A stretch of DNA of 64,000 bases, from contig JAUYGX010000153.1 in NCBI GenBank assembly GCA_030690365.1, positions 1 through 64,000 of the forward strand, read 5' to 3'. The DNA comes from Bacteroidales bacterium (GTDB lineage Bacteria > Bacteroidota > Bacteroidia > Bacteroidales > F082). Below are positions 1-64,000 of the stretch, in pieces. Positions within the stretch are counted from its first letter, which is position 1, and every line of letters starts with the position of its first letter. The position numbers and the translations under genes are program-made. The notes under the pieces were generated by a model. It was given only the letters and a program-made list of their open reading frames with translations. It searched no databases and was not told the origin of the DNA.

Positions 1-1
1 A

Positions 2-94
2 GAATTAATGGGAAGGAATCTCAAGAGGAAATTTTGCCACAGGAGAATTGAAAACCACCAGGGTTTTGTTTTGGCCAGCCACAATAACCGATAA
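2..94 (+). other. Possible C-terminal tail of an ORF entering from the left
   Basis: An open frame runs from the window edge to a TAA at 92-94 and gives about 30 residues rich in Arg, Asn and His. I recognise no motif. It could be the last residues of a gene outside the window or chance. No ORF in 95-265 looks like a gene by composition. Confidence 0.15.
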
Positions 95-265
95 GAAGCA
101 CCCATCATTTATTGAAAACTCTATTACCAATTGCATACAGCAAGCATCCTGCAATCATACATCGGATGCTGCCCAGAAAACCCATCAAAGGTAGTGTTAC
201 AACTGATCAAAAACAAGTTAAAATGATTAATAATCAGAGTTCGGCAAAGTCAAATCCCCAAAACA

Positions 266-412
266 CATGGTTGTCATTTCGACCGCAGGGAGAAATCTCC
301 GGGGAACAACAAGAGTATCTCCTTTCCTGGGGGAATTGGCTTCGCCAAACTTACGTTTCTCTCCGCAAGCGAATCGAAACGACAGGGCCCTGTTTTGGGG
401 CACTGGCACCGA
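266..412. repeat. Dispersed Bacteroidota intergenic repeat (FRPQGEIS-type)
   Basis: This stretch translates in one frame to SFRPQGEISGEQ and in another to ISTAGRNLRG. From memory this is the signature of a widespread non-coding repeat in Bacteroidota genomes, usually mis-called as short ORFs in several frames. It lies directly upstream of the HELAH-coding part of the damaged ImmA/IrrE gene and contributes in-frame stops (TAA at 413 in the HELAH frame), so it has probably displaced that gene's N-terminal half. Confidence 0.5.
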
Positions 413-421
413 TAATTTGTA

Positions 422-1005
422 CACCCCCGGGTGCGTTTTTCTTTTGCCCACGAACTGGCACATTACATCATTGATGAGCATCGCAACGATATCAAAAAAA
501 GATAACACCTATCCACGGATCTGTAGCGACACTCGATTCGAAGGTTGAGTCCGAACGCGAAGCGGATATGTTTGCTGCCTGCCTGCTGATGCCTGAAAAA
601 CAACTGAAAAAGGATATTTTTAAACGCAAATTTAATTTTACCCTCATAGATGAGGTTAGTCGCAAATACCAGGTAAGTGCTACCGCCACCATGTTGCGCT
701 TTATCGCCCTGGATCATTACCCCTTGATGTTAGTCTGCTCCAAAGCCGGAAAACTAAAATGGTTCCGGTACAGCGAAGATTTTCGTTTTCATTGGCTAAA
801 CCTGGAGATTGGCAATGGCATCCCAATCAATACCTGCGCAGGTGAATATTTTGAAGATGGCCGCAAATACAACGGTACTACCGAAACTGTTTTTGCTGAA
901 GATTGGTTTAAAATAAACCATAACTACGAGAGACGTCAGGTGTTTAACGAATATTGTATTTATCAGGACAGCCTGAATCAGGTGATAAGCTTGATATGGG
1001 AATAA
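422..1005 (+). pseudogene. ImmA/IrrE (M78) metallopeptidase, frameshifted and N-truncated
   Basis: Seen: 422-500 encodes a stretch ending AHELAHYIIDEHR, an HExxH zinc motif in reading frame 2. After a run of seven A at 494-500 the continuation is in frame 1, giving VESEREADMFAACLLMP and then an open frame to the stop at 1005. HExxH followed by ExEADxFAAxLLMP is the M78 (ImmA/IrrE) active-site pair. One extra A in the run would restore a single frame. Upstream, frame 2 hits a stop at 413 within a dispersed repeat, so the N-terminal part is gone as well. The family cleaves repressors or regulators of mobile elements and stress genes. The double damage makes a decayed gene more likely than a single sequencing error, although the A7 break alone could be an error. 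Confidence 0.75.
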
Positions 1006-1093
1006 GGAGGTACATCGTAAGGTGCACCAATACATCATCCTGACTATCCTGCTATTATATACAACCAATATGGGTTTTAAAACCCTGACAGGG

Positions 1094-1126
1094 TTGTAAG
1101 GTGTAACCCAAATCTTAATACCTTTG
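1094..1126 (+). promoter_or_regulatory. Promoter of dcp (TTG-N22-TACCTTTG)
   Basis: A TTG at 1094-1096 and TACCTTTG at 1119-1126 fit the Bacteroidota sigma-ABfr consensus (-33 TTG, -7 TAnnTTTG). The predicted start of transcription near 1131 leaves a leader of about 20 nt. Confidence 0.6.
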
Positions 1127-1152
1127 CATGCTTTCAATTAAATTTCAAACTT

Positions 1153-3264
1153 ATGCGAAAATATTATTATTTACTTACCATTATCATGATGATGACTTTG
1201 GGATCGTGCAATCAACAGGAAAAAAAAGAACAGGCAACACGGGTGAATCCACTGCTTGAAACGTTTAACACAACATACGGGGTTCCGCCCTTCGACAGCA
1301 TCGAAACAGGCGATTATCTTCCGGCTTTTACCACCGCCATGGAAGAACACAATGCTGAAATTGATCATATTATCAACCAAACGGAGGTACCTACCTTCGA
1401 CAATACCCTGGCCCGGATGGCTTACAGCGGGGAATTGCTGAGCAGGGTTTCCAACATCTTTTATGGTCAGATGAGCGCCAACACCAATGCAGAGCTTCAA
1501 AAAGTGGCGGAAGATATCTCTCCGTTGCTGTCGGAACACAGCGACAACATCAGCTTGAACCCAAAACTTTTTGAAAGGGTAAAAGCCGTTTATGACCTCC
1601 ACGAACAGGATTCACTTACCAGCGAACAAGCCTATTTGATTGAAAATGTTTACATGGATTTTGTCCGCAGCGGTGCCAACCTGGATGCTGATAAACAGTC
1701 AGAATTAAGGGAAATCAATAAAAAATTATCGATGATGGCTTTGAAATTTGAACAGCATGTGCTGGACGAAAACAATGCTTTTCAGTTGGTGATCGATAAC
1801 AAAGATGATCTGACAGGATTGCCCGAATCCGTGATCAACATGGCTGCCCAGACGGCGGATGAAGCCGGTATGACCGGGAAATGGGTGTTTACCACCCAAA
1901 AACCCAGCATGATTCCGTTTTTGCAATATGACCAAAACCGCAGTCTGCGCGAAAAACTGTACAAAGGCTACTTAACACGTGGCAATAACAACAACGAATT
2001 CGATAACAAAACACTTTTTTCGGACATCATCAATCTGCGCATTAAAAAAGCCCACCTGTTGGGTTATCCAAACTATGCCGCTTATGTGCTGGAAGAAAGA
2101 ATGGCCAAAAATCCTGAAAATGTGATGACCTTATTAAATCAGGTGTGGGAGGCTACACTGCCGGTGGCAGAGCGCGAAGTAAAGCAGATGCAGCAAATCA
2201 TCGACGAAGAAGGTGGGAATTTTAAACTCGAAAGCTGGGATTGGTGGTACTATGCCGAGAAATTGCGCAAGCAGAACTACGACCTGGAAGACAGTGAACT
2301 TCGTCCTTACTTTAAACTGGAAAATGTGCGCGACGGAGCCTTTACCGTGATCAACAAATTATACGGCCTCACCTTTAACCCGATTAAAAATATACCGTTG
2401 CCCCACCCCGATGCACAGGCATACGAGGTGAATGACGAAGACGGCAGTTTCCTGGGCGTGATGTACATGGACTTCTTCCCGCGCGAAAGCAAGCAGGGCG
2501 GCGCCTGGCAGGGCGAATACCGCGTGCATCAGGTACTTCCCGATGGTGAAGACATTCATCCTGTAGTTACCGTGGTGTATAATTTTACCCGGCCTTCAGG
2601 CGACATGCCTGCCTTGCTCAATTTTGATGAAGTAGAAACCCTGTTCCATGAACTGGGACATGCGCTGGACGGACTTTTTGCAAAAAACACCTATCCTGAA
2701 ACATTTATTCCCACCGATTTTGTGGAGTTGCCCTCTCAAATTCTGGAACATTGGGCCACCGAACGTGATGTGCTGAAAATGTATGCTGTCAACTTTAAAA
2801 CAGGCGAGCCCATTCCGGATAAATTGATTGACAAAATCAACAACAGCCGATACTTCAACACCGGGTTCAACAACATGGAATTTCTGGCTGCCTCCTTACT
2901 CGACATGTCGTATCATATTCTGGCAGATACCGGAGCCATTGATGTAAACCAGTTTGAGAAAAATTACTTTAGTGAACTTGGATTGCTAAATGAGATCGAA
3001 CCCCGCTATCACAGCACCTACTTTACACATGTCATTGGTGGTTACGAAGCCGGTTATTACAGCTATCTGTGGTCGGCTGTACTCGATCATGACGCTTATG
3101 AAGCTTTCCGTGAAAACGGGATATTCGACAAAACTACCGCCACCAGTTTCAGAAAGAACATCCTGGAAAAGAGCGGCACCTCCGACCATGAACAGTTGTA
3201 CCGTGACTTCAGAGGTAAAAATCCATCGGTAGAACCACTGCTTAAAAACAGAGGGCTGAAATAA
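1153..3264 (+). CDS. dcp: Peptidyl-dipeptidase Dcp (M3 family), lipoprotein
   Basis: A 703-aa zinc metallopeptidase that removes dipeptides from the C-terminus of peptides. Zinc site: FHELGH with H499, E500 and H503, and the third ligand E525 in FVELPSQ. The downstream DFVELPSQILEHW block is typical of Dcp rather than oligopeptidase A or thimet oligopeptidase. The N-terminus (MRKYYYLLTII...LGSC) is a lipoprotein signal with the lipobox LGSC, so the enzyme should be anchored on the periplasmic side of a membrane. Length matches the family. It is monocistronic: a promoter lies at 1094-1126 and 1 kb of repeats follows. With the S9 and S46 exopeptidases in this window it fits an oligopeptide-degrading lifestyle. 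Confidence 0.95.
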   Translation: MRKYYYLLTIIMMMTLGSCNQQEKKEQATRVNPLLETFNTTYGVPPFDSIETGDYLPAFTTAMEEHNAEIDHIINQTEVPTFDNTLARMAYSGELLSRVSNIFYGQMSANTNAELQKVAEDISPLLSEHSDNISLNPKLFERVKAVYDLHEQDSLTSEQAYLIENVYMDFVRSGANLDADKQSELREINKKLSMMALKFEQHVLDENNAFQLVIDNKDDLTGLPESVINMAAQTADEAGMTGKWVFTTQKPSMIPFLQYDQNRSLREKLYKGYLTRGNNNNEFDNKTLFSDIINLRIKKAHLLGYPNYAAYVLEERMAKNPENVMTLLNQVWEATLPVAEREVKQMQQIIDEEGGNFKLESWDWWYYAEKLRKQNYDLEDSELRPYFKLENVRDGAFTVINKLYGLTFNPIKNIPLPHPDAQAYEVNDEDGSFLGVMYMDFFPRESKQGGAWQGEYRVHQVLPDGEDIHPVVTVVYNFTRPSGDMPALLNFDEVETLFHELGHALDGLFAKNTYPETFIPTDFVELPSQILEHWATERDVLKMYAVNFKTGEPIPDKLIDKINNSRYFNTGFNNMEFLAASLLDMSYHILADTGAIDVNQFEKNYFSELGLLNEIEPRYHSTYFTHVIGGYEAGYYSYLWSAVLDHDAYEAFRENGIFDKTTATSFRKNILEKSGTSDHEQLYRDFRGKNPSVEPLLKNRGLK

Positions 3265-3459
3265 ACCCGACTCTTTAAATTAATTACCTCATCATCTGTA
3301 TATTATGGATGGTGGGGTTTTGCATAAATGGCGTATCCAATCATCTCCCGTACTGGACTTCAATTATTTTCATGATTCATCTTTTAGACCGGTCTTATTA
3401 ATCAATCGGTGGAGCTGCATTCAAGTATAATAAGTATTGGTTTTGAGGATAGATTTTGA

Positions 3460-3627
3460 GGTGCAGCGCACCGAAAATATTTATAGCCAATATAATACCA
3501 GTAGATTCAAGGTGCGGAGCACCGCAATATTGATTATACGCTTTAATAAACGGGAAAATAGGGCGGTGCGCTGCACCTTAAAAAGTGTGTTCTTATCTTT
3601 CTATAAATATTGGCGGTACTCCGTACC
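3460..3627. repeat. Four evenly spaced 13-nt palindromes GGTNC-NNN-GNACC
   Basis: Palindromes start at 3460, 3511, 3565 and 3615, a spacing of 51, 54 and 50 nt. Each has a 5-bp stem and a 3-nt loop: loops AGC, GGA, GCT and TCC. The third is the exact reverse complement of the first. The fourth is the reverse complement of the second except for a G-C to A-T change made on both stem arms. The spacers are AT-rich and share an AATATTTATAG-like word in either orientation. No protein-coding potential is convincing here. Confidence 0.7.
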
Positions 3628-3748
3628 TGTTGATTTGCACTTTTAAATTTTGTCATAAGAGATGATCGGATACCCCATATATTACTATCTAATTTTTAAT
3701 CTCTGGTTTATAAATTTCCTGTTTTACAATATTCAGTTGCCTAAATGG

Positions 3749-3965
3749 AAGGGGGTGCAGTCAGCTAAAGCCAGACTGCAATGGATTGATTCTATTCAGT
3801 TTTATTCTCCTACAATGAACATGTTAAAAGTACATCCATTGCAGCCGGTTTTATCCGACTGCATGTCAATCAGATATTCCTTTATTTCCATGTATTAATT
3901 ACTAATGGAGTAACCAAATGCCGTAGGCATGGCCGATATTGTAACCCGGGATTTTAATCCCGGGC
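3749..3965. repeat. 217-bp direct repeat, copy A
   Basis: Nearly identical to 3991-4208. It contains GCAGTC...GACTGC, ATGCC-gta-GGCAT and a perfect CCCGGGATT-tt-AATCCCGGG hairpin at its right end. Short ORFs inside do not resemble proteins. It looks like a non-coding, hairpin-rich Bacteroidota repeat. Confidence 0.8.
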
Positions 3966-3990
3966 GGTTCAGAACCATTGCTTAAACAGA

Positions 3991-4208
3991 AGGGGGGGTG
4001 CAGTCAGCTAAAGCCAGACTGCAATGGATTGATTCTATTCAGTTTTATTCTTCTACAATGAACATGTTAAAAGTACATCCATTGCAGCCGGATTTATCCG
4101 ACTGCATGTCAATCAGATATTCCTTCATTTCCAGATATTTATTATTAATGGAGTAACCAAATGCCGTAGGCATGACCCATATTGTAACCCGGGATTTTAA
4201 TCCCGGGC
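3991..4208. repeat. 217-bp direct repeat, copy B
   Basis: Second copy of 3749-3965, separated from it by 25 nt. The few differences (for example ggttttatcc versus ggatttatcc) show the copies are not brand new. The CCCGGGATT hairpin is intact in both. Confidence 0.8.
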
Positions 4209-4209
4209 C

Positions 4210-4256
4210 AATAAAAAACCTCCCCCACTGTGGCATTACCACAATAAGGGAGGTTA
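4210..4256 (-). terminator. Rho-independent terminator of the DUF4136 gene
   Basis: Arms AACCTCCC (4217-4224) and GGGAGGTT (4248-4255) enclose a second stem TGTGG/CCACA. On the minus strand the stem is followed by a T-run (A-run 4213-4218 on plus). It lies about 26 nt past the stop of the gene at 4282. Confidence 0.8.
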
Positions 4257-4281
4257 TCAAAAATCAAAGGAGTTTCAGAAA

Positions 4282-4860
4282 CTACTTTTTCGGTATCGGG
4301 AATCTCCTGAAAATATGTGAAACATGTTTTGGAAGGTTGCGGTCGCGGGTGGCCAGATTCTCGTCTACTTCCCCGGTACCGATTCCCTGCCATACCAGCT
4401 TTTTACCTGAAAGCTGGAAGATGTCAATCAGCAAAGTCCCCTGCACATAATCGCGGCTGGTAACGGTTGTTGAGTTAAATCCCGGTCCCCAACCATAACC
4501 ATAGGCCCATGGAGCTCCATAAAAGCCCCAGCCACCACCGTATCCGGCATAACCGCCATAGTGATTGGTGTAAGCCTCATAGTCTGTTTTATTTTTCAGG
4601 ATAACAAACATCGAAACAATCAGGTCTCCGTTTTTTTCAACGTATTGATAGCCCCTGCGTTCCATCTCGTTTTTAACAGCATCCTCAATGGTTTGCCTGT
4701 CGTAGGCATTTACTAATGAATCGTTATGCCTGTCCCATGGATACAGGCTAAAGGTTTTAAACGACTTAAAATCAACGTCTTTATCATAGTTATTCGTCAC
4801 CTGAAGCGAACTGCATGAATAAAGAAGTACAATCAATAAAGGAATTAGAATCTTTTTCAT
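4282..4860 (-). CDS. DUF4136 domain lipoprotein
   Basis: 192 aa. The N-terminus MKKILIPLLIVLLYSCSS is a lipoprotein signal with lipobox LYSC. The rest matches the DUF4136 pattern: a VTNNYDKDVDFKSFKTF block, an Asp/Glu-rich middle with NEMERRGY, then a Gly/Tyr/Trp-rich stretch (about residues 105-130) and a C-terminal QGTLLIDIF...LVWQGIGTGEV strand pair. The family is periplasmic or outer-membrane associated in Bacteroidota and has no assigned activity. It has its own promoter box (4919-4926) overlapping the end of hipT, and a terminator at 4210-4256. Confidence 0.85.
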   Translation of the reverse strand: MKKILIPLLIVLLYSCSSLQVTNNYDKDVDFKSFKTFSLYPWDRHNDSLVNAYDRQTIEDAVKNEMERRGYQYVEKNGDLIVSMFVILKNKTDYEAYTNHYGGYAGYGGGWGFYGAPWAYGYGWGPGFNSTTVTSRDYVQGTLLIDIFQLSGKKLVWQGIGTGEVDENLATRDRNLPKHVSHIFRRFPIPKK

Positions 4861-4918
4861 AGTAGGTTATATTGGTTAAAACTGTGTGGTTATATCGTTT
4901 TCAACTTTTGATTTTTTT

Positions 4919-4926
4919 CAAATTTA
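4919..4926 (-). promoter_or_regulatory. -7 box TAAATTTG for the DUF4136 gene
   Basis: CAAATTTA on plus reads TAAATTTG on minus and overlaps the hipT stop codon. Predicted leader about 50 nt. No clear -33 element was identified. Confidence 0.4.
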
Positions 4927-5904
4927 CATCAAATGTTTTAACCGCCCCTGATATGACTGCCAAAAATTTCTTTTTGTTTTCTCATCCAGGAAGGAAGAAC
5001 GGGTCAACTTTTCTACCAAATGTGATTGACCTGACATAAGTCTCACAATATCTTGATAAATTTTTCGATTAATTTCAGCGAGCTCTGCAACTTTAGCAAA
5101 CTGCTGGCCAATTTTTCCTTGTACTAAGTTCCGGGGTAAAAGACCTTCTTCCAGAGCAAAATCACTGTCTTTTATATGAATACGACTATTCAATAAGTCG
5201 TAAGCCGGACTTAACCTAAAGTCTCCCATTGACGTTTCAAGTAGTGAAAAATTTTTATAATGAGCATCACCATTTGAAAACAGGTAGTTAAACATTAATA
5301 CTCTTAAGAGCTTAGGTGCTTCAATTTTGTATGCAGGCACAAAAGATTTCATTATTTGAAACAACTCCAAAAAATTTCCCGAATATTTATAATGTTCACC
5401 ATGAGTCTGGGGTGTCCTCCCTGCAAGTGATGCGAAATCCTCCTGGGCCAATTTGCTGCCATTATTATCAATATCAAATCTTTTTGTAATATAAGCTGGT
5501 GCTCCATTATTGAAAAAGATCAGTGCATTTTCAGCAGTGCTTATACCAAAAACCTGCCGGGCAATTTGCATCGTTAGATGCTCGTTTGCTGGCATTTGGT
5601 CTGGTTTTTTACCAAATCCCGGAATTGGTTTTAAGATATGTGTACCTCTTTCCCCTTCATTAGCAAGTCTCAACTTATTTTTTTCGAGAATAACAGTAAA
5701 CTTTTCCTGAACTCCGGAAATAGATAATCGGTTTCGGTTTTCTTCAAATAGTTCATCTGTTTCAGGATTAGAAGCAGGCGAATCGTATGGTAATACATGA
5801 TATACTTTTTTGCCTTGAAAGACCCTGTTCAAACAGACTCTGCTATATGTGTTAAATCCTTCAGCTAAGGTTCCTGGACAGTATTTTATTTCCGGCAAAT
5901 TCAT
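4924..5904 (-). CDS. hipT: HipT-like short HipA kinase (toxin of HipBST)
   Basis: 326 aa. A HipA-family Ser/Thr kinase that lacks the N-terminal subdomain present in about 440-aa HipA of E. coli K-12. That subdomain is encoded separately just upstream (hipS), the hallmark of HipBST. Visible kinase parts: the Gly-rich loop RLSISGVQEKF (about residue 60), an ATP-binding THILKPIPG strand, the catalytic loop FSNGDAHYKNFSL and the metal-binding SPAYDLLNS. The start ATG overlaps the hipS stop (ATGA), implying coupled translation. In enteropathogenic E. coli, HipT phosphorylates tryptophanyl-tRNA synthetase and HipS neutralises it. The target here is not known: the TrpS in this window has Gly at the equivalent site. 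Confidence 0.85.
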   Translation of the reverse strand: MNLPEIKYCPGTLAEGFNTYSRVCLNRVFQGKKVYHVLPYDSPASNPETDELFEENRNRLSISGVQEKFTVILEKNKLRLANEGERGTHILKPIPGFGKKPDQMPANEHLTMQIARQVFGISTAENALIFFNNGAPAYITKRFDIDNNGSKLAQEDFASLAGRTPQTHGEHYKYSGNFLELFQIMKSFVPAYKIEAPKLLRVLMFNYLFSNGDAHYKNFSLLETSMGDFRLSPAYDLLNSRIHIKDSDFALEEGLLPRNLVQGKIGQQFAKVAELAEINRKIYQDIVRLMSGQSHLVEKLTRSSFLDEKTKRNFWQSYQGRLKHLM

Positions 5905-6230
5905 TCTTCATCAATTTTTATTACTGTTACTGCGCCAATACTGTCATTTCTGGCAATGGTAATAAGCAATCCGAAATAATCATTTGAGTCAATTCTATTG
6001 TATTTACAGACTAATTGTTTATTCGAACCTTCAGGAAGCATATTGTAAAAGAAGGGGAATAGAATTTTTGAATGATATTCCTGTCTGTTTTTAGGTAAAG
6101 TCAGGCTTATTCCACTTTTTTTACTGTCAGACATCCAAGTATCATGGTAACGAAAAGTAAATGTACCATCATTGTGTTGGATTAACAATCCAGCTTCTTC
6201 ATTTTTATATACTATTTTTGCCTGTCTCAT
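5901..6230 (-). CDS. hipS: HipS-like antitoxin (HipA N-terminal subdomain)
   Basis: 109 aa, matching only the N-terminal subdomain 1 of HipA: VYKNEEAGLLIQHNDGTFTFRY at the start, SLTLP in the middle, FFYNMLPEGSNK and a DYFGLLITIARNDSIGAV end. In the described HipBST system this stand-alone domain is the protein that inhibits the HipT kinase. It overlaps hipB by 26 nt and hipT by 4 nt, so the three products are likely made in fixed ratio. Confidence 0.85.
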   Translation of the reverse strand: MRQAKIVYKNEEAGLLIQHNDGTFTFRYHDTWMSDSKKSGISLTLPKNRQEYHSKILFPFFYNMLPEGSNKQLVCKYNRIDSNDYFGLLITIARNDSIGAVTVIKIDEE

Positions 6231-6444
6231 CGTTACGGGTCATATTTTTGATTTTTAAGCCAATTTCCAAGCCTAATACATCAGCTAATTTCTGTAGAGT
6301 CAACAATGTTGGATTCCCTTTTCCACTTTCAAACTGCTTTAAGGTTCTTAACCCGACTCCTGAAAGATTAGCCAGGGTTTCTTGTGTTACTTGCAAAACC
6401 TCTCTGCGTTCTTTAATCGTTCTTACTAGTTTCTCGAAGTGCAT
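6205..6444 (-). CDS. hipB: HipB-like XRE-family repressor
   Basis: 79 aa from the ATG at 6444. A longer in-frame ORF reaches 6585 but would include the promoter and operator region, and its first 47 residues look non-coding. Helix-turn-helix: VTQETLANLSGVGLRTLKQFESGKGNPTL split as helix 2, turn and recognition helix, typical of HipB/XRE regulators. Expected to repress its own operon, helped by HipS or HipT. First gene of hipB-hipS-hipT. Confidence 0.85.
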   Translation of the reverse strand: MHFEKLVRTIKERREVLQVTQETLANLSGVGLRTLKQFESGKGNPTLLTLQKLADVLGLEIGLKIKNMTRNDETGKNSI

Positions 6445-6462
6445 TTTACAGCTCTTTTTATA

Positions 6463-6497
6463 CAAAAATAGATAAAAAAACCCAGACTTAAAACAAA
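6463..6497 (-). promoter_or_regulatory. Promoter of hipBST
   Basis: On minus: TTTG (plus 6494-6497), 23 nt, TATTTTTG (plus 6463-6470). This gives a leader of about 14 nt to the ATG at 6444, supporting the short HipB start. Confidence 0.6.
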
Positions 6498-6577
6498 TAG
6501 TGCAATTTAGTGCACATAAAGAAGGTTTTTCAGCTATTTCGCCATGTTTTCTCTTTAAAGTGTAGTTTGCTGCACTA
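6498..6577. promoter_or_regulatory. Candidate HipB operators (TAGTGCA heptamers)
   Basis: TAGTGCA occurs at 6498-6504 and 6508-6514 as a direct pair, and inverted as TGCACTA at 6571-6577. The last pairs with AGTGTA at 6559-6564 to form an imperfect palindrome. They sit immediately upstream of the hipBST -33 element, where a repressor or co-repressor complex would act. The heptamer was noticed by eye; binding is inferred. Confidence 0.45.
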
Positions 6578-6603
6578 TTTCTCAAAATAAATAACCGGGT
6601 GTA

Positions 6604-6767
6604 AGAAACTGTTTAAATTTTCCCGTAGGGAAAGTATATGGGTAGAAAACGGAATAAAACTGTAATTGTATCGTCCGCCTCAGGCCGACGATATAAACAA
6701 ATAAAATGATTCTTCTACCCATATTTGGCTCCTAACGGAGCCTAATACAAAATTTAGACAGTTTCTA
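6604..6767. repeat. Nested palindromic repeat (164 bp)
   Basis: Outer arms AGAAACTGTTTAAATTTT and AAAATTTAGACAGTTTCT, a second nested pair ATATGGGTAGAA/TTCTACCCATAT, an inner TATCGTC...GACGATA, and small local hairpins TTTCCCgtaGGGAAA and GGCTCCtaacGGAGCC. The whole unit could fold into one long branched structure. The outer arms are shared with the 53-bp hairpin at 62970-63022. It lies between divergent hipB and recX; no gene is present in 6586-6844. Confidence 0.75.
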
Positions 6768-6844
6768 ATAATTCTCAATTAAAAAAGCACTTCAGCCAAC
6801 TAACAACCTGAATTTCTTTTTACTTTAGTAAAATAAATTACCCC

Positions 6845-7297
6845 ATGAGTCCCGACCACTTATATATGCTCGAAAAGGCCAAAAATTACTGCGCCTATCA
6901 GGAACGCTGCCTGTTTGATGTAAAATCGAAACTTGACGAATGGCAGGTTGAAGAAACCACCGCCATTAAGATTATTCAGGAATTGGAAAAGGACGGTTTC
7001 CTCAACGAAGAACGCTACTCGATGGCTTTTGCCATAGGGAAAATGCGGCATAACAAATGGGGTAAAAACAAAATCATTTACGCCTTGCGCCAAAAGCAGG
7101 TTCCTGACCTCTACATCCAAATGGCCATCAATTCGTTGGACGAAGAAGAGTACTTACATATGCTCAAAGCCATTATCTCATCCAAAAAAACAACCGAAGC
7201 CCACAGTTTTAAAGAACAAGCCCTGCTGGTGGCCTACGCACAGCAAAAAGGATTTCAGGCCTCTCTCGCCTGGAAAGTAATTCGGGGTGAGATATAG
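6845..7297 (+). CDS. recX: RecX family regulatory protein
   Basis: 150 aa of helical repeats as in RecX: ALxYC-type opening KAKNYCAYQERCLFDVKSKL, then EELEKDGFLNEERYSMAFAIGKMRHNKWGKNKIIYALRQKQV, the conserved first module. RecX binds RecA filaments and limits recombination. It is short but within the family range. recA is not adjacent. The gene is separated from prfB by 55 nt that contain the prfB promoter. TACTTTAG near 6821 is a near-match to the -7 consensus. Confidence 0.85.
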   Translation: MSPDHLYMLEKAKNYCAYQERCLFDVKSKLDEWQVEETTAIKIIQELEKDGFLNEERYSMAFAIGKMRHNKWGKNKIIYALRQKQVPDLYIQMAINSLDEEEYLHMLKAIISSKKTTEAHSFKEQALLVAYAQQKGFQASLAWKVIRGEI

Positions 7298-7307
7298 ACA
7301 ATGGATG

Positions 7308-7337
7308 TTGAGGGTTAAACTCAAATGGCTACTTTTG
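7308..7337 (+). promoter_or_regulatory. Promoter of prfB (TTG-N19-TACTTTTG)
   Basis: TTG at 7308-7310, 19 nt, TACTTTTG at 7330-7337: the cleanest Bacteroidota promoter in the window. Predicted leader about 10 nt. Confidence 0.7.
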
Positions 7338-7352
7338 CAAAAAAACTGAACT

Positions 7353-8448
7353 ATGTTTACAACAGATGGCAAGAAAATACTTGCAGAGAGGCTCGACGCC
7401 TTAAGGAGGTACCTTTGAAGTCGACCGAAAGAAAATAGAAATCGAAGAAGAGGAGGAGAAGACACAATCTCCTGATTTTTGGGACGATCCTAAAAATGCA
7501 GAACAGATCCTCAGAAAAATCAAGGACAAGAAGCGCTGGATAGAATCCTATAACAAAGCCGAAGATACCTACAACGACCTGTCGGTACTCCAGGAATTTT
7601 ATGCTGAGGGAGAAACCACCCAGGAAGAGTTGGATAAGCAGTTCGCCACGCTGAAAAAGCAAATCGACGACCTGGAGTTTTTACAAATGCTTAGCAACAA
7701 AGAAGATGCGTTTGACGCTATCCTGAAAATCAATCCGGGAGCCGGAGGCACCGAAAGCCAGGATTGGGCCGAAATGCTCATGCGCATGTACCTCCGTTAC
7801 GCCGAGCGCAACAAGTTCAAAGTAAAAGAACTGGAGTACCAGGAAGGCGACATTGCCGGTATTAAATCGGTCACCCTACAAATTGAAGGGGAATATGCCT
7901 TTGGATACCTCAAGGGTGAAAATGGCGTCCACCGCCTCGTACGCTTGTCACCCTTCGACTCCGCCAACCGCCGCCATACCAGCTTTGCCTCGGTGTATGT
8001 GTATCCGGTAATCGACGATACCATCAACATTCAGGTAAATCCGGCGGACATCAGCTGGGATACTTTCCGCTCCAGCGGACCTGGAGGTCAAAATGTAAAC
8101 AAGGTTGAAACAGCAGTCAGGTTGCGCCACGAACCCTCCGGCCTGGTGATCGAATGTCAGGAAACCCGTTCACAGGGACAAAATCGTGAAAAAGCCCTGC
8201 AGATGCTCCGCTCGCAACTCTATGAAATTGAGATGCGCAAAAAGCAGGAAGCCATCGACGTGATTGAGGGAAACAAAAAGAAAATTGAGTGGGGATCACA
8301 AATACGCTCCTACACACTGCACCCGTACAAGCTGATAAAAGATGTGCGTACCGGGCTGGAATCGAGCAATGTACTGGATGTGTTGGACGGCGATCTGGAT
8401 GCTTTTATAAAGGCTTACCTGATGCTTTTCAGCGAAAACAGCAAGTAG
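7353..8448 (+). CDS. prfB: Peptide chain release factor 2, programmed +1 frameshift
   Basis: RF2 ends translation at UAA and UGA. The gene starts at ATG 7353 with 21 codons ending ...LRRYL and an in-frame TGA at 7416-7418. Skipping one base there gives GAA GTC GAC and a continuous frame to 8448, 364 aa in all. Key motifs: SPF (in [11 protein letters not shown]), which reads the stop codon, and GGQ (in [10 protein letters not shown]), which triggers hydrolysis. The frameshift lets RF2 levels control its own synthesis. The 3' end abuts convergent trkH by 1 nt. A pipeline that ignores the frameshift would call only a truncated gene from 7630. Confidence 0.95.
7404..7418 (+). promoter_or_regulatory. 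prfB +1 frameshift site AGGAGG-TAC-CTT-TGA
   Basis: An internal Shine-Dalgarno AGGAGG (7404-7409), a 3-nt spacer, the slippery CTT and the TGA stop. This is the arrangement of the E. coli site (AGGGGG TAT CTT TGA), even though genes in this window otherwise lack Shine-Dalgarno sequences. Confidence 0.95.
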
Positions 8449-8449
8449 T

Positions 8450-9910
8450 TTATCTTCTCCAGAATGCCGGGGAAATAACGATGAGAATCGTGAATAATTC
8501 CAGTCGGCCCAGCAGCATCAAAAACGAAAGCACCCATTTGGCCATATCCGGGAAAAAGGCGTAGTTGTCTACAGGTCCCACATGTCCTATTCCGGGACCT
8601 ATATTGCCCAAAGTAGCAATGGAAGCACCGATGGCGGTTTCGAAACCAACACCCAGCAACGACAACAGGATGGTACCTGCCGAAAATACCAGTACATACA
8701 TCAAAAAGAAGGCCATCACATTTAAAATCATCTGTTGTGAAACCGATTTCCCGTTGTATTTAACAGGTATAATGGCCTGTGGGTGAATCGATCGCTTGAG
8801 CTCCTGCCACGAATTGCGGATCAGCAACAAGAACCTGATCATCTTAACACCGCTACCGGTTGAGCCGGCACTTCCACCGATAAACATCAGGGCAAAAATC
8901 AGCATCCACAAATAGGATGGCCAGGCATAATAATTGGCCGTAACAAATCCTGTGGTGGTGACGATGGAGACCACCGTAAATAGTGTATCACGAAAAGCTT
9001 TTTCCACATTGGGCATACCATACACCAGCAATCCCACAGTGATAAATACCGTTACCAGGGCCACAATCCAAAAATACAACCTGTATTCTTCGTTAGAAAG
9101 CACCTTTTTAAACTGACGGTGCAGGAAAAAATAGTGCAGGGTGAAGTTGGTTCCTGCCATAAACATAAACACGATGATCACATACTGAGAGTAGGCGCTA
9201 AACCCTGCAATACTGGTATTTTTTGTAGAAAATCCACCGGTAGCCATGGTAGCAAAGGAATGGCACACCGAATCGAAAAAGTCCATTTCACCAATCCACA
9301 GGAGCAAAATCTCCACGAGGGTAAAAATCACATAAATCCCCCATAAACGTTTGGCCGTTGAGGTAATACGCGGATGTAGTTTATCAGGAGTGATGCCCGG
9401 CATTTCGGCAATCATCAGCTGAAGTCCGCCAATTCCCAAAAAGGGTAGTATGGCCACCGTCAGCACTATGATTCCCATACCACCAATCCATTGGGTCATG
9501 GCACGCCAATACAGGATATTCTTTGGCAAGATTTCTATATCGGTTAATATGGAAGCTCCGGTAGTGGTAAAGCCGGATATGGTTTCAAAAAAAGCATCGG
9601 TGAAATTGGGGATGGTACCGCTGAACACAAAAGGCAGGGCTCCAAACAACGAAATGACTACCCACGTAAGAGCCACAATCAGGTAACCTTCGCGTTTGCC
9701 AATGCTGCTGCGATCGCGCTTTCCGTTGGCCAGCCATCCAACACCACCAATAGTACCTGTAATAAGTGCCGAAAGGGTGATTGGCCAAATGCTTTCGCCA
9801 TAATACCAGGCAAACAGCAAACTGCTTAGCATAAACAACGCCTCCACAACCAGCAGAAAGCTCAACACTTTCATGACAATGGAATAATGAATGATGTGGC
9901 GGCCAAACAT
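8450..9910 (-). CDS. trkH: Potassium uptake protein TrkH
   Basis: 486 aa from the ATG at 9910; a TTG in the same frame at 9919 touches the trkA stop, but the ATG is the simpler start. It is a multi-spanning K+ channel subunit with four pore repeats. Visible filter-like loops are FETISGFTTTGASIL, SFATMATGGFSTKN, TVVSIVTTTGFVTANY and ASIATLGNIGPGIG, each with the central Gly. It works with the cytoplasmic regulator TrkA encoded just upstream. Ends 1 nt from prfB in convergent orientation. Confidence 0.95.
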   Translation of the reverse strand: MFGRHIIHYSIVMKVLSFLLVVEALFMLSSLLFAWYYGESIWPITLSALITGTIGGVGWLANGKRDRSSIGKREGYLIVALTWVVISLFGALPFVFSGTIPNFTDAFFETISGFTTTGASILTDIEILPKNILYWRAMTQWIGGMGIIVLTVAILPFLGIGGLQLMIAEMPGITPDKLHPRITSTAKRLWGIYVIFTLVEILLLWIGEMDFFDSVCHSFATMATGGFSTKNTSIAGFSAYSQYVIIVFMFMAGTNFTLHYFFLHRQFKKVLSNEEYRLYFWIVALVTVFITVGLLVYGMPNVEKAFRDTLFTVVSIVTTTGFVTANYYAWPSYLWMLIFALMFIGGSAGSTGSGVKMIRFLLLIRNSWQELKRSIHPQAIIPVKYNGKSVSQQMILNVMAFFLMYVLVFSAGTILLSLLGVGFETAIGASIATLGNIGPGIGHVGPVDNYAFFPDMAKWVLSFLMLLGRLELFTILIVISPAFWRR

Positions 9911-9919
9911 AATTTTCAA

Positions 9920-11278
9920 TTAAAGTCCGAAAGGTGATTTTAAGAACATCTTTTCCACTTTCTGGCTGATGTATGGAATGGCAAAAACAACCACCCGGTC
10001 GTTGTCCTGAATCTGAAAATTGCCCAAAGCAATAAACGACTCTTTGCCTCGGATAATACCACCAATGAGGGTTCCTTCGGGCATGTGCAGATCGCGGATT
10101 TTGCTTTTGGTTACTGGCGATCCGGGCTTGGCCACCAATTCAACCACATCGGAGGTAATGCCACTGAGGCATTTCAGCGAAGCTACTTCATCGCCCATGC
10201 TGTGGCGGATAATGTAACTGGCTGCACTTAGCTTTTTGTTGATGATGGTATCGATGCCAATGCTTTGTGATATCTCGATATAATCCAGGTTTTCGACCAG
10301 GGCAATGGTTTTCTTAACGCCAAACTTTTTGGCATGCAGACAGGTGAGGATGTTGGTTTCGGAACTGTTGGTCACGGCAATAAAAGCATCCACGCCCTCG
10401 ATGCCTTCGTCTTCGAGCAGGGTGATATCACGTGCATCGCCATTGATCAACAAAGTGTCTTCCAGGATGTCGCTGAGTTTTAAACAACGGTCGCGGTCCT
10501 GCTCAATTAACTTGATATTCAGTTCACTCTCAAGCCGCTTGGCAATTACTTTTCCTACACGGCCACCCCCCACAATCATGATGTTGTTGATTTCCATCTT
10601 TCTCTTTCCGCCCATTTTCAGCAATTGCTGAATGGCAGCCGGTTTGGTAATTACATATACCAGGTCGTTGGGCAAAAAGGCTGTTTCGCCGGTTGGGATA
10701 AAGGTTTTACCATTCCGGTGAATGACGACGGCACGAAAATCGAGCATTTGGTGCTCAATGGCGATGTCGTTAAGCGATTTTCTTACCACAGGTGCGTCCT
10801 CCTCGATCCGGATTAAAAAAACCGAAAGTCCCCCGCCCGACAATTCGAAAATCTCGGTGGCTGCAGGTTGCTGCAGTAAGTTGATTACTTCATGGCCAGC
10901 AATATCTTCTGGTGAAATTAAAAAGTCCACGCCCAGTTCGTCGTAAATCTTTTTATTTTCTTCATTTACATTTTCAAGGGTATTTACACGTGCAATGGTA
11001 CGTTTGGCCCCCAGTTTTTTGGCCAGGATGGCCGTCAGGATGTTGATGTATTCATCGTGCAAAACCGAGATTACCAGGTCGGCTTTCGAAACGTTGGCCT
11101 GTTTAAGTACAGAAACCGAGTTCGATTCGCCTACGATGGTCATTAAGTCCGCATGGGTCTCAATCATTTTCAACAACTCTTCATGCGGATCTACAATGGT
11201 GATGTTGTGGTTTGAGTCCACCAGTGCTTTTGCCAGAAAAAATCCAACCTCTCCATCCCCTGCAATGATAATATTCAT
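9920..11278 (-). CDS. trkA: Trk system K+ regulator TrkA
   Basis: 452 aa with two RCK modules. Each has an NAD(H)-binding Rossmann domain (IIAGDGEVGFFLAKAL at the start and IMIVGGGRVGKVIAKRL at about residue 232) followed by a TrkA-C domain. It gates TrkH in response to nucleotides. trkA is the first gene of the trkA-trkH operon, and the trkH ATG lies about 10 nt after the trkA stop. Confidence 0.95.
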   Translation of the reverse strand: MNIIIAGDGEVGFFLAKALVDSNHNITIVDPHEELLKMIETHADLMTIVGESNSVSVLKQANVSKADLVISVLHDEYINILTAILAKKLGAKRTIARVNTLENVNEENKKIYDELGVDFLISPEDIAGHEVINLLQQPAATEIFELSGGGLSVFLIRIEEDAPVVRKSLNDIAIEHQMLDFRAVVIHRNGKTFIPTGETAFLPNDLVYVITKPAAIQQLLKMGGKRKMEINNIMIVGGGRVGKVIAKRLESELNIKLIEQDRDRCLKLSDILEDTLLINGDARDITLLEDEGIEGVDAFIAVTNSSETNILTCLHAKKFGVKKTIALVENLDYIEISQSIGIDTIINKKLSAASYIIRHSMGDEVASLKCLSGITSDVVELVAKPGSPVTKSKIRDLHMPEGTLIGGIIRGKESFIALGNFQIQDNDRVVVFAIPYISQKVEKMFLKSPFGL

Positions 11279-11329
11279 TAGCTGATTATTAAAAAAATAA
11301 AATTAATCAATCTTGAAGAAAAACGGGTG

Positions 11330-11337
11330 CAAATCTA
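11330..11337 (-). promoter_or_regulatory. -7 box TAGATTTG for trkAH
   Basis: CAAATCTA on plus. Predicted leader about 45 nt. No strong -33 element seen. Confidence 0.45.
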
Positions 11338-11380
11338 GAAATATATACCTTAAAAAAGCCAGGTATCTTTTTTCACCATA

Positions 11381-12481
11381 TCAGAACTTGCCAAAATATA
11401 CTTCAAGCAGTTGCTGTGCAGCCTGATAGGGGTTTATCATGTCGGCAAGCACCTTTTGTTCCATCACATGCAGTTGGGATGTCATAGATTCATTTTTGAA
11501 AAAGTGGTTGTTTAAACTGTGCGAAATGGTTTCACGGAGGATATGCTTTGATTGATCGTGGCGGTTTTTTTGAAAAAAGCCGTTGGCCGAGGTTTGATTT
11601 ATAAATTCATCTACCACTTTCCAGGTTTCACCGATGCCCGTATTTTTAAGTGCTGAGGCTGTGATGGTTTTCGGAATCCAGCCATTGGCAAGCGGAGGAA
11701 ACAGGTGGAGTGCATTTTCATATTCCCTTTTGGCCAAATTGGCTTTTAACATATTATCACCATCGGCCTTGTTGATGACGATTAAATCGGCCATCTCCAT
11801 GATACCACGTTTAATGCCCTGAAGCTCATCACCACCACCAGCCAACATCAGCAATATAAAAAAGTCAACCAGTTGAGACACAGCCGTTTCCGACTGTCCC
11901 ACGCCCACTGTTTCTATCAGGATGACATCAAATCCTGCGGCCTCGCACAATATCAAAGCCTCACGGGTAGACCGGGTAACTCCTCCAAGCGTTCCTGAAC
12001 TGGCAGAAGGACGGATAAAGGCATCGGTATGAACGCTGAGTTCCTCCATCCGGGTTTTATCACCAAGAATACTGCCTTTGGTGCGTGTGCTGCTGGGATC
12101 GATGGCCAGCACAGCTACCTTTTTCCCCTGTGAAATCAGGTATAGGCCAAATGTTTCGATAAAGGTGCTTTTACCCACTCCCGGCACACCGGTGATGCCA
12201 ATGCGGATAGATTTTCCCGAAAAAGGCAGACAGCCGTTGATGAGATCTTCCGCCACAACCTGGTCTTCGGGCCTGGCGCTTTCGATAAGGGTGATGGCCT
12301 GCCCCAGCAAGTTTCGGTTTCCTGACCGGATACCCGAAAGAAAGGCCTCCACCGTAGGCCGGTTTTTCCGGAAACGCATCATTTCCTTTTCAAGCATGGG
12401 GTTCAGCGACGCAGGCTGCTCAATGCCTTCGTTCACTTTTAGTGCACTTTCAACCTTATTGTGGTGGTCATCTTTTTCCAT
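11381..12481 (-). CDS. meaB: MeaB/ArgK-type G-protein chaperone of B12-dependent mutase
   Basis: 366 aa from ATG 12481. The ORF extends to 12544, but the -7 box at 12508-12515 places the transcript start just upstream of 12481. G-domain motifs: Walker [10 protein letters not shown], an [20 protein letters not shown] loop typical of MeaB, the switch ETVGVGQSE, and NKAD for guanine. It is a GTPase that protects and repairs methylmalonyl-CoA mutase by gating cobalamin loading. No mutase subunit genes lie beside it. The IcmF in this window carries its own fused G-domain, so the partner is probably a mutA/mutB pair elsewhere. Confidence 0.9.
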
Positions 12482-12507
12482 AGCTGCATGGCAATGTGAA
12501 ACTGCGG

Positions 12508-12515
12508 CAAAGATA
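12508..12515 (-). promoter_or_regulatory. -7 box TATCTTTG for meaB
   Basis: CAAAGATA on plus; leader about 20 nt to the ATG at 12481. This decides the start of meaB. Confidence 0.5.
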
Positions 12516-12612
12516 CGATTTTTGGATATGACCAGTTCAGCCAATGCCTTTGCTAAAAAACCGGGTTAATGGTTTGCGCATTGCTTAAAAAGATTTACTT
12601 TTGCAGCCGTTT

Positions 12613-12685
<73 letters not shown>

Positions 12686-12743
12686 CTTTTTAAGAATAAT
12701 TGTCTGGGCGAGAAGCCTGTCCAGATGAGGTACGACATCGGGA

Positions 12744-12758
12744 AGCCCTGTCGGGGAG
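12744..12758 (+). repeat. 15-bp duplicate of the tRNA-Lys 3' end
   Basis: AGCCCTGTCGGGGAG repeats the tRNA 3' segment 12670-12684 exactly, 74 nt downstream. The intervening sequence has no gene. It could be an att-like scar of a lost integrated element or a decayed tandem tRNA. Confidence 0.5.
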
Positions 12759-12769
12759 GCCAGTATATC

Positions 12770-12809
12770 AACCACTTACTAAGTAAATCAGTAGGTGGTT
12801 ATTTTTTTG
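12770..12809 (+). terminator. Terminator after tRNA-Lys
   Basis: AACCACTTACT (12770-12780) pairs with AGTAGGTGGTT (12790-12800) with one mismatch and is followed by a run of seven T (12802-12808). Confidence 0.8.
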
Positions 12810-12915
12810 CCCCAAATTTTTCCCTAAAATAAATGAGTGTATCCTCTACTCTTCACCGCCAATTTTAATAAATTAAAAACTTTGGAAAAGTTCTTTCCTT
12901 GCCAACTTCCTATTT

Positions 12916-12955
12916 AAAAACTATTTCGGATATTTGTCACCGAAATATAGTTTTT
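12916..12955. other. Inverted repeat upstream of the small Zn-finger-like gene
   Basis: AAAAACTATTTCGG and CCGAAATATAGTTTTT form a 13-bp stem interrupted by a two-base bulge, with a 10-nt loop. It ends 18 nt before the ATG at 12973. It may be a 5' leader structure or an operator; I cannot tell which. Confidence 0.4.
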
Positions 12956-12972
12956 AACCACAATTTTAAATC

Positions 12973-13158
12973 ATGGAAAAAAATCCCAATAAAGTATGCG
13001 TATTCTGCAAACGCAACGAACAGGAAGTGCCTTTGGTAGCACTTGATTTTAAAGGAAATAACTATTGGATCTGTCCTCAACACATCCCTGTACTCATCCA
13101 CAACCCCGATCAGTTGGAAGGGTTGCTGCCGGGTGCCGAGAACCTGCAGGCAGGCTGA
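12973..13158 (+). CDS. Small protein with CxxC...CxxH zinc-binding pattern
   Basis: 61 aa. CVFC near the N-terminus and WICPQH 25 residues later form a C2-CH pattern resembling a treble-clef or ClpX-N-type zinc finger, followed by an acidic/Leu-rich tail (HNPDQLEGLLPGAENL). No named family recognised with certainty. The start ATG follows an inverted repeat. It is likely cytoplasmic, and its function is unknown. Confidence 0.65.
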   Translation: MEKNPNKVCVFCKRNEQEVPLVALDFKGNNYWICPQHIPVLIHNPDQLEGLLPGAENLQAG

Positions 13159-13264
13159 TTTGTTTTTCATTCCAGATATTACCGGCCCATTCCGCTTCAT
13201 GCGGTGAGGACTTTTTGGTAAAATCAGTTAAGATGTAACGGGACTGTTGTTATCAGGTTTTTTC

Positions 13265-13272
13265 TACTTTTG
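13265..13272 (+). promoter_or_regulatory. -7 box TACTTTTG for the GGGP synthase gene
   Basis: The box overlaps the upstream TTG codon at 13270, so that TTG cannot be the start. The ATG at 13288 is about 10 nt inside the predicted transcript. Confidence 0.5.
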
Positions 13273-13287
13273 TCGAAAAGCAACTTT

Positions 13288-14019
13288 ATGAAATCCATTG
13301 ACCTTTTTCACAGACCCAAAAAACAACTGGCTGTACTTGTAGATCCCGACAAACTTTCGGAGGATCAATTGATTGAAACAGCTAAATTATCGCAGCAGGC
13401 GGGCGTCGACTTTTTGTTTGTTGGCGGCAGCCTCATGACCAGCGATATGTTGTTTCATTGCATCCGTATCTTAAAGGAAAACAGCACCATACCAGTGATT
13501 TTGTTTCCCGGCAACAGTTATCAGATTACCCGAAATGCCGACGCCATGTTGTTTCTTTCGCTGATTTCAGGTCGCAATGCCGATATGCTTATCGGGATGC
13601 ATGTGCTTTCGGCACCATATATCAAACTCGCCGGACTCGAAACCATTCCCACCGGTTACATGCTTATCGACAGTGGAAAACCCACCTCAGTTACTTACAT
13701 GAGCAATTCGTTTCCCATCCCAAACGACAAAAACGACATCGCGGCCTGTACCGCCATGGCTGGCGAAATGCTGGGAATGCAGACCATTTTTATGGATGCC
13801 GGAAGCGGAGCCCTGAAAACAGTGCCTGAGCAGATGATCTCTTTTGTGAAAGGTTCCATCGGTGTTCCACTCATCATTGGAGGAGGAATCAGAACCCCGG
13901 AAACAGCCAAAAGCATTCTTAACGCCGGTGCTGACATCATTGTGGTAGGAAATCGTTTTGAAGAAGATCCCAAACTCATTATTGAATTTGCAAAAGTGGT
14001 AGCTTCATTCAACAGTTAA
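13288..14019 (+). CDS. Geranylgeranylglyceryl phosphate synthase family (GGGPS/PcrB)
   Basis: 243 aa from ATG 13288. A TIM-barrel prenyltransferase that joins a polyprenyl diphosphate to sn-glycerol-1-phosphate. Motifs: AVLVDPDK at the first strand, FVGGSL, VILFPGNSYQI, YMLIDSGKPTSV, and the phosphate-binding PLIIGGGIRTPETA with ADIIVVGNRFEE. The family supplies archaeal membrane lipids and occurs also in Bacteroidota, where the product's role is not settled. Prenyl chain length cannot be read from the sequence by eye. It is followed after 35 nt by the S9 peptidase gene, which may share the transcript. Confidence 0.85.
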   Translation: MKSIDLFHRPKKQLAVLVDPDKLSEDQLIETAKLSQQAGVDFLFVGGSLMTSDMLFHCIRILKENSTIPVILFPGNSYQITRNADAMLFLSLISGRNADMLIGMHVLSAPYIKLAGLETIPTGYMLIDSGKPTSVTYMSNSFPIPNDKNDIAACTAMAGEMLGMQTIFMDAGSGALKTVPEQMISFVKGSIGVPLIIGGGIRTPETAKSILNAGADIIVVGNRFEEDPKLIIEFAKVVASFNS

Positions 14020-14054
14020 TTTTCAATCTTTATCACCTTTTTTAATAAAAAAAC

Positions 14055-16193
14055 ATGAAAAAGTTACTTGTTTCTTTTTTTCTATTCGGGTTTATACTTT
14101 CAGGGTTCATGCTTCCTGCCCAGGAAAAAATCCTAACTGCAGAAGATGCCATTTACATGAACCGGGCGCTTTATCCGGGCAGGATTCCACAGTTGCAATG
14201 GATCGGGCAATCGGATAACTATGCCTATGCAAAAGACAATGCACTTTATCGGGTAACTGCAAAAAAGGGTACCGAAAGGCTGCTCGTGGAGTTGGATATG
14301 CTCAATAAAGGCATGCACCAACTTGGGTTGGATTCGCTGAAAAGCCTGCCAAACATAGATTGCTATGGCGATGAAAACTGCCGGTTTTCGGTGAATAACC
14401 AATATTTTGATTACCAAACCAACTCACAAACACTCACCAAAATCAATGAATTGCCAGATGAAGCAGAAAATATCGATTTTGAAAAAGATACGCGCTTTAT
14501 AGCCTATACACTTAAAAACAAAGCGTTTATCGCCATCAACGGAAAGTCTACCCAAATTACCAACGATACCAATCCCGGAATTGTGAACGGACAAACCGTT
14601 CACCGAAATGAATTTGGCATTCACAAAGGCCTTTTTTGGTCGCCGGAATCCAAAAAACTGGCTTTTTATCGCAAGGATGAAACCTTGGTAACAGATTATC
14701 CGTTGGTGGATATTACCACCCGGATTGCACAAGTCGAGAATACCAGGTACCCCATGGCAGGCATGACCAGTGAGCAGGTAACTCTTGGTGTGTATCACCT
14801 GGAAACCGGAAAAACCGTGTTTATGCAAACCGGAGAGCCCAAGGAACAATACCTGACCGCCGTAACCTGGGGACCTGAAAGCAAACTGATTTACATTGCC
14901 CTTTTAAACCGCGATCAAAATCACCTGAAAGTCAATAGTTACGATTCAGAAACCGGAGAGTTTATACGGACTCTGTTCGAGGAAACCAATCCGCATTATG
15001 TGGAACCCGAAAACCCGCTTTACTTCAGACCCGAACACAATAATGAGTTTGTGTGGGTTAGCGAACGTGGCGGTTTCGACCATTTGTATTTATACAACAC
15101 CAAAGGCGAAATTATTCGTCAGTTAACTTCCGGACCATGGGTGGTAACCGGGATTCTGGGTTTCAGAGGCGATGAGCTGTGGTTTACCGGAACCAAAGAA
15201 AGCCCGCTGGAAGACAACGTGTATACCGTAGAAATTGAAACCGGAAAAATAACCCGCATTACTCCCGATCATGGAACACACAATCCCATGGTGAGCAAAA
15301 CCGGTAAATATGTGTTGGATATATTTAGCAGCACTGATGTTACCCGCGAGTATAAATTACTGAATAACACGGGAAAGGAGATTCGTGTGTTGCTACCCGA
15401 CAGCAACCCGCTGGCCGATTACAACCTGGGAAAATTGTCCATCCTTACGCTAAAAGCCGACGATGGAACTCCTTTGTATTGTCGCATAATTAAACCCATC
15501 AATTTCGACTCAACCAAAAAATACCCGGTAATTGTATATGTTTACGGAGGACCCCATGCGCAGCTGATTACCGATTCGTGGCTGGGAGGAGCAGGATTGT
15601 TCCTGAATTATCTGGCCGAACAGGGATATATCATCTGGACAATGGACAACCGGGGGTCGGCCAATCGCGGTCGTGATTTTGAACAAATCATCCACCGGCA
15701 AGTGGGTCAGGTGGAAGTAAACGATCAGATGGTGGGTGTAAACTACTTAAAATCGTTGGCCTATGTCGACACCACCCGTATGGGAGTCGACGGATGGAGC
15801 TATGGCGGATTTATGACTATTTCGCTGATGCTCAATCATCCGGGTGTGTTTAAAGTAGCCGTTGCCGGCGGTCCGGTAATCGATTGGAAATATTATGAGG
15901 TGATGTATGGAGAACGTTATATGGATACTCCACAGGAAAATCCGGAAGGGTACGAAAAAGCCAGCCTATTGAATAACGTAGATCAGCTACAGGGAAAACT
16001 GATGGTAATCCATGGAACAAAAGATCCCACTGTAGTGTGGCAGCAAAGTCTGACCTTTTTACAGGCGGCCATCGAACATGGAAAAGACATCGATTATTTT
16101 GTTTATCCCGGACACGGACACAACATGAGTGGCAAGGACAGGGCGCATTTATATGAAAAAATTAGCCGATACTTTAATGATTTTCTTAAATAA
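14055..16193 (+). CDS. Dipeptidyl peptidase IV-like S9B serine peptidase
   Basis: 712 aa with an N-terminal signal peptide (MKKLLVSFFLFGFILSG...PAQ). An eight-bladed propeller region (residues about 60-460) precedes an alpha/beta hydrolase domain. The catalytic triad is S582 in GWSYGGFM, D657 in HGTKDPTV and H689 in YPGHGHNM. Family members remove X-Pro dipeptides from peptide N-termini in the periplasm. The GWSYGG motif and length fit DPP-IV (S9B) better than prolyl oligopeptidase. Substrate preference is an inference. Confidence 0.9.
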   Translation: MKKLLVSFFLFGFILSGFMLPAQEKILTAEDAIYMNRALYPGRIPQLQWIGQSDNYAYAKDNALYRVTAKKGTERLLVELDMLNKGMHQLGLDSLKSLPNIDCYGDENCRFSVNNQYFDYQTNSQTLTKINELPDEAENIDFEKDTRFIAYTLKNKAFIAINGKSTQITNDTNPGIVNGQTVHRNEFGIHKGLFWSPESKKLAFYRKDETLVTDYPLVDITTRIAQVENTRYPMAGMTSEQVTLGVYHLETGKTVFMQTGEPKEQYLTAVTWGPESKLIYIALLNRDQNHLKVNSYDSETGEFIRTLFEETNPHYVEPENPLYFRPEHNNEFVWVSERGGFDHLYLYNTKGEIIRQLTSGPWVVTGILGFRGDELWFTGTKESPLEDNVYTVEIETGKITRITPDHGTHNPMVSKTGKYVLDIFSSTDVTREYKLLNNTGKEIRVLLPDSNPLADYNLGKLSILTLKADDGTPLYCRIIKPINFDSTKKYPVIVYVYGGPHAQLITDSWLGGAGLFLNYLAEQGYIIWTMDNRGSANRGRDFEQIIHRQVGQVEVNDQMVGVNYLKSLAYVDTTRMGVDGWSYGGFMTISLMLNHPGVFKVAVAGGPVIDWKYYEVMYGERYMDTPQENPEGYEKASLLNNVDQLQGKLMVIHGTKDPTVVWQQSLTFLQAAIEHGKDIDYFVYPGHGHNMSGKDRAHLYEKISRYFNDFLK

Positions 16194-16329
16194 GAAAAAA
16201 AGCGACTGTTCAAGATTTTTATCAGGGAACCCTTGTTGCAAAAAAGGGAGAAAATACTTCAACGAATAACCTGCGTTGGTTTCGCAAAATGTTAGTATTT
16301 TTAGAGGCTAAAATTCATAGCCAACCAAT

Positions 16330-17829
16330 ATGTGGAGAAAAGCCCTGATCAGTATTCTATTTAGTGCTGCCTTATTGTCATTACATGCCCAGGTGTTCGA
16401 GCTGGTAAAAACTGATATGAAAGGAGTTATGGAGCCTCTGGCAGCCTGGATTTCACCCGGAGATAAGCTACCTCCCGAATTTTATCTCTCGGGTGAGTAT
16501 TACGCTCACGACCGGCAAATGCTTGTTTCACAGATGGGCAAAATACAAAACAAAACAAAATTTGTATCCTTGAAAAGTCCATTTCCTGATTTATATCAAG
16601 GAGCATCGGCAGTGGCTGATTTTGATAAAGATGGGGATGACGACATTATCTTGACAGGAATAAACCAGGAAAACGCTCTTTTCATCAGGCTTTTCCGCCA
16701 GGACGATGACAGGTTTACACCCATCAATCAATTGTTTACACCTGTTACGGATGGCTCCATTGAATGGGGAGATTTCGATCATGATGGAGACTTGGATCTG
16801 CTTATAACCGGTAAAGAGTTTAACAATAACTTGTCAACAAAAATCTACCGCAACGACAATGGAATTTATACAGATATAAACCTGGAAATTCCGGGTGTTT
16901 ACCACGGAAATGCCACCTGGGGCGATATGGACAACGATCATGACCTGGATATTTTAATTACTGGAAATACCGGAAGCAAGCCTTTTACGGCCATATACCG
17001 CAACGACAACGGGAAATATGTGAGGCTGGCATCGCAACTCATCGACCTGAAAAACAGTGCAGCCGTTTGGGGCGATCTGGACAACGATGGCGATCTGGAT
17101 ATTTTGATAAGTGGTGAAGATGAAAACGGAATGCCTGTTTGTTTTGGGTACAAAAATGAGTCAAACACCTATTTCCGACAAATGCCCGTTTCCATGCGTC
17201 CGTTAAAAAGTTGCACCATCGATTTGGGCGATTATGATCACGATGGTGATCTGGATGTGGTAATGACCGGTGAATCGCTTGAACGATCGTATACTTTGGT
17301 ATATCAGAACAATTCCGGCTTCAATTTTGAACAGGTGATCAGTCCCATTCCGGGTGTGAGTTCAGGAACTGCCCTTTGGGGAGATTTTGACCTGGATGGC
17401 GACCTCGATTTACTGGTGGCCGGATTAACCATTTGTTACGATTTCGTAGGACAGATTTACAGAAACAACCTGAACCCAACCATCGCTGATGATACCGAAA
17501 ACCTTTTTATTGAAGCACCCATCCCACAAACCAACAATGGCCCGTTTTACTATTATGTGTTTTCATCGTGTTATTGCGACCCTACTGGCGGCGACCACAT
17601 TGCCTACCATTTGTATGTGAGCAATGTGCATTTGATGGGCAAAAAATATGAACTGAATTACAAATTCAACGATTTACTGATAAAAGATGCCCCCAATTGG
17701 GGAGATGTGGACCGTGGATTCCGTACGTCAAACGGGCATGTTACCAAAGCCGAAGCCGAAGCTGCCCGAAAACAGCTGATAGAATCCTATAAGGAAACGC
17801 ATTTTCAGGTGCATTATCTGAATTGGTAA
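16330..17829 (+). CDS. Secreted VCBS/FG-GAP repeat protein
   Basis: 499 aa, signal peptide ending SLHAQ. At least six calcium-binding repeats of the form DxDxDGDxDxxxTG occur at about 45-residue spacing (DFDKDGDDDIILTG, DFDHDGDLDLLITG, DMDNDHDLDILITG, DLDNDGDLDILISG, DYDHDGDLDVVMTG, DFDLDGDLDLLVAG), each preceded by GxAxWGD. They build a beta-propeller. The last 110 residues hold no further repeat and include a Cys-rich SSCYCDPTGGD. No type IX sorting domain is seen at the C-terminus. Surface or periplasmic binding role likely; ligand unknown. A near-consensus -7 box (TATTTTTA) precedes it. Confidence 0.8.
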   Translation: MWRKALISILFSAALLSLHAQVFELVKTDMKGVMEPLAAWISPGDKLPPEFYLSGEYYAHDRQMLVSQMGKIQNKTKFVSLKSPFPDLYQGASAVADFDKDGDDDIILTGINQENALFIRLFRQDDDRFTPINQLFTPVTDGSIEWGDFDHDGDLDLLITGKEFNNNLSTKIYRNDNGIYTDINLEIPGVYHGNATWGDMDNDHDLDILITGNTGSKPFTAIYRNDNGKYVRLASQLIDLKNSAAVWGDLDNDGDLDILISGEDENGMPVCFGYKNESNTYFRQMPVSMRPLKSCTIDLGDYDHDGDLDVVMTGESLERSYTLVYQNNSGFNFEQVISPIPGVSSGTALWGDFDLDGDLDLLVAGLTICYDFVGQIYRNNLNPTIADDTENLFIEAPIPQTNNGPFYYYVFSSCYCDPTGGDHIAYHLYVSNVHLMGKKYELNYKFNDLLIKDAPNWGDVDRGFRTSNGHVTKAEAEAARKQLIESYKETHFQVHYLNW

Positions 17830-17836
17830 CACCGGT

Positions 17837-18175
17837 TTAACCAGATTTCAGACCTTTATCAACTTTTTTATCCTTCAATAGACCGGCTGGTTGTTCCCTG
17901 TGTTTTTGTACATATCGCCTCAGAACAGCCCCGGTGGCTTGCCCCGAAAAAAATGCCACCACAAGAAAAGGATAGGTAATAAACTGAAATCCAAGATTAA
18001 ACAAACATCGGATTCCGATCACCAAAGGAACAGGCAGGTGGATGAATAAAAACCATTTGTAGGACAACTTCTTCTGTCCGGCACGTAAATATCCAAAGGG
18101 AATATTGACAACAAAAGTAGCGAGTGTAGCCAATAGCAGCGATCCGGTGATGTGAATACTCATAACAAATGGCAA
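17837..18175 (-). CDS. Small integral membrane protein, unknown function
   Basis: 112 aa with three hydrophobic segments (about residues 8-28, 44-62, 66-86) and a basic hydrophilic C-terminus (RRYVQKHREQ...KDKKVDKG). An ATG at 18163 (MSIHITGS) is an equally plausible start. I do not recognise the family. It faces the VCBS gene tail to tail with 7 nt between stops. Confidence 0.6.
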   Translation of the reverse strand: MPFVMSIHITGSLLLATLATFVVNIPFGYLRAGQKKLSYKWFLFIHLPVPLVIGIRCLFNLGFQFITYPFLVVAFFSGQATGAVLRRYVQKHREQPAGLLKDKKVDKGLKSG

Positions 18176-18472
18176 TAAAAGAGTTCCCGAAAAGTAACCG
18201 GGATTATTTTTTTTATCATCCTTTCAAAATAAACTGATCGGTGTTTCGCAATTTATCCATGTGGAGCCCGGCACCTGACAAATGCATCGCCGGTTGCTTT
18301 GGTTAGCACCGATTACAAAGGTATAAATTTGATGAATGATATTACGCTGAATATGAAGGCTAGTGTAAAAACATAAACATAAACTTTTTGCAAAAGTTAC
18401 CATTTAGAAAAATATTGTACTTTTAACGTTCAGGGTTGTAGTACGATTTAAGGAAGTAACATCCGTTAGGCT
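18176..18472. other. Intergenic, no gene seen
   Basis: It carries a short hairpin TCCCG...CGGGA at about 18186-18204 followed on plus by a T-run (18206-18213), terminator-like but not at the end of a gene. TACTTTTA at 18418-18425, one base from the -7 consensus, may start the histidine kinase transcript. No coding potential noticed. Confidence 0.4.
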
Positions 18473-21400
18473 ATGTTTAGACTAAAAACATTTAATTCAC
18501 TTTTTGTTTCGATTGTTGTTCTACTTGCGGTTGGTCAGGATTATGATGTAATTGCCGAAAGTCGGGCCAACGACACCATTGGCATCAATTTACCTTACAC
18601 ACATCTATCCAACCGCGAATTGCTTGAATATGCCGATGGATTTAGAAACAGGTCCATCGATTCAGCCTTGCTTTATACTCAGTTTGTGTATCAGCGTGCA
18701 TCAGATGATGATTCAATACCTGATCAGATAGATGCACTTATTCAGCTTGGTGAATTAAACCTTCAATCAGGCAATACTGAATTGGCTTACGGGCAAATTG
18801 ATAAGCTGATCGCATTAGGCGAAGAAACCAATTCCCATGAGTTAAAGGCAAAAGTGAATATGGGTTTGGGTAGAATTGCCTACGTTGAGGCCGAATATAA
18901 AAGCTGTCTTGAATATTATTTTACTGCGCTCACATATGCTGAACAATCGAAGAACCATCCATATACAGCTGAAATCTATAACAAGATCGCCGTGGTATAT
19001 TTTATACTAAACGACTACGAAAACGCCCATTATTACCTTCAAAAATCGTTCATTTCTGGTTTTACAAAAAAAAACCAGAACTTTCTTCAATTCCTTTTGA
19101 TGTCCGGAGATATCTATTTGGAGGAAGGTCAACTTGATTCGGCCATTGTCTGCTATCAACGTGCAAAGAATCTGGTAGAAGAGACTCAGGGTAACTATTC
19201 AAATCTGGGTACCGTTTATGCCAGTCTGGCTAAATACTATATCACCATTAATAATTTAATTGAAGCAGAAAACAACTGTATGTTGAGTATTCAAAATTTC
19301 GAACTCGACAACAGCATCGAGCGCATGGCAGCTATTTATACCTATTTAGCTCATATTTATTCTCTCCAAAACGACTATCGAAACACACTGAAGTATAACA
19401 AACTGGCGTTACTCAAGCGTGAACAAGTAGGTGTTTATTCATTGGTAATCAGTTCTCTTAATAATGTGGGTGGCAATTTTACCGAACTTGGTGAAAAAGA
19501 CAGCGCACTCCTGTATTTCAATCGGGCACTGAGTATCGAAAATAGAAATAAAAGCGTTTTTTATGAGGCCGGGATTTACAAAAACATGTACCTGCTTTAT
19601 CTGAAAACCGGCGAGAATCAAAATGCACTAAAATATTATAGTCTATACCGCGATTTTAATGATTCCGTTTTGATGAGCAAAAACAACAAGGCGATTACAC
19701 AAATGCGAATCAAATATGACCTTGAAAAAGAAAAAAGCAAGTTTACCGCCTTTGAATTGTCGAAATCCAGAACGATGATGTTTATACTGATTTCGTTTAG
19801 TCTGGTCTTGATTTTTGTGTTGTTATTATTACTTAAAAAAATCCGCGAAAAGCGACAGGACAACAAGCTGCTTCAGGAAAAAAACAAAACCATCCAAGTT
19901 CAAAATCAGCAGCTTGACAAGGCACTGAGCGAGTTGAAGACCAGCGAACAAAAATACAGAACGCTTTCAAATAACCTTCCCGGACTTATTTTCCGGCTTA
20001 TAATGGTTCCGGTTGAGTATATGATTTTCTACAACAAACTCTTACTACAACTAACCGGATATACCGATGAAGTTCTTAGTGAAAAGTACGGCAACTCGCT
20101 CAACCAGATGATCCTTCCCGATGATTTAATCACCTTGCAGGAAGCCCGGAAAAAAGCCATCGCCGAAAACAAACCCTATAACATCATTTACCGATTTGTT
20201 CAGCAGGGAAGTGCCCTAAAATATTTTAATGAAATCGGCATCCCCATTCATGATCCTTCTTCACAGCACACCATGATCGACGGATTGATTTTTGATGTGA
20301 CCGATAAAAAAATTACCGAACATGAGCTGATGATAGCCCTTGAAAAAGCACAGGAATCCGACAGGCTGAAATCCACTTTTCTTTCCACACTGTCGCACGA
20401 ACTTCGAACGCCATTAAATGCCATTATCGGATTCTCAAACATTATCGATGAAACCACACCAATACCAAAGGTGTTTGATTATCTGTCGATTATCAAAAGA
20501 AGTGGCGATCATTTACTGGAATTGGTTGAGGATCTGTTCGATATTTCACTCATCGAAACCAATAACATCAGCACCCACATGACTGTTGGGAACCTGGCCG
20601 ATACCATGAAAATGATAGATTCCATTATCCGCAACGAACAAGTTAAATTATCAAAATCGCATGTTACCATCAATCTGAAGCTGCCGGAAGATGCCTCTCT
20701 AAAAATAAATACCGATCTGCGCAAACTGAAGCAAATACTCATCAATTTATTAAAAAACGCTTTGAAGTTTACTCCTGCCGGCACCATTGATTATGGTTTT
20801 AAATTGGATAAACAAGGCGATAAAACCTACTACCGGTTTTTCGTTAAGGATACAGGTATAGGCATTCAGGCCAATAAGTTATCCTTCATTTTTGACGTTT
20901 TCCGGCAGGCTGACGACTCACATACCCGACAGTATGAAGGGGCCGGAATTGGACTCTCAGTGGTAAAACGCTATGTGGAATTGCTGGGTGGCCGAATTTG
21001 GGTTGACACTGCATTTGGCGAAGGATCGGCCTTTTATTTTACCCTTTCGGCAGACAGCCATGGGCAGGAACCGACTGATTACGTAGACTTTGTGTCCCCA
21101 AACGACATGGTTCAATCCTCCAAAACTATTCTCATTGTGGAGGATATTACATCGGCGCATGCCTTGCTAAAGATCTTACTCGAAAAAGAAGGCTTCCGTA
21201 CTATCTGGGCTAAAAATGGGCAGGAAGCTGTTGAGTTTTGTCATACCATCCCCGAAATTAAACTGGTGCTGATGGATTTAAAAATGCCCGACATGAGCGG
21301 TTTTGTGGCCACCCGGATCATCAAAGAAGATTTCCCCAACCTGCCTATTATTGCACAAACAGCCTATGCGGTTGAAGGCGATCGTCAACAGGCTTTGGAG

Positions 21401-21487
21401 GCCGGTTTTGACGACTACATCGAAAAACCCATTCAAAAGAATAAACTTCTCAGATTAGTCTATCAGTATTTATCAAAAACCGATTAA
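18473..21487 (+). CDS. TPR-PAS hybrid sensor histidine kinase/response regulator
   Basis: 1004 aa. Order: signal peptide (residues about 1-28); a periplasmic TPR solenoid (about 50-420) with repeated YxxA/ALxYY elements; one membrane helix (about 440-462); a coiled coil; a PAS domain (about 495-620); HisKA with phospho-acceptor H642 in LSHELRTPLNAIIGF; HATPase with KQILINLLKNALKFTPAG, DTGIGI and GAGIGLSVVKRY; and a C-terminal receiver with D935 in LMDLKMPDMSG. A one-protein phosphorelay whose TPR sensor probably binds a peptide or envelope protein. No DNA-binding output domain is present, so a separate HPt or regulator is needed. The permease gene follows after 25 nt. Confidence 0.9.
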   Translation: MFRLKTFNSLFVSIVVLLAVGQDYDVIAESRANDTIGINLPYTHLSNRELLEYADGFRNRSIDSALLYTQFVYQRASDDDSIPDQIDALIQLGELNLQSGNTELAYGQIDKLIALGEETNSHELKAKVNMGLGRIAYVEAEYKSCLEYYFTALTYAEQSKNHPYTAEIYNKIAVVYFILNDYENAHYYLQKSFISGFTKKNQNFLQFLLMSGDIYLEEGQLDSAIVCYQRAKNLVEETQGNYSNLGTVYASLAKYYITINNLIEAENNCMLSIQNFELDNSIERMAAIYTYLAHIYSLQNDYRNTLKYNKLALLKREQVGVYSLVISSLNNVGGNFTELGEKDSALLYFNRALSIENRNKSVFYEAGIYKNMYLLYLKTGENQNALKYYSLYRDFNDSVLMSKNNKAITQMRIKYDLEKEKSKFTAFELSKSRTMMFILISFSLVLIFVLLLLLKKIREKRQDNKLLQEKNKTIQVQNQQLDKALSELKTSEQKYRTLSNNLPGLIFRLIMVPVEYMIFYNKLLLQLTGYTDEVLSEKYGNSLNQMILPDDLITLQEARKKAIAENKPYNIIYRFVQQGSALKYFNEIGIPIHDPSSQHTMIDGLIFDVTDKKITEHELMIALEKAQESDRLKSTFLSTLSHELRTPLNAIIGFSNIIDETTPIPKVFDYLSIIKRSGDHLLELVEDLFDISLIETNNISTHMTVGNLADTMKMIDSIIRNEQVKLSKSHVTINLKLPEDASLKINTDLRKLKQILINLLKNALKFTPAGTIDYGFKLDKQGDKTYYRFFVKDTGIGIQANKLSFIFDVFRQADDSHTRQYEGAGIGLSVVKRYVELLGGRIWVDTAFGEGSAFYFTLSADSHGQEPTDYVDFVSPNDMVQSSKTILIVEDITSAHALLKILLEKEGFRTIWAKNGQEAVEFCHTIPEIKLVLMDLKMPDMSGFVATRIIKEDFPNLPIIAQTAYAVEGDRQQALEAGFDDYIEKPIQKNKLLRLVYQYLSKTD

Positions 21488-21512
21488 TTTTGTTCAAACA
21501 AAACCATCGAGA

Positions 21513-22589
21513 ATGAATTCCACGAAACCTGCCTCACGCACTTCTGCTACTGTAAATATTGCAGCCATCTTAGTCATTATCGCTGCGGCCATGGCAGCCC
21601 GATCGATTATTACACCATTTCTGATGGCTATTTTTTTTAGTATCATCATGGCTCAGCCGATCTACTGGCTCGAAAAACATAAAATTCCACAAGGGGTGGG
21701 CATTTTTTTGGTATTTGGGTTAGTCTTGCTGGTGGTTTTTGGCTTTGGCGGAATCATCAGCGAATCGCTTTCCACTTTCTCACAGGATGCTCCGGCATAT
21801 GGCGCTAAGCTAAACGACATTGGACTTGGCCTGATTGGCTATTTAAACGATCATGGATTCAATATTTCAAAAGACCAGTTAACCACTTTGCTCGACCCGT
21901 CGAAGATTATGAGTTATACGGCCGGCATTCTCACCGAATTGGGCTCGTTGATGGGAAATATGGCCCTGATTGTATTTACGATCATCTTTTTATTGCTCGA
22001 ACTCAACAGCTTTAATTTAAAGGTAAAAGCCATCGTAAAAGGAAACGTCGATTCAATTGCCTATCTCAGTCGGATCGGGAAAAGCATCCGCCACTACTTG
22101 GCCATCAAAACCATGGTAAGTTTACTTACCGGATTGCTGGTGTACATCGGCCTGTTGATTGTAGGTATAGATTATGCCATCCTGTGGGCTTTAATCGCTT
22201 TTTTGTTAAACTATATTCCCAATTTCGGATCCATCATCGCCGGAATCCCCGCTGTACTTTTTGCCCTGGTGCAACTGGGTCCGGCCGGATTTTTCTGGGC
22301 CGTTATCGTTTATGTGGCTGTTAATATGAGCATTGGAAATATTGTAGAACCCAAAATGATGGGCCATGGCATGGGACTCTCCACCCTGATTGTTTTTATT
22401 TCGTTGATATTTTGGGGATTTGTGCTGGGAACGGTGGGCATGTTTTTGTCGGTTCCGCTAACCATGGTGCTTAAAATTATGTTTGAACAAAATAAACGCA
22501 TGAACTGGATGGCCATTATTCTTGGAACGCAGGATGATGCTGTATCTATCCTGAATGAGCATGACAAAGACAAAGAACTTGTTTCCTAG
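21513..22589 (+). CDS. AI-2E family transporter (PerM/TqsA type)
   Basis: 358 aa with about seven to eight membrane segments. Family traits: an early ARSIITPFLMAIFFSIIMAQPIYWLEK block, an amphipathic central region (about residues 85-145), and the conserved LLNYIPNFGSIIAGIPAVLFALVQ and EPKMMGHGMGLSTLIVF segments. Members export AI-2, Na+/H+ or unknown solutes; substrate cannot be inferred. Likely cotranscribed with the kinase gene 25 nt upstream. It faces the minus-strand LPP20-like gene; 22590-22710 has no clear terminator. Confidence 0.85.
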   Translation: MNSTKPASRTSATVNIAAILVIIAAAMAARSIITPFLMAIFFSIIMAQPIYWLEKHKIPQGVGIFLVFGLVLLVVFGFGGIISESLSTFSQDAPAYGAKLNDIGLGLIGYLNDHGFNISKDQLTTLLDPSKIMSYTAGILTELGSLMGNMALIVFTIIFLLLELNSFNLKVKAIVKGNVDSIAYLSRIGKSIRHYLAIKTMVSLLTGLLVYIGLLIVGIDYAILWALIAFLLNYIPNFGSIIAGIPAVLFALVQLGPAGFFWAVIVYVAVNMSIGNIVEPKMMGHGMGLSTLIVFISLIFWGFVLGTVGMFLSVPLTMVLKIMFEQNKRMNWMAIILGTQDDAVSILNEHDKDKELVS

Positions 22590-22710
22590 GCTTTATGTTA
22601 TGAACAACCACCCTGGCGCGCGAATGTTTCGCATGCCTTACTTTGCTCCTGTTTTAGTGAATACATTATTTATTAGGATCAGTTTTTTTTAGTGCAGTTT
22701 TCAAAAATCC

Positions 22711-24513
22711 CTACTGATAATCCTTAACAGCTTCCTTTAGTTGTTCGGCAGCATTTGCAAAAGCCTTTTTCCCGGCTTTTGTATAGTTGGCTCCTCCTCC
22801 TTTTACCTGATCTACATGGGTTTTAAAGACTTCCTTGTTGGTTGATTGATTGATCACCGAAATATTGGCATCCACGAAAGTGAAATAAACGCCCTGATAG
22901 TTTGTGCCCGTTGTGGAGGAGGCTTCGATCATAATAAGAAAATCAGCTTGGGAAGGATCGTCGGTAAACTGGTATCCAATATCCACAAGTGCCATTTTTA
23001 CAGTGGGTTCGATGGTTTTAATTTCCATGGGAGAACCCAGCAACAGCTCACTGCTTTGAATGCAATACACCTGTTTTTGAACATGTACCAGAAAATGAGC
23101 CGGCAGCAGTTTGAACTGTTTCTTAATCAACAGGTAATAGGCGGTATTGGTATCGATTGGAATATAGGAAGCAAGATCAATTCCTGCTTCAACTTCTATC
23201 AGCGCATCGTTGAACCCCAGAGCAGGAAGAAAACCCGGTGCCATCCCGTTATTATCACTTTTTGCTGTGCAGAGTACCGTTCCAGTATGTTTGTTTATAA
23301 ATACAACCGGGATGTTTGCGGCTTCATCGTTGTTTGTGTCGGTATTATAGTTGACTTTCACCTGCAAGGGTTCTTCAGCCTTCACGCCTGCCTTTACGGT
23401 AAAATCGGGGTTTACGGCCATCAGTTTGTACTGAGTTAGTTTATCGATTCGGGAAAGTTCACCAGGCATGTACACAACCTGTTGGCTTCTCAGCCATTTC
23501 AACGGAATCCGGGCGGTAGCCACGGCCACCATTTCTTCGTTTTTTAAGATGCGGTTGTGAATCAGCAGATCCTCATCCTGAATCCAATAGTTTCCTGCAA
23601 TAAGTAAACCGACACCTTGCGGATTACCTGTGGTTTTGATTTGATAGTTTCCGGCTTTTATCATCGCATCTTTCAGTGCGATTGCCCACATTTCGCTAAA
23701 AGGGCTTGAAAAACCTGTATTTAAATACGTGGTTTCTCCCATGTAAATGGGTGTGGATATTTCACCCAGTTGAATGAAGATTCCGTAGGCTACAAAATAA
23801 GCCGCCTCATTCAGGTTGAGTTCTGTGGCCTTCTGCAGGTTGTTGATTTCCTGATTAAAATCCAACCGTAGCTGATTGATTTCATCCAGATTGATTTCAG
23901 CCAGCATTTTACGGTTCAGGGCCAACAGCAGCATGTGGGCCTGGTCTGATTCTGCCAGCATGGGCATCCCTTCGTAGAAGCTTCTCAGAGCCTCTTCTTT
24001 GTTACTCATTTTCAGGAATTCACGGCCTTCTTTTAGTTTCTGCTCCAGCTTTTTTTGGTTGGCCGCCATCAGGTTTTTGTAATAGAAAGCCAGTTCCTTT
24101 TTGTTGACGTAGCTAAAGGCATACACCTCATTCTTCTTTTTATCATAATAGTGTTCGGTGCGCAACCCATTGATTTTGGCATTTGAAAAGGAAACGCTTT
24201 TCGATAGAAAAGCCTCGCCGGACTTGCCATTGATGTTTGAAATGGTCATGTCGTTTTGCGATTCTATTTCTACTTCAATGCTTTGCACCACTTTGTCGCG
24301 GGCCATGGATTCGTACTTTTCCACCAGTTTTCCCTGATCTTCGTTGTTGGTGTTTACAGCAGATACGAATCCTGTTATCCATTCTGATTCGGGATACATT
24401 TCGGCTCTTTTGTAATAGTCGGTCCAGGCAGGTAACTGTGCATTTGAGTTTTGTGGCCATCCGATGACCAGGCCAAAAAACAACGGGATAATTGACAGGA
24501 AATATTTATTCAT
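22711..24513 (-). CDS. Secreted LPP20-like protein
   Basis: 600 aa, signal peptide ending NSNAQ. Residues about 25-150 (LPAWTDYYKRAEMYPESEWITGF..., ARDKVVQSIEVEIES, ALRTEHYYDKK) match the LPP20-like pattern seen in envelope proteins of Bacteroidota: a P-x-W opening, an A-x-x-x-A/L helix, then a YAFSYVNKKELA strand. A helical part follows, then two beta-rich parts. The last 110 residues (VDIGYQFTDDPSQADFLIMIEAS..., ANISVINQSTNKEVFKTHVDQVKG) resemble the repeat found in LPP20/DUF4384-type partners of CsgG-like proteins. It is 35 nt downstream of the CsgG-like gene and likely cotranscribed with it. Confidence 0.6.
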   Translation of the reverse strand: MNKYFLSIIPLFFGLVIGWPQNSNAQLPAWTDYYKRAEMYPESEWITGFVSAVNTNNEDQGKLVEKYESMARDKVVQSIEVEIESQNDMTISNINGKSGEAFLSKSVSFSNAKINGLRTEHYYDKKKNEVYAFSYVNKKELAFYYKNLMAANQKKLEQKLKEGREFLKMSNKEEALRSFYEGMPMLAESDQAHMLLLALNRKMLAEINLDEINQLRLDFNQEINNLQKATELNLNEAAYFVAYGIFIQLGEISTPIYMGETTYLNTGFSSPFSEMWAIALKDAMIKAGNYQIKTTGNPQGVGLLIAGNYWIQDEDLLIHNRILKNEEMVAVATARIPLKWLRSQQVVYMPGELSRIDKLTQYKLMAVNPDFTVKAGVKAEEPLQVKVNYNTDTNNDEAANIPVVFINKHTGTVLCTAKSDNNGMAPGFLPALGFNDALIEVEAGIDLASYIPIDTNTAYYLLIKKQFKLLPAHFLVHVQKQVYCIQSSELLLGSPMEIKTIEPTVKMALVDIGYQFTDDPSQADFLIMIEASSTTGTNYQGVYFTFVDANISVINQSTNKEVFKTHVDQVKGGGANYTKAGKKAFANAAEQLKEAVKDYQ

Positions 24514-24548
24514 GGTGAAGACCTTGTTGGTGATTTAAAGTGAATCCG

Positions 24549-25811
24549 TTATTTAACATCCGATTTGTGAATAAATCCGGTTTTGGTGCCACGCAACTGG
24601 ATTTTATAAAAATCGCCTTGTTTTTCAATCACTTTAAATTCCAATCCGCCAGGCACTTTGGCTACCACTTCACCCGACTTATCGGGCAAATCATACACAT
24701 TGGTCCGGTCGGCGCTGGTTCCTTTTACCAAAACCCGGTCGGACAAGGCAGTAGAAATATCACCACCCGAAAAGGTGTAAGGTTGCACCGGACGGCCAAT
24801 TTCTTCCAGAAACGTAGCCAGTTCAATACCTCTTTTGGCACGCTCGGCTGCTTTTTGATACTGTTCGTTGGTGAAATCAATTTCATAGGCAATGCCGTAA
24901 TATTCGGCAGCCTCTTCAAAATCACCCACCATTTCGTAAATGATACCTAAATTATAGGCCGCTTTCGGATTATACGAATCGGCTTCGTACATGGCATAGG
25001 CAATGGGGAAAGCGCGGTCGAGGTCGCCGGATTCGATGAAGTCCATGGCCTCTTTACTTCGGTCTTTAAATTCTTTGAGTTTGATTTTCTCAAAATCATA
25101 CTTGATTTCCTCATATCCGGGAGTAAAATAGTCCACAAACTGGTCGGCTAGGTCTTTTAGTGCCACATCGGCCATCTGGTCAACGGTGGGCATTCCGGAG
25201 ATGTTATCATCGCAAGCCGATTCTTTTACTTTGGCTTCTGTATTTTTAGTGCCTTCTATTTTTGCGGTTTCCACCGAGATAATCTTAATGGTTCCTTTAG
25301 CGGTTACCGTTCGTTTTACACAACGTGATGTCGAGGTATTCGAACGCTCTTCATTATCGGTATAGTTGACATTGCCCAGGATCATCACATCCAAACCCAA
25401 CAGTTTGCCCACTTCAGCTGCCGACGATTCATCCAGGGCACCCGAAAGCGACAGCCGTTGTTCCTTCATGATTTTCTCCAGCTGATCGCGTTCAATTACT
25501 TCGTAAAAGTCGGTGGTTACGCCTTTTACAAAGGTTTTTCCTTCTTTGGCTTTTACCAATCCGTACCACTGTCCCCCGGTATTAACAATCCCCCGGTGCT
25601 GATTAAGTAAGGCTCCTACAATATAATCGGTAATTACTTGATTTTTACGTCGGTTATTGGTACAATCGAATTGCAATACCCCGATGCGCTTCATGTTGTA
25701 AAATGGTTTTTCGGGAGCTTTCAAAATGAAACAATCAACCTTTTGAGCAGGCACTTGATTAACAATAGCAAAAAATAAAACAATCAGGATAAACAAGTTA
25801 GACTTCTTCAT
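24549..25811 (-). CDS. CsgG/HfaB-like protein with TPR and SH3b domains
   Basis: 420 aa, signal peptide ending VPAQ rather than a clear lipobox. Residues about 35-230 show the CsgG/HfaB layout: RIGVLQFDCTNNR, ITDYIVGALLNQ, YEVIERDQLEKIMKEQRLSLSGALDESSAAEVGKLLGLDVMILGNV, ending in a beta strand with TKNTEAKVKES. Next comes a TPR pair (about 265-335, NPKAAYNLGIIYEMVGDFEEAAEYY) and a C-terminal SH3b (about 355-420). CsgG forms the outer-membrane pore for curli secretion; no curlin genes are present here. Its partners appear to be the neighbouring LPP20-like proteins. TACTTTTA upstream is a near-consensus -7 box. Confidence 0.75.
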   Translation of the reverse strand: MKKSNLFILIVLFFAIVNQVPAQKVDCFILKAPEKPFYNMKRIGVLQFDCTNNRRKNQVITDYIVGALLNQHRGIVNTGGQWYGLVKAKEGKTFVKGVTTDFYEVIERDQLEKIMKEQRLSLSGALDESSAAEVGKLLGLDVMILGNVNYTDNEERSNTSTSRCVKRTVTAKGTIKIISVETAKIEGTKNTEAKVKESACDDNISGMPTVDQMADVALKDLADQFVDYFTPGYEEIKYDFEKIKLKEFKDRSKEAMDFIESGDLDRAFPIAYAMYEADSYNPKAAYNLGIIYEMVGDFEEAAEYYGIAYEIDFTNEQYQKAAERAKRGIELATFLEEIGRPVQPYTFSGGDISTALSDRVLVKGTSADRTNVYDLPDKSGEVVAKVPGGLEFKVIEKQGDFYKIQLRGTKTGFIHKSDVK

Positions 25812-25939
25812 GGTTATTTTGATTTATTAGATTAATTACCATTTTAAATGGTTTCGTATAACCCATAAAAGTAGCTAATAAATAAATATTACCTGATGGA
25901 TTTCAGTAATTTAGAAATGCTCTAAACTAGCGTTTTTGA

Positions 25940-26674
25940 TTATTTGCCTAATATGAAAACCCGTTTTCTGAATAACAGGGTGGCTTTTTTGATCTTTCGG
26001 TAAGCTGCTCCGGATTCATTTTTTATGTTGTTCAGTATTTCGAGGGCTTTGGAACGGTTACCCATTTCCCGGTACATTTCGGCCAGCATCAACCGGTCAT
26101 CATCCGTTACCGGAGAAAAAATGGTGGTGAGCCGAAGCAGGTTTCCCAACTGATCAGGCTTAAAATACCGATAGGTACGGCAGGTAGAAAACCGGCTTTT
26201 AATAAAAACAAGTAGTGGCTTCTTAAAAGCAAAACTATCAATGGATTTCAAAAAAGGCCTTTGGTACCTGATGATATCGTTGATGGCACGCCACAGGGTT
26301 ATCCGCAAATAGATTTCTCTTTGAGTTGTATTGGCGAAACCTGTTTCCAACAACTGTTTATAATAAAGCACCATTCCTTTCCTAAAATCCTCACTACGTG
26401 CTATTTCAATATCCCAAACCGATTTTGAAAAAGGCAATTCGGGCTGGTCATCCTGATATTCAATTTCCTTCTCTTTTGCCTCATCGCGCCAGAAAACCCC
26501 CTCACAATGCGGGCACACAACAATTGTCTTATCTTCGAAAAAACTACCATCGTGTTCAATCTTACCATCGGAATAAACTGTAGACCGATAAATAAAATAG
26601 GAAGTAAGTTCATAATGACCCATGGGTTGTTGACAGGATGGGCAAGTAAGCTGGATGGCCTGAAAAGTTGTCAA
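25940..26674 (-). CDS. DUF2225-like zinc-ribbon protein with TPR-like tail
   Basis: 244 aa. CPSC at residues about 11-14 and CPHC about 40 residues later make a four-Cys zinc ribbon. The rest is helical, ending in a TPR-like LAEMYREMGNRSKALEILNNI. The first ATG (26620) would cut off the CPSC pair, and an in-frame stop lies a short way upstream, so the TTG at 26674 is the best start. Cytoplasmic, function unknown. It lies between the CsgG-like gene and a divergent LPP20-like gene. Confidence 0.65.
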   Translation of the reverse strand: MTTFQAIQLTCPSCQQPMGHYELTSYFIYRSTVYSDGKIEHDGSFFEDKTIVVCPHCEGVFWRDEAKEKEIEYQDDQPELPFSKSVWDIEIARSEDFRKGMVLYYKQLLETGFANTTQREIYLRITLWRAINDIIRYQRPFLKSIDSFAFKKPLLVFIKSRFSTCRTYRYFKPDQLGNLLRLTTIFSPVTDDDRLMLAEMYREMGNRSKALEILNNIKNESGAAYRKIKKATLLFRKRVFILGK

Positions 26675-26795
26675 AGGATTCGGTTTAAAATTTTAAAAGT
26701 AAATAAATTACTTTGTATGGCTGTAGATTTTTAGAATTACGTATTTTTACATACATTTTTTTTTAAACCCGATAAATTAATTTAAAAGCTCCAAA

Positions 26796-27437
26796 ATGAA
26801 AAATTCAATCTTACTGATTAGCTTGGTATTGGCTTTTGCATTTACATCAAATGTCGATGCACAAAGCACCAAACAAATTAAAAAGGAAATTAAAGGTAAA
26901 GCGATTAAAGACGCGCGTAAGGAAGCTAAAAAGCTTGCAAAAGAAGGATTTACGGTTGCTCCCGGTCAACTGCCTATGGACAAGCAAATAGAAGCTGTTT
27001 GGATAAAACGGTACGAAACCACCAAAGATGGCAAACCTGCTTACTTCTTGGCTGATGCACGTTCGGTTGGCGAAACCCATTCAGCGGCTAAATTGCAGGC
27101 GTATGAAGTAGCCAAAATAAACCTGGCCGGTCAAATTGGAACCGAAGTGGCCGGTTTGGTAGAAACCACCCTGGCAAATGCGCAATTGAATGCTGAAGAT
27201 GCAGCCTCCGTTACCGAAACGGTGGCCACCTTTAAATCAATCGTCGGCTCAAAAATGGGAAGATTGCTTACCCTTTTTGAAGCTTCCAGAACGATTGATA
27301 AAAATACCGAAGTAAGCGTTACACTGGGTTACGACTATGCCACTGCATTGGAAATGGCCAAAAATATCCTGCGTGAAGAAATGAAAGATAAAGCCAAGGT
27401 AAATGCTGAACAGTTGAATAAAATTTTGGATTTTTAA
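26796..27437 (+). CDS. Secreted LPP20-like small protein
   Basis: 213 aa, signal peptide ending VDAQS. A very basic, Lys-rich segment (residues about 25-55, with KEAKKLAKEGF) precedes the PGQLPMDKQIEAVW block and a helical AAKLQAYEVAKINLAGQIGTEV region typical of LPP20-like envelope proteins. The C-terminal half is helical (TETVATFKSIVGSKMG) and ends with a strand. First gene of a plus-strand run that continues to 34473. Confidence 0.6.
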   Translation: MKNSILLISLVLAFAFTSNVDAQSTKQIKKEIKGKAIKDARKEAKKLAKEGFTVAPGQLPMDKQIEAVWIKRYETTKDGKPAYFLADARSVGETHSAAKLQAYEVAKINLAGQIGTEVAGLVETTLANAQLNAEDAASVTETVATFKSIVGSKMGRLLTLFEASRTIDKNTEVSVTLGYDYATALEMAKNILREEMKDKAKVNAEQLNKILDF

Positions 27438-27467
27438 TCCGCCGTAAGGTGATAATTGGACTTTATC

Positions 27468-30080
27468 ATGCCAAAAAAATTCCGGTTTTTTGTTGGATTG
27501 ATCGTATTGTCTTGTTTCGTTTCTATGAGCCAGGCTCAGACTTTTGAGGAGTTTAAAACCCGGATACGAGAGAAATACACCACTTTTGAACAAGAAACCC
27601 AGCAAAAATTCGACGACTTTGTAGCTACCATCGATCAGGAATTTGCCGACCACCTGTCCAAACATTTTGGAAAATATACTCCTGTAAATCAGGTGTCTGA
27701 GCCGGCTGTCCCAAAACCTGTAATCATTCCAAAAGCACCCGAAGAAGAGGTTGCCGGGAACAACGCCCTGGGCTATTTACCTCCCAAAAATCAATTTTCA
27801 ATCCGACAAGGAACCTTGTTGCCCGGAATAAAAAAATCGGAGGCCATTGATTTTGTTGCCGATTCCACGGATGTGGATTTGCTGGCCTGGTCGATGTATT
27901 TTAAGTCGGATAAACGCATGCGCGAAATTCAGGTAGGTGACCTTACCCCTGAAAACATCAGCAAATATTGGATGGACATGGGCCAAACCAATTACAACCA
28001 CCTGCTGGCTCAATTTGCGGAAGTAAAGGACCTGCTCAATGCCAACGACTGGGCGTATTACCAACTGGTGAAAAATTTCACACAGGCCCTGCTTCCCGAC
28101 AAGTCCAACGATCAGGTGATGTTGCAGTGGGTTCTGATGAACCGCAGCCGTTACAAAGCCAAAATCGGTTTCGATCAAAACCGGGCCTTTCTGATGCTGC
28201 CTTCGCTTTTTTCCATTTACGACCGACCCTTTGTGGTGTTCGATCAGGTCAACTATTACGTGGTCGAAGGCAATTCTCCCGAAATTAGCACCTATAATTT
28301 TGATTTCCCGGAAGCAGACATTGTGATGGATTTGCGCATCACCAGGCCTTTCAACACCGATTCGCAACGTCAAACCAAACAATTTAGTTTTGCCTGGGAC
28401 GGAAAGCGGCATTTTGTAAAACTGCGGTACGACCAGGTGATGATGGATTTTTATAAAACCATGCCACAATGCGATATCGCCGTTTACCTGAACTCCATTT
28501 GCAGCGAGATCACTAAGAATACTGTTATCGAACAATTTGATCCATTAATCAAGGGCAAGTCGGATCAGGATGCTGCCGGGCTGCTGCTTAGTTTTGTGCA
28601 ACAGGCATTTGAGTACAAGACCGATGATGAAGTCTTTCACCATGAGCAATACTTTTTTGCCGATGAGCTGCTTTGCTACCCTTATGCCGATTGCGAAGAC
28701 CGGTCGGTGATGTACACCTACCTGGTAAAAACACTTCTCAGGCTGGATGTGCTGGCATTGGGATTTCCGGGTCACATGGCCACTGCCGTTCATTTCGATC
28801 CACTGCCGGAAGGCGATTTTCTATCGTGGCAGGGAAAAGACTATGTTGTAGCTGATCCAACTTTTGCCGGCGCACCTGTCGGGATGTTGTTAACCCAGGC
28901 ACAAGGCACAAAACCGCAATTGTTTTTGGTGGACAATCCGGGTGCTGAAGCCAATAAAACAGCCGCAATCTGGAGGTTGGTGAATAAAGGTGGTGGTTAT
29001 CAGGGCGATAAACTAACAGATGTGATTTTCGATAACAACGAAAATGCCTATGTATGTGGCTATTTTGTTGAAAAAGCACAGTTTGGCGAACAAATCATTT
29101 CCGGAAACGGCAACAACCGCGATGGATTTGTGGCCAAATTCGATGCCGACACCAATCTGGTTTGGGTTCAAACATTTACAGGTTCCGGTAACGACATGGC
29201 TTTTAACCTGGCTTTTTCATCCGATAGCGACCTGCTGGTTTATGGCAACTTTGAATCGGAATTAACTGCGGGAGACCACACGATGGAAGCCATCGGTGCA
29301 CCGGATGTTTTTGTGGCCCGGCTGTCGCCGGATGGCAACCTCAACTGGATACAAAAAGCGGGTATCGACAAACTCGATCACAGTGCTGATTTTATGTTTG
29401 TAGCCCGCTTTAACCGGCAGGGTGAAAAAGTAATGGCCCGGTTGTTTAGCCAGGCAGAACAGTACAACCATTACGGACTTACACCGGAAGCGGATGGAAA
29501 TACCCTGATTACAGGTTCGTTTTATGCCACTACCGGGATGAATACACATGATTTTACAGCCTACAATACAGGAGCCAACTTTGATGCCGGAGAAGCCCTT
29601 ATCAATGTAAATGATACGCTGGTAAAGCTGGATTATGAAAAAACCATTGCCGGTTTGTTTGCGGCCATGCAATTGCTTAAGGCGAATACCATCGAAATCA
29701 AAGGCTCTCAAATTCAACAGGTTTTCAGAATCCACAATCCCCAGTTTATCGACTATGCCGGAGCCTTTTATACGGGTTTTGGCAAAATGCAGTTCATAAA
29801 AAACAACAGTGGAATAGTAACGGTTAAAACCGATGATGGACAACCGTTGGTGTTCGATAAAATAAAAATCGACAACGAAGCGCGCATCAAAATTATCAAG
29901 TACAAAAGCGGCAATGTGGAAGTACAGGTGTTTTCGGGTGTCGATGTGGGCATTCCGGGCAACTGGCATCCCATGAATACCATCAAGCTTTTTAAAGATA
30001 CCGGCGACCTGCTTTTCGATTTTGATGAAGACCATGTGACTAAAAAACTGAACCTGAAAAAAGAAATTTTAAAAAAGTAA
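27468..30080 (+). CDS. Secreted transglutaminase-fold protein with beta-propeller tail
   Basis: 870 aa from ATG 27468 (a TTG at 27456 is less likely). Signal peptide ending SQAQ. A coiled-coil region with repeated F-x-x-F/Y spacing (FEEFKTRIREKYTTFEQE) covers residues about 20-70. The papain/transglutaminase-like core carries a plausible triad: C409 in YADCEDRSVMY, H442 in MATAVHF and D463 in VVADPTF. From about residue 510 there are propeller-like repeats (AYVCGYFVEKAQFG, DGFVAKFDADTNLVWVQTF, DVFVARLSPDGNLNWIQ). The C-terminal 170 residues are beta-rich. It could process or cross-link envelope proteins exported by the neighbouring CsgG-like pore; this is inference. Confidence 0.65.
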   Translation: MPKKFRFFVGLIVLSCFVSMSQAQTFEEFKTRIREKYTTFEQETQQKFDDFVATIDQEFADHLSKHFGKYTPVNQVSEPAVPKPVIIPKAPEEEVAGNNALGYLPPKNQFSIRQGTLLPGIKKSEAIDFVADSTDVDLLAWSMYFKSDKRMREIQVGDLTPENISKYWMDMGQTNYNHLLAQFAEVKDLLNANDWAYYQLVKNFTQALLPDKSNDQVMLQWVLMNRSRYKAKIGFDQNRAFLMLPSLFSIYDRPFVVFDQVNYYVVEGNSPEISTYNFDFPEADIVMDLRITRPFNTDSQRQTKQFSFAWDGKRHFVKLRYDQVMMDFYKTMPQCDIAVYLNSICSEITKNTVIEQFDPLIKGKSDQDAAGLLLSFVQQAFEYKTDDEVFHHEQYFFADELLCYPYADCEDRSVMYTYLVKTLLRLDVLALGFPGHMATAVHFDPLPEGDFLSWQGKDYVVADPTFAGAPVGMLLTQAQGTKPQLFLVDNPGAEANKTAAIWRLVNKGGGYQGDKLTDVIFDNNENAYVCGYFVEKAQFGEQIISGNGNNRDGFVAKFDADTNLVWVQTFTGSGNDMAFNLAFSSDSDLLVYGNFESELTAGDHTMEAIGAPDVFVARLSPDGNLNWIQKAGIDKLDHSADFMFVARFNRQGEKVMARLFSQAEQYNHYGLTPEADGNTLITGSFYATTGMNTHDFTAYNTGANFDAGEALINVNDTLVKLDYEKTIAGLFAAMQLLKANTIEIKGSQIQQVFRIHNPQFIDYAGAFYTGFGKMQFIKNNSGIVTVKTDDGQPLVFDKIKIDNEARIKIIKYKSGNVEVQVFSGVDVGIPGNWHPMNTIKLFKDTGDLLFDFDEDHVTKKLNLKKEILKK

Positions 30081-30141
30081 GTGAGATCAGGGAAAGTGGC
30101 TTTTAAATCAAGGTCATCTTCCTCATTTTAGAACCATCTGC

Positions 30142-31989
30142 ATGAAGCATTGTAAAGTAAGTTATTGGCTTATTAACCTCCTGTTTTTTTTGCTCCTTTG
30201 GCAAATTCCATCCACTGGTTTCTCCCAGGAAGAAGAGGTGGCCGAAGAGGAAGTCCTGGATGAAACACCTGTTGTAAACGAAGTAATCACCCTTTCGGAT
30301 CTGCTGAACCTGCTCAACTCTTCGGAAGGGGATCTCATCGTAACCAATAAAAATATCGTGGTTGGCAACAACGATGCTTCGCTGATGGAAGACATGATCT
30401 TTTACCAGGAATACCATTTGGATGCCACCGATGATCAGGAGCATAAGTTGTTTTTTTATGATTGTTCCTTTGATTTGGGAGTCGACAAACCTTTGGTGTT
30501 CAATGCCTGGAAGTTTAAGAAACTCAATTTTGTAGGATGCACCTTCAACATGTCCTTAAAATTTTTGAATTGTAGTTTAACAGGGCATTTCCCGTTGCTG
30601 ATTGAAAACTGTACATTCAATAACGATTTAACATTTGAAGCAGAAGAAGAAACGCCACCGGATATCATACTAAAGCAAAATGCGTTTCATAAGCAACTTA
30701 TTTTCAATACAAACCTCGCCTCCCTGTCCATCGATCATTGTGTTTTTGAAGCCGACACCAACCTTTTTAAACGGATGGATGAAGAAAGAACCCATTACCA
30801 GTTGCAGGCTTCATTTCTAAATATCGGGCAATTGCAGATGAACCATTGCAAATTCATCAACCATCAACTTGATAACTTGTTTTCGGTTGATTTGTCGAAT
30901 AGCTCCATCGACAAGCTTTCGATGTTTGCCAACCAAATGGAGGCGCTCAATTTTACAGAAGCCGGTGTTGAAAAGGCGTTGCTGATCGATTCACTTGAAA
31001 TCGCAAAATACATCGGCATTCAAAACTTCGACTTTCCCGAGGCCAATACCAACATTCCGTGGGACAACCTGAATGGTCAAAAACTGGCCCTTTTTCAAAA
31101 AGGACTGAGTGATTTGGTGGTTCCGTACCAGGCCAAAACCGAAGACCAATTGTCGCAGACGCTGTTCTACAACGATTTGGTCAGCATGTACAAAAAGTTT
31201 AACAAATTGTACCTGGACCGTGGGGATATTCAGTCGGCCAATGGATCGTATATCGAAATCAAGCAACTCGAAACCTTGCATCAGGAATACATCCAAACGG
31301 TTGATCCCAGCACCAATAATTACATCAATTTACTGTTAAACAAGGTGCTGTATTATTTCAGCGATTATGCCACCAATCCTGGTAAATCGGTAAAAAGGGC
31401 CTGGCAACTGCTGCTTTTCTTTACGTTTATCTACATGTTTACCTTTTCGGAATGGGACGGCATGAACTACAGTTTTTACCTGAACCAGTTCAGGATGTTT
31501 GCCAACTATGTGGAAAGCGACAAAAGCATCAGGGATATCTACGAAAAGAAGGCCGATCCCAATGCCGATCTGATGAAGGAAATCAAGGATAATTATTTAC
31601 GCAACAGAAAAAAAGTGCCCCGGGCCATTGTGCTGTTTGGCGAGCCCCTGCATTTTTTAGGTCGTCTCAGGCTGGTATTGGTTCCGCAACTGATTCGCTT
31701 TTTCAATTTTCAACCCAAGAAATGGGAAAACCTCGATGCAGGAGAACGGATAGTTTCAGGATTTTTGATTTCACTCATTGTGATCACATTTGCGTTTTAC
31801 GTATTGATAGTCAAATTTATAAACGGATTTGTGCTGAGTTTAAATAGCTTTGTGCTGATTGGTTTTGGCGTGATGCCCGAAAAAGGCGTGGCCATGTACA
31901 TTACGATTCTTGAAGGAATTATTGGTTGGTTTTTACTCACCATTTTTACCATAACACTATTCAGTCAGGTGCTGCAGGGAGGAGCGTAG
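30142..31989 (+). CDS. Membrane protein with pentapeptide-like ectodomain and pore-loop-like C-terminus
   Basis: 615 aa. Signal peptide or first helix, an acidic linker (EEEVAEEEVLDE), then residues about 80-300 with a repeating pattern of short beta turns (CSFDLG, CTFNMSLKFLNC, CTFNNDLTF, CVFEADTNLF, CKFINHQLDNLF) that resembles a right-handed beta helix. A membrane helix lies at about 420-436. The C-terminus has two helices around SFVLIGFGVMPEKGV (G574-F575-G576) and then EGIIGWFLLTIFTITLFSQV. This closely mimics the filter and inner helix of two-helix K+ channels, with GFG in place of GYG. Function unknown. Confidence 0.6.
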   Translation: MKHCKVSYWLINLLFFLLLWQIPSTGFSQEEEVAEEEVLDETPVVNEVITLSDLLNLLNSSEGDLIVTNKNIVVGNNDASLMEDMIFYQEYHLDATDDQEHKLFFYDCSFDLGVDKPLVFNAWKFKKLNFVGCTFNMSLKFLNCSLTGHFPLLIENCTFNNDLTFEAEEETPPDIILKQNAFHKQLIFNTNLASLSIDHCVFEADTNLFKRMDEERTHYQLQASFLNIGQLQMNHCKFINHQLDNLFSVDLSNSSIDKLSMFANQMEALNFTEAGVEKALLIDSLEIAKYIGIQNFDFPEANTNIPWDNLNGQKLALFQKGLSDLVVPYQAKTEDQLSQTLFYNDLVSMYKKFNKLYLDRGDIQSANGSYIEIKQLETLHQEYIQTVDPSTNNYINLLLNKVLYYFSDYATNPGKSVKRAWQLLLFFTFIYMFTFSEWDGMNYSFYLNQFRMFANYVESDKSIRDIYEKKADPNADLMKEIKDNYLRNRKKVPRAIVLFGEPLHFLGRLRLVLVPQLIRFFNFQPKKWENLDAGERIVSGFLISLIVITFAFYVLIVKFINGFVLSLNSFVLIGFGVMPEKGVAMYITILEGIIGWFLLTIFTITLFSQVLQGGA

Positions 31990-32048
31990 ATAAAAATTGA
32001 GAATTAAATATATATAGAAGCTTTTTTTAATCAATAGCAGGTCTTATA

Positions 32049-32549
32049 ATGGATAAAGCCGGACAATTGATACCGAATTTTGAAAATGAATGGGTCTTTC
32101 TGCTGCTGAATTTTCTGTTTTTAATTGGATTGTATTTTCTACTGAAGTATGTGTATCTCATCGATGAAAATTTGAATAAACGTGATGCTACCGGCCACTC
32201 TTGGGTAGGAAAACCCTGGCCGCTCTATGTGGGATTAACCTTGGGACTACTGGGCTTTTTGTACAATGTATTTTCGCCACACAAGTTGGAATTCAACCTG
32301 TTGAGTTGGGAATTGGCAGAATGGATCATCTTTGCGGTCACCTTTTCTGCAATTTCAGGACTAATTTATGAAAGCATACTACATTTTGGAATTAAAAATG
32401 GGGTTTTTCGCATTACCATTTACCTGGCATTAATGTCACTCTATTTTTATGCCGGATTTATTTCCGGACTGTTATTGGTAACCCTGTTAGCCATAGGAAT
32501 CCTGATTTTCTTTTTCAGATACTTTAAAAATTTATTGATCCTTAAATAG
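32049..32549 (+). CDS. Membrane protein, four to five helices
   Basis: 166 aa and very hydrophobic: helices at about residues 15-38, 56-72, 84-106, 117-134 and 138-160. Between the first two there is a short polar loop (NKRDATGHSWVGKPW). No family recognised. It lies 59 nt after the pore-like gene and 8 nt before the next membrane gene. Confidence 0.6.
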   Translation: MDKAGQLIPNFENEWVFLLLNFLFLIGLYFLLKYVYLIDENLNKRDATGHSWVGKPWPLYVGLTLGLLGFLYNVFSPHKLEFNLLSWELAEWIIFAVTFSAISGLIYESILHFGIKNGVFRITIYLALMSLYFYAGFISGLLLVTLLAIGILIFFFRYFKNLLILK

Positions 32550-32557
32550 CCAGAAGT

Positions 32558-33394
32558 ATGTTCAACTTTTTGATTTCCATCGTTGTTTTTGTGGTGTCTG
32601 CTTTTCTGTTGGCCATGGGTGTCCGATATGGTATGATGGGCGCCGAAAGGGTGGATTCGTGGATGTTGTCGAAAACGCGCCGAAGTTTTCAAGGTTTCGA
32701 CTGGTATTACCGGATTCCATTTTCCTTCGGAACCATTCCCGAATATTTCTATGCCATGGTGCTGGGCAGAGAAAACTATTTCAAAACCAACTGGTGGGCG
32801 CTCAAAACGGCCTCGTTCATCGCCGTGTTGTTGTTTGTAGCACTTTTAAAAAGCCGAAGTGCCGTAGCTGGTTATTATTCTCTGAGTTTTTTGGGAGATA
32901 GCGGAATCACCGCTTTTTTTACCTCCGGGACCTTCGTCTGGTACCTGAATTTTATCACGCTGATGTACCTGGCCCTGACCGTATTGGTTACCATCGAAAG
33001 TGTGAAAATGGCAGGCCTTTATGCTCCTGTCAGGATGGTTTATTATGGATTTTTATGCCTGATGATGGCCAACCTGACCCTGCTGGTGTTGGGCGTCATT
33101 GTTTTTGTGGCAGTGGTGTACATTATCTTTAAGGTAGTTAAATTCTTGTTTTTCAGCAATCGTAGAAGGCACCAGGATATAGAGGATGAAGAATCCGCAA
33201 GCGAAATTCTCAACAAAGGGCTTGCCGGTTTTAAACCAGAACTGTACGAGTGGGAAGCCAACAGAAAATCACACATCCTTAAAAAAACCACCCCGATTCG
33301 CAAACCCACTATCATCCGTAAAAAACCTGTTATAACACGTAAACCAAAGCCCGAAATGCACGATGATGACATTCCGCGCCTCTATCCCGACTAA
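32558..33394 (+). CDS. Membrane protein with basic cytoplasmic tail
   Basis: 278 aa with helices at about residues 2-24, 85-102, 122-148 and 168-206. The tail from residue 206 (SNRRRHQDIEDEESASEIL) is hydrophilic and ends in a run of K-x-x-P-I-R-K-P repeats. Residues 28-80 carry an SKTRRSFQGFDWYYRIPFSFGTIPEYFYAM loop. Family not recognised. Eight nt separate it from the upstream gene and 8 nt from the SUKH gene, so these are cotranscribed. Confidence 0.6.
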   Translation: MFNFLISIVVFVVSAFLLAMGVRYGMMGAERVDSWMLSKTRRSFQGFDWYYRIPFSFGTIPEYFYAMVLGRENYFKTNWWALKTASFIAVLLFVALLKSRSAVAGYYSLSFLGDSGITAFFTSGTFVWYLNFITLMYLALTVLVTIESVKMAGLYAPVRMVYYGFLCLMMANLTLLVLGVIVFVAVVYIIFKVVKFLFFSNRRRHQDIEDEESASEILNKGLAGFKPELYEWEANRKSHILKKTTPIRKPTIIRKKPVITRKPKPEMHDDDIPRLYPD

Positions 33395-33402
33395 AAATAA
33401 CC

Positions 33403-34473
33403 ATGTCAGAAAACAATATTGAACACGAAATAGCCAGGCTGATACAAATAAAATCAGACCCCGGGTTATTGTCTCATTTTGGATTTCCGGCCGTACCGGA
33501 AAAAATAGATCGTTTTGAAAAACACCATCAGGTTCACTTGCCACTATCCTACAAAACCTTCCTCCTAAAATTTAACGGAGGCATGATGTGGTTAGGTAAA
33601 CCAAGCGATTCTTCGAACGACCCTTCCCGACTGGAAATGTATAAAGGAGATGCGGTTTGCCTGATGTCCATTGAGGAGATAACTGCAAAATACGACCAAC
33701 TGAAATTTCAGCGTTGGAAAGTAAGCAGTAACAGCATCGAGCCCTATCCTGTCGTCCCGTTTTGTACACTTCCCAACAACGAGTTGCTGGTGTTTGTTCA
33801 TGGATCAAAATCGGGTGATGAATCGCCGGTGTTTGACGCCTGTCATGAAGAGTTTCCGTCCACCTGGGGTATGGTGGCCCCGGATTTTACATCTTTTTTA
33901 TCCATGTATCTCGACGCACAGGGCTATCCGCTTACCATAGGCAATGAAGAAGAGGGAGTAGCCTCCCAATATTTTGATGAGCCGGATGAAAAAGAGGAGG
34001 AAACACCTGTGCAGATTCTTAAACGCACAGAAAAAATGCTGGCCGAGAATCCCGATCATGCTTTTGCACACTACGAAAGAGCCAACGCCTTCAAGGATAT
34101 GGGAAACCTTTCCAACGCCTATATCTCCATTTCCAAAGCCGTTGAACTGGATGGTAATGATCCTTTTTATCATTTTATCAAAGGGGAAATACTGAATGAA
34201 GGCGGAGAATACCGGGCCGCGCTGATCAGTTACGATACGGCGGTAAACCTCAACCCCGACGACACGTTCTACCTGTGTTGCCGGGCGGGGCTACTTTTTC
34301 AGTTTAATAAACTAAAGCCCTCCATTGACGATTGTAACCGCGCCATCGAACTTGATTCGGGTTGCTTATTGGCCTATATGATTCGCAAAGATATTTATGA
34401 ATTAATGGGAATGGAAGACAAGGCTGAAATGGACCAGATGATGATAGATAGACTGGAGCCGCAAGATGATTGA
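33403..34473 (+). CDS. SUKH (SMI1/KNR4) domain protein with TPR
   Basis: 356 aa. Residues about 20-165 are a SMI1/KNR4 domain (IDRFEKHHQVHLPLSYKTFLLKFNGG; PFCTLPNNELLVF; FTSFLSMYL). After an acidic linker (EPDEKEEE) come three TPR units (AFAHYERANAFKDMGN, PFYHFIKGEILNEGGEYRAALISYDTAVNLNPDD, RAIELDSGC). SUKH domains are often immunity proteins of contact-dependent toxins, but no toxin gene is beside it. Here it closes a plus-strand run of envelope genes and may act as an adaptor. Confidence 0.75.
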   Translation: MSENNIEHEIARLIQIKSDPGLLSHFGFPAVPEKIDRFEKHHQVHLPLSYKTFLLKFNGGMMWLGKPSDSSNDPSRLEMYKGDAVCLMSIEEITAKYDQLKFQRWKVSSNSIEPYPVVPFCTLPNNELLVFVHGSKSGDESPVFDACHEEFPSTWGMVAPDFTSFLSMYLDAQGYPLTIGNEEEGVASQYFDEPDEKEEETPVQILKRTEKMLAENPDHAFAHYERANAFKDMGNLSNAYISISKAVELDGNDPFYHFIKGEILNEGGEYRAALISYDTAVNLNPDDTFYLCCRAGLLFQFNKLKPSIDDCNRAIELDSGCLLAYMIRKDIYELMGMEDKAEMDQMMIDRLEPQDD

Positions 34474-34526
34474 TAGATGAATTGTAATCAACAATAATTG
34501 TCCCTTTTAGGAATCCACCTTTTCTA

Positions 34527-37262
34527 TCAATCCCCATTAAATTTAAACCCAAGCGATGGTTTATTTAAACTTTTCTGTGGTTCGAACTCCTTCACATCTG
34601 CCAACAATACCGTAACCATGGCTTGTGAGGTACGTTGTGCCTGTGGCAAATCGGCCATGCGCAATTCCTGGTTTCGGATGGATTTTTCCACCACTTTCCG
34701 CATGGAGCGGGCATTGCCAAAAAAGCGGTTGCGGTTTTGGTACAGAAAAGCGATGTAGGCTTTCAGGTGTTGTTCCGCTTCAGTGTCGGGAGCCAGGCCC
34801 TTGCTTTTAAACATGCCTAAAACAATGCTGTAAAGTTGACTTTCGTTGAAATCGTTAAATAAAAAAGTGTTGTCGAAACGTGATTCCAGTCCGGGGTTCG
34901 ATTTCAGGAACTCCTGCATATTTTCGGTGTAACCCGCCACAATCAGGCTAAAGTTGCCCCGTTGGTCTTCCATTTCTTTGATAAAAGCCGCCACAGCCTG
35001 CTTGCCAAACTCGTTGTTTCTGCCTTCGGTAAGCGAATAGGCTTCATCGATAAACAGCACTCCCCCCATCGCCTGTGCGATGAGTTCCTTGGTTTTAAGG
35101 GCCGTTTGTCCCACGAAACCGGCCACCAGGGAGCTCCCGTCGGCATCCACCAAATGACCGCGCTCGAGTAAGCCCAATGCCTTGTATATTTTCCCGATGA
35201 TGCGGGCTACCGTGGTTTTACCCGTTCCCGGATTACCGGTAAAAATGCTGTGCATCGAGAAGGCCTTCAACACATCGCGGTTCATTTCCTTGTAATAACG
35301 GGTCAGCTTCACCAGTTCGTTGATTTCCTGTTTGATATTCTCCAGGCCCGTGAGTTGGTTGAGTTCATCGATGGCCAGTTTAAGTTGATCGTTGTCGATG
35401 GGAAGCTCCAGTTTCTTTTTGGTGGAAGTTTCCTCCATGTCTTCAATGTCTTCGGGCTGTATCACCGACAGGATATTTTTATTGAGTTTTTCCGGATCGT
35501 GCTGTTTAACAACCCTTACACCCATGTTCATTTTGGCCTCGTCCACCAAAGCCGTTGCAAAACGGGCATTTCCGAAGCTTTTATCACGTTTCCGGTAAGC
35601 CGTTGTAACCAGTTTAAGCAACCGTTTCTGCGCTTCGGGGCTCAATTTTACATCCTTCTTTTTAGCAGCGTATTGAGCAATCTCCACCAGTTCATCGGGG
35701 GTATAATCCTCGAAATGGAAATAATGCTTAAACCGCGATTTTAATCCGGGGTTCGATTTTATAAACGTGTCCATTTCCTTGGGGTAACCGGCCACCATGA
35801 TGGCCAAATCGCCAGCACCGTCGCTCATTTCGGTAATGAGCGCAGCAATGGCCTCAGGTCCGAAATCACTGCTCGCCCCTTCTTTAAACAGTGAGTAGGC
35901 TTCGTCGATGAACAAAATTCCGCCCCTGGCTTTTTCAATGGCCTCTTTGGTATCCTTTCCGGTTTGACGAACAAAGCCGGAAATCAAATCGTTGGCTTCC
36001 ACTTCATGCACATGGCCTTTGGAAAGCAATCCCATCGAATGGAATATTTTACCCAACAGCTTTACCACGGTGGTTTTTCCCGTTCCCGGATTTCCTGTGA
36101 AAACACTGTGCAGAATGATTTCATCCTCATCATGAAAACCGTTTTCCTTACGGTACTGCAAAAAGCTCACATAATCAACATATTCACGCACTTTGTTTTT
36201 AATGTTCTCCAGTCCGATGAGTCCGTTCAGGTCGGCCAGAATTTCTGTCAAAGGACGGTCGTCAATTTCAATTTCAACTTCCGGTGGGGCTTCTTCTTCT
36301 GAATTGTTGTCGGGTTCACCGGAAGCTGTTTTTTTGCTGTCATCAGTTTCCTTGTTTTTCAGGTTTTGGGGAGAAACATGGGTCGGGTTGTACAATCCGG
36401 CCACATCTTCATTCAACAGGGCTTCATACTCGCTCATACGTCTGACAAACGATTGGCCCACGCTAAATGGAATCACAGCCACGATGGTGTCCATAAACAC
36501 CACTTCAACCCGGTAATTATCCTCTATCCAGGTACCCCGGTTTTCGGACCCCCAGCCTGAAGTAATGGTAAAACACTCACCCACTCCTTCTTTGGGAGTG
36601 ATGTACACCATGGTGTCGGAGGAGCCGATAACCTGACCGGTATCGTCGATAAAGTTGAAAAACAATTCGCAAACCCAATCTTCGGTAATTTTGTTCAAAA
36701 AACGCAATTCTCCCATGATATACCGCGTTTCGGTGGCACTGAATGTTTTGAGATAATCACGCGATTTTTCTTCGCGGTCGCCAGCCGGGGCTTCATAGGT
36801 TCTAAAGGTAAGGGCTTCAAAATAGGGGTTGTTTTTTTCGGTTACCCGGTCGTAGTCCTCAATAAAAAAGTCGGTGGTACCAACTTCCTCTCCATCGATC
36901 TCCGCTATCCACCTGTATTTACCAGGTTTCCAGTATTTTCCCCGTTCGTCTTCGCCCCAGCCAAAAGTATAAGTAATGATGTTGTCCTCTTTCGAAATGG
37001 TGATTTCATCCTGTTTGGTACAGATTTCGTCGCCCATTTTGCCCCCGTTCATTTTAACTGCACGCAAGTGAATCTCGGCCTGCCAGTCATTTTCATCGAA
37101 AAGCTTGTTGTAAAAGGCCAGCTCTGTACTCAGATAGGTGATTTCGTTCTTATCGAACACCTTCCTGAACTTGCGTTTGTTGCCCATGGCACGGTCCCAG
37201 GCATAGGATTGCAGGCTTTTAAATTTATAGTTTTTCCCGTCTTTTGATTTCCCGAAAAGCAT
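34527..37262 (-). CDS. Twin CbxX/SpoVK-type AAA+ ATPase with duplicated N-terminal domain
   Basis: 911 aa. Residues about 1-285 hold two related beta-rich units, each ending in a GWGxExRGxW...YR pattern (FGWGEDERGKYWKPGKYRW and SGWGSENRGTWIEDNYRV). A linker follows (about 290-335, Glu/Asp-rich). Two complete AAA+ modules: GNPGTGKTT at about 389 and 674, ILFIDEAYSL and VLFIDEAYSL, and the lid FGNAR in both. The closest functional relatives are CbbX, EccA and SpoVK remodellers. Convergent with the SUKH gene, 53 nt between stops. Confidence 0.85.
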   Translation of the reverse strand: MLFGKSKDGKNYKFKSLQSYAWDRAMGNKRKFRKVFDKNEITYLSTELAFYNKLFDENDWQAEIHLRAVKMNGGKMGDEICTKQDEITISKEDNIITYTFGWGEDERGKYWKPGKYRWIAEIDGEEVGTTDFFIEDYDRVTEKNNPYFEALTFRTYEAPAGDREEKSRDYLKTFSATETRYIMGELRFLNKITEDWVCELFFNFIDDTGQVIGSSDTMVYITPKEGVGECFTITSGWGSENRGTWIEDNYRVEVVFMDTIVAVIPFSVGQSFVRRMSEYEALLNEDVAGLYNPTHVSPQNLKNKETDDSKKTASGEPDNNSEEEAPPEVEIEIDDRPLTEILADLNGLIGLENIKNKVREYVDYVSFLQYRKENGFHDEDEIILHSVFTGNPGTGKTTVVKLLGKIFHSMGLLSKGHVHEVEANDLISGFVRQTGKDTKEAIEKARGGILFIDEAYSLFKEGASSDFGPEAIAALITEMSDGAGDLAIMVAGYPKEMDTFIKSNPGLKSRFKHYFHFEDYTPDELVEIAQYAAKKKDVKLSPEAQKRLLKLVTTAYRKRDKSFGNARFATALVDEAKMNMGVRVVKQHDPEKLNKNILSVIQPEDIEDMEETSTKKKLELPIDNDQLKLAIDELNQLTGLENIKQEINELVKLTRYYKEMNRDVLKAFSMHSIFTGNPGTGKTTVARIIGKIYKALGLLERGHLVDADGSSLVAGFVGQTALKTKELIAQAMGGVLFIDEAYSLTEGRNNEFGKQAVAAFIKEMEDQRGNFSLIVAGYTENMQEFLKSNPGLESRFDNTFLFNDFNESQLYSIVLGMFKSKGLAPDTEAEQHLKAYIAFLYQNRNRFFGNARSMRKVVEKSIRNQELRMADLPQAQRTSQAMVTVLLADVKEFEPQKSLNKPSLGFKFNGD

Positions 37263-37362
37263 ACTTAAATTAATTTTGATGAGGTTTTTTACCGGATAAA
37301 ATTACAAAAGAATGCCATTGATCCTACCAATAATAAAGGGTTCCTTTGTCAGTTATCAGAAA

Positions 37363-37394
37363 TTGACATTTTGTGCTTAAATTGTGTATTTTTG
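37363..37394 (+). promoter_or_regulatory. Promoter of the T9SS endonuclease/phosphatase gene
   Basis: TTG at 37363-37365, 21 nt, TATTTTTG at 37387-37394. Leader about 13 nt. Confidence 0.65.
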
Positions 37395-37411
37395 TGAGAT
37401 AACTCAGCCAC

Positions 37412-38692
37412 ATGAACAAGATTCTACTTTGTATCATTCTGATCGCCAGCCTAAACTTATTTTCGCAGGATACGCTGACTTTTATGCAATATAACCTGCT
37501 GAATTATGGCAATTTCACGGATTATTGCACTTCCATAAACAATAACATTGAGGAGAAAGATCAATATATCAGCACCATCGTACAATATCTTCAGCCGAAT
37601 GTTTTTACGGTAAATGAAGTTGCGGGATCGGAAGCCATTCACCAACATTTACTCGATCAGGCTGTCAATGCGGGTGGATCCGACAAATACAAAATGGCCA
37701 ACTTTATTCATGTAGCGTCTCCGTATCTTGTAAACCTTTTGTTTTACGATCATCAAAAATTAACCTTGCATTCTCACTTTATTGCACAAAGTTGGATACG
37801 CGATGTGGATGTTTATAAACTATATTACAACTCAAACGATCTTGAAAGTGGCGATACGGCTTTTGTGGTTTGTGTGGTGGCCCATTTAAAGGCAGGCAAT
37901 ACTTCAGCGGATGCTGTTAAAAGAACCACCATGGCACAAAACACCATGACTTTTTTAGAGAATTATGGTGATGACGAAAACTATCTGTTGAGTGGCGATT
38001 TTAATGTGTACACCAGTTCCGAAGAGGCTTACCAGACATTTACCCAGTATTCGAATTCCTCGTTGCGGTTTAGCGATCCCATCGACAAACCGGGTGCATG
38101 GAACAACAATTCAGCATTTGCGGCTTACCATACCCAAAGTACCCATTCAACTTCATCAGGATGTCCCTCAACTGGTGGCATGGACGACCGATTTGATTTT
38201 ATTCTGATGTCGAATAACCTTAAATTTGGAGTTAAACACCTGACCTATGTTCCTGGTTCGTATCATGCGGTTGGACAGGATGGACTACATTTCAACAAGG
38301 ATATCACGGCATCACCAACCAACACAAGTGTGCCTGCGGATGTGTTAACCGCCCTCTACGGAAATTCGGATCACCTTCCGGTGACCCTGAAACTGGCCGT
38401 GGACAAAACCCTTGGCATTTCCGACCGGCTTGCCGCCGATTTTCAGAGCATCCGGTTCAACAACCCGGTTACCTCCCAAATCAGGTTAACAATAACCACT
38501 GCGAAACCAACCAGACTTTATGTGGATTTATTTAACCTTTGCGGGAAAGCGGTTTTTAAACTCACCGAAAATCTGATATCCGGACAAAACCAACTCGACC
38601 TTCATGTGGAAGGAATACCTGCCGGTATGTATTTAATGAAAATGAGCGGGGAAAATAAACAAACAGTAACCAGGAAGCTGGTGATCAACTAA
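37412..38692 (+). CDS. Endonuclease/exonuclease/phosphatase family protein, T9SS-exported
   Basis: 426 aa with a signal peptide (MNKILLCIILIASLNLFSQ). The core shows EEP-superfamily strands: FMQYNLLNYGN (Asn and first metal region), NEVAG (catalytic Glu), VVAHLKAG, LSGDFNVY (Asp/Asn), DRFDFIL and the terminal GNSDHLPV (Asp-His). The last 80 residues match a type IX secretion type A sorting domain: NPVTSQIRLTI, VDLFNLCGKAV, GMYLMKMSGENKQTVTRKLVI. It is therefore predicted to be secreted or surface-bound. The nucleic acid or phosphoester substrate is unknown. Its 3' end overlaps the convergent regulator gene by 4 nt. Confidence 0.85.
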   Translation: MNKILLCIILIASLNLFSQDTLTFMQYNLLNYGNFTDYCTSINNNIEEKDQYISTIVQYLQPNVFTVNEVAGSEAIHQHLLDQAVNAGGSDKYKMANFIHVASPYLVNLLFYDHQKLTLHSHFIAQSWIRDVDVYKLYYNSNDLESGDTAFVVCVVAHLKAGNTSADAVKRTTMAQNTMTFLENYGDDENYLLSGDFNVYTSSEEAYQTFTQYSNSSLRFSDPIDKPGAWNNNSAFAAYHTQSTHSTSSGCPSTGGMDDRFDFILMSNNLKFGVKHLTYVPGSYHAVGQDGLHFNKDITASPTNTSVPADVLTALYGNSDHLPVTLKLAVDKTLGISDRLAADFQSIRFNNPVTSQIRLTITTAKPTRLYVDLFNLCGKAVFKLTENLISGQNQLDLHVEGIPAGMYLMKMSGENKQTVTRKLVIN

Positions 38693-39306
38693 AAAGAGGT
38701 GGACTGCTTTTTTTCGTTGTAATAATCAATCCCTTTTTGAGTGCCAATGCTCATCACAAAATTGTCAAACATTTGATCGAAGAGGGTATTAAACGAAAAC
38801 TGTTCAGGCGGAAAACTGTCCGGATCATGAATATCCAGCAAGCGGCTGATGTACCTCCGGGCAACGAGTTCAATGCTTAAATCATCGCGGTACATGCCCT
38901 GGCTGATCCCTTTACGCATGTTTACCTGTATCTTTTCGTTGATAAACGCAATCCGTTTATCCAGGTGTTTTTGATAGACTTTAGGATGCTTGTATTTATA
39001 ATCGTGTGTAACGGAAGGACTCAGGTTGCGAAATTTAGCAGACATTTCCTTACTAACAGTAAACAAGATGTCGATAGCATCTTCATTACCATCGAAGTTG
39101 AAATCCTTAAAAATAACCTCGAACATATCGCGCTCATTTTCAAGAATGAGTGCCACCAACTGTTCATCCGATTTGATTTTATGTTTAACAATTTCAGCCT
39201 CAAATTCAGCAATGGCAAGAAGTTTATCCAATACAACAGCATCAGTACCCTGTTGGTTGGTCATGTTTCTGATGGTTGTAATAAAAGTCTTTAACTCTTT
39301 TTTCAC
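38689..39306 (-). CDS. TetR-family-like regulator with degenerate HTH
   Basis: 205 aa from the GTG at 39306, which the -7 box at 39334-39341 supports (leader about 20 nt); an ATG at 39264 would remove the first helix. The C-terminal half has the TetR effector-domain layout common in Bacteroidota (GISQGMYRDDLSIELVARRYISRLLDIHDPD). At the HTH position the usual GVSKGTLYxYFxSKEEL reads EFEAEIVKHKIKSDEQL, so DNA contact may be lost or altered. Neighbour of the EEP gene, in convergent orientation. Confidence 0.6.
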   Translation of the reverse strand: MKKELKTFITTIRNMTNQQGTDAVVLDKLLAIAEFEAEIVKHKIKSDEQLVALILENERDMFEVIFKDFNFDGNEDAIDILFTVSKEMSAKFRNLSPSVTHDYKYKHPKVYQKHLDKRIAFINEKIQVNMRKGISQGMYRDDLSIELVARRYISRLLDIHDPDSFPPEQFSFNTLFDQMFDNFVMSIGTQKGIDYYNEKKQSTSF

Positions 39307-39333
39307 TGCCTAATAGGGATTGTATATCGACGA

Positions 39334-39341
39334 CAAAAGTA
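39334..39341 (-). promoter_or_regulatory. -7 box TACTTTTG for the TetR-like gene
   Basis: CAAAAGTA on plus. Decides for the GTG start at 39306. Confidence 0.5.
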
Positions 39342-39518
39342 GAAAAATAGTGCTTACTTGTTAAGTTAATATTAAAATTAGTTCTTAATAAAACAGGTAG
39401 TTCTCTATATCTCAGTAATTAAAGACGTTTAAACACCTTTTTCATAGTTCCTATGTAGGATTTTTGGTAGAGGTTGTGCTTGTGGGTTTGGAGGTTGGTT
39501 GTGCGAAACTGGCTGAGG

Positions 39519-39590
39519 GATTTTTTGGGCGGTTTTGGGTTTGATGACCCCACCCGAACCCCTCCCCGAAGGTGAGGGGCATGAAAAAAT
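39519..39590. repeat. Dispersed repeat with CCCCTcccc hairpin, copy 1
   Basis: Shares GGTTTTGGGTTTGAT, CCCC, then a hairpin CCCCTCCCC-gaa-GGTGAGGGG with the copy at 39686. A common Bacteroidota intergenic repeat type. The rest of 39342-39877 holds no gene. Confidence 0.6.
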
Positions 39591-39685
39591 GATAAAAATT
39601 GAATTTAGGACATCAGATTTGTAGGAAATGTAAAAAATGAAACATGGGGTTCCTATAAATCTTATGCTTTCTATTTCCTCTGTGG

Positions 39686-39770
39686 GGTTTTTCGGACGGT
39701 TTTGGGTTTGATAACCCCAACCCAACCCCTCCCCAAAGGTGAGGGGCTTGAAAAAAAAGAATAAAATCGA
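39686..39770. repeat. Dispersed repeat with CCCCTcccc hairpin, copy 2
   Basis: Second copy, 167 nt after the first, with the loop changed to AAA and flanked by an A-run. Same orientation as copy 1. Confidence 0.6.
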
Positions 39771-39877
39771 ATGTAAGAGAGCTGGTTGTATGAAGAATTT
39801 TAGTTTCAGTCTCTGGAGCTGGTTGTTAGGAAGGTTTTGATAAACTCAAGTCCTGTTCATAATAACCTGCTTTTTAC

Positions 39878-39885
39878 TACTTTTG
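39878..39885 (+). promoter_or_regulatory. -7 box TACTTTTG directly before trpS
   Basis: Only four bases (CGCC) separate the box from the ATG at 39890. Transcription would start at or within a few bases of the ATG, implying a leaderless or near-leaderless mRNA. Confidence 0.5.
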
Positions 39886-39889
39886 CGCC

Positions 39890-40906
39890 ATGGAAAAGAA
39901 AGAAATTGTACTGAGTGGCATCAGGCCCACCGGCAACTTACACCTGGGTAACTACTTTGGTGCTGTAAAGAATTTTGTTAAGATGCAGGAAACACATACC
40001 TGTTTCTTTTTTATTGCTGACTATCACTCGCTTACCACACATCCTACACCCGGAAACCTGCAACAAAATGTACGTCAGGTACTTGTGGAATACCTGGCCG
40101 CCGGCCTCAATCCTGAAAAGGCTACCCTGTATCTGCAAAGCGATCTCCCGGAAACGGCCGAACTTTACCTTTTCCTGAATATGAATGCATACATGGGCGA
40201 ACTCGAAAGGGTAACTACTTTTAAGGAAAAAGCCCGTAAACAACCCGATAACATCAACGCGGGACTGTTAACGTACCCCACACTGATGGCGGCCGATATC
40301 ATTATTCATAAGGCCAATAAAGTGCCTGTTGGCAAGGATCAGGAGCAAAACCTGGAGATGGCCCGTACTTTTGCCCGCCGTTTTAATCACATGTATAACG
40401 TTGAGTTTTTCCCACAACCTTCGGCCTTTAATTTTGGCGAAGAATTGGTGAAAATTCCAGGGCTGGATGGCTCTGGAAAAATGGGTAAATCAGAAGGAGA
40501 AGGCAATGCCATATTCTTAATGGACGATCCAAAGGTACTGCGCAAAAAGGTGATGCGTGCGGTCAGCGACAGCGGCCCTACCGAGATAAACCAGGTGAAA
40601 CCAGAACCCATCGAAAACCTGTTTTCGCTGCTAAAAGTGGTGTCGCAACCCGATGTAGTGGACTATTTCAACGATCAGTACAACAACTGCAACATCCGTT
40701 ACGGAGACCTTAAAAAGCAACTGGCCGAAGATATGATTGCTTTTACAGCTCCTATCAGGGAACGGATTGCGGAACTTAACGCCGATCAGGATTATATTAC
40801 CCGCGTGATGAACCTGGGTGCTGAAAAGGCCCGTGAAAGCGGACGCCATACCGTAGAAGAAGTTCGTCAGATCATTGGTTTTAGAAAATACTACCCGTTC
40901 ACTTGA
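39890..40906 (+). CDS. trpS: Tryptophanyl-tRNA synthetase
   Basis: 338 aa, class I aminoacyl-tRNA synthetase. The HIGH-like signature is PTGNLHLGNYFG near the N-terminus. The KMSKS-like loop reads SGKMGKSEGEGN (DNA about 40471-40500), with Gly at the first Ser. A conserved AADIIIHKANKVPVGKDQEQ block binds substrate. It charges tRNA-Trp. The stop overlaps the TTG start of hflX (TTGA). In HipBST of E. coli the kinase targets the first Ser of KMSKS in TrpS, which is absent here. Confidence 0.95.
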   Translation: MEKKEIVLSGIRPTGNLHLGNYFGAVKNFVKMQETHTCFFFIADYHSLTTHPTPGNLQQNVRQVLVEYLAAGLNPEKATLYLQSDLPETAELYLFLNMNAYMGELERVTTFKEKARKQPDNINAGLLTYPTLMAADIIIHKANKVPVGKDQEQNLEMARTFARRFNHMYNVEFFPQPSAFNFGEELVKIPGLDGSGKMGKSEGEGNAIFLMDDPKVLRKKVMRAVSDSGPTEINQVKPEPIENLFSLLKVVSQPDVVDYFNDQYNNCNIRYGDLKKQLAEDMIAFTAPIRERIAELNADQDYITRVMNLGAEKARESGRHTVEEVRQIIGFRKYYPFT

Positions 40907-42090
40907 TAGAAAAAAACACATTTCCAAAAATAGCCGAAAGAGCCATCCTGGTTGGTTTAATTACCCGTGAAACCGATAAGGAAAAAGCCAATGAATACCT
41001 GGATGAATTGTCCTTTTTGGTGGATACGGCGGGTGGAATTCCTGTCAACAGGTTTATTCAGGCACTCGACACTCCCAATCCAAAGACTTTTGTCGGCACC
41101 GGAAAACTGGAAGAAATAAAAGCCTACATCGAAGCCGCAGAAATTGACCTGGTGGTTTTTGATGATGAACTAAGCCCATCGCAACTGCGAAATGTGGAAA
41201 GAGAACTGGAATGCAAAGTGCTCGACCGAACTAACCTCATACTGGATATTTTTGCGAAACGGGCCCAAACGGCACATGCCAAAGTACAGGTAGAGCTGGC
41301 TCAATATCAATACCTGCTACCACGACTCACTGGTATGTGGACCCACCTCGAACGGCAAAAGGGAGGTATCGGCCTGCGCGGTCCGGGAGAAACGGAAATT
41401 GAAACCGACCGACGCATCATCCGCGACAAAATCTCGTTGCTCAAAAAACGGCTCATCGACATCGACAAGCAAATGGCCACCCAGCGTAAAAACCGTGGTA
41501 GTATGATTCGCGTGGCACTGGTAGGTTATACCAATGTGGGAAAGTCCACTTTGATGAACTTGCTGAGCAAATCGGAGATTTTTGCCGAAAACAAACTCTT
41601 CGCCACACTCGATACCACTGTCCGTAAGGTAGTGATCGAAAACCTGCCTTTTTTATTGTCGGATACCGTTGGGTTTATACGCAAATTGCCCCACAGCCTG
41701 GTGGAATCATTTAAATCAACACTTGACGAAGTGCGCGAATCGGACATCCTGTTGCACGTGGTGGATATTTCGCATCCTGAGTTTGAAGACCAGATAAAAA
41801 CAGTAAACCAGACACTTGCTGAAATCGGAGCGGGTGACAAGCCTATTATCATGGTGTTTAACAAGGTAGATGCTTATGCCGTTTTAAAGCTGGAAACAGA
41901 TGATTTTGATCAGGATCACCCATTGACTCTTGAAGAGTTGAAACAAACCTGGATGGCAAAAGAAAATCACCCGTGCATTTTTATTTCGGCCAAAACAAAA
42001 GAACAGTTCGACGAGTTGAAAGAGCTGTTATACAACGAAATAAAGGTTGTTCACGCCATCCGATATCCTTACAATAACTTTCTTTATTAA
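40903..42090 (+). CDS. hflX: GTPase HflX
   Basis: 395 aa, starting at the TTG that overlaps the trpS stop by 4 nt; no closer ATG preserves the conserved ERAILVGL start. N-terminal HflX domain (TFVGTGKLEEIK, GPGETEIETDRR), coiled coil, then the G-domain: VGYTNVGKST, DTVGFIRKLP, FNKVD. It rescues stalled ribosomes by splitting subunits and is often a stress factor. The 4-nt overlap suggests translational coupling with trpS. Its stop is 1 nt from the convergent TPR gene. Confidence 0.95.
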   Translation: MIEKNTFPKIAERAILVGLITRETDKEKANEYLDELSFLVDTAGGIPVNRFIQALDTPNPKTFVGTGKLEEIKAYIEAAEIDLVVFDDELSPSQLRNVERELECKVLDRTNLILDIFAKRAQTAHAKVQVELAQYQYLLPRLTGMWTHLERQKGGIGLRGPGETEIETDRRIIRDKISLLKKRLIDIDKQMATQRKNRGSMIRVALVGYTNVGKSTLMNLLSKSEIFAENKLFATLDTTVRKVVIENLPFLLSDTVGFIRKLPHSLVESFKSTLDEVRESDILLHVVDISHPEFEDQIKTVNQTLAEIGAGDKPIIMVFNKVDAYAVLKLETDDFDQDHPLTLEELKQTWMAKENHPCIFISAKTKEQFDELKELLYNEIKVVHAIRYPYNNFLY

Positions 42091-42091
42091 G

Positions 42092-42931
42092 TTATTTGTT
42101 TTCGCCCGGTTTTTTAGGTGTACAATAAATACTGACCGCTTTTTTGGCTTCTTCATTTCCCATTTCGGCGGCTTTTTTCCAATCGATGCAGGCCTTGTCG
42201 CGATCGTTCAGGTAAAAATACGCCAGCCCTCGGTTCATATATGATTTGTCGTTGTTGGGTTCGAATTTAATGGCGTTGTCAAGGTCCGATAGGGATGCCT
42301 GATAATTCTTCAACTGTCCATTGACAGTACCCCGGTTATAGTATGCCAAAGCATATTTGGGTGCAATCTGAATAGCTTGGTTATAGTAATCGTTTGCTTT
42401 TTGCAGATCACCTTTGTTAAAATAAACCATCCCAATTCCAACCAGTGAAGCCGAATCGGTAGGATTGTACTTTACCGCATCCTGATAATAGGAAAGTGCC
42501 AGATCAGGTTGATTTTGCATGGCATAAATTTTACCTATATTATAGTAGGCTTTATCGTTGTTTTCATCCAGTTCGAGTACATTTTTAAAAGCTTTAATGG
42601 CCTCATCCATTTCTCCTTGCTGGTAGTATTGCATTCCGTTGTTAAAAGCTGTTTTAGCTCTTCGTTTTTCCAGGTTTTTTTCCTTTTCTTCTGGAGTTGG
42701 CTCCTGATTACCTCCGGTTTTCACTGTGGCTTCGGACATATTTACTTCCATCGGATTCATTCCTGGGTTTTCGGGATGCAGGGTAATTTCGGCCGTTTTG
42801 TCATCCGCCTTTGCGGTTACCGACGTTTTGCTCAGCTTTTGCACAGTTTCCTTATTCTCAGCTTTGTTGTTCGACTGACAAGACAACATCAACATAAATC
42901 CCACGATGGTAATTGTAAAAAGATATTTCAT
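42092..42931 (-). CDS. TPR lipoprotein
   Basis: 279 aa from ATG 42931; the longer ORF to 42994 is rejected because a -7 box at 42948-42955 puts transcription start just upstream of 42931. Lipobox LMLSC. A low-complexity linker (about 25-85) precedes five TPR units (NGMQYYQQGEMDEAIKAFKNVLELDENN, AYYNIGKIYAMQNQPDLALSYYQ and so on). Likely an outer-membrane or periplasmic scaffold. Partners unknown. Confidence 0.85.
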   Translation of the reverse strand: MKYLFTITIVGFMLMLSCQSNNKAENKETVQKLSKTSVTAKADDKTAEITLHPENPGMNPMEVNMSEATVKTGGNQEPTPEEKEKNLEKRRAKTAFNNGMQYYQQGEMDEAIKAFKNVLELDENNDKAYYNIGKIYAMQNQPDLALSYYQDAVKYNPTDSASLVGIGMVYFNKGDLQKANDYYNQAIQIAPKYALAYYNRGTVNGQLKNYQASLSDLDNAIKFEPNNDKSYMNRGLAYFYLNDRDKACIDWKKAAEMGNEEAKKAVSIYCTPKKPGENK

Positions 42932-42947
42932 TTTCAATAAATTTTGA

Positions 42948-42955
42948 CAAAGATA
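42948..42955 (-). promoter_or_regulatory. -7 box TATCTTTG for the TPR lipoprotein gene
   Basis: CAAAGATA on plus; leader about 11 nt. It fixes the ATG at 42931. Confidence 0.5.
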
Positions 42956-43088
42956 ACAATGATTAAAAAGCTGATGGCGTTTGCTTTGGATCATAACAAT
43001 AAAATTTGTTAATGCATTCTTTCCCAGATCAAAATCAGGGATATAAAAAAATACGACTTTTACACTTTAAAACCGATTTCACTACTTT

Positions 43089-44558
43089 ATGAACTCAACA
43101 CTCATTGTACTCGATACAATCTCTCAGTGGACACCCTATTACGATACCGAAAGCATACTTACAGTTGGAGAATATCTTCAAAATCAGGATCTTAATAAAC
43201 GACAATTCTTTGTTATCAACCTCTGTAACAAGCTTGATTATCATTCGGAAGGATACTACTGCTCGCTGCTTGCCCAAGCCCGTGGACACAAGGTGATGCC
43301 GGATATTGAGGTAATCAACCGTCTGGAGAGAGGTGCTGTGATGCGTATGGATAACCAAATGCAGAAGATTACCTACCGGTGGATGCAATCTCTACAAATC
43401 AGTACCGAAGATACCGTTCCCCTTGACATCTTTTTTGGAACCACCACCGAAATAGCCATGGAAAAAGTCGCCAGAAGCATTTTTGAGCAAAATCCATGTC
43501 CCATGCTTCGGGTTCGGTTTGCTTTCCGCGAAAAAAATCAGATAGAATCCATACGACCACTAGGGCTTGATGAACTGAATGATGCACAGCAAGATAGCTT
43601 TGCCAGGGCTTTGGATACCTTTAGCAAGAAAGTCTGGCGACAGCCAAGAGCCAGAAAACCAGCACGCTACGACCTGGCCATTCTGGTTGATCCCGACGAT
43701 CCGCTCCCACCAAGCAACAAGGGTGCTTTAAACCTGTTTTTAACACAGGCTAAAAAACTGAATATCAACGCAGAACTCATTACCGCCCAGGATATTTATA
43801 AACTGATGGAATATGATGCTTTGTTTATCAGGCAGACCACATCGCTGAACAATATTACCTACAGAATGTCGTATCTGGCGCAACAGGCCGACATGGTGGT
43901 GATCGACGATCCTCTGTCTATCATCCGTTGCACCAACAAAGTGTACCTGAAAGAACTCCTCGACAAGGAAGAAATTCCCAGCCCGAGATCGCAATTGATT
44001 TTTAAATCGGAACCCATTGGATGGGAAGAAATTAGTGAAATCCTGGGCGCACCAATAGTACTAAAAGTCCCCGATGGTTCGTTTTCACATGGCATGGGAA
44101 AAGCCTCAAATGAGGTTGATTATCAGAAAATTCTGGCTGCTCTTTTTGATAAAACCGCCATTGTGCTGGCCCAGGAATTTATGCCTACCGATTTCGACTG
44201 GCGCATTGGTGTACTGAACGGAGAACCACTTTTTGCATGCAAATATTTTATGGCCCGTGGTCATTGGCAAATATATAACCACGACAGTGCGGGAAAAACA
44301 CAAACGGGATCTTTTGAAACGGTTCCTGTTAACAAAGTTCCTAAGCATGTGCTACGAAATGCGCTGGATGCGGCTTCTGTTATTGGAAAAGGACTTTATG
44401 GTGTGGACCTTAAAGCCATCAACGATAAATCGGTGGTGATTGAAGTAAACGACAACCCTTCGCTTGATCATGGAGTGGAGGATGCCATTTTGGGCGATGA
44501 GCTGTACAGATTGATTTTAAGGGAATTCCTCGACCGGCTCGAAAGAAAACACCGATAA
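43089..44558 (+). CDS. RimK-like ATP-grasp ligase with RLAN domain
   Basis: 489 aa. Residues about 1-180 match the RLAN domain that precedes some RimK-like ligases (TLIVLDTISQW, GYYCSLLAQARGHKVMPDIEVINRL). The ATP-grasp part (about 195-489) has VLKVPDGSFSHGMGK (ATP loop), AQEFMPTDFDWRIGVLNGE, and the metal site VVIEVNDNPSLDHGVED. RimK-like enzymes add amino acids to carboxylates; the substrate is unknown. The GNAT gene starts 1 nt after its stop, so the two form a pair, presumably ligation plus acylation of one peptide-like substrate. Confidence 0.85.
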   Translation: MNSTLIVLDTISQWTPYYDTESILTVGEYLQNQDLNKRQFFVINLCNKLDYHSEGYYCSLLAQARGHKVMPDIEVINRLERGAVMRMDNQMQKITYRWMQSLQISTEDTVPLDIFFGTTTEIAMEKVARSIFEQNPCPMLRVRFAFREKNQIESIRPLGLDELNDAQQDSFARALDTFSKKVWRQPRARKPARYDLAILVDPDDPLPPSNKGALNLFLTQAKKLNINAELITAQDIYKLMEYDALFIRQTTSLNNITYRMSYLAQQADMVVIDDPLSIIRCTNKVYLKELLDKEEIPSPRSQLIFKSEPIGWEEISEILGAPIVLKVPDGSFSHGMGKASNEVDYQKILAALFDKTAIVLAQEFMPTDFDWRIGVLNGEPLFACKYFMARGHWQIYNHDSAGKTQTGSFETVPVNKVPKHVLRNALDAASVIGKGLYGVDLKAINDKSVVIEVNDNPSLDHGVEDAILGDELYRLILREFLDRLERKHR

Positions 44559-44559
44559 T

Positions 44560-45018
44560 ATGGAACCCAAAGTCAACTTCAAAATACGACTAGCCAGTCC
44601 GACTGATTTAAAGGCTATTATGGAGATTGAATCAGAAAGTTTTGGTTCGGATGCCTTTGGGGAAAGGCAAATGAAGTATCTGATGAAAAGTGCAACCTCG
44701 TTGTTTTATGTCGTTGAAACAAAACATACATTAGCTGGTTATATCATTCTGCTAACACGTAAAAACAGCTATCAAATGCGGATATATTCTATTGCGGTGT
44801 TGTCGCTTTTACGCGGAAAAGGGGTTGGTCAGCACTTAATCGATTTCGCATTGAAAACAGCAGAAAAGAAATCAAAATCCAGTTTAAAGTTGGAAGTAAG
44901 AACAACCAATTCGGGTGCCATTCAACTCTATGAGCGAAATAAATTCAAACCGGTGAACATCATACCTGATTACTACCACGATGGTTGTGATGCACTGGTT
45001 ATGAAAAGAAAAATTTGA
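44560..45018 (+). CDS. GNAT family N-acetyltransferase
   Basis: 152 aa. The acetyl-CoA loop is LRGKGVGQHLIDFAL (R/Q-x-x-G-x-G/A). Strand 4 IYSIAVLSLLRGKG and the C-terminal AIQLYERNKFKPV are typical GNAT features. Placed 1 nt after the RimK-like gene; not specifically RimI-like, so a small-molecule or peptide substrate is possible. Confidence 0.9.
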   Translation: MEPKVNFKIRLASPTDLKAIMEIESESFGSDAFGERQMKYLMKSATSLFYVVETKHTLAGYIILLTRKNSYQMRIYSIAVLSLLRGKGVGQHLIDFALKTAEKKSKSSLKLEVRTTNSGAIQLYERNKFKPVNIIPDYYHDGCDALVMKRKI

Positions 45019-45030
45019 TTTAAAAAGTGA

Positions 45031-47490
45031 TTACTTTTGAGTTAATACCCTGATGGTTGCCGATTTTCCTGACGGAAGATCAAACCAAAACACCAATCCA
45101 TCATCGGTGATTTTTTGGGCAGGTTTCAATCCATTTACCAGGACAAAATCTCCCAAAGTGGTCATCGACAGATGATTTATATCCTGGTTACCCTGATTGG
45201 TTAAGAGGATATGACCATCCGGGAACAGGGTATAATCAACTCTTTCAAGGGCAATTCTATAGTCAAGATAAGTTTTAATCGTGCTTACATTGAGTTGCCC
45301 GGCATCACGCAATTCGGCCATATTAGCCAATGTTTGGTTGAATCCTGGTTGAGCTACCAGGGTAGAATCCTCACCATATGTCCAGAATCCCTTTTTAGGA
45401 TCAACCCAGGCTGGATAACAGTGATTGATAAACGTTCCCCACTGATTGACAAAGTTTTCCAGATTGGCTTTGTTGAAATAATAATCCCACAAACCTTGCT
45501 GATCGATGAACAAAACACTGGTGGTTGGCCAGTGGATCATCGATGCGGATTTGGAGTGGTGCAGCCAGTAATCGGCTTTTGGCCAAAAATCGCCAAATCC
45601 GTTGTAAGGCTTCGCGATGCTTCTGCCAAATTGCCAGAAATCAATCCCTTTCATTTCTTCATAATAGCTATTGTGCAGATAATGAATACCGTATTCAGGC
45701 CAGATTTTCAGTGCAAAGAACTTCGACTTTCTCAACGTTGCATCGCAAACCAGGTCTTCCCGGTTATTTTGAGAGCCATTGTTATTGCCATGATCGATCC
45801 ACGATGACCCGGTAAAGTGTTGTTGCATAAACGACAAAGCTTCTTTAAACATTTGGGGAGTGGTGGTATATTGCTCGGGGGTATGCAAACAAATTTCGCT
45901 TCCTTTTTGGCTGATTTGGATTAAAAAGTCGAAAAATACAGGATCGTTTTTGATGCTGCTTTCCAATCCAGGAAAACGGCCACCAGAAACCTCATCGTTA
46001 CGGATACTGTCCGGATTGGCATAAAACACACTCTTGGTAACTGGAATATCATACTTCACAAATCCACCGACAGCATCTTTGGCATCGGTAATTTTTTCAG
46101 AGCCAAAATATGTAGCGCGGTGGGTTTGCAGGTTGGTCCAGTCGGCGTGTTCGGTCCAGATATAAGTGGCCAGAAATCCACCGGGATTTTTCATAAATCG
46201 CGGAATTACCTTACCCGTATTCAGGATATTTATATTAAATGAAAACTGCCGTTGGTCGCCCCTGCGGTAGAAGGAGACCGACTCATCGGTTTTCCACTCG
46301 CTGCTGTCTGGATTTAACGGAAACCTGAAAAAAGGATGGTCGTGTTTGTAATCCAGATTCACCCACAACTGATTATCAGGTGTTTTTAGTTGCAACGAGC
46401 TCACCTTTGGCAAGTGGTAAACTGACCAGCCATTGCCTTTCGATCCAAATTGTACACCTTGTTTATCCAGCCAATATTCAGTTTGAAAATTAGCTGTATC
46501 TGCTTTTCGGTTGGCCCTGAAAACCATCGAGACAGGCTGGCTACTGGTAAGTACAAGCGACTCACGCCTGACTTCCTGCCGCCATTTGTATTTTTCGTTG
46601 ACTTCAACCTGTATTTCAGGATCGTTTTGTCGACAACGAAAAACATATTCTATCCTTGATGTACGCGAATTTACTTTAAAATAAAGTTCTGTTTCCAACG
46701 CATTTACCTTCTTTTGGAGAAATTGCAGGTGAGTTAAGTTTTCAAACTGTTTTTTGCGAACAGTCAGGTCCGAAAAAGAACGCACTGATTCAATAAGTTG
46801 TTGGCCTTCCTGATTCCAAAATGAAAGCTCCCGGTTATGTTGATCGTACAAAACCTGATAGTATTGATTGGAAAACAGGACCACATTATTTTGAGAGTCG
46901 CTTGGCTTATCGAACTTGATTTCAGGCAGAAATGTTGGATTTACAATGGTAGAAAAGCCAAGTTGCAGGTCATCCATCCACACCGGAATCCGGGGTTGCT
47001 GATTCCAGAAATAGGCCTTAATGGTTGCTGTTTTCGACAGGGAGGAAGGTATCAGGATGCTGTCGGCAAACGCAACCCAAGTTCCTGTGGTTTGCAAGGC
47101 CGGCTTCAAATCGATTCCATACCAAAATTTTAGCTGATCGTTTTCCATCAGGGTCAGGACGAAAAGTGCCTGTGCATTGGTCTGATTGGACGATACCTTT
47201 CCACTCACTTTTATCCAGACATTTTTCCCGGCAACGGCAGGGGGGAAATGATCGCTAAAACCGATTCCATAGGGTTGATCATTTTGTGTTAGGGATGCAT
47301 GATTTCCTGAAAAGGCATATCCGGAATCAATGGTCTGTGTTCCAATCCAATAGTAAGGTTGTAAGCTGTCTTCCAGGTCGTTGAAAAAGATTTGCCCATA
47401 CCCGGTACTGGCGGCTAACATCATGAAAACCACCAGCCATAAACGACCTTTAATAAAGGCAGGAAACGAATGATTAAATTTGTTCAACAA
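45031..47490 (-). CDS. Large secreted protein, deacetylase-fold-like region
   Basis: 819 aa from a TTG at 47490 (or 47487), since the first ATG would cut into the signal peptide RLWLVVFMMLAASTGYGQ. Residues about 30-180 look like a carbohydrate-binding jelly roll (AGKNVWIKVSGKV, VWMDDLQLGF). A beta-rich middle follows. From about 440 there are motifs suggestive of a polysaccharide-deacetylase-like barrel (ATYIWTEHADW, GSEICLHTPEQY, SSWIDHGNNNG). Exact family not recognised. Eight nt downstream of buk with AAGGAC before the TTG, so likely cotranscribed with it despite the unrelated role. Confidence 0.5.
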   Translation of the reverse strand: MLNKFNHSFPAFIKGRLWLVVFMMLAASTGYGQIFFNDLEDSLQPYYWIGTQTIDSGYAFSGNHASLTQNDQPYGIGFSDHFPPAVAGKNVWIKVSGKVSSNQTNAQALFVLTLMENDQLKFWYGIDLKPALQTTGTWVAFADSILIPSSLSKTATIKAYFWNQQPRIPVWMDDLQLGFSTIVNPTFLPEIKFDKPSDSQNNVVLFSNQYYQVLYDQHNRELSFWNQEGQQLIESVRSFSDLTVRKKQFENLTHLQFLQKKVNALETELYFKVNSRTSRIEYVFRCRQNDPEIQVEVNEKYKWRQEVRRESLVLTSSQPVSMVFRANRKADTANFQTEYWLDKQGVQFGSKGNGWSVYHLPKVSSLQLKTPDNQLWVNLDYKHDHPFFRFPLNPDSSEWKTDESVSFYRRGDQRQFSFNINILNTGKVIPRFMKNPGGFLATYIWTEHADWTNLQTHRATYFGSEKITDAKDAVGGFVKYDIPVTKSVFYANPDSIRNDEVSGGRFPGLESSIKNDPVFFDFLIQISQKGSEICLHTPEQYTTTPQMFKEALSFMQQHFTGSSWIDHGNNNGSQNNREDLVCDATLRKSKFFALKIWPEYGIHYLHNSYYEEMKGIDFWQFGRSIAKPYNGFGDFWPKADYWLHHSKSASMIHWPTTSVLFIDQQGLWDYYFNKANLENFVNQWGTFINHCYPAWVDPKKGFWTYGEDSTLVAQPGFNQTLANMAELRDAGQLNVSTIKTYLDYRIALERVDYTLFPDGHILLTNQGNQDINHLSMTTLGDFVLVNGLKPAQKITDDGLVFWFDLPSGKSATIRVLTQK

Positions 47491-47498
47491 GTCCTTTT

Positions 47499-48575
47499 TT
47501 ATTTGTATTCCTTTACAGGAATTTCATCTTTTAATACCCTCAGGCCAAATAGCGCCAGGGCTTCAAAATCGTTTACCGAAGGGTAAAGCGCAATTGGTGC
47601 AATACTTCCGATGCGGTTTTTTACATTTTCAAGGAAACGCTCGCTATCGAAAATCATTCCGGTTAAGATGATGGCATCCACATTTCCCGAAAGGGTAGCC
47701 ACATGAGAAGCAATTTCCTTACTTACCTGATAGGAAAGCGCATAGCTTATAAACCGGGCTTTTTCATCGCCGGCAGCAATTCGCGTATTGATTTCTGTAA
47801 TGCTATCGGTTCCGAGATAGGCTCTGTATCCACCTTTGGAGGTAATCATTTCCATCACTTCATCGCGGGTGAATTTTCCACTAAAGCACAGTTCCACCAA
47901 TTGCCCCATGGGAAGCGTACCAGTTCGGGTGATCGAAAACGGTCCACCACCATCAAAGGCCTGGTTTACATCCACTACACGCCCTTTTTCATGTGCGCCA
48001 ATGCTGATACCGCCGCTGCCGATATGGCAAACAATCAGGTTGAGTTCCTCATAAGGTTTGTTTACCGATTTGGAATATTTAACCGCCACATGTTTGTGGT
48101 TGAGGGCATGAAAAATGGATTTGCGCTCAAACAACGGATGACCTGTTACCCGGGCCACATCGCTTAACTCGTCCACCACCACCGGGTTGGCCATATAGGC
48201 TTTCTTGCCGATTTTAGTAGCTATTTCGAAGGCCAGAATGCCACCCAGATTGGTAGCATGAATGCCCATTACACCGCATTCAAGGTCGTTCACCATGCTT
48301 TCGTTTATCAGGTAAACCCCTTGAGATACAGGCTTTACCATCCCGCTACGGCCCATCACCAACTCAATATCTTCCAGATTGATGTTGTTTTTTTCCAGTT
48401 CACTCATAATGGCTTCAAACCGAACCCCTTTTTGATCGACCACATTATTAAAAGGTGCCAATTCTTCCGGAAGGTGCTTGATGGTCTTCAGGAAAATAGG
48501 CTCTGTATTGCGGTAAACAGCCAGCTTAGTTACCTTAACTTCAGGATAGATAACCAGGATATTTTTATAAATCAT
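47499..48575 (-). CDS. buk: Butyrate kinase
   Basis: 358 aa from ATG 48575 (an upstream TTG at 48581 is less likely). ASKHA-fold acyl kinase making butyryl phosphate or, in the other direction, ATP and butyrate. Motifs: LVMGRSGMVKPVSQGVYLI, HATNLGGILAFEIA, NLIVCHIGSGGISIGAHEKGRVVDVNQAFDGGGPFSITRTGTLP, and DAIILTGMIFDSERF. These fit butyrate kinase rather than acetate kinase. No phosphotransbutyrylase gene is adjacent. Branched or related acyl groups, such as isobutyrate, are possible given icmF in the window. A near-consensus -7 box (TACTTTTA on minus, plus 48595-48602) precedes it. Confidence 0.9.
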   Translation of the reverse strand: MIYKNILVIYPEVKVTKLAVYRNTEPIFLKTIKHLPEELAPFNNVVDQKGVRFEAIMSELEKNNINLEDIELVMGRSGMVKPVSQGVYLINESMVNDLECGVMGIHATNLGGILAFEIATKIGKKAYMANPVVVDELSDVARVTGHPLFERKSIFHALNHKHVAVKYSKSVNKPYEELNLIVCHIGSGGISIGAHEKGRVVDVNQAFDGGGPFSITRTGTLPMGQLVELCFSGKFTRDEVMEMITSKGGYRAYLGTDSITEINTRIAAGDEKARFISYALSYQVSKEIASHVATLSGNVDAIILTGMIFDSERFLENVKNRIGSIAPIALYPSVNDFEALALFGLRVLKDEIPVKEYK

Positions 48576-48652
48576 GATCAAATTTTTGAGAGGATAAAAG
48601 TAGGGAAAAATTGTGAGGATTGAAGAAAGAAGAATTTCTTCCGATTTTCAAC

Positions 48653-48708
48653 TTTTTGGAATGAAATCCAAATATGTTGTAGATTTTTTGGAATGAAATC
48701 CAAAAAAG
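48653..48708. repeat. Two copies of TTTGGAATGAAATCCAAA
   Basis: Copies at about 48654-48672 and 48687-48705 are direct repeats of an imperfect palindrome (TTTGGA...TCCAAA), 33 nt apart, located 80-130 nt upstream of buk. They could be operator sites or AT-rich leader structures. A T-rich run follows on plus. Remaining bases to 48860 hold no gene. Confidence 0.45.
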
Positions 48709-48862
48709 TTATTTTTTTTTTTGGATATTTAGGTGAGTTATAATTAAGGTACCATTTCATATAAGCAACTTCCAAATTCATATATTTAGGTTACCTTTTG
48801 ATGATTTTCATGAACCTTTACATTCGACTAACGAAGTGATTACCAAATTTGGGTAAATATAG

Positions 48863-48955
48863 AAAGCTAAAATTCAAATAGTGTGGTTACGCACTTATCC
48901 CAGCGCCAGTTTTGAAATAATCAATAAGGATAACTTTTTGAGCCGGATTGAATAG
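48863..48955 (+). pseudogene. C-terminal stub of a DUF4143-type ATPase (left)
   Basis: In-frame remnant ending WLRTYPSASFEIINKDNF and a TAG at 48953-48955. Matches the tail of the stub at 52382-52525 and the common C-terminus of AAA/DUF4143 ATP-binding proteins. Upstream frame is closed by a stop at 48860, so only about 30 codons survive. Confidence 0.65.
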
Positions 48956-48971
48956 ATTTTTAATCCAAATG

Positions 48972-49028
48972 CTAGCTATAAATGATTTTCCCTTGTTTCG
49001 CTAATCTTTCTAATTTCTCGAAAAGAAG
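48972..49028 (-). pseudogene. C-terminal stub of an AAC(3)-like gene
   Basis: 18 codons plus stop on minus, LLFEKLERLAKQGKIIYS, aligned with the C-terminus of the intact AAC(3)-like protein at 52542 (LLFDELKKLAERGKTIYG). Nothing upstream of it is homologous, as the ATPase gene promoter begins about 50 nt away. Confidence 0.7.
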
Positions 49029-49080
49029 AAAAAATAGAAAATAATTTGACAATTATTTAACTGCGTAAGTATTTTAGCAG

Positions 49081-49088
49081 TATATTTG
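49081..49088 (+). promoter_or_regulatory. -7 box TATATTTG for the paired ATPase genes
   Basis: Exact consensus; leader about 32 nt to ATG 49125. No clear -33 element. Confidence 0.45.
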
Positions 49089-49124
49089 TTGTCAAATAGA
49101 ATGAACAATTAAAACACTGTTAAA

Positions 49125-50318
49125 ATGAATAATAATTGGATTTCTCCAAATACCATTATCGGACCAGTGGCCACAGGTGTTTATTATTACCCAAGAACAG
49201 AAATTATTGACGATATCTGGGTAGAACTATCAAAAGGCAATTACATCCTCATTGCAGCGCCACGCAGAGTGGGAAAAACCAGCATTATGCGTGATTTGGA
49301 ACAAAATCCCCAAACAGGCTATATCGTAAAATTTGAAAGTATTCAAGCTATAAAATCAGAAAAAGAATTTTATGAAACATTATATCGCCTGATAATAAGT
49401 TGTTTGCATAAAAGTGTTAAGGCAAAGAAAAGGATATTGCGTTTTTTTAAAAAGAATAAAATATCCGAAATAGATATTAGTGGAAAAATAAAAATTGAAG
49501 ACAACGACTTTAATTATCTTGAAGAAATAAATACCATTTTCAGAGAATTAGACGACAACTCAGAAACCATTGTACTGTTATTGGATGAGTTGCCGGAAAT
49601 ATTACATAATATCAATAAAGCAGGCAAAACAGAAGAAGCAAAAGCCATTTTAAAACAATTAAGAACCTGGAGACAAAGCGAATTTAAAAAAATACAATTC
49701 GTTTTGGCCGGCTCAATCGGTATCCATTACGTTGTAAAAACCATTGAAGGCCGAACTGCCGATTTGAATGATTTGCAAAAAATAAATTGTGAACCTTTAG
49801 ATAAAACCCAGGCACTCCACTACATTGATTGGGCAACCAAAAAAGCAAGCGTCAAATATAGTGAGAATCTGAAGGCATATTTATTAGAAAAAATCCAGCA
49901 TTATTACACACCTTACTTTATTAACTTAATGCTAGATGAAATTGATAGAAAAGCAAGAAAAGAAAACATCCCAGACATTACAAATGCGGATATTGACGGT
50001 GCATTTAATAAGGTGGTTAAAAACAACGAACATTTTGCTGATTGGAAAAACCGCCTTTCAGAATATTTACCAAAAAGTGATTTTGATTTTGTACACGAAA
50101 TTTTGATTCACATCGCCCATAAGAATTTTATTACTATCCAAACCATTTATGACAAGGCTTGTAAGCACGAAAAAACAAGCGATTATATGGATTTGATAAG
50201 CGATCTGGAACAAGATGGCTATATTGTAGAAGAAAAAGAAGGCAATAAAAAGTATGTTTTCATTTCTCCATTCTTAAAAACATTTTATTTGCGAAACAAC
50301 CCCATTTACAATGGATAA
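49125..50318 (+). CDS. P-loop ATPase A (Orc1/Cdc6-STAND-like) of a two-gene pair
   Basis: 397 aa. Walker A APRRVGKTSIM (about residue 45), Walker B IVLLLDELPEIL (about 150), sensor-like FVLAGSIGIHYV (about 195). The C-terminal 130 residues (SEYLPKSDFDFVHEILIHIAHKNFITIQTIYDKA, LISDLEQDGYIVEEKEG) resemble a winged-helix. It resembles the AAA-like ATP-binding proteins of Bacteroidota often found on mobile islands. The region is visibly more AT-rich than its neighbours. It overlaps ATPase B by 8 nt. Function unknown; may sense or remodel a partner. Confidence 0.75.
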   Translation: MNNNWISPNTIIGPVATGVYYYPRTEIIDDIWVELSKGNYILIAAPRRVGKTSIMRDLEQNPQTGYIVKFESIQAIKSEKEFYETLYRLIISCLHKSVKAKKRILRFFKKNKISEIDISGKIKIEDNDFNYLEEINTIFRELDDNSETIVLLLDELPEILHNINKAGKTEEAKAILKQLRTWRQSEFKKIQFVLAGSIGIHYVVKTIEGRTADLNDLQKINCEPLDKTQALHYIDWATKKASVKYSENLKAYLLEKIQHYYTPYFINLMLDEIDRKARKENIPDITNADIDGAFNKVVKNNEHFADWKNRLSEYLPKSDFDFVHEILIHIAHKNFITIQTIYDKACKHEKTSDYMDLISDLEQDGYIVEEKEGNKKYVFISPFLKTFYLRNNPIYNG

Positions 50319-52161
50319 TAACAATGCACAAATTGGAAATTGGCTCTTAGACCAACTGGCAGTGTACCAAATGGCCAACAGCGATCATCAGGCTGTTAAA
50401 AATAATTTTGTCATTCGTAAAGTTGAATACAGCATTATTATAGATGCCATCATAAATAAGAAAGCTAACGATCCGCTACAACATGAGTTAATTTTAGGAA
50501 GAAGAGGCAGTGGAAAATCGACTTTGTTGAAACGCATTGAAATTGAAATTGTTGAAAATCCAAAGCTCAACAAAAGATTTATCGCTATCAATTTAGCCGA
50601 GGAACAAGCAGGCATTTATCGATTGTTCGATTTATGGGAGCAAGTAATAGAAGAGCTAAATAAGCAGCATCATTTTGATATTCATATCCCCGATTACAAG
50701 GGTTTTGACAACGATCAGGCGTATACAAGGCATCTGTTAACATCGATTCATCAAAGCTGCACTAAGCACAAAAAACGAATCATTTTGCTGTTAGATAATT
50801 TTGACCGGATTGTTGAAAACTTCACTGATGACGGTAGTTTATTACGGGAAACCCTTATCAATTATAATTCCATTCAAATTATTGCAGGAAGCACCAGAAT
50901 GGACGAACATTTCTGGCGATACGATCTGCCATTTTATGATTTTTTCAGGTCCCATAAATTGGAGGCTTTGAGTAAAGAAGAAATGAACACCCTGCTAACG
51001 CATTGGAGCCATTTGCTAAATATTGAAAGCCTGAAGGAATTTGTGAAAAACAATCCCGGTAAAATAGAAAACATACGTATTTTAACGGATGGATTACCAA
51101 GAACCTTACAGTTTTTTATCCAAATAGTTTTGCAAAAATCGGAATCGACTACCTATGATTACCTTAAAAAAACAATGGACAATGTAAGTCCTTTGTACCA
51201 GGAACGAATCAGTAGCCTGACAGCACAACTGAGAAAAATAGTGTATGAAATGGCTTTTATCTGGGAGGCTTGCACCACGAAGCAATTGGTTGAGAAAGTT
51301 AAAATGGAGAGCAAGCTCATTTCGGCAAACCTAAAAACATTGGTTGAAAAAGGGATTGTGGATAAAATAGAAACCAATAAAAAACAACATCTGTATCGGA
51401 TTTCGGAACGGTTTTTTAACATGTGGTTAATAATTACACAAGGCAATAGCGATCAAAAACGCAAAGCAAAATGGCTAACTGTTTTTCTCGAAAATTGGTA
51501 CAATGCCAGCGATTTTAAAAAATTGGCTGCCGATCATATTGCCCTTTTAAAAAATGGTAAAACAGATTGGAACAGTGCTTTGCTGCTCTCGAAAGGATTG
51601 TGTCATAGTAAATATGTATCTGAAAAAGAAAGAGATACTATTATTGAACTAACAGAAAATATAAAAGGAAAGGGGATAGAAAACTGCCTGATAGAATTAC
51701 CTGAGAAACAACAAAACATCCTGGAGGAAAGCATAAAATATTATAAGGAGAATAAAATAAATAAAGCCAAAGCATTAGAATACATCAATAAAGCTTGTGA
51801 AACAGATCAGGATTTCAATTTAAAAGAAACCCAATTAATTGTTGAAATATGGAATGGGATTTTTAATAATATTGAACAAAGAGCTACAGAAATTATTGAA
51901 TCAAAAGAGGAGTCTGTTATAAATGATCTAATCTTTGACTTACTGGTTCAACAACAAAAGCGCATTGTGTTAAATCTTTTTAAAAATCAGGTTTTCGGAA
52001 AAGAGGTACAGGAAAAGTATGCCATTCTATATTATGTAACGCTGATTTTAAACAAAGTGCAAGATGATAATTTATTTCTTAAAATTCCACCTGAATTGCA
52101 GTCTACCATTGATGATGTTTTGTTAAAAATAGAAGCCAACCAAAAGTTGTATGGTTATTAA
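50311..52161 (+). CDS. P-loop ATPase B with winged helix, of the two-gene pair
   Basis: 616 aa. Walker A LGRRGSGKSTLL (about residue 62), Walker B IILLLDNFDRIV (about 153), sensor QIIAGSTRMDE (about 190). A winged-helix at about 310-370 (LVEKVKMESKLISANLKTLVEKGIVDKIE). The C-terminal 220 residues are helical, repeat-like and Lys/Glu-rich (KENKINKAKALEYINKACETDQD), suggestive of a TPR-like sensor. Translation is probably coupled to ATPase A by the 8-nt overlap. Domain order is STAND-like: NTPase, wHTH, superstructure-forming repeats. Confidence 0.75.
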   Translation: MDNNNAQIGNWLLDQLAVYQMANSDHQAVKNNFVIRKVEYSIIIDAIINKKANDPLQHELILGRRGSGKSTLLKRIEIEIVENPKLNKRFIAINLAEEQAGIYRLFDLWEQVIEELNKQHHFDIHIPDYKGFDNDQAYTRHLLTSIHQSCTKHKKRIILLLDNFDRIVENFTDDGSLLRETLINYNSIQIIAGSTRMDEHFWRYDLPFYDFFRSHKLEALSKEEMNTLLTHWSHLLNIESLKEFVKNNPGKIENIRILTDGLPRTLQFFIQIVLQKSESTTYDYLKKTMDNVSPLYQERISSLTAQLRKIVYEMAFIWEACTTKQLVEKVKMESKLISANLKTLVEKGIVDKIETNKKQHLYRISERFFNMWLIITQGNSDQKRKAKWLTVFLENWYNASDFKKLAADHIALLKNGKTDWNSALLLSKGLCHSKYVSEKERDTIIELTENIKGKGIENCLIELPEKQQNILEESIKYYKENKINKAKALEYINKACETDQDFNLKETQLIVEIWNGIFNNIEQRATEIIESKEESVINDLIFDLLVQQQKRIVLNLFKNQVFGKEVQEKYAILYYVTLILNKVQDDNLFLKIPPELQSTIDDVLLKIEANQKLYGY

Positions 52162-52189
52162 TCATGCGAGTCGAGAGGAAAGTAAATAG

Positions 52190-52294
52190 AGCACCAGGGC
52201 AAAAGTAAAGCCACCCAAACAGTTTTTAGAAAACTATTTAAATGCTAAATTCGAGGTTGTTACCCCGGATAATTATGAGGAATTTTTGTTGTAG
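52190..52294 (+). pseudogene. C-terminal stub of a second DUF4143-type ATPase
   Basis: Open only from 52190 to TAG 52292-52294, giving KVKPPKQFLENYLNAKFEV then VTPDNYEEFLL, the standard tail of AAA/DUF4143 proteins. It begins 28 nt after the ATPase B stop and is not closely similar to the other two stubs. Confidence 0.6.
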
Positions 52295-52381
52295 GCCAAT
52301 CGCGAATATTGCCATATTAGCATAAATACGGAAAGTATACTTGCCATATTATATAAAATTTGGTAAATTTAGGGGCTATAA

Positions 52382-52525
52382 GTTAAATATTATGGAAAAC
52401 TGTTTGGATATGAATTTAAATGGAATCCACGGAAAGTTAAAATTCAGAAAGAATGGTTGGCCACCTATCCCAATGCCAGTTTTGAAGTGATAAACAAAGA
52501 CAACTTTTTAAGTTGGATTGAATAG
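52382..52525 (+). pseudogene. C-terminal stub of a DUF4143-type ATPase (right)
   Basis: 47 codons and a TAG at 52523-52525. It begins YYGKLFGYEFKWNPRKVK, the hallmark GYEFKW region of DUF4143 proteins, and ends WLATYPNASFEVINKDNF. A stop at 52379 closes it upstream. Homologous to the left stub at 48863-48955. The rest of 52295-52381 holds no gene. Confidence 0.7.
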
Positions 52526-52598
52526 GTTTTTGCTTCAAACACTAGCCATAAATGGTTTTCCCCCGTTCCGCTAATTTTTTTAACTCATCGAAAAGAAG
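52431..52598. repeat. 168-bp diverged duplication, right copy
   Basis: Partner of 48861-49028. The right copy includes the true 3' end of the intact AAC(3)-like gene, so it is the probable original. Confidence 0.8.
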
Positions 52599-53405
52599 GG
52601 AAGGATTAGCGCTAAAATAGTTTACTCCCTGAAATGAAGTGGACCGACAAGCTTCTTTTGAAATGTATTTATTGAAAAATCCCGGGATATCGCGATGACC
52701 AATATTCAAATGTGGCACCAATGTTTCAATGATCAATTCTTGATTATTCTGATCGATGACCCTGCCTTTCAGGGGTTTGCCCGACAAAGTCTGCAAAGGA
52801 AAACCCTCCTTCATCATGTCTTCTACCACATGCACAAACGAAAGGCTGACCACTTTTTCGCCCAGCCCGATGATCCTGCTGTTGTATTTCATCATTTTAT
52901 AAAGTGGGCTTTTCGTGCCGTTGGGATACATGTCAAGGTGATGTTCGTCCACAAGTTCATGGGCCTGAGCGCCCAATGCCACAATCGAAGTAGTCGGGTG
53001 CAAACTTCGTACGGCATTTTTGTGCCTCCGTGCCAATTCGGGCAATAGCCCCATGGTGGTAGGCGAACGTTTTACATTAAACACAGCCTCCGGTTGTTTC
53101 AAATAATCTTCGGCACGATCGCGGTAATGCCAGCAAGGGAATACAAGCGTACCTTCTTCTCCAACAGCCTCCATCAGCAATTCCAGCAACCTATAGGCCG
53201 AAAAACCAATGTTGAGCTTGTCGGTAGAGCTGTGAATATAAAGGTTCATTCCTGTATCCACCCCCAGTTTACTTTTCAGAAGTGTTAAAAACTGGTTTTC
53301 GGTGAGGGGTGGATATAAAAGCCCGTTGAGCTTGTAGTATGCGTTACGTGCTACTTTAAAGTATTTTATAGGAAGATATTTGTAAATAACATCACCTAAG
53401 CTCAT
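52542..53405 (-). CDS. AAC(3) family N-acyltransferase
   Basis: 287 aa of the Antibiotic_NAT fold, which acetylates amines of aminoglycosides or, in many genomic settings, of sugars or other amines. Motifs: LYIHSSTDKLNIGFS at the start, TLVFPCWHYR, RSLHPTTSIVALGAQA (substrate/CoA loop) and SFVHVVED (catalytic His and Glu of the TxxHxxE type). Its start overlaps the deacetylase-like gene by 4 nt, and it is the last of the ACP-deacetylase-acyltransferase set. The context argues for use of an ACP- or CoA-bound acyl group in glycan or lipid modification, not drug resistance. Confidence 0.85.
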   Translation of the reverse strand: MSLGDVIYKYLPIKYFKVARNAYYKLNGLLYPPLTENQFLTLLKSKLGVDTGMNLYIHSSTDKLNIGFSAYRLLELLMEAVGEEGTLVFPCWHYRDRAEDYLKQPEAVFNVKRSPTTMGLLPELARRHKNAVRSLHPTTSIVALGAQAHELVDEHHLDMYPNGTKSPLYKMMKYNSRIIGLGEKVVSLSFVHVVEDMMKEGFPLQTLSGKPLKGRVIDQNNQELIIETLVPHLNIGHRDIPGFFNKYISKEACRSTSFQGVNYFSANPSLLFDELKKLAERGKTIYG

Positions 53406-54466
53406 GTGGTTGAAAGGTTTTTGTTGAGGTTGGTAAAGGTAACAAATTCAAGTTTAGGGCCATATTTCTTACTTGCCAGTCTGACAAATTCCGAAAGCAG
53501 GAAATAGTGGTATTTATCCATCGATTTGGGATGTCCGATCAGGCTCAAAATGATTTCATTGTGATGATTATACCTGTTGACATTATAATCCAGGATTTTC
53601 ATCAGGTAACCGGGTGAAAATGTGTGGTTGTCAACGGTTAACATGCGGCTTGAGAACAATTGTCTTACTTTATCACCCTTGCTCACACTTTCGTTTGAAT
53701 GGATCATGGGACCGCGGCTTTCGACAGCCCTGTCAGCATATTTCTTAAGTTTAAAAGAAGTAGGCATTTCAAAAATCCCCTTTGGTTTTGAGGCAATTGG
53801 AATTTCAAAAAGCGTATTTTTATTTACATCAGTCTTGCTAAAATCGCCATCGCTTGACAAGTACCAATTTGGTAAGTTTGGGACATTCCTATAATCGACC
53901 AACGAAGTATTCGACCTGAAAAAGTAGCCCGGGCTGATGGAACTGTCGAACCGGATGCCATGCTTAAACAAGGCATTTAATATTTTGTCGGCATGTGGAA
54001 CGAAGTTATATCCACCGGCCCTGAAAGCCATGCAACGATACTCCGGATTGGCCGAACTACCTATTTTAGTTAACTCATTCACACCCAACTCAACAATGGT
54101 TTCGATGTTGTAATGGTTATCTTCATTGGCGAAATCTCCCATTTTATATTTTGGTGAAGGTGCTACGTTACCATTGGTAAACGTGCTTTCGAGCCAATGG
54201 GGATGCAGGTGTAACTGCACATCGTGACCTTTGTAAATGGCTTGTTGCATTTGGTTTTTAAAGGCTTGGGCAAACCCTGTTTCATTCCATTCCCCAAACT
54301 TTATATAACTGAGTATATCGGCAAAAAAAACAGCCGGAACCTTAAGTTTTTCAAGTAACTCCATAAGCCGGTCAGTGGGATCAAACAAACTGTGCCGATA
54401 CGATTTGACAATGCCTCCCAGAGGGAGTTCATAATCAAATGTGAGCAGGAGTTTGAGGTGGTTCAT
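53402..54466 (-). CDS. Polysaccharide deacetylase-like protein
   Basis: 354 aa. NodB-like barrel elements: LLLTFDYELPLGG (first Asp), AVFFADILSYI, DVQLHLHPHW (paired His metal ligands), CMAFRAGGYNF (Arg near the active site) and ILSLIGHPKSMD at the end. Likely a metal-dependent N-deacetylase of an amino sugar, or a relative lacking activity. No signal peptide, so cytoplasmic. Overlaps ACP and AAC(3) genes by 4 nt each. Deacetylation followed by AAC(3)-type reacylation would make chemical sense. Confidence 0.7.
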   Translation of the reverse strand: MNHLKLLLTFDYELPLGGIVKSYRHSLFDPTDRLMELLEKLKVPAVFFADILSYIKFGEWNETGFAQAFKNQMQQAIYKGHDVQLHLHPHWLESTFTNGNVAPSPKYKMGDFANEDNHYNIETIVELGVNELTKIGSSANPEYRCMAFRAGGYNFVPHADKILNALFKHGIRFDSSISPGYFFRSNTSLVDYRNVPNLPNWYLSSDGDFSKTDVNKNTLFEIPIASKPKGIFEMPTSFKLKKYADRAVESRGPMIHSNESVSKGDKVRQLFSSRMLTVDNHTFSPGYLMKILDYNVNRYNHHNEIILSLIGHPKSMDKYHYFLLSEFVRLASKKYGPKLEFVTFTNLNKNLSTT

Positions 54467-54708
54467 AATTGATCGGTATGGCTAAGTTTTAGTTTGACAA
54501 CCCTAACAATATCCTTGTAATTAAGCATTTCACTGATTTCTTCAGGTTCAAGCAAAATATCAAACTCTTCTTCAATGACTGACATTAAAGTAATATGTTT
54601 CAACGAATCCCATTTAAATGATTCTGGGTTTGAATTTTTTTTAGTGCTTATACCGAGATTCTCGGTCAAAATATTTATAATCCTATTTTCGATCAACATA
54701 AAATTCAT
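54463..54708 (-). CDS. Acyl carrier protein
   Basis: 81 aa with the phosphopantetheine motif in FKWDSLKHITLM (Ser of DSL), flanked by two helices and an acidic face (VIEEEFDILLEPEEISEML). It is not the housekeeping AcpP type; the WDSLKH form belongs to carrier proteins of secondary metabolite and polysaccharide clusters. A promoter box (54728-54735) precedes it. Confidence 0.85.
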   Translation of the reverse strand: MNFMLIENRIINILTENLGISTKKNSNPESFKWDSLKHITLMSVIEEEFDILLEPEEISEMLNYKDIVRVVKLKLSHTDQL

Positions 54709-54727
54709 TCAAATTATACTGGATAAG

Positions 54728-54735
54728 CAAAAGTA
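54728..54735 (-). promoter_or_regulatory. -7 box TACTTTTG for the ACP-deacetylase-AAC(3) unit
   Basis: CAAAAGTA on plus; leader about 13 nt to ATG 54708. It suggests these three genes can be transcribed apart from icmF-fkbH. Confidence 0.5.
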
Positions 54736-54797
54736 TAATTTTATTGGCCACCCCCTCTCACTGGAAAACGAAACTTTCGCATACCATGAAGCAAGAT

Positions 54798-56390
54798 TTA
54801 TTGCTGAATTATAGTATACAAATCACTCATGTTGAGCTTTTTTGTCAATGCAAGGTGGTGGTCTTTTCTATTAGTATTTTGTACATCAATCAGTTCAAAC
54901 CCATTACGCTTATAAAAATTCTCCACCTGCCCGTTTTTTGCCGTTGGAATAAATGAAGCCTTAACTTCCCTGATCCCCTTTTCAAACAGCTTGTTTAACA
55001 CTGTACTCAAAAACGCGTTCTCGATTCCCCTTCCCAGTATCCGGCAACTGAGCATATAATTGTCGATTTCGGCTGTTAAGCCTTCTGTTTTTACAATAGC
55101 CAAGGCCGTGATGCCATTATCGCCAAATTTATCGCTTACGGCCACATCCCAAACAAGATACCCTTTACTGATTAGGTTGTTGATTTCGGCTTCGGTGTAA
55201 CGTTTAGTCGTCAGGTTGAATTGGTTGGTCTTTTGGGTCATCTGCGCTATACGCGGTATGTGCACCGGGTTATTTTCAGAAATGGTGAGCTTGATGTCCA
55301 TTTCCTTTAAAAACTGTACTTCTGTATCGAAGGCATTTAATAACTGCCTGCGTTGGGCATTTTGTTGGTATTGAACCGACTTTGATTTGTCTTCTTCGGT
55401 GAGTTCATACACCTGAAACCATTGGTTATAAACCTCCTGAATAAAATCGACCAACAGGTATGGTTGCTTTGGAAAATCGGGTACAACAACTTCGGGAAGC
55501 ATTGATTTCACCTGCTCACGCTCAAAAGGACTGTCATCAATAAACACCAGGCTGTCAATGCCAATGTTTAATTCATGCGCTAATTCAATGATATTATCAG
55601 GTTTGTTTTTCCAGTTGATCCGCAACGCCGAAAAATCTGCTGATTTCAAAACCATTTCATCTCTTTGAGAGAACGCCTGTTGTACATCTTCAGGGTTATT
55701 TTTGCTGCACAAAGCCAGGATAACGCCGGTATTTTGTATTTCCTTTATCCAGGATTGAAAATCACGGTAGCAGTTTCCCGGATAGGTGTTCCCCAATTGG
55801 ATTCCTGAAATACCATCCTCACCTAATATTCCACCCCATAGTGTATTGTCCAGATCGAGTACCAGGCATTTTTTGCGAACGCCTTCGATGGCACTGATTT
55901 TTTGTAGAAACCACTGATTAAAATTTCGGGCTAACCTGGGGCTAACGGGTACCTGCGACAGATAAAAATGCCTTTTGTCGATGAGTTCTTTTAGTCCATA
56001 TTCAGAAGCAAACGTACTGAAATCAAGCACTTTTATTTGTCTGTTCCCGGCAGCCAGTTCAAAAATAGAATCGTTGTAACTTTTGATGGCTTCTCCAATA
56101 GGATCGGCGGTTGTAAAACCTATTGGCGTCGTATTCCAGATGGTGATACAAAGTAGTGATGCAGTGTTGGGAATATGGCCTGCCACATGAATTAACCGCT
56201 GTTTAAAGAAATCAATTTCTGCTGACAGGGCAGTTCTGTTAGCACCGGAAGGCATGAAATAGAACCACACATAATACTTAAAACCGGCAGAGAACCCGAT
56301 TTCATTATATCCACTGAAGCTACAACCTTCCAAATGATCGAAAAGCGGTTCAACAGTATAGTTTCTAAAAATGAAAAAGTTTTGCGACAT
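54798..56390 (-). CDS. FkbH-like HAD-IIIC enzyme, glyceryl loader
   Basis: 530 aa. Residues about 165-330 are a HAD domain with CLVLDLDNTLWGGILGEDG (nucleophile Asp), ALCSKNN and DSLVFIDDSPFEREQV. The C-terminal part (about 340-520) is an acetyltransferase-like fold (FGDNGITALAIV, RILGRGIENAFL). FkbH proteins move a phosphoglyceryl group from 1,3-bisphosphoglycerate onto an ACP with loss of phosphate. The ACP gene follows after 89 nt. The gene begins 12 nt after the icmF stop, so it is read from the icmF transcript. Confidence 0.85.
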   Translation of the reverse strand: MSQNFFIFRNYTVEPLFDHLEGCSFSGYNEIGFSAGFKYYVWFYFMPSGANRTALSAEIDFFKQRLIHVAGHIPNTASLLCITIWNTTPIGFTTADPIGEAIKSYNDSIFELAAGNRQIKVLDFSTFASEYGLKELIDKRHFYLSQVPVSPRLARNFNQWFLQKISAIEGVRKKCLVLDLDNTLWGGILGEDGISGIQLGNTYPGNCYRDFQSWIKEIQNTGVILALCSKNNPEDVQQAFSQRDEMVLKSADFSALRINWKNKPDNIIELAHELNIGIDSLVFIDDSPFEREQVKSMLPEVVVPDFPKQPYLLVDFIQEVYNQWFQVYELTEEDKSKSVQYQQNAQRRQLLNAFDTEVQFLKEMDIKLTISENNPVHIPRIAQMTQKTNQFNLTTKRYTEAEINNLISKGYLVWDVAVSDKFGDNGITALAIVKTEGLTAEIDNYMLSCRILGRGIENAFLSTVLNKLFEKGIREVKASFIPTAKNGQVENFYKRNGFELIDVQNTNRKDHHLALTKKLNMSDLYTIIQQ

Positions 56391-56402
56391 CTGATGATCA
56401 GT

Positions 56403-59400
56403 TTACATATTCCTTCTGTACTGTCCGCCCACCGAAAACAATGCGTTGGTAATTTGCCCGATGGAAGATGTTTTGGTGGCTTCCATCAGGGCTTCGAACA
56501 CATTTTGGTTGTTGATGGCCTTTTTCTGTAACAACTTCAAAGCTACTGTACTTTCCTCTTTCCAGGTTGCGTGAAGCTGTTCCAGCATGTGGATCTGGTA
56601 TTGCTTTTCTTCTTCGGTAGCGCGGATCACCTCGCCCGGGATAACAGTTTTCGATCCCCCGATTCCCAAAAAAGTATTCACACCGATGATGGGCAACTCG
56701 CCCGAATGTTTCAGGTGTTCATAATAAAGACTTTCTTCCTGGATTTTTCCCCGTTGATACATGGTTTCCATGGCACCCAATACTCCGCCACGTTCTGTAA
56801 TCCGGTCCATTTCGCTCAGGATGGCTTCTTCCACCAGATCGGTCAGTTCTTCGATGATGAAAGAACCTTGCAACGGGTTTTGGTTTTTGGCCAGCCCCAG
56901 CTCATGGTTGATGATCATCTGGATGGCGATGGCACGACGAACACTTTCCTCGGTGGGAGTGGTAATGGCCTCATCATATGCATTGGTATGCAGCGAGTTA
57001 CAATTATCGTAAATGGCGTACAACGCCTGTAAGGTGGTGCGGATATCGTTGAAATCGATTTCCTGAGCATGCAACGACCGTCCTGAAGTCTGGATGTGGT
57101 ATTTTAGTTTTTGAGCCCGTTCGTCGCCGCCATATTTCAGTTTCATGGCTTTGGCCCAGATCAAACGGGCCACACGGCCAATAACGGCATATTCAGGATC
57201 TTCGCCATTGCTGAAAAAGAAACTGAGGTTGGGCGCAAACTGGTTGATGTCCATGCCCCGCGAGAGGTAATATTCCACGTAAGTGAACCCATTGGCCAGC
57301 GTAAATGCCAGCTGACTAATTGGGTTGGCGCCTGCTTCGGCGATATGGTAACCCGAAATGCTCACGCTGTAAAAATTTCGCACATTCTGGTTAATGAAAT
57401 ATTCCTGGATATCACCCATCATTTTCAGGGAGAAATCCGTGGAGAAAATGCAGGTATTTTGAGCCTGGTCTTCTTTCAGGATGTCGGCCTGTACCGTTCC
57501 GCGCACTTTGGAAAGGGTTTCTTTTTTGATTTTCTGATAAACCTCTGCAGGCAATACCGTGTCGCCGGTAACTCCCAGCAACATCAATCCCAAACCATTG
57601 TTTCCATCTGGGATTTTGCCCTGATAGGCTGGCCTTTTGGTGCCTCTCCGGCGATAAAGTTCTTCAATTTTCTGTTGAATTTCTTTTTCCAGACCATTGG
57701 CTGTGATATACACTTCGCATTGCTGGTCGATGGCGGCATTCATAAAGAAACCCACCAAAGTTGGTGCCGGCCCGTTGATGGTCATCGAAACCGAGGTGGT
57801 GGATTTGGCCAGATCGAAACCCGAATAGAGTTTTTTCGCGTCATCCAGACAGGCAATACTCACGCCTGCATTGCCAATTTTTCCATAAATATCAGGACGT
57901 AAATCGGGGTCTTCACCATATAAAGTCACCGAATCGAATGCCGTGGAAAGTCGCTTGGCCGCCAGACCCTTGCTTACATAATGAAAGCGGCGGTTGGTAC
58001 GCTCAGGGCCACCTTCGCCGGCAAACATGCGTGTGGGATCTTCGTTTTCGCGTTTAAAGGGGAAAACTCCGGCGGCGTATGGAAATTCGCCCGGTACATT
58101 TTCCTTCAACACCCAACGCAGAATCTCGCCCCAGCTTTTATAGGGTGGCAAACAAACTTTTGGAACCTGTGTGTGCGACATAGATTCGACATGTGTGGCA
58201 ATTTTCAGTTCCTTGTCGCGCACCTTAAAGATGAAATACTCATCAGTGTATAATTTTTTTGTCTGGTCCCAATTTTCAAGGATTTCTTTGTTTTTTGGAT
58301 CCAGTTTGGTGGCTGTTTTTTTAATTAACTGACGGATGGGGTTGGTCGCTTCCTCTTCATGCTCTTTTTCCAGAAGGGAGGCCGATTGCTCAAGACTAAA
58401 TAAATTTTGTGCCACTTCGCTTTGCTGCATGGCCCAACGGTTATAGCCACGAACGGTTTCAGAAATTTCCGAAAGGTAACGTATCCGATGAGGTGGGATG
58501 ATATAAATCTTGTCAGGCGAATGCCCGGAGTCATCTGATTTCTTACCAAAACCAACGCCAGTAAATTGTTCAATTTTCAGTAAAAGGTTAGTGTACAATT
58601 CATTGACACCAGGATCGTTAAACTGCGAAGCCACCGTTCCATAAACAGGCATTGAATCCGAATCCTGATCGAACAACTGATGATTGCGCTGGTATTGTTT
58701 TTTCACATCACGTAAGGCATCCATTGCGCCCCGTTTGTCGGCTTTGTTTAAGGCGATGATGTTGGCATAATCGAGCATGTCGATTTTCTCCAGCTGGCTG
58801 GCAGCACCGTATTCAGGAGTCATCACGTAAAGTGAAACATCGCTGTGATCGATGATGGCAGAGTCGGACTGGCCGATGCCCGAGGTTTCGAGGATGATCA
58901 AATCAAAACCCGCCGCCTGCGCGATGAGTTCTGCATCCTTAACATATTTTGACAGACTCAGGTTGGCCTGACGTGTGGCTAGTGAGCGCATGTAGACTCT
59001 CGGATTGTCGATGGCATTCATGCGGATGCGATCACCTAAAAGAGCACCACCTGATTTGCGTTTGGAAGGATCTACCGAGATGATGGCCATGCGTTTTTCA
59101 GGGAAATCGCGTAAAAACCTACGGACAATTTCATCGATTAAAGAGGATTTTCCGGCACCACCGGTACCCGTAATTCCCAAAACGGGTGATTTGATCTTAC
59201 GTTTGTGGTGGGCTATTTCTTCGAGTAACGGGGCTACTTCATCGCGGTTGTTTTCGGCAGCGGAAATCAGCTTTGCAATGGATACAAAGTTTTGGGTATA
59301 AATATCTCTGGCTGTTACCTGAATATCTTTGCCGGTAGGGATATCTGATTTTTCCAGCAAATCGTTGATCATACCCTGAAGTCCCATTTCCATTCCGTCG

Positions 59401-59774
59401 TCGGGACTATAGATGCGGGTGATGCCGTAGGCTTGCAATTCTTTGGCTTCTTCGGGCAGGATTACGCCACCACCACCGGCAAAAATGCGGATATGACCGC
59501 ACCCTTTTTCGTTGAGCATGTCGAACATATATTTCAAAAACTCCATGTGCCCGCCCTGATAGCTGGTGAGCGCGATGGCTTGTGCATCTTCCTGAATGGC
59601 TGTGTTTACAATTTCGTGTACCGAACGGTTATGTCCCAGGTGAATGACTTCGGCTCCGGAAGCCTGGATAATCCTGCGCATGACGTTGATGGCGGCATCG
59701 TGTCCATCGAACAAGGAGGCTGCCGTAACGATGCGGATGTGATTTTTCGGTTTGTAAACGGGTTGGTCTTGCAT
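56403..59774 (-). CDS. icmF: Isobutyryl-CoA mutase fused to its G-protein (IcmF)
   Basis: 1123 aa. Order: B12-binding domain with [10 protein letters not shown] (H25 as the cobalt ligand), MeaB-like G-domain ([15 protein letters not shown] Walker [38 protein letters not shown]), then the mutase barrel with [23 protein letters not shown] and [24 protein letters not shown]. It interconverts isobutyryl-CoA and n-butyryl-CoA (or pivalyl/isovaleryl in some members), using adenosylcobalamin and GTP. The Phe in GVFPFK in place of the methylmalonyl-type Tyr fits a non-carboxylated substrate. Length matches the family. Confidence 0.95.
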
Positions 59775-59803
59775 ACTATAATTCCATTTTTTTAATCGTG
59801 CAG

Positions 59804-59811
59804 CAAAGATA
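59804..59811 (-). promoter_or_regulatory. -7 box TATCTTTG for icmF
   Basis: CAAAGATA on plus; leader about 23 nt to ATG 59774. Confidence 0.5.
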
Positions 59812-59844
59812 AAAACTTTCGGGCGAGTAATGTGATATGCAATA

Positions 59845-60018
59845 GAACACGGATGACACAGGTGCTGCGGATTTAGCTGGATAAAGGGTAAAGGGTTGGA
59901 ACACGGATAACACAGATGTTACGGATTTAAACGGATAAATCCGTGATCTCCCGTTCAATCGGTGTCATCCGTGTTCCATTTCCCCTGCAGGATAGAAATT
60001 CTGGGATCATGCGTGTTC
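59845..60018. repeat. CACGGAT-family dispersed repeat, left of the GxxExxY gene
   Basis: Inverted and direct short repeats of AACACGGAT, ACGGAT and ATCCGTGTTCC. The segment 59951-59994 recurs almost exactly (one mismatch) at 60594-60637 on the other side of the gene. Short ORFs here are not coding. Confidence 0.7.
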
Positions 60019-60058
60019 CAAAACATATTCGTATCTTTCACAATTAAAACCCATCGCC

Positions 60059-60436
60059 ATGCTATACGAAGAATTAACAAGTGAAATTATCGAGGTATTC
60101 TATAAGGTTTATAATACTTTGGGATACGGTTTTCTGGAGAAAGTTTATGAAAATGCCATGATGATTGAATTGAAAAAAGCGGGTTTAAAATGCAAGAGCC
60201 AATGTCCTGTTAAAGTCTATTATGAAGGTGAATCTGTTGGAGATTATTTTGCAGATATTATCGTGGAAGATTTGATTATCCTTGAACTTAAAGCTGCTGA
60301 AGCATTGGTTGATGAACATGGTTATCAGTTAATCAACTACCTGAAAGCTACAGACAGAGAGGTGGGTCTGCTGTTCAACTTCGGAAAGAAACCTCAGTTT
60401 AAAAGAAAAATTTTTACTAATGACAGAAAGGGTTAG
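60059..60436 (+). CDS. GxxExxY family protein (PD-(D/E)XK nuclease-like)
   Basis: 125 aa. G24-x-x-E27-x-x-Y30 in GFLEKVY gives the family its name. A later DII(V)xxxIILELKA (D, then E-x-K) matches a PD-(D/E)XK nuclease core. Gly-Phe-Gly-Lys near the end (LLFNFGKKPQFKR). The gene is flanked on both sides by related direct repeats, which suggests a repeat-associated or mobile unit. Function not established. Confidence 0.85.
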   Translation: MLYEELTSEIIEVFYKVYNTLGYGFLEKVYENAMMIELKKAGLKCKSQCPVKVYYEGESVGDYFADIIVEDLIILELKAAEALVDEHGYQLINYLKATDREVGLLFNFGKKPQFKRKIFTNDRKG

Positions 60437-60439
60437 AAC

Positions 60440-60690
60440 ACGGATACAGGGTAAAAGGTTAGAACACGGATAACGCGGATAGGACGGATAAGAACGGATA
60501 AAACCCGTGATCATCCGTTTAATCCCCGCCTACGGCCGGCAGGTGTGTCATCCGCGTTCTATTATCCTTGCCAGATAAAAAACCTGTGATCATCCGTTCA
60601 ATCGGTGTCATCCGTGTTCCATTTCCCCTGCCGGATAAATACCCGTGATCATCTGTTTAATCCGTGTCATCCGCGTTCCAAAACAAATTT
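60440..60690. repeat. CACGGAT-family dispersed repeat, right of the GxxExxY gene
   Basis: About 250 nt composed of repeated AACACGGATA, GATCATCCGTTTAATCC and CATCCGCGTTCC words, with several inverted pairs able to form long hairpins. Contains the second copy of the 44-bp direct repeat (60594-60637). No gene. Confidence 0.75.
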
Positions 60691-60694
60691 TCAA

Positions 60695-60702
60695 TATTTT
60701 TG
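60695..60702 (+). promoter_or_regulatory. -7 box TATTTTTG for the S46 peptidase gene
   Basis: Exact consensus; leader about 20 nt to ATG 60727. Confidence 0.5.
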
Positions 60703-60726
60703 ACAAAAAATAAAAAACGATATTAA

Positions 60727-62880
60727 ATGTTCAACAAGACTTTCGCGCTTTCGCTCTTACTATCATGGCTTTTCATTTCACAGATTTTTGCAGGTGAGGG
60801 CATGTGGATACCCATGTTACTACAGCAGATGAATGAAAAGGAAATGCAGGAAATGGGGCTAAAAATTACAGCAGAAGATATTTATTCCATTAACCACAGC
60901 AGTTTGAAAGATGCTGTTTTGCTTTTTGGGAGGGGTTGCACCTCTGAGCTGATTTCTAAAAGCGGATTGTTACTCACCAATCACCACTGTGGGTTTGGCC
61001 AGATTCAGCAACACAGCACCGTGGAACACGACTACCTGACCGATGGATTTTGGGCCATGAACCAGGGCGAAGAATTGTTTAACCCAGGCCTGACTGCCAC
61101 TTTATTGATCAGGATGGAAGAAGTTACGGAAAAAGTGCTCGAAGGAGTTATCCCTCAAATGGCAGAAAAGGTACGCCATCAGCTGATTGCCAATAACAGC
61201 AAGAAAATCATTTCCGAATTGGAAAAAGACTCCCTTTACCAAGGATCGATAAAACCTTTTTTCAATGGCAATCAGTATTACATGATGGTTACCGAAACCT
61301 TTAAAGACATCCGTCTGGTGGGTACACCTCCTTCAAATATCGGGAAATTTGGCGGCGATACCGACAATTGGATGTGGCCCCGACATACCGGCGACTTTTC
61401 ATTGTTTCGCATTTATGTGGGCAAGGATGGAAAGCCGGCTGAGTACGCTGAAGACAATGTACCTTATCAACCCAAATTCTTCCTTCCCATTTCACTGGAA
61501 GGGGTTCAGGAAGATGATTTTACATTTGTGTTTGGCTATCCGGCCAGCACCACCGAGTACCTGCCATCGTATGCCATCGAAATGATTACACAGGTACAAA
61601 ATCCGCAGAAAATTAAACTTAGGGAAACCCGGTTGGATATTTTTGGGAAATATGAAGAAAAAGATCCTCAGATTAGAATTCAATATGCCTCCAAGGATGC
61701 ACGCGTCGCCAACTATTGGAAAAAAATGATTGGCGAAAGCGACGGAATCAAGCGAATGAAAGGCATTGATGTAAAACAAGCTTATGAAACCTCATTTCAG
61801 GAATGGGCCGAAAACACTAACTATAGTGGGTTACTCCCGGCATTTAAAAAAACCTATTCTGCCCTGAGCCCTTTGAATGTGGCCACCGATTATCTGATGG
61901 AAGCCGGTTTGGCCATCGAGTTGGTTGTTTATGCCAATGGATTTTCAAAACTGGCATCGCTAAGTAAAAACAAACCGATAAAAGAGGATCTGATCAGTCA
62001 GGAAAAGGAAATTTTGCTCGGTAAAACCAAGACATTCTTTAAAGACTACCATCAGCCCATCGACCGGGAAGTGATGGCGGCCGTATTGAAATTGTATGAT
62101 GAAAACCTGGAAACAAACTATAAACCTGCGTTTTTCAATACCATCCACAAAAAATTCGATGGTGATTATCGTGCGTTTACCAATGCTGTTTTTACAAAAT
62201 CCATGTTTGATAATCAGAGCGAAATCACTGCCTTTATCGAAAATTACCAACCCCGTGATTTGAAAAAACTAATGAAAGATCCGGCATACAAAATGGCCTT
62301 GCAGCTGATGACCTTGTATAATGGCGAAATCAAACAACAACGGCTTGCCTTAAATAACACGCTCGACAGTTTGCAGCGGATTTATATGAAAGCTCAGATG
62401 GAAATGGAACCCAATAAACGGTTTTACCCGGATGCCAATTTCACCTTGCGTGTTACTTATGGTAATGTAAACGGGTTTTCGCCAAAAGATGCCGTTTATT
62501 ATAAGCACTTCACTACCCTGGAAGGCATCATTCAAAAGGAAAACCCTGACGTATACGATTACGTTGTTGAGGATAAACTGAAGGAACTTTACCAAAACAA
62601 AGATTATGGACAATATGCCGATCAGGACGGAACCCTTCATGTGGCCTTTGCGGCCAGCAACCACACCACTGGTGGAAATTCGGGAAGTCCGGTACTAAAT
62701 GCGGAAGGTCAGTTGGTTGGAGTAAATTTCGACCGCTGTTGGGAAGGCACCATGAGCGATTTGATGTATGACCCAGAAGTTTGTCGGAATATTTCGATGG
62801 ATATCAGGTACTTTTTATTTATCGTGGACAAATATGCTGGTGCAGGTTATTTGTTGGATGAAATGACTTTGATAAAGTAA
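60727..62880 (+). CDS. S46 family dipeptidyl-peptidase, DPP11-like
   Basis: 717 aa with a signal peptide (SWLFISQIFAG). Chymotrypsin-fold enzyme that cuts dipeptides from peptide N-termini in the periplasm. Active-site His in LTNHHCGFG (H86/H87) and Ser S652 in GGNSGSPV. The S1 residue is R670 in VNFDRCWEG. In the S46 family Arg at this site gives Asp/Glu preference (DPP11), whereas Gly gives hydrophobic preference (DPP7). So an acidic-residue dipeptidyl-peptidase is predicted. It fits with the Dcp and DPP-IV genes. Confidence 0.9.
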   Translation: MFNKTFALSLLLSWLFISQIFAGEGMWIPMLLQQMNEKEMQEMGLKITAEDIYSINHSSLKDAVLLFGRGCTSELISKSGLLLTNHHCGFGQIQQHSTVEHDYLTDGFWAMNQGEELFNPGLTATLLIRMEEVTEKVLEGVIPQMAEKVRHQLIANNSKKIISELEKDSLYQGSIKPFFNGNQYYMMVTETFKDIRLVGTPPSNIGKFGGDTDNWMWPRHTGDFSLFRIYVGKDGKPAEYAEDNVPYQPKFFLPISLEGVQEDDFTFVFGYPASTTEYLPSYAIEMITQVQNPQKIKLRETRLDIFGKYEEKDPQIRIQYASKDARVANYWKKMIGESDGIKRMKGIDVKQAYETSFQEWAENTNYSGLLPAFKKTYSALSPLNVATDYLMEAGLAIELVVYANGFSKLASLSKNKPIKEDLISQEKEILLGKTKTFFKDYHQPIDREVMAAVLKLYDENLETNYKPAFFNTIHKKFDGDYRAFTNAVFTKSMFDNQSEITAFIENYQPRDLKKLMKDPAYKMALQLMTLYNGEIKQQRLALNNTLDSLQRIYMKAQMEMEPNKRFYPDANFTLRVTYGNVNGFSPKDAVYYKHFTTLEGIIQKENPDVYDYVVEDKLKELYQNKDYGQYADQDGTLHVAFAASNHTTGGNSGSPVLNAEGQLVGVNFDRCWEGTMSDLMYDPEVCRNISMDIRYFLFIVDKYAGAGYLLDEMTLIK

Positions 62881-62969
62881 CCTGTTGTTTTATTACGATT
62901 TACCTGGCGATAGAATAAATAACCGCAAAGTTATGTGCAAAGTATCGCAAAGGAAAACATTGCTTTTAC

Positions 62970-63022
62970 TAGAAACTGTCTGAATTTTGTTTCCCTACGG
63001 GAAAATTTTCAGACAGTTTCTA
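62970..63022. repeat. 53-bp near-perfect hairpin, same family as 6604-6767
   Basis: TAGAAACTGTCTGAA and TTCAGACAGTTTCTA pair exactly, with the inner TTTCCCtacGGGAAA. The outer arms match those of the nested palindrome at 6604-6767. Confidence 0.8.
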
Positions 63023-63420
63023 CAGTATAGCAAACAAAACAGTGAAACTTCGCCCCGATTATTGCATGAAGTTGAGTAGGCGTTTTTGGCTGCAAATCGC
63101 TTTACCTGCCCCGCTTCCCATTTCACCGAACAAACACCCCCATTCACCTAAAACCTGTTTAATTGTACCCTCATACATGTTAGTTTTGCTCCCGCAAAAA
63201 AAAGCGATAAAATAAAAATGGCCATGAATGTGCAACTTAAATACATCGTTTCACCGCTGAACGCTGATCTGAACCTGAACAGGCCAAATTTCCTCCAACC
63301 TTCCATGAAATTGTTGATGTCATGCAGATTACAACATAATTCTTCACCAACAATCAAATTTCTTAACATAAACATAATAAACTTTTTTTATAATAATAGT
63401 TTCCTAAGTTTATTTTTCAT
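63023..63420. other. Intergenic, no gene seen
   Basis: Short ORFs on both strands lack protein-like composition. No clear -33 element was found for the promoter at 63421. Confidence 0.5.
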
Positions 63421-63428
63421 TACTTTTG
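63421..63428 (+). promoter_or_regulatory. -7 box TACTTTTG for the TolC-family gene
   Basis: Exact consensus; leader about 30 nt to ATG 63465. Confidence 0.5.
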
Positions 63429-63464
63429 CCGCCCGTTTATCATAAACTATTACAATAACTCACC

Positions 63465-64000
63465 ATGAAGATCATAAAAATAAACCTGATTATTCTTTTG
63501 TTTATCCTGGCTAACAGCCTGATGGCACAGCAAATAAGAACTTTTTCGCTACAAGAAGCCATATCGTTTGCCATGGAAAACAACTATACCCTGATCAACT
63601 CACAGATGGATGTAGAAACAGCCCGGTACAAAGTAAAGGAATCTACAGCCATCGGATTGCCCCAAATAGATGCATCGGTAAACTACAACGACAACATACA
63701 GCGCGCGGTGATGATTATCCCGGATTTTTATAACGTTCCGATTCAGTTTGGAACAAAATACGATGGTTCGTTGGGGGCATCCGCCTCGCAGCTCATTTTC
63801 AGTGGCGAATATATCGTCGGGTTGCAGGCGGCTAAAACATATCTCGAAAAAACCGACATCGATTTTTTCAAGAACAAAGTAGAGGTAAAGCAAAAAGTGG
63901 CCGACTCGTATTATGCGGCTCTTTCAGCAACCGACGGACTTACAGTTGTGGATTCAACACTGCGCATCACCCGCAAACTGGCCAACGAAACCCGCCAGGT
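63465..64000 (+). CDS. TolC-family outer membrane efflux protein (partial)
   Basis: The first 178 residues, running off the window. Signal peptide ending LMAQ, then FSLQEAISFAMENNYTLINSQMDVETARYKVKES, the repeat start shared by TolC/NodT outer-membrane channels, and the linked GLPQIDASVNYNDNIQ beta strand and LEKTDIDFFKNKVEVKQKVADSYY helix. Likely the first gene of an RND or ABC efflux set continuing to the right. Confidence 0.85.
   Translation, partial: MKIIKINLIILLFILANSLMAQQIRTFSLQEAISFAMENNYTLINSQMDVETARYKVKESTAIGLPQIDASVNYNDNIQRAVMIIPDFYNVPIQFGTKYDGSLGASASQLIFSGEYIVGLQAAKTYLEKTDIDFFKNKVEVKQKVADSYYAALSATDGLTVVDSTLRITRKLANETRQ

Follow-up and report, generated by a model that had tools for sequence, protein, structure and literature searches.

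A predicted HipBST operon in a Bacteroidales genome whose tryptophanyl-tRNA synthetase lacks the serine phosphorylated by the best-studied HipT

Introduction

HipBST operons have been described as toxin-antitoxin systems in enteropathogenic Escherichia coli (EPEC) and in Legionella pneumophila (PMC6581861, PMC10627512; PMC9325769, PMC10653801). The HipT kinase of EPEC phosphorylates tryptophanyl-tRNA synthetase (TrpS) at S197, and the S197A replacement abolishes the phosphorylation of TrpS; a signal at S199 was also reported, with a localisation probability of 0.865 (PMC6581861). Two conserved serines are mentioned by Gerdes et al. For the Legionella HipT, co-expression of TrpS or GltX gave no rescue of growth, and the target was revealed neither by genetic rescue nor by phosphoproteomics (PMC10653801). 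PheS was a phosphoproteomic hit in Legionella. Homologs of the Legionella system across the FCB superphylum have already been reported (Lin et al., 2023; PMC10653801).

In this work, a hipBST operon was analysed in the genome of a Bacteroidales bacterium (assembly GCA_030690365.1), on a stretch of 64,000 nt of contig JAUYGX010000153.1 (positions 1 to 64,000), which is called the window below. An earlier note on this DNA had described the operon and a TrpS that reads KMGKS in place of KMSKS, and it had left two alternatives: either this HipT has another target, or the host is resistant to the canonical activity of the toxin.

Results and Discussion

Gene content and family assignment of the operon

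Judged from its predicted proteins, the window operon is a genuine member of the known HipBST toxin-antitoxin family (Table 1). The positions of the open reading frames and the Pfam matches gave the order hipB-hipS-hipT, which the family requires, and the overlaps are 26 nt between hipB and hipS and 4 nt between hipS and hipT, so the layout, coordinates and lengths given in the earlier note were verified. HipT, described there as shortened, carries HipA_C only, and the N-terminal subdomain is encoded apart as HipS, a protein with Couple_hipA as its only domain; this confirmed the reading of HipS as a lone HipA subdomain. The HipBST kinase motifs and the P-loop serine are conserved in the window HipT, and hipT is the one HipA_C match in the draft genome. 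The ATG at 6444 was taken as the start of hipB, with which the relatives agree.

Table 1. Coordinates and predicted properties of the features discussed in the text.
Feature	Position	Strand	Description	Support
hipB	6205..6444	minus	HTH protein, 79 aa; probable autoregulator	HTH_3, E 5.7e-12
hipS	5901..6230	minus	109 aa, HipA N-subdomain alone; probable antitoxin	Couple_hipA PF13657, E 1.1e-20
hipT	4924..5904	minus	326 aa, predicted Ser/Thr kinase toxin	HipA_C PF07804, E 3.2e-38
HipT residues			P-loop S61-I-S63, K92, catalytic D213, Mg-site D236	
Operator-like palindrome at -11	6438..6455	minus	overlaps hipB start codon	9/10 specified bases
Operator-like palindrome at -72	6499..6516	minus		9/10 specified bases
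Operator-like palindrome at -132	6559..6576	minus	strict AGTGY-N8-RCACT match	9/10 specified bases
trpS	39890..40906	plus	tryptophanyl-tRNA synthetase, KMGKS for KMSKS (Gly199)	TIGR00233, E 9.2e-88

All three genes were found in 51 of 52 related loci, hipB being undetected in L024, and hipS was found adjoining hipT in 132/132 loci. These 132 rows comprise the window, 22 loci, 29 loci and 80 named loci, with at least 2 duplicate genomes among them. K92 is kept in all 132 HipT rows, and D213 and D236 each in 131. The P-loop reads SxS in 131 rows, and the remaining row has SIP; a HipT relative with the P-loop SIP (L021, genome G137) also carries Asn where the catalytic Asp would stand (NGNFH) and is possibly a dead kinase. 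Relatives of HipT with 52-54% identity were also observed in four MAGs named Neomarinimicrobiota, Blastocatellia, Ignavibacteria and Balneolaceae (L271, L283, L284 and L285), where either transfer or binning error may be involved.

The toxicity, neutralisation and kinase activity of this HipT clade are expected by homology to the EPEC and Legionella systems. The literature searched, in which Lin et al. was the one paper to come up on hipBST in Bacteroidota, gave no toxicity data for any HipBST of this phylum, a result that would suit a regulatory kinase switch rather than a toxin-antitoxin system. Such a switch is, however, very improbable, given the gene order, the overlaps and the patchy presence of the system, which suit a toxin-antitoxin module: a close HipT (E<1e-40) occurs in 59 of 393 genomes of the host's order, the window's own genome counted. 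Repeated transfer of HipT among host lineages, as the tree discussed below suggests, points the same way, and the EPEC and Legionella counterparts are such systems.

Beside the operon, a 215-nt direct repeat was observed (3751-3965 and 3994-4208; 96% identical, 243 nt from start to start), which sits in the stretch bounded by a gene that ends at 3264 and by the DUF4136 gene that adjoins hipT. Further copies were sought around the operon, using a pattern that had been guessed from an open reading frame, and no match was obtained.

Comparison with Legionella HipBST, EPEC HipBST and HipBA

Among the solved HipT and HipS proteins, those of Legionella appear nearest to the window proteins, by profile score and by PDB match. 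A profile built from 26 close HipT proteins scored 171 bits with Legionella HipT, 106 bits with HipT of EPEC O127 and ~55 bits with HipA. The HipS profile scored 76 bits with Legionella, 67 with Haemophilus HI_0666 and 63 with EPEC, and the top PDB match of HipS was Legionella HipS. The AlphaFold model of HipT has a mean pLDDT of 89, with residues 58-65 (the P-loop) below 50, and it matched Legionella HipT with Z 35.1, EPEC HipT with Z 33.5 and HipA with Z 23.5; the fold therefore barely distinguishes Legionella HipT from EPEC HipT.

The sequence marks of the clade are mixed, as it combines an EPEC-like double-serine P-loop with the Legionella-like lack of a Trp at one site of HipS. The window HipT has SIS, as does EPEC HipT, with which it also shares the operon order, whereas the P-loop of Legionella HipT has a single serine (SVQ/SIQ). 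On the other hand, the Trp at the site of EPEC HipS W65 was found in 0/132 rows, the window HipS having Ser69 there, and it is likewise absent from Legionella HipS. The HipBA systems of E. coli and Shewanella are alike in the kinase core and the HTH partner, but their HipS-like subdomain lies within the HipA chain, while in the window it is a separate gene. A further difference from EPEC is that the TrpS serine phosphorylated there corresponds to Gly in the window's host. The earlier note took the EPEC target as the canonical one for this HipT, which is a weak premise: the window HipT is nearer by profile to Legionella HipT, which TrpS fails to rescue, and the EPEC target is for this reason the wrong default.

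Palindromes upstream of hipB

Three palindromes with a period of ~61 bp upstream of hipB are probably HipB operators. The clade motif AGTGC-N8-GCACT occurs at -133, -72 and -11, that is, with a period of 61 bp. In 46, 64 and 63 of 121 distinct upstream regions, respectively, 7 or more of the 10 specified bases were matched at these places. The conservation of the -11 site may be partly coding, because the second codon of hipB falls inside it and one of its ten bases is the G of the ATG, a match by construction. At control places midway (-102 and -41), 1 and 1 of the 121 regions reached the same threshold. All three palindromes were found together in 46/121 upstream regions; by identity of HipT to that of the window, these were 31/60 at 60% or more, 15/52 at 50-60% and 0/9 below 50%. 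The strict motif was present in 46/127 upstream regions, compared with a mean of 0.06 in shuffles, and all of these palindrome figures overstate significance, since loci that are related do not count as independent observations.

Legionella HipBST has three evenly spaced operators, and its array and the operator-like array of the window agree in number and differ in period and position: the 18-nt sites of Legionella are separated by 53-bp gaps and O1 lies 24 nt upstream of hipB, while the window array has the 61-bp period and the positions given above. Genome-wide, the strict pattern matched 4 places and a reversed control pattern 6, and therefore no wider regulon is suggested. One of the 4 places, at 13026-13043, is a strict operator-like match within a small reading frame, at a frequency expected by chance. 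A sigma-70 scan gave promoter-like sites close to the chance level. In a terminator scan, 3 terminator-like sites were obtained versus 1.2, and the -72 palindrome is among the 3.

TrpS of the host and of its order

The TrpS loop of the host was read directly as K197-M198-G199-K200-S201, in which Gly199 matches E. coli Ser197 and Ser201 matches E. coli Ser199. Both halves of the observation behind the earlier note hold, since Gly stands at the target position and the phosphorylation of Ser197 by EPEC HipT is as given in PMC6581861. The draft assembly, which is 99.58% complete and comprises 4.33 Mb in 155 contigs, has one trpS match, the window's own KMGKS copy, so that a second trpS with KMSKS, the case that the earlier note had named against its own reading, was not found in this assembly. 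GltX of the same genome reads KLSKR and keeps the serine targeted by HipA in E. coli.

For the main survey of the host's order, a single genome was drawn per genus, which gave 119 genomes, and 113 TrpS loops were read from them (5 of the other 6 had no trpS match, and G400 had a fragment only). Gly of the KMGKS type was found in 98/113 loops and Ser in 15/113. Seven of the Ser cases fall within the KMGKS TrpS clade, with 63-72% identity to the window TrpS, and the other eight are distant TrpS proteins with less than 42% identity. In the phylum outside the order, the first Ser was retained in 51/51 loops, from 22 genomes with close HipT and, as a non-random sample, the 29 best-scoring of 118 drawn. 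Thus, KMGKS marks a TrpS clade at the level of the order, in which Ser or replacement occurs occasionally. That Gly is peculiar to the window's host was rejected, as it occurs in other TrpS proteins of the order, and a phylum-wide KMGKS was rejected on the 22 and 29 genomes just given. Named KMGKS records include Paludibacter, Marinifilaceae, Bacteroidales MAGs and Mucilaginibacter sp. OK283. No relevant paper was found in a literature search on KMGKS TrpS or on KMSKS in TrpS of Bacteroidetes, and none on HipA in connection with KMSKS.

Two further variants of the loop were observed. In the host's order, the TrpS of L191, L198, L207 and L397 reads KMGKT, so the second Ser is also replaced, by Thr; KMSAS stands in place of KMSKS in L323 and L327, which are Saprospiraceae and Lewinella MAGs.

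Presence of HipT and the host TrpS residue

The survey of Ser versus Gly in HipBST-positive Bacteroidota that the earlier note had proposed was carried out, and both residues occur in hosts. TrpS could be read in 54 of the 59 genomes with close HipT (5 were missing or cut), with 48 Gly and 6 Ser. Of the 80 named HipT loci, 30 were taken for the TrpS search, with L251-L300 outside it; 29 of the 30 could be searched, and 27 gave a full TrpS loop, 6 with Gly and 21 with Ser (2 of these KMSAS). In the one-per-genus draw, genomes with close HipT had 12 Gly and 1 Ser, and the others 86 Gly and 14 Ser (Fisher p=1.0); the HipT status came from the scan of the 393 genomes, and genomes unlisted there were counted as negative. 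This draw replaced a first HipT-negative control (19/20 Gly), which was dropped as biased: its genomes had been chosen by resemblance of their TrpS to that of the window, which skewed it to Gly.

A HipT tree of 71 rows (73 labelled rows minus 2 identical ones; a truncated HipT and rows for which no TrpS had been read were omitted) was made by a quick method. It requires at least 13 changes of the host residue, or at least 5 when the starred branches alone are counted. Shuffled labels gave 21.9 changes compared with the 13 observed, and 0/500 shuffles were as low. The residue thus clusters on the tree, and some dependence of HipT on the host residue may be involved, although host lineage alone would give such clustering. 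HipT pairs that span Gly and Ser hosts are 75-84% identical, as in L140 (Gly) and L244 (Ser) with 84%, L122 (Gly) and L123 (Ser) with 81%, and the isolates Mucilaginibacter sp. OK283 (Gly) and Deminuibacter soli (Ser) with 78%; many hosts are MAGs, for which mis-binning may blur the host assignment. A toxin that depends on the serine should shun Gly hosts or decay there, and the HipT relatives give no sign, in their sequences and distribution, of requiring the first serine of TrpS.

It is quite unlikely that HipT is specific for the first KMSKS serine, with the host resistant and the toxin inert in it. The sole trpS found lacks the serine, as this reading expects, and HipT copies with in-frame stops were found in 4 of 48 Gly hosts (G568, G551, G560 and G611) and in 0 of 6 Ser hosts. 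These copies are too few to demonstrate decay in Gly hosts, and G560 has a second, intact HipT copy as well. Moreover, the kinase and P-loop residues are kept in 131 or 132 of the 132 rows, a set that includes many Gly hosts, and HipT is not rarer in Gly hosts; an inert toxin would be expected to decay more widely, while hipS accompanies hipT throughout. The absence of an association between HipT and the residue, together with the at least 13 host switches, therefore favours another target over a resistant host. Of the two alternatives in the earlier note, the first is favoured and the second disfavoured, since HipT relatives live with Ser and Gly hosts.

TrpS might still be the target, either through the second loop residue (Ser201, which corresponds to Ser199 of E. 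coli) or through another site of the protein, which we regard as unlikely. Wherever TrpS was read in a host with close HipT, the loop has Ser or Thr as its fifth residue, and the S199 signal with EPEC HipT (PMC6581861) and the two conserved serines (Gerdes et al.) are on record. However, S197A by itself abolished phosphorylation by EPEC HipT, so a mechanism that uses the second serine would have to be new, and Legionella HipT was not rescued by TrpS (PMC10653801).

Proposed target of HipT

We consider it likely that the operon is a chromosomal HipBST toxin-antitoxin module whose HipT acts on an essential protein, and not on the first KMSKS serine of TrpS, since this host lacks that serine, as do most hosts of the clade within the order. 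By homology, HipT would be a Ser/Thr kinase toxin kept inactive by HipS, and HipB would bind the upstream palindromes and repress the operon. HipT freed from HipS would then phosphorylate an essential protein at a site other than the first KMSKS serine of TrpS. We infer that this target is probably common to Bacteroidota, and it may be another aminoacyl-tRNA synthetase. GltX, whose KLSKR is kept, is one possible target, yet GltX failed to rescue Legionella HipT. A wider history, in which the order-wide change from KMSKS to KMGKS immunised these hosts against Hip kinases that act on TrpS and the circulating HipT clade hits a different target in Ser and Gly hosts alike, seems rather improbable.

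The oddity of the window HipBST is that the serine attacked by the best-studied HipT is missing from most of the order to which its host belongs. Legionella HipT is the closest characterised relative, and hosts naturally without the TrpS serine let TrpS be ruled in or out as a target. The HipT pairs that are 75-84% identical across Ser and Gly hosts would allow a direct test of the role of TrpS. Further handles come from the catalytic-loop serine, lost in the greater part of an order, and from the operator-like array with its 61-bp period.
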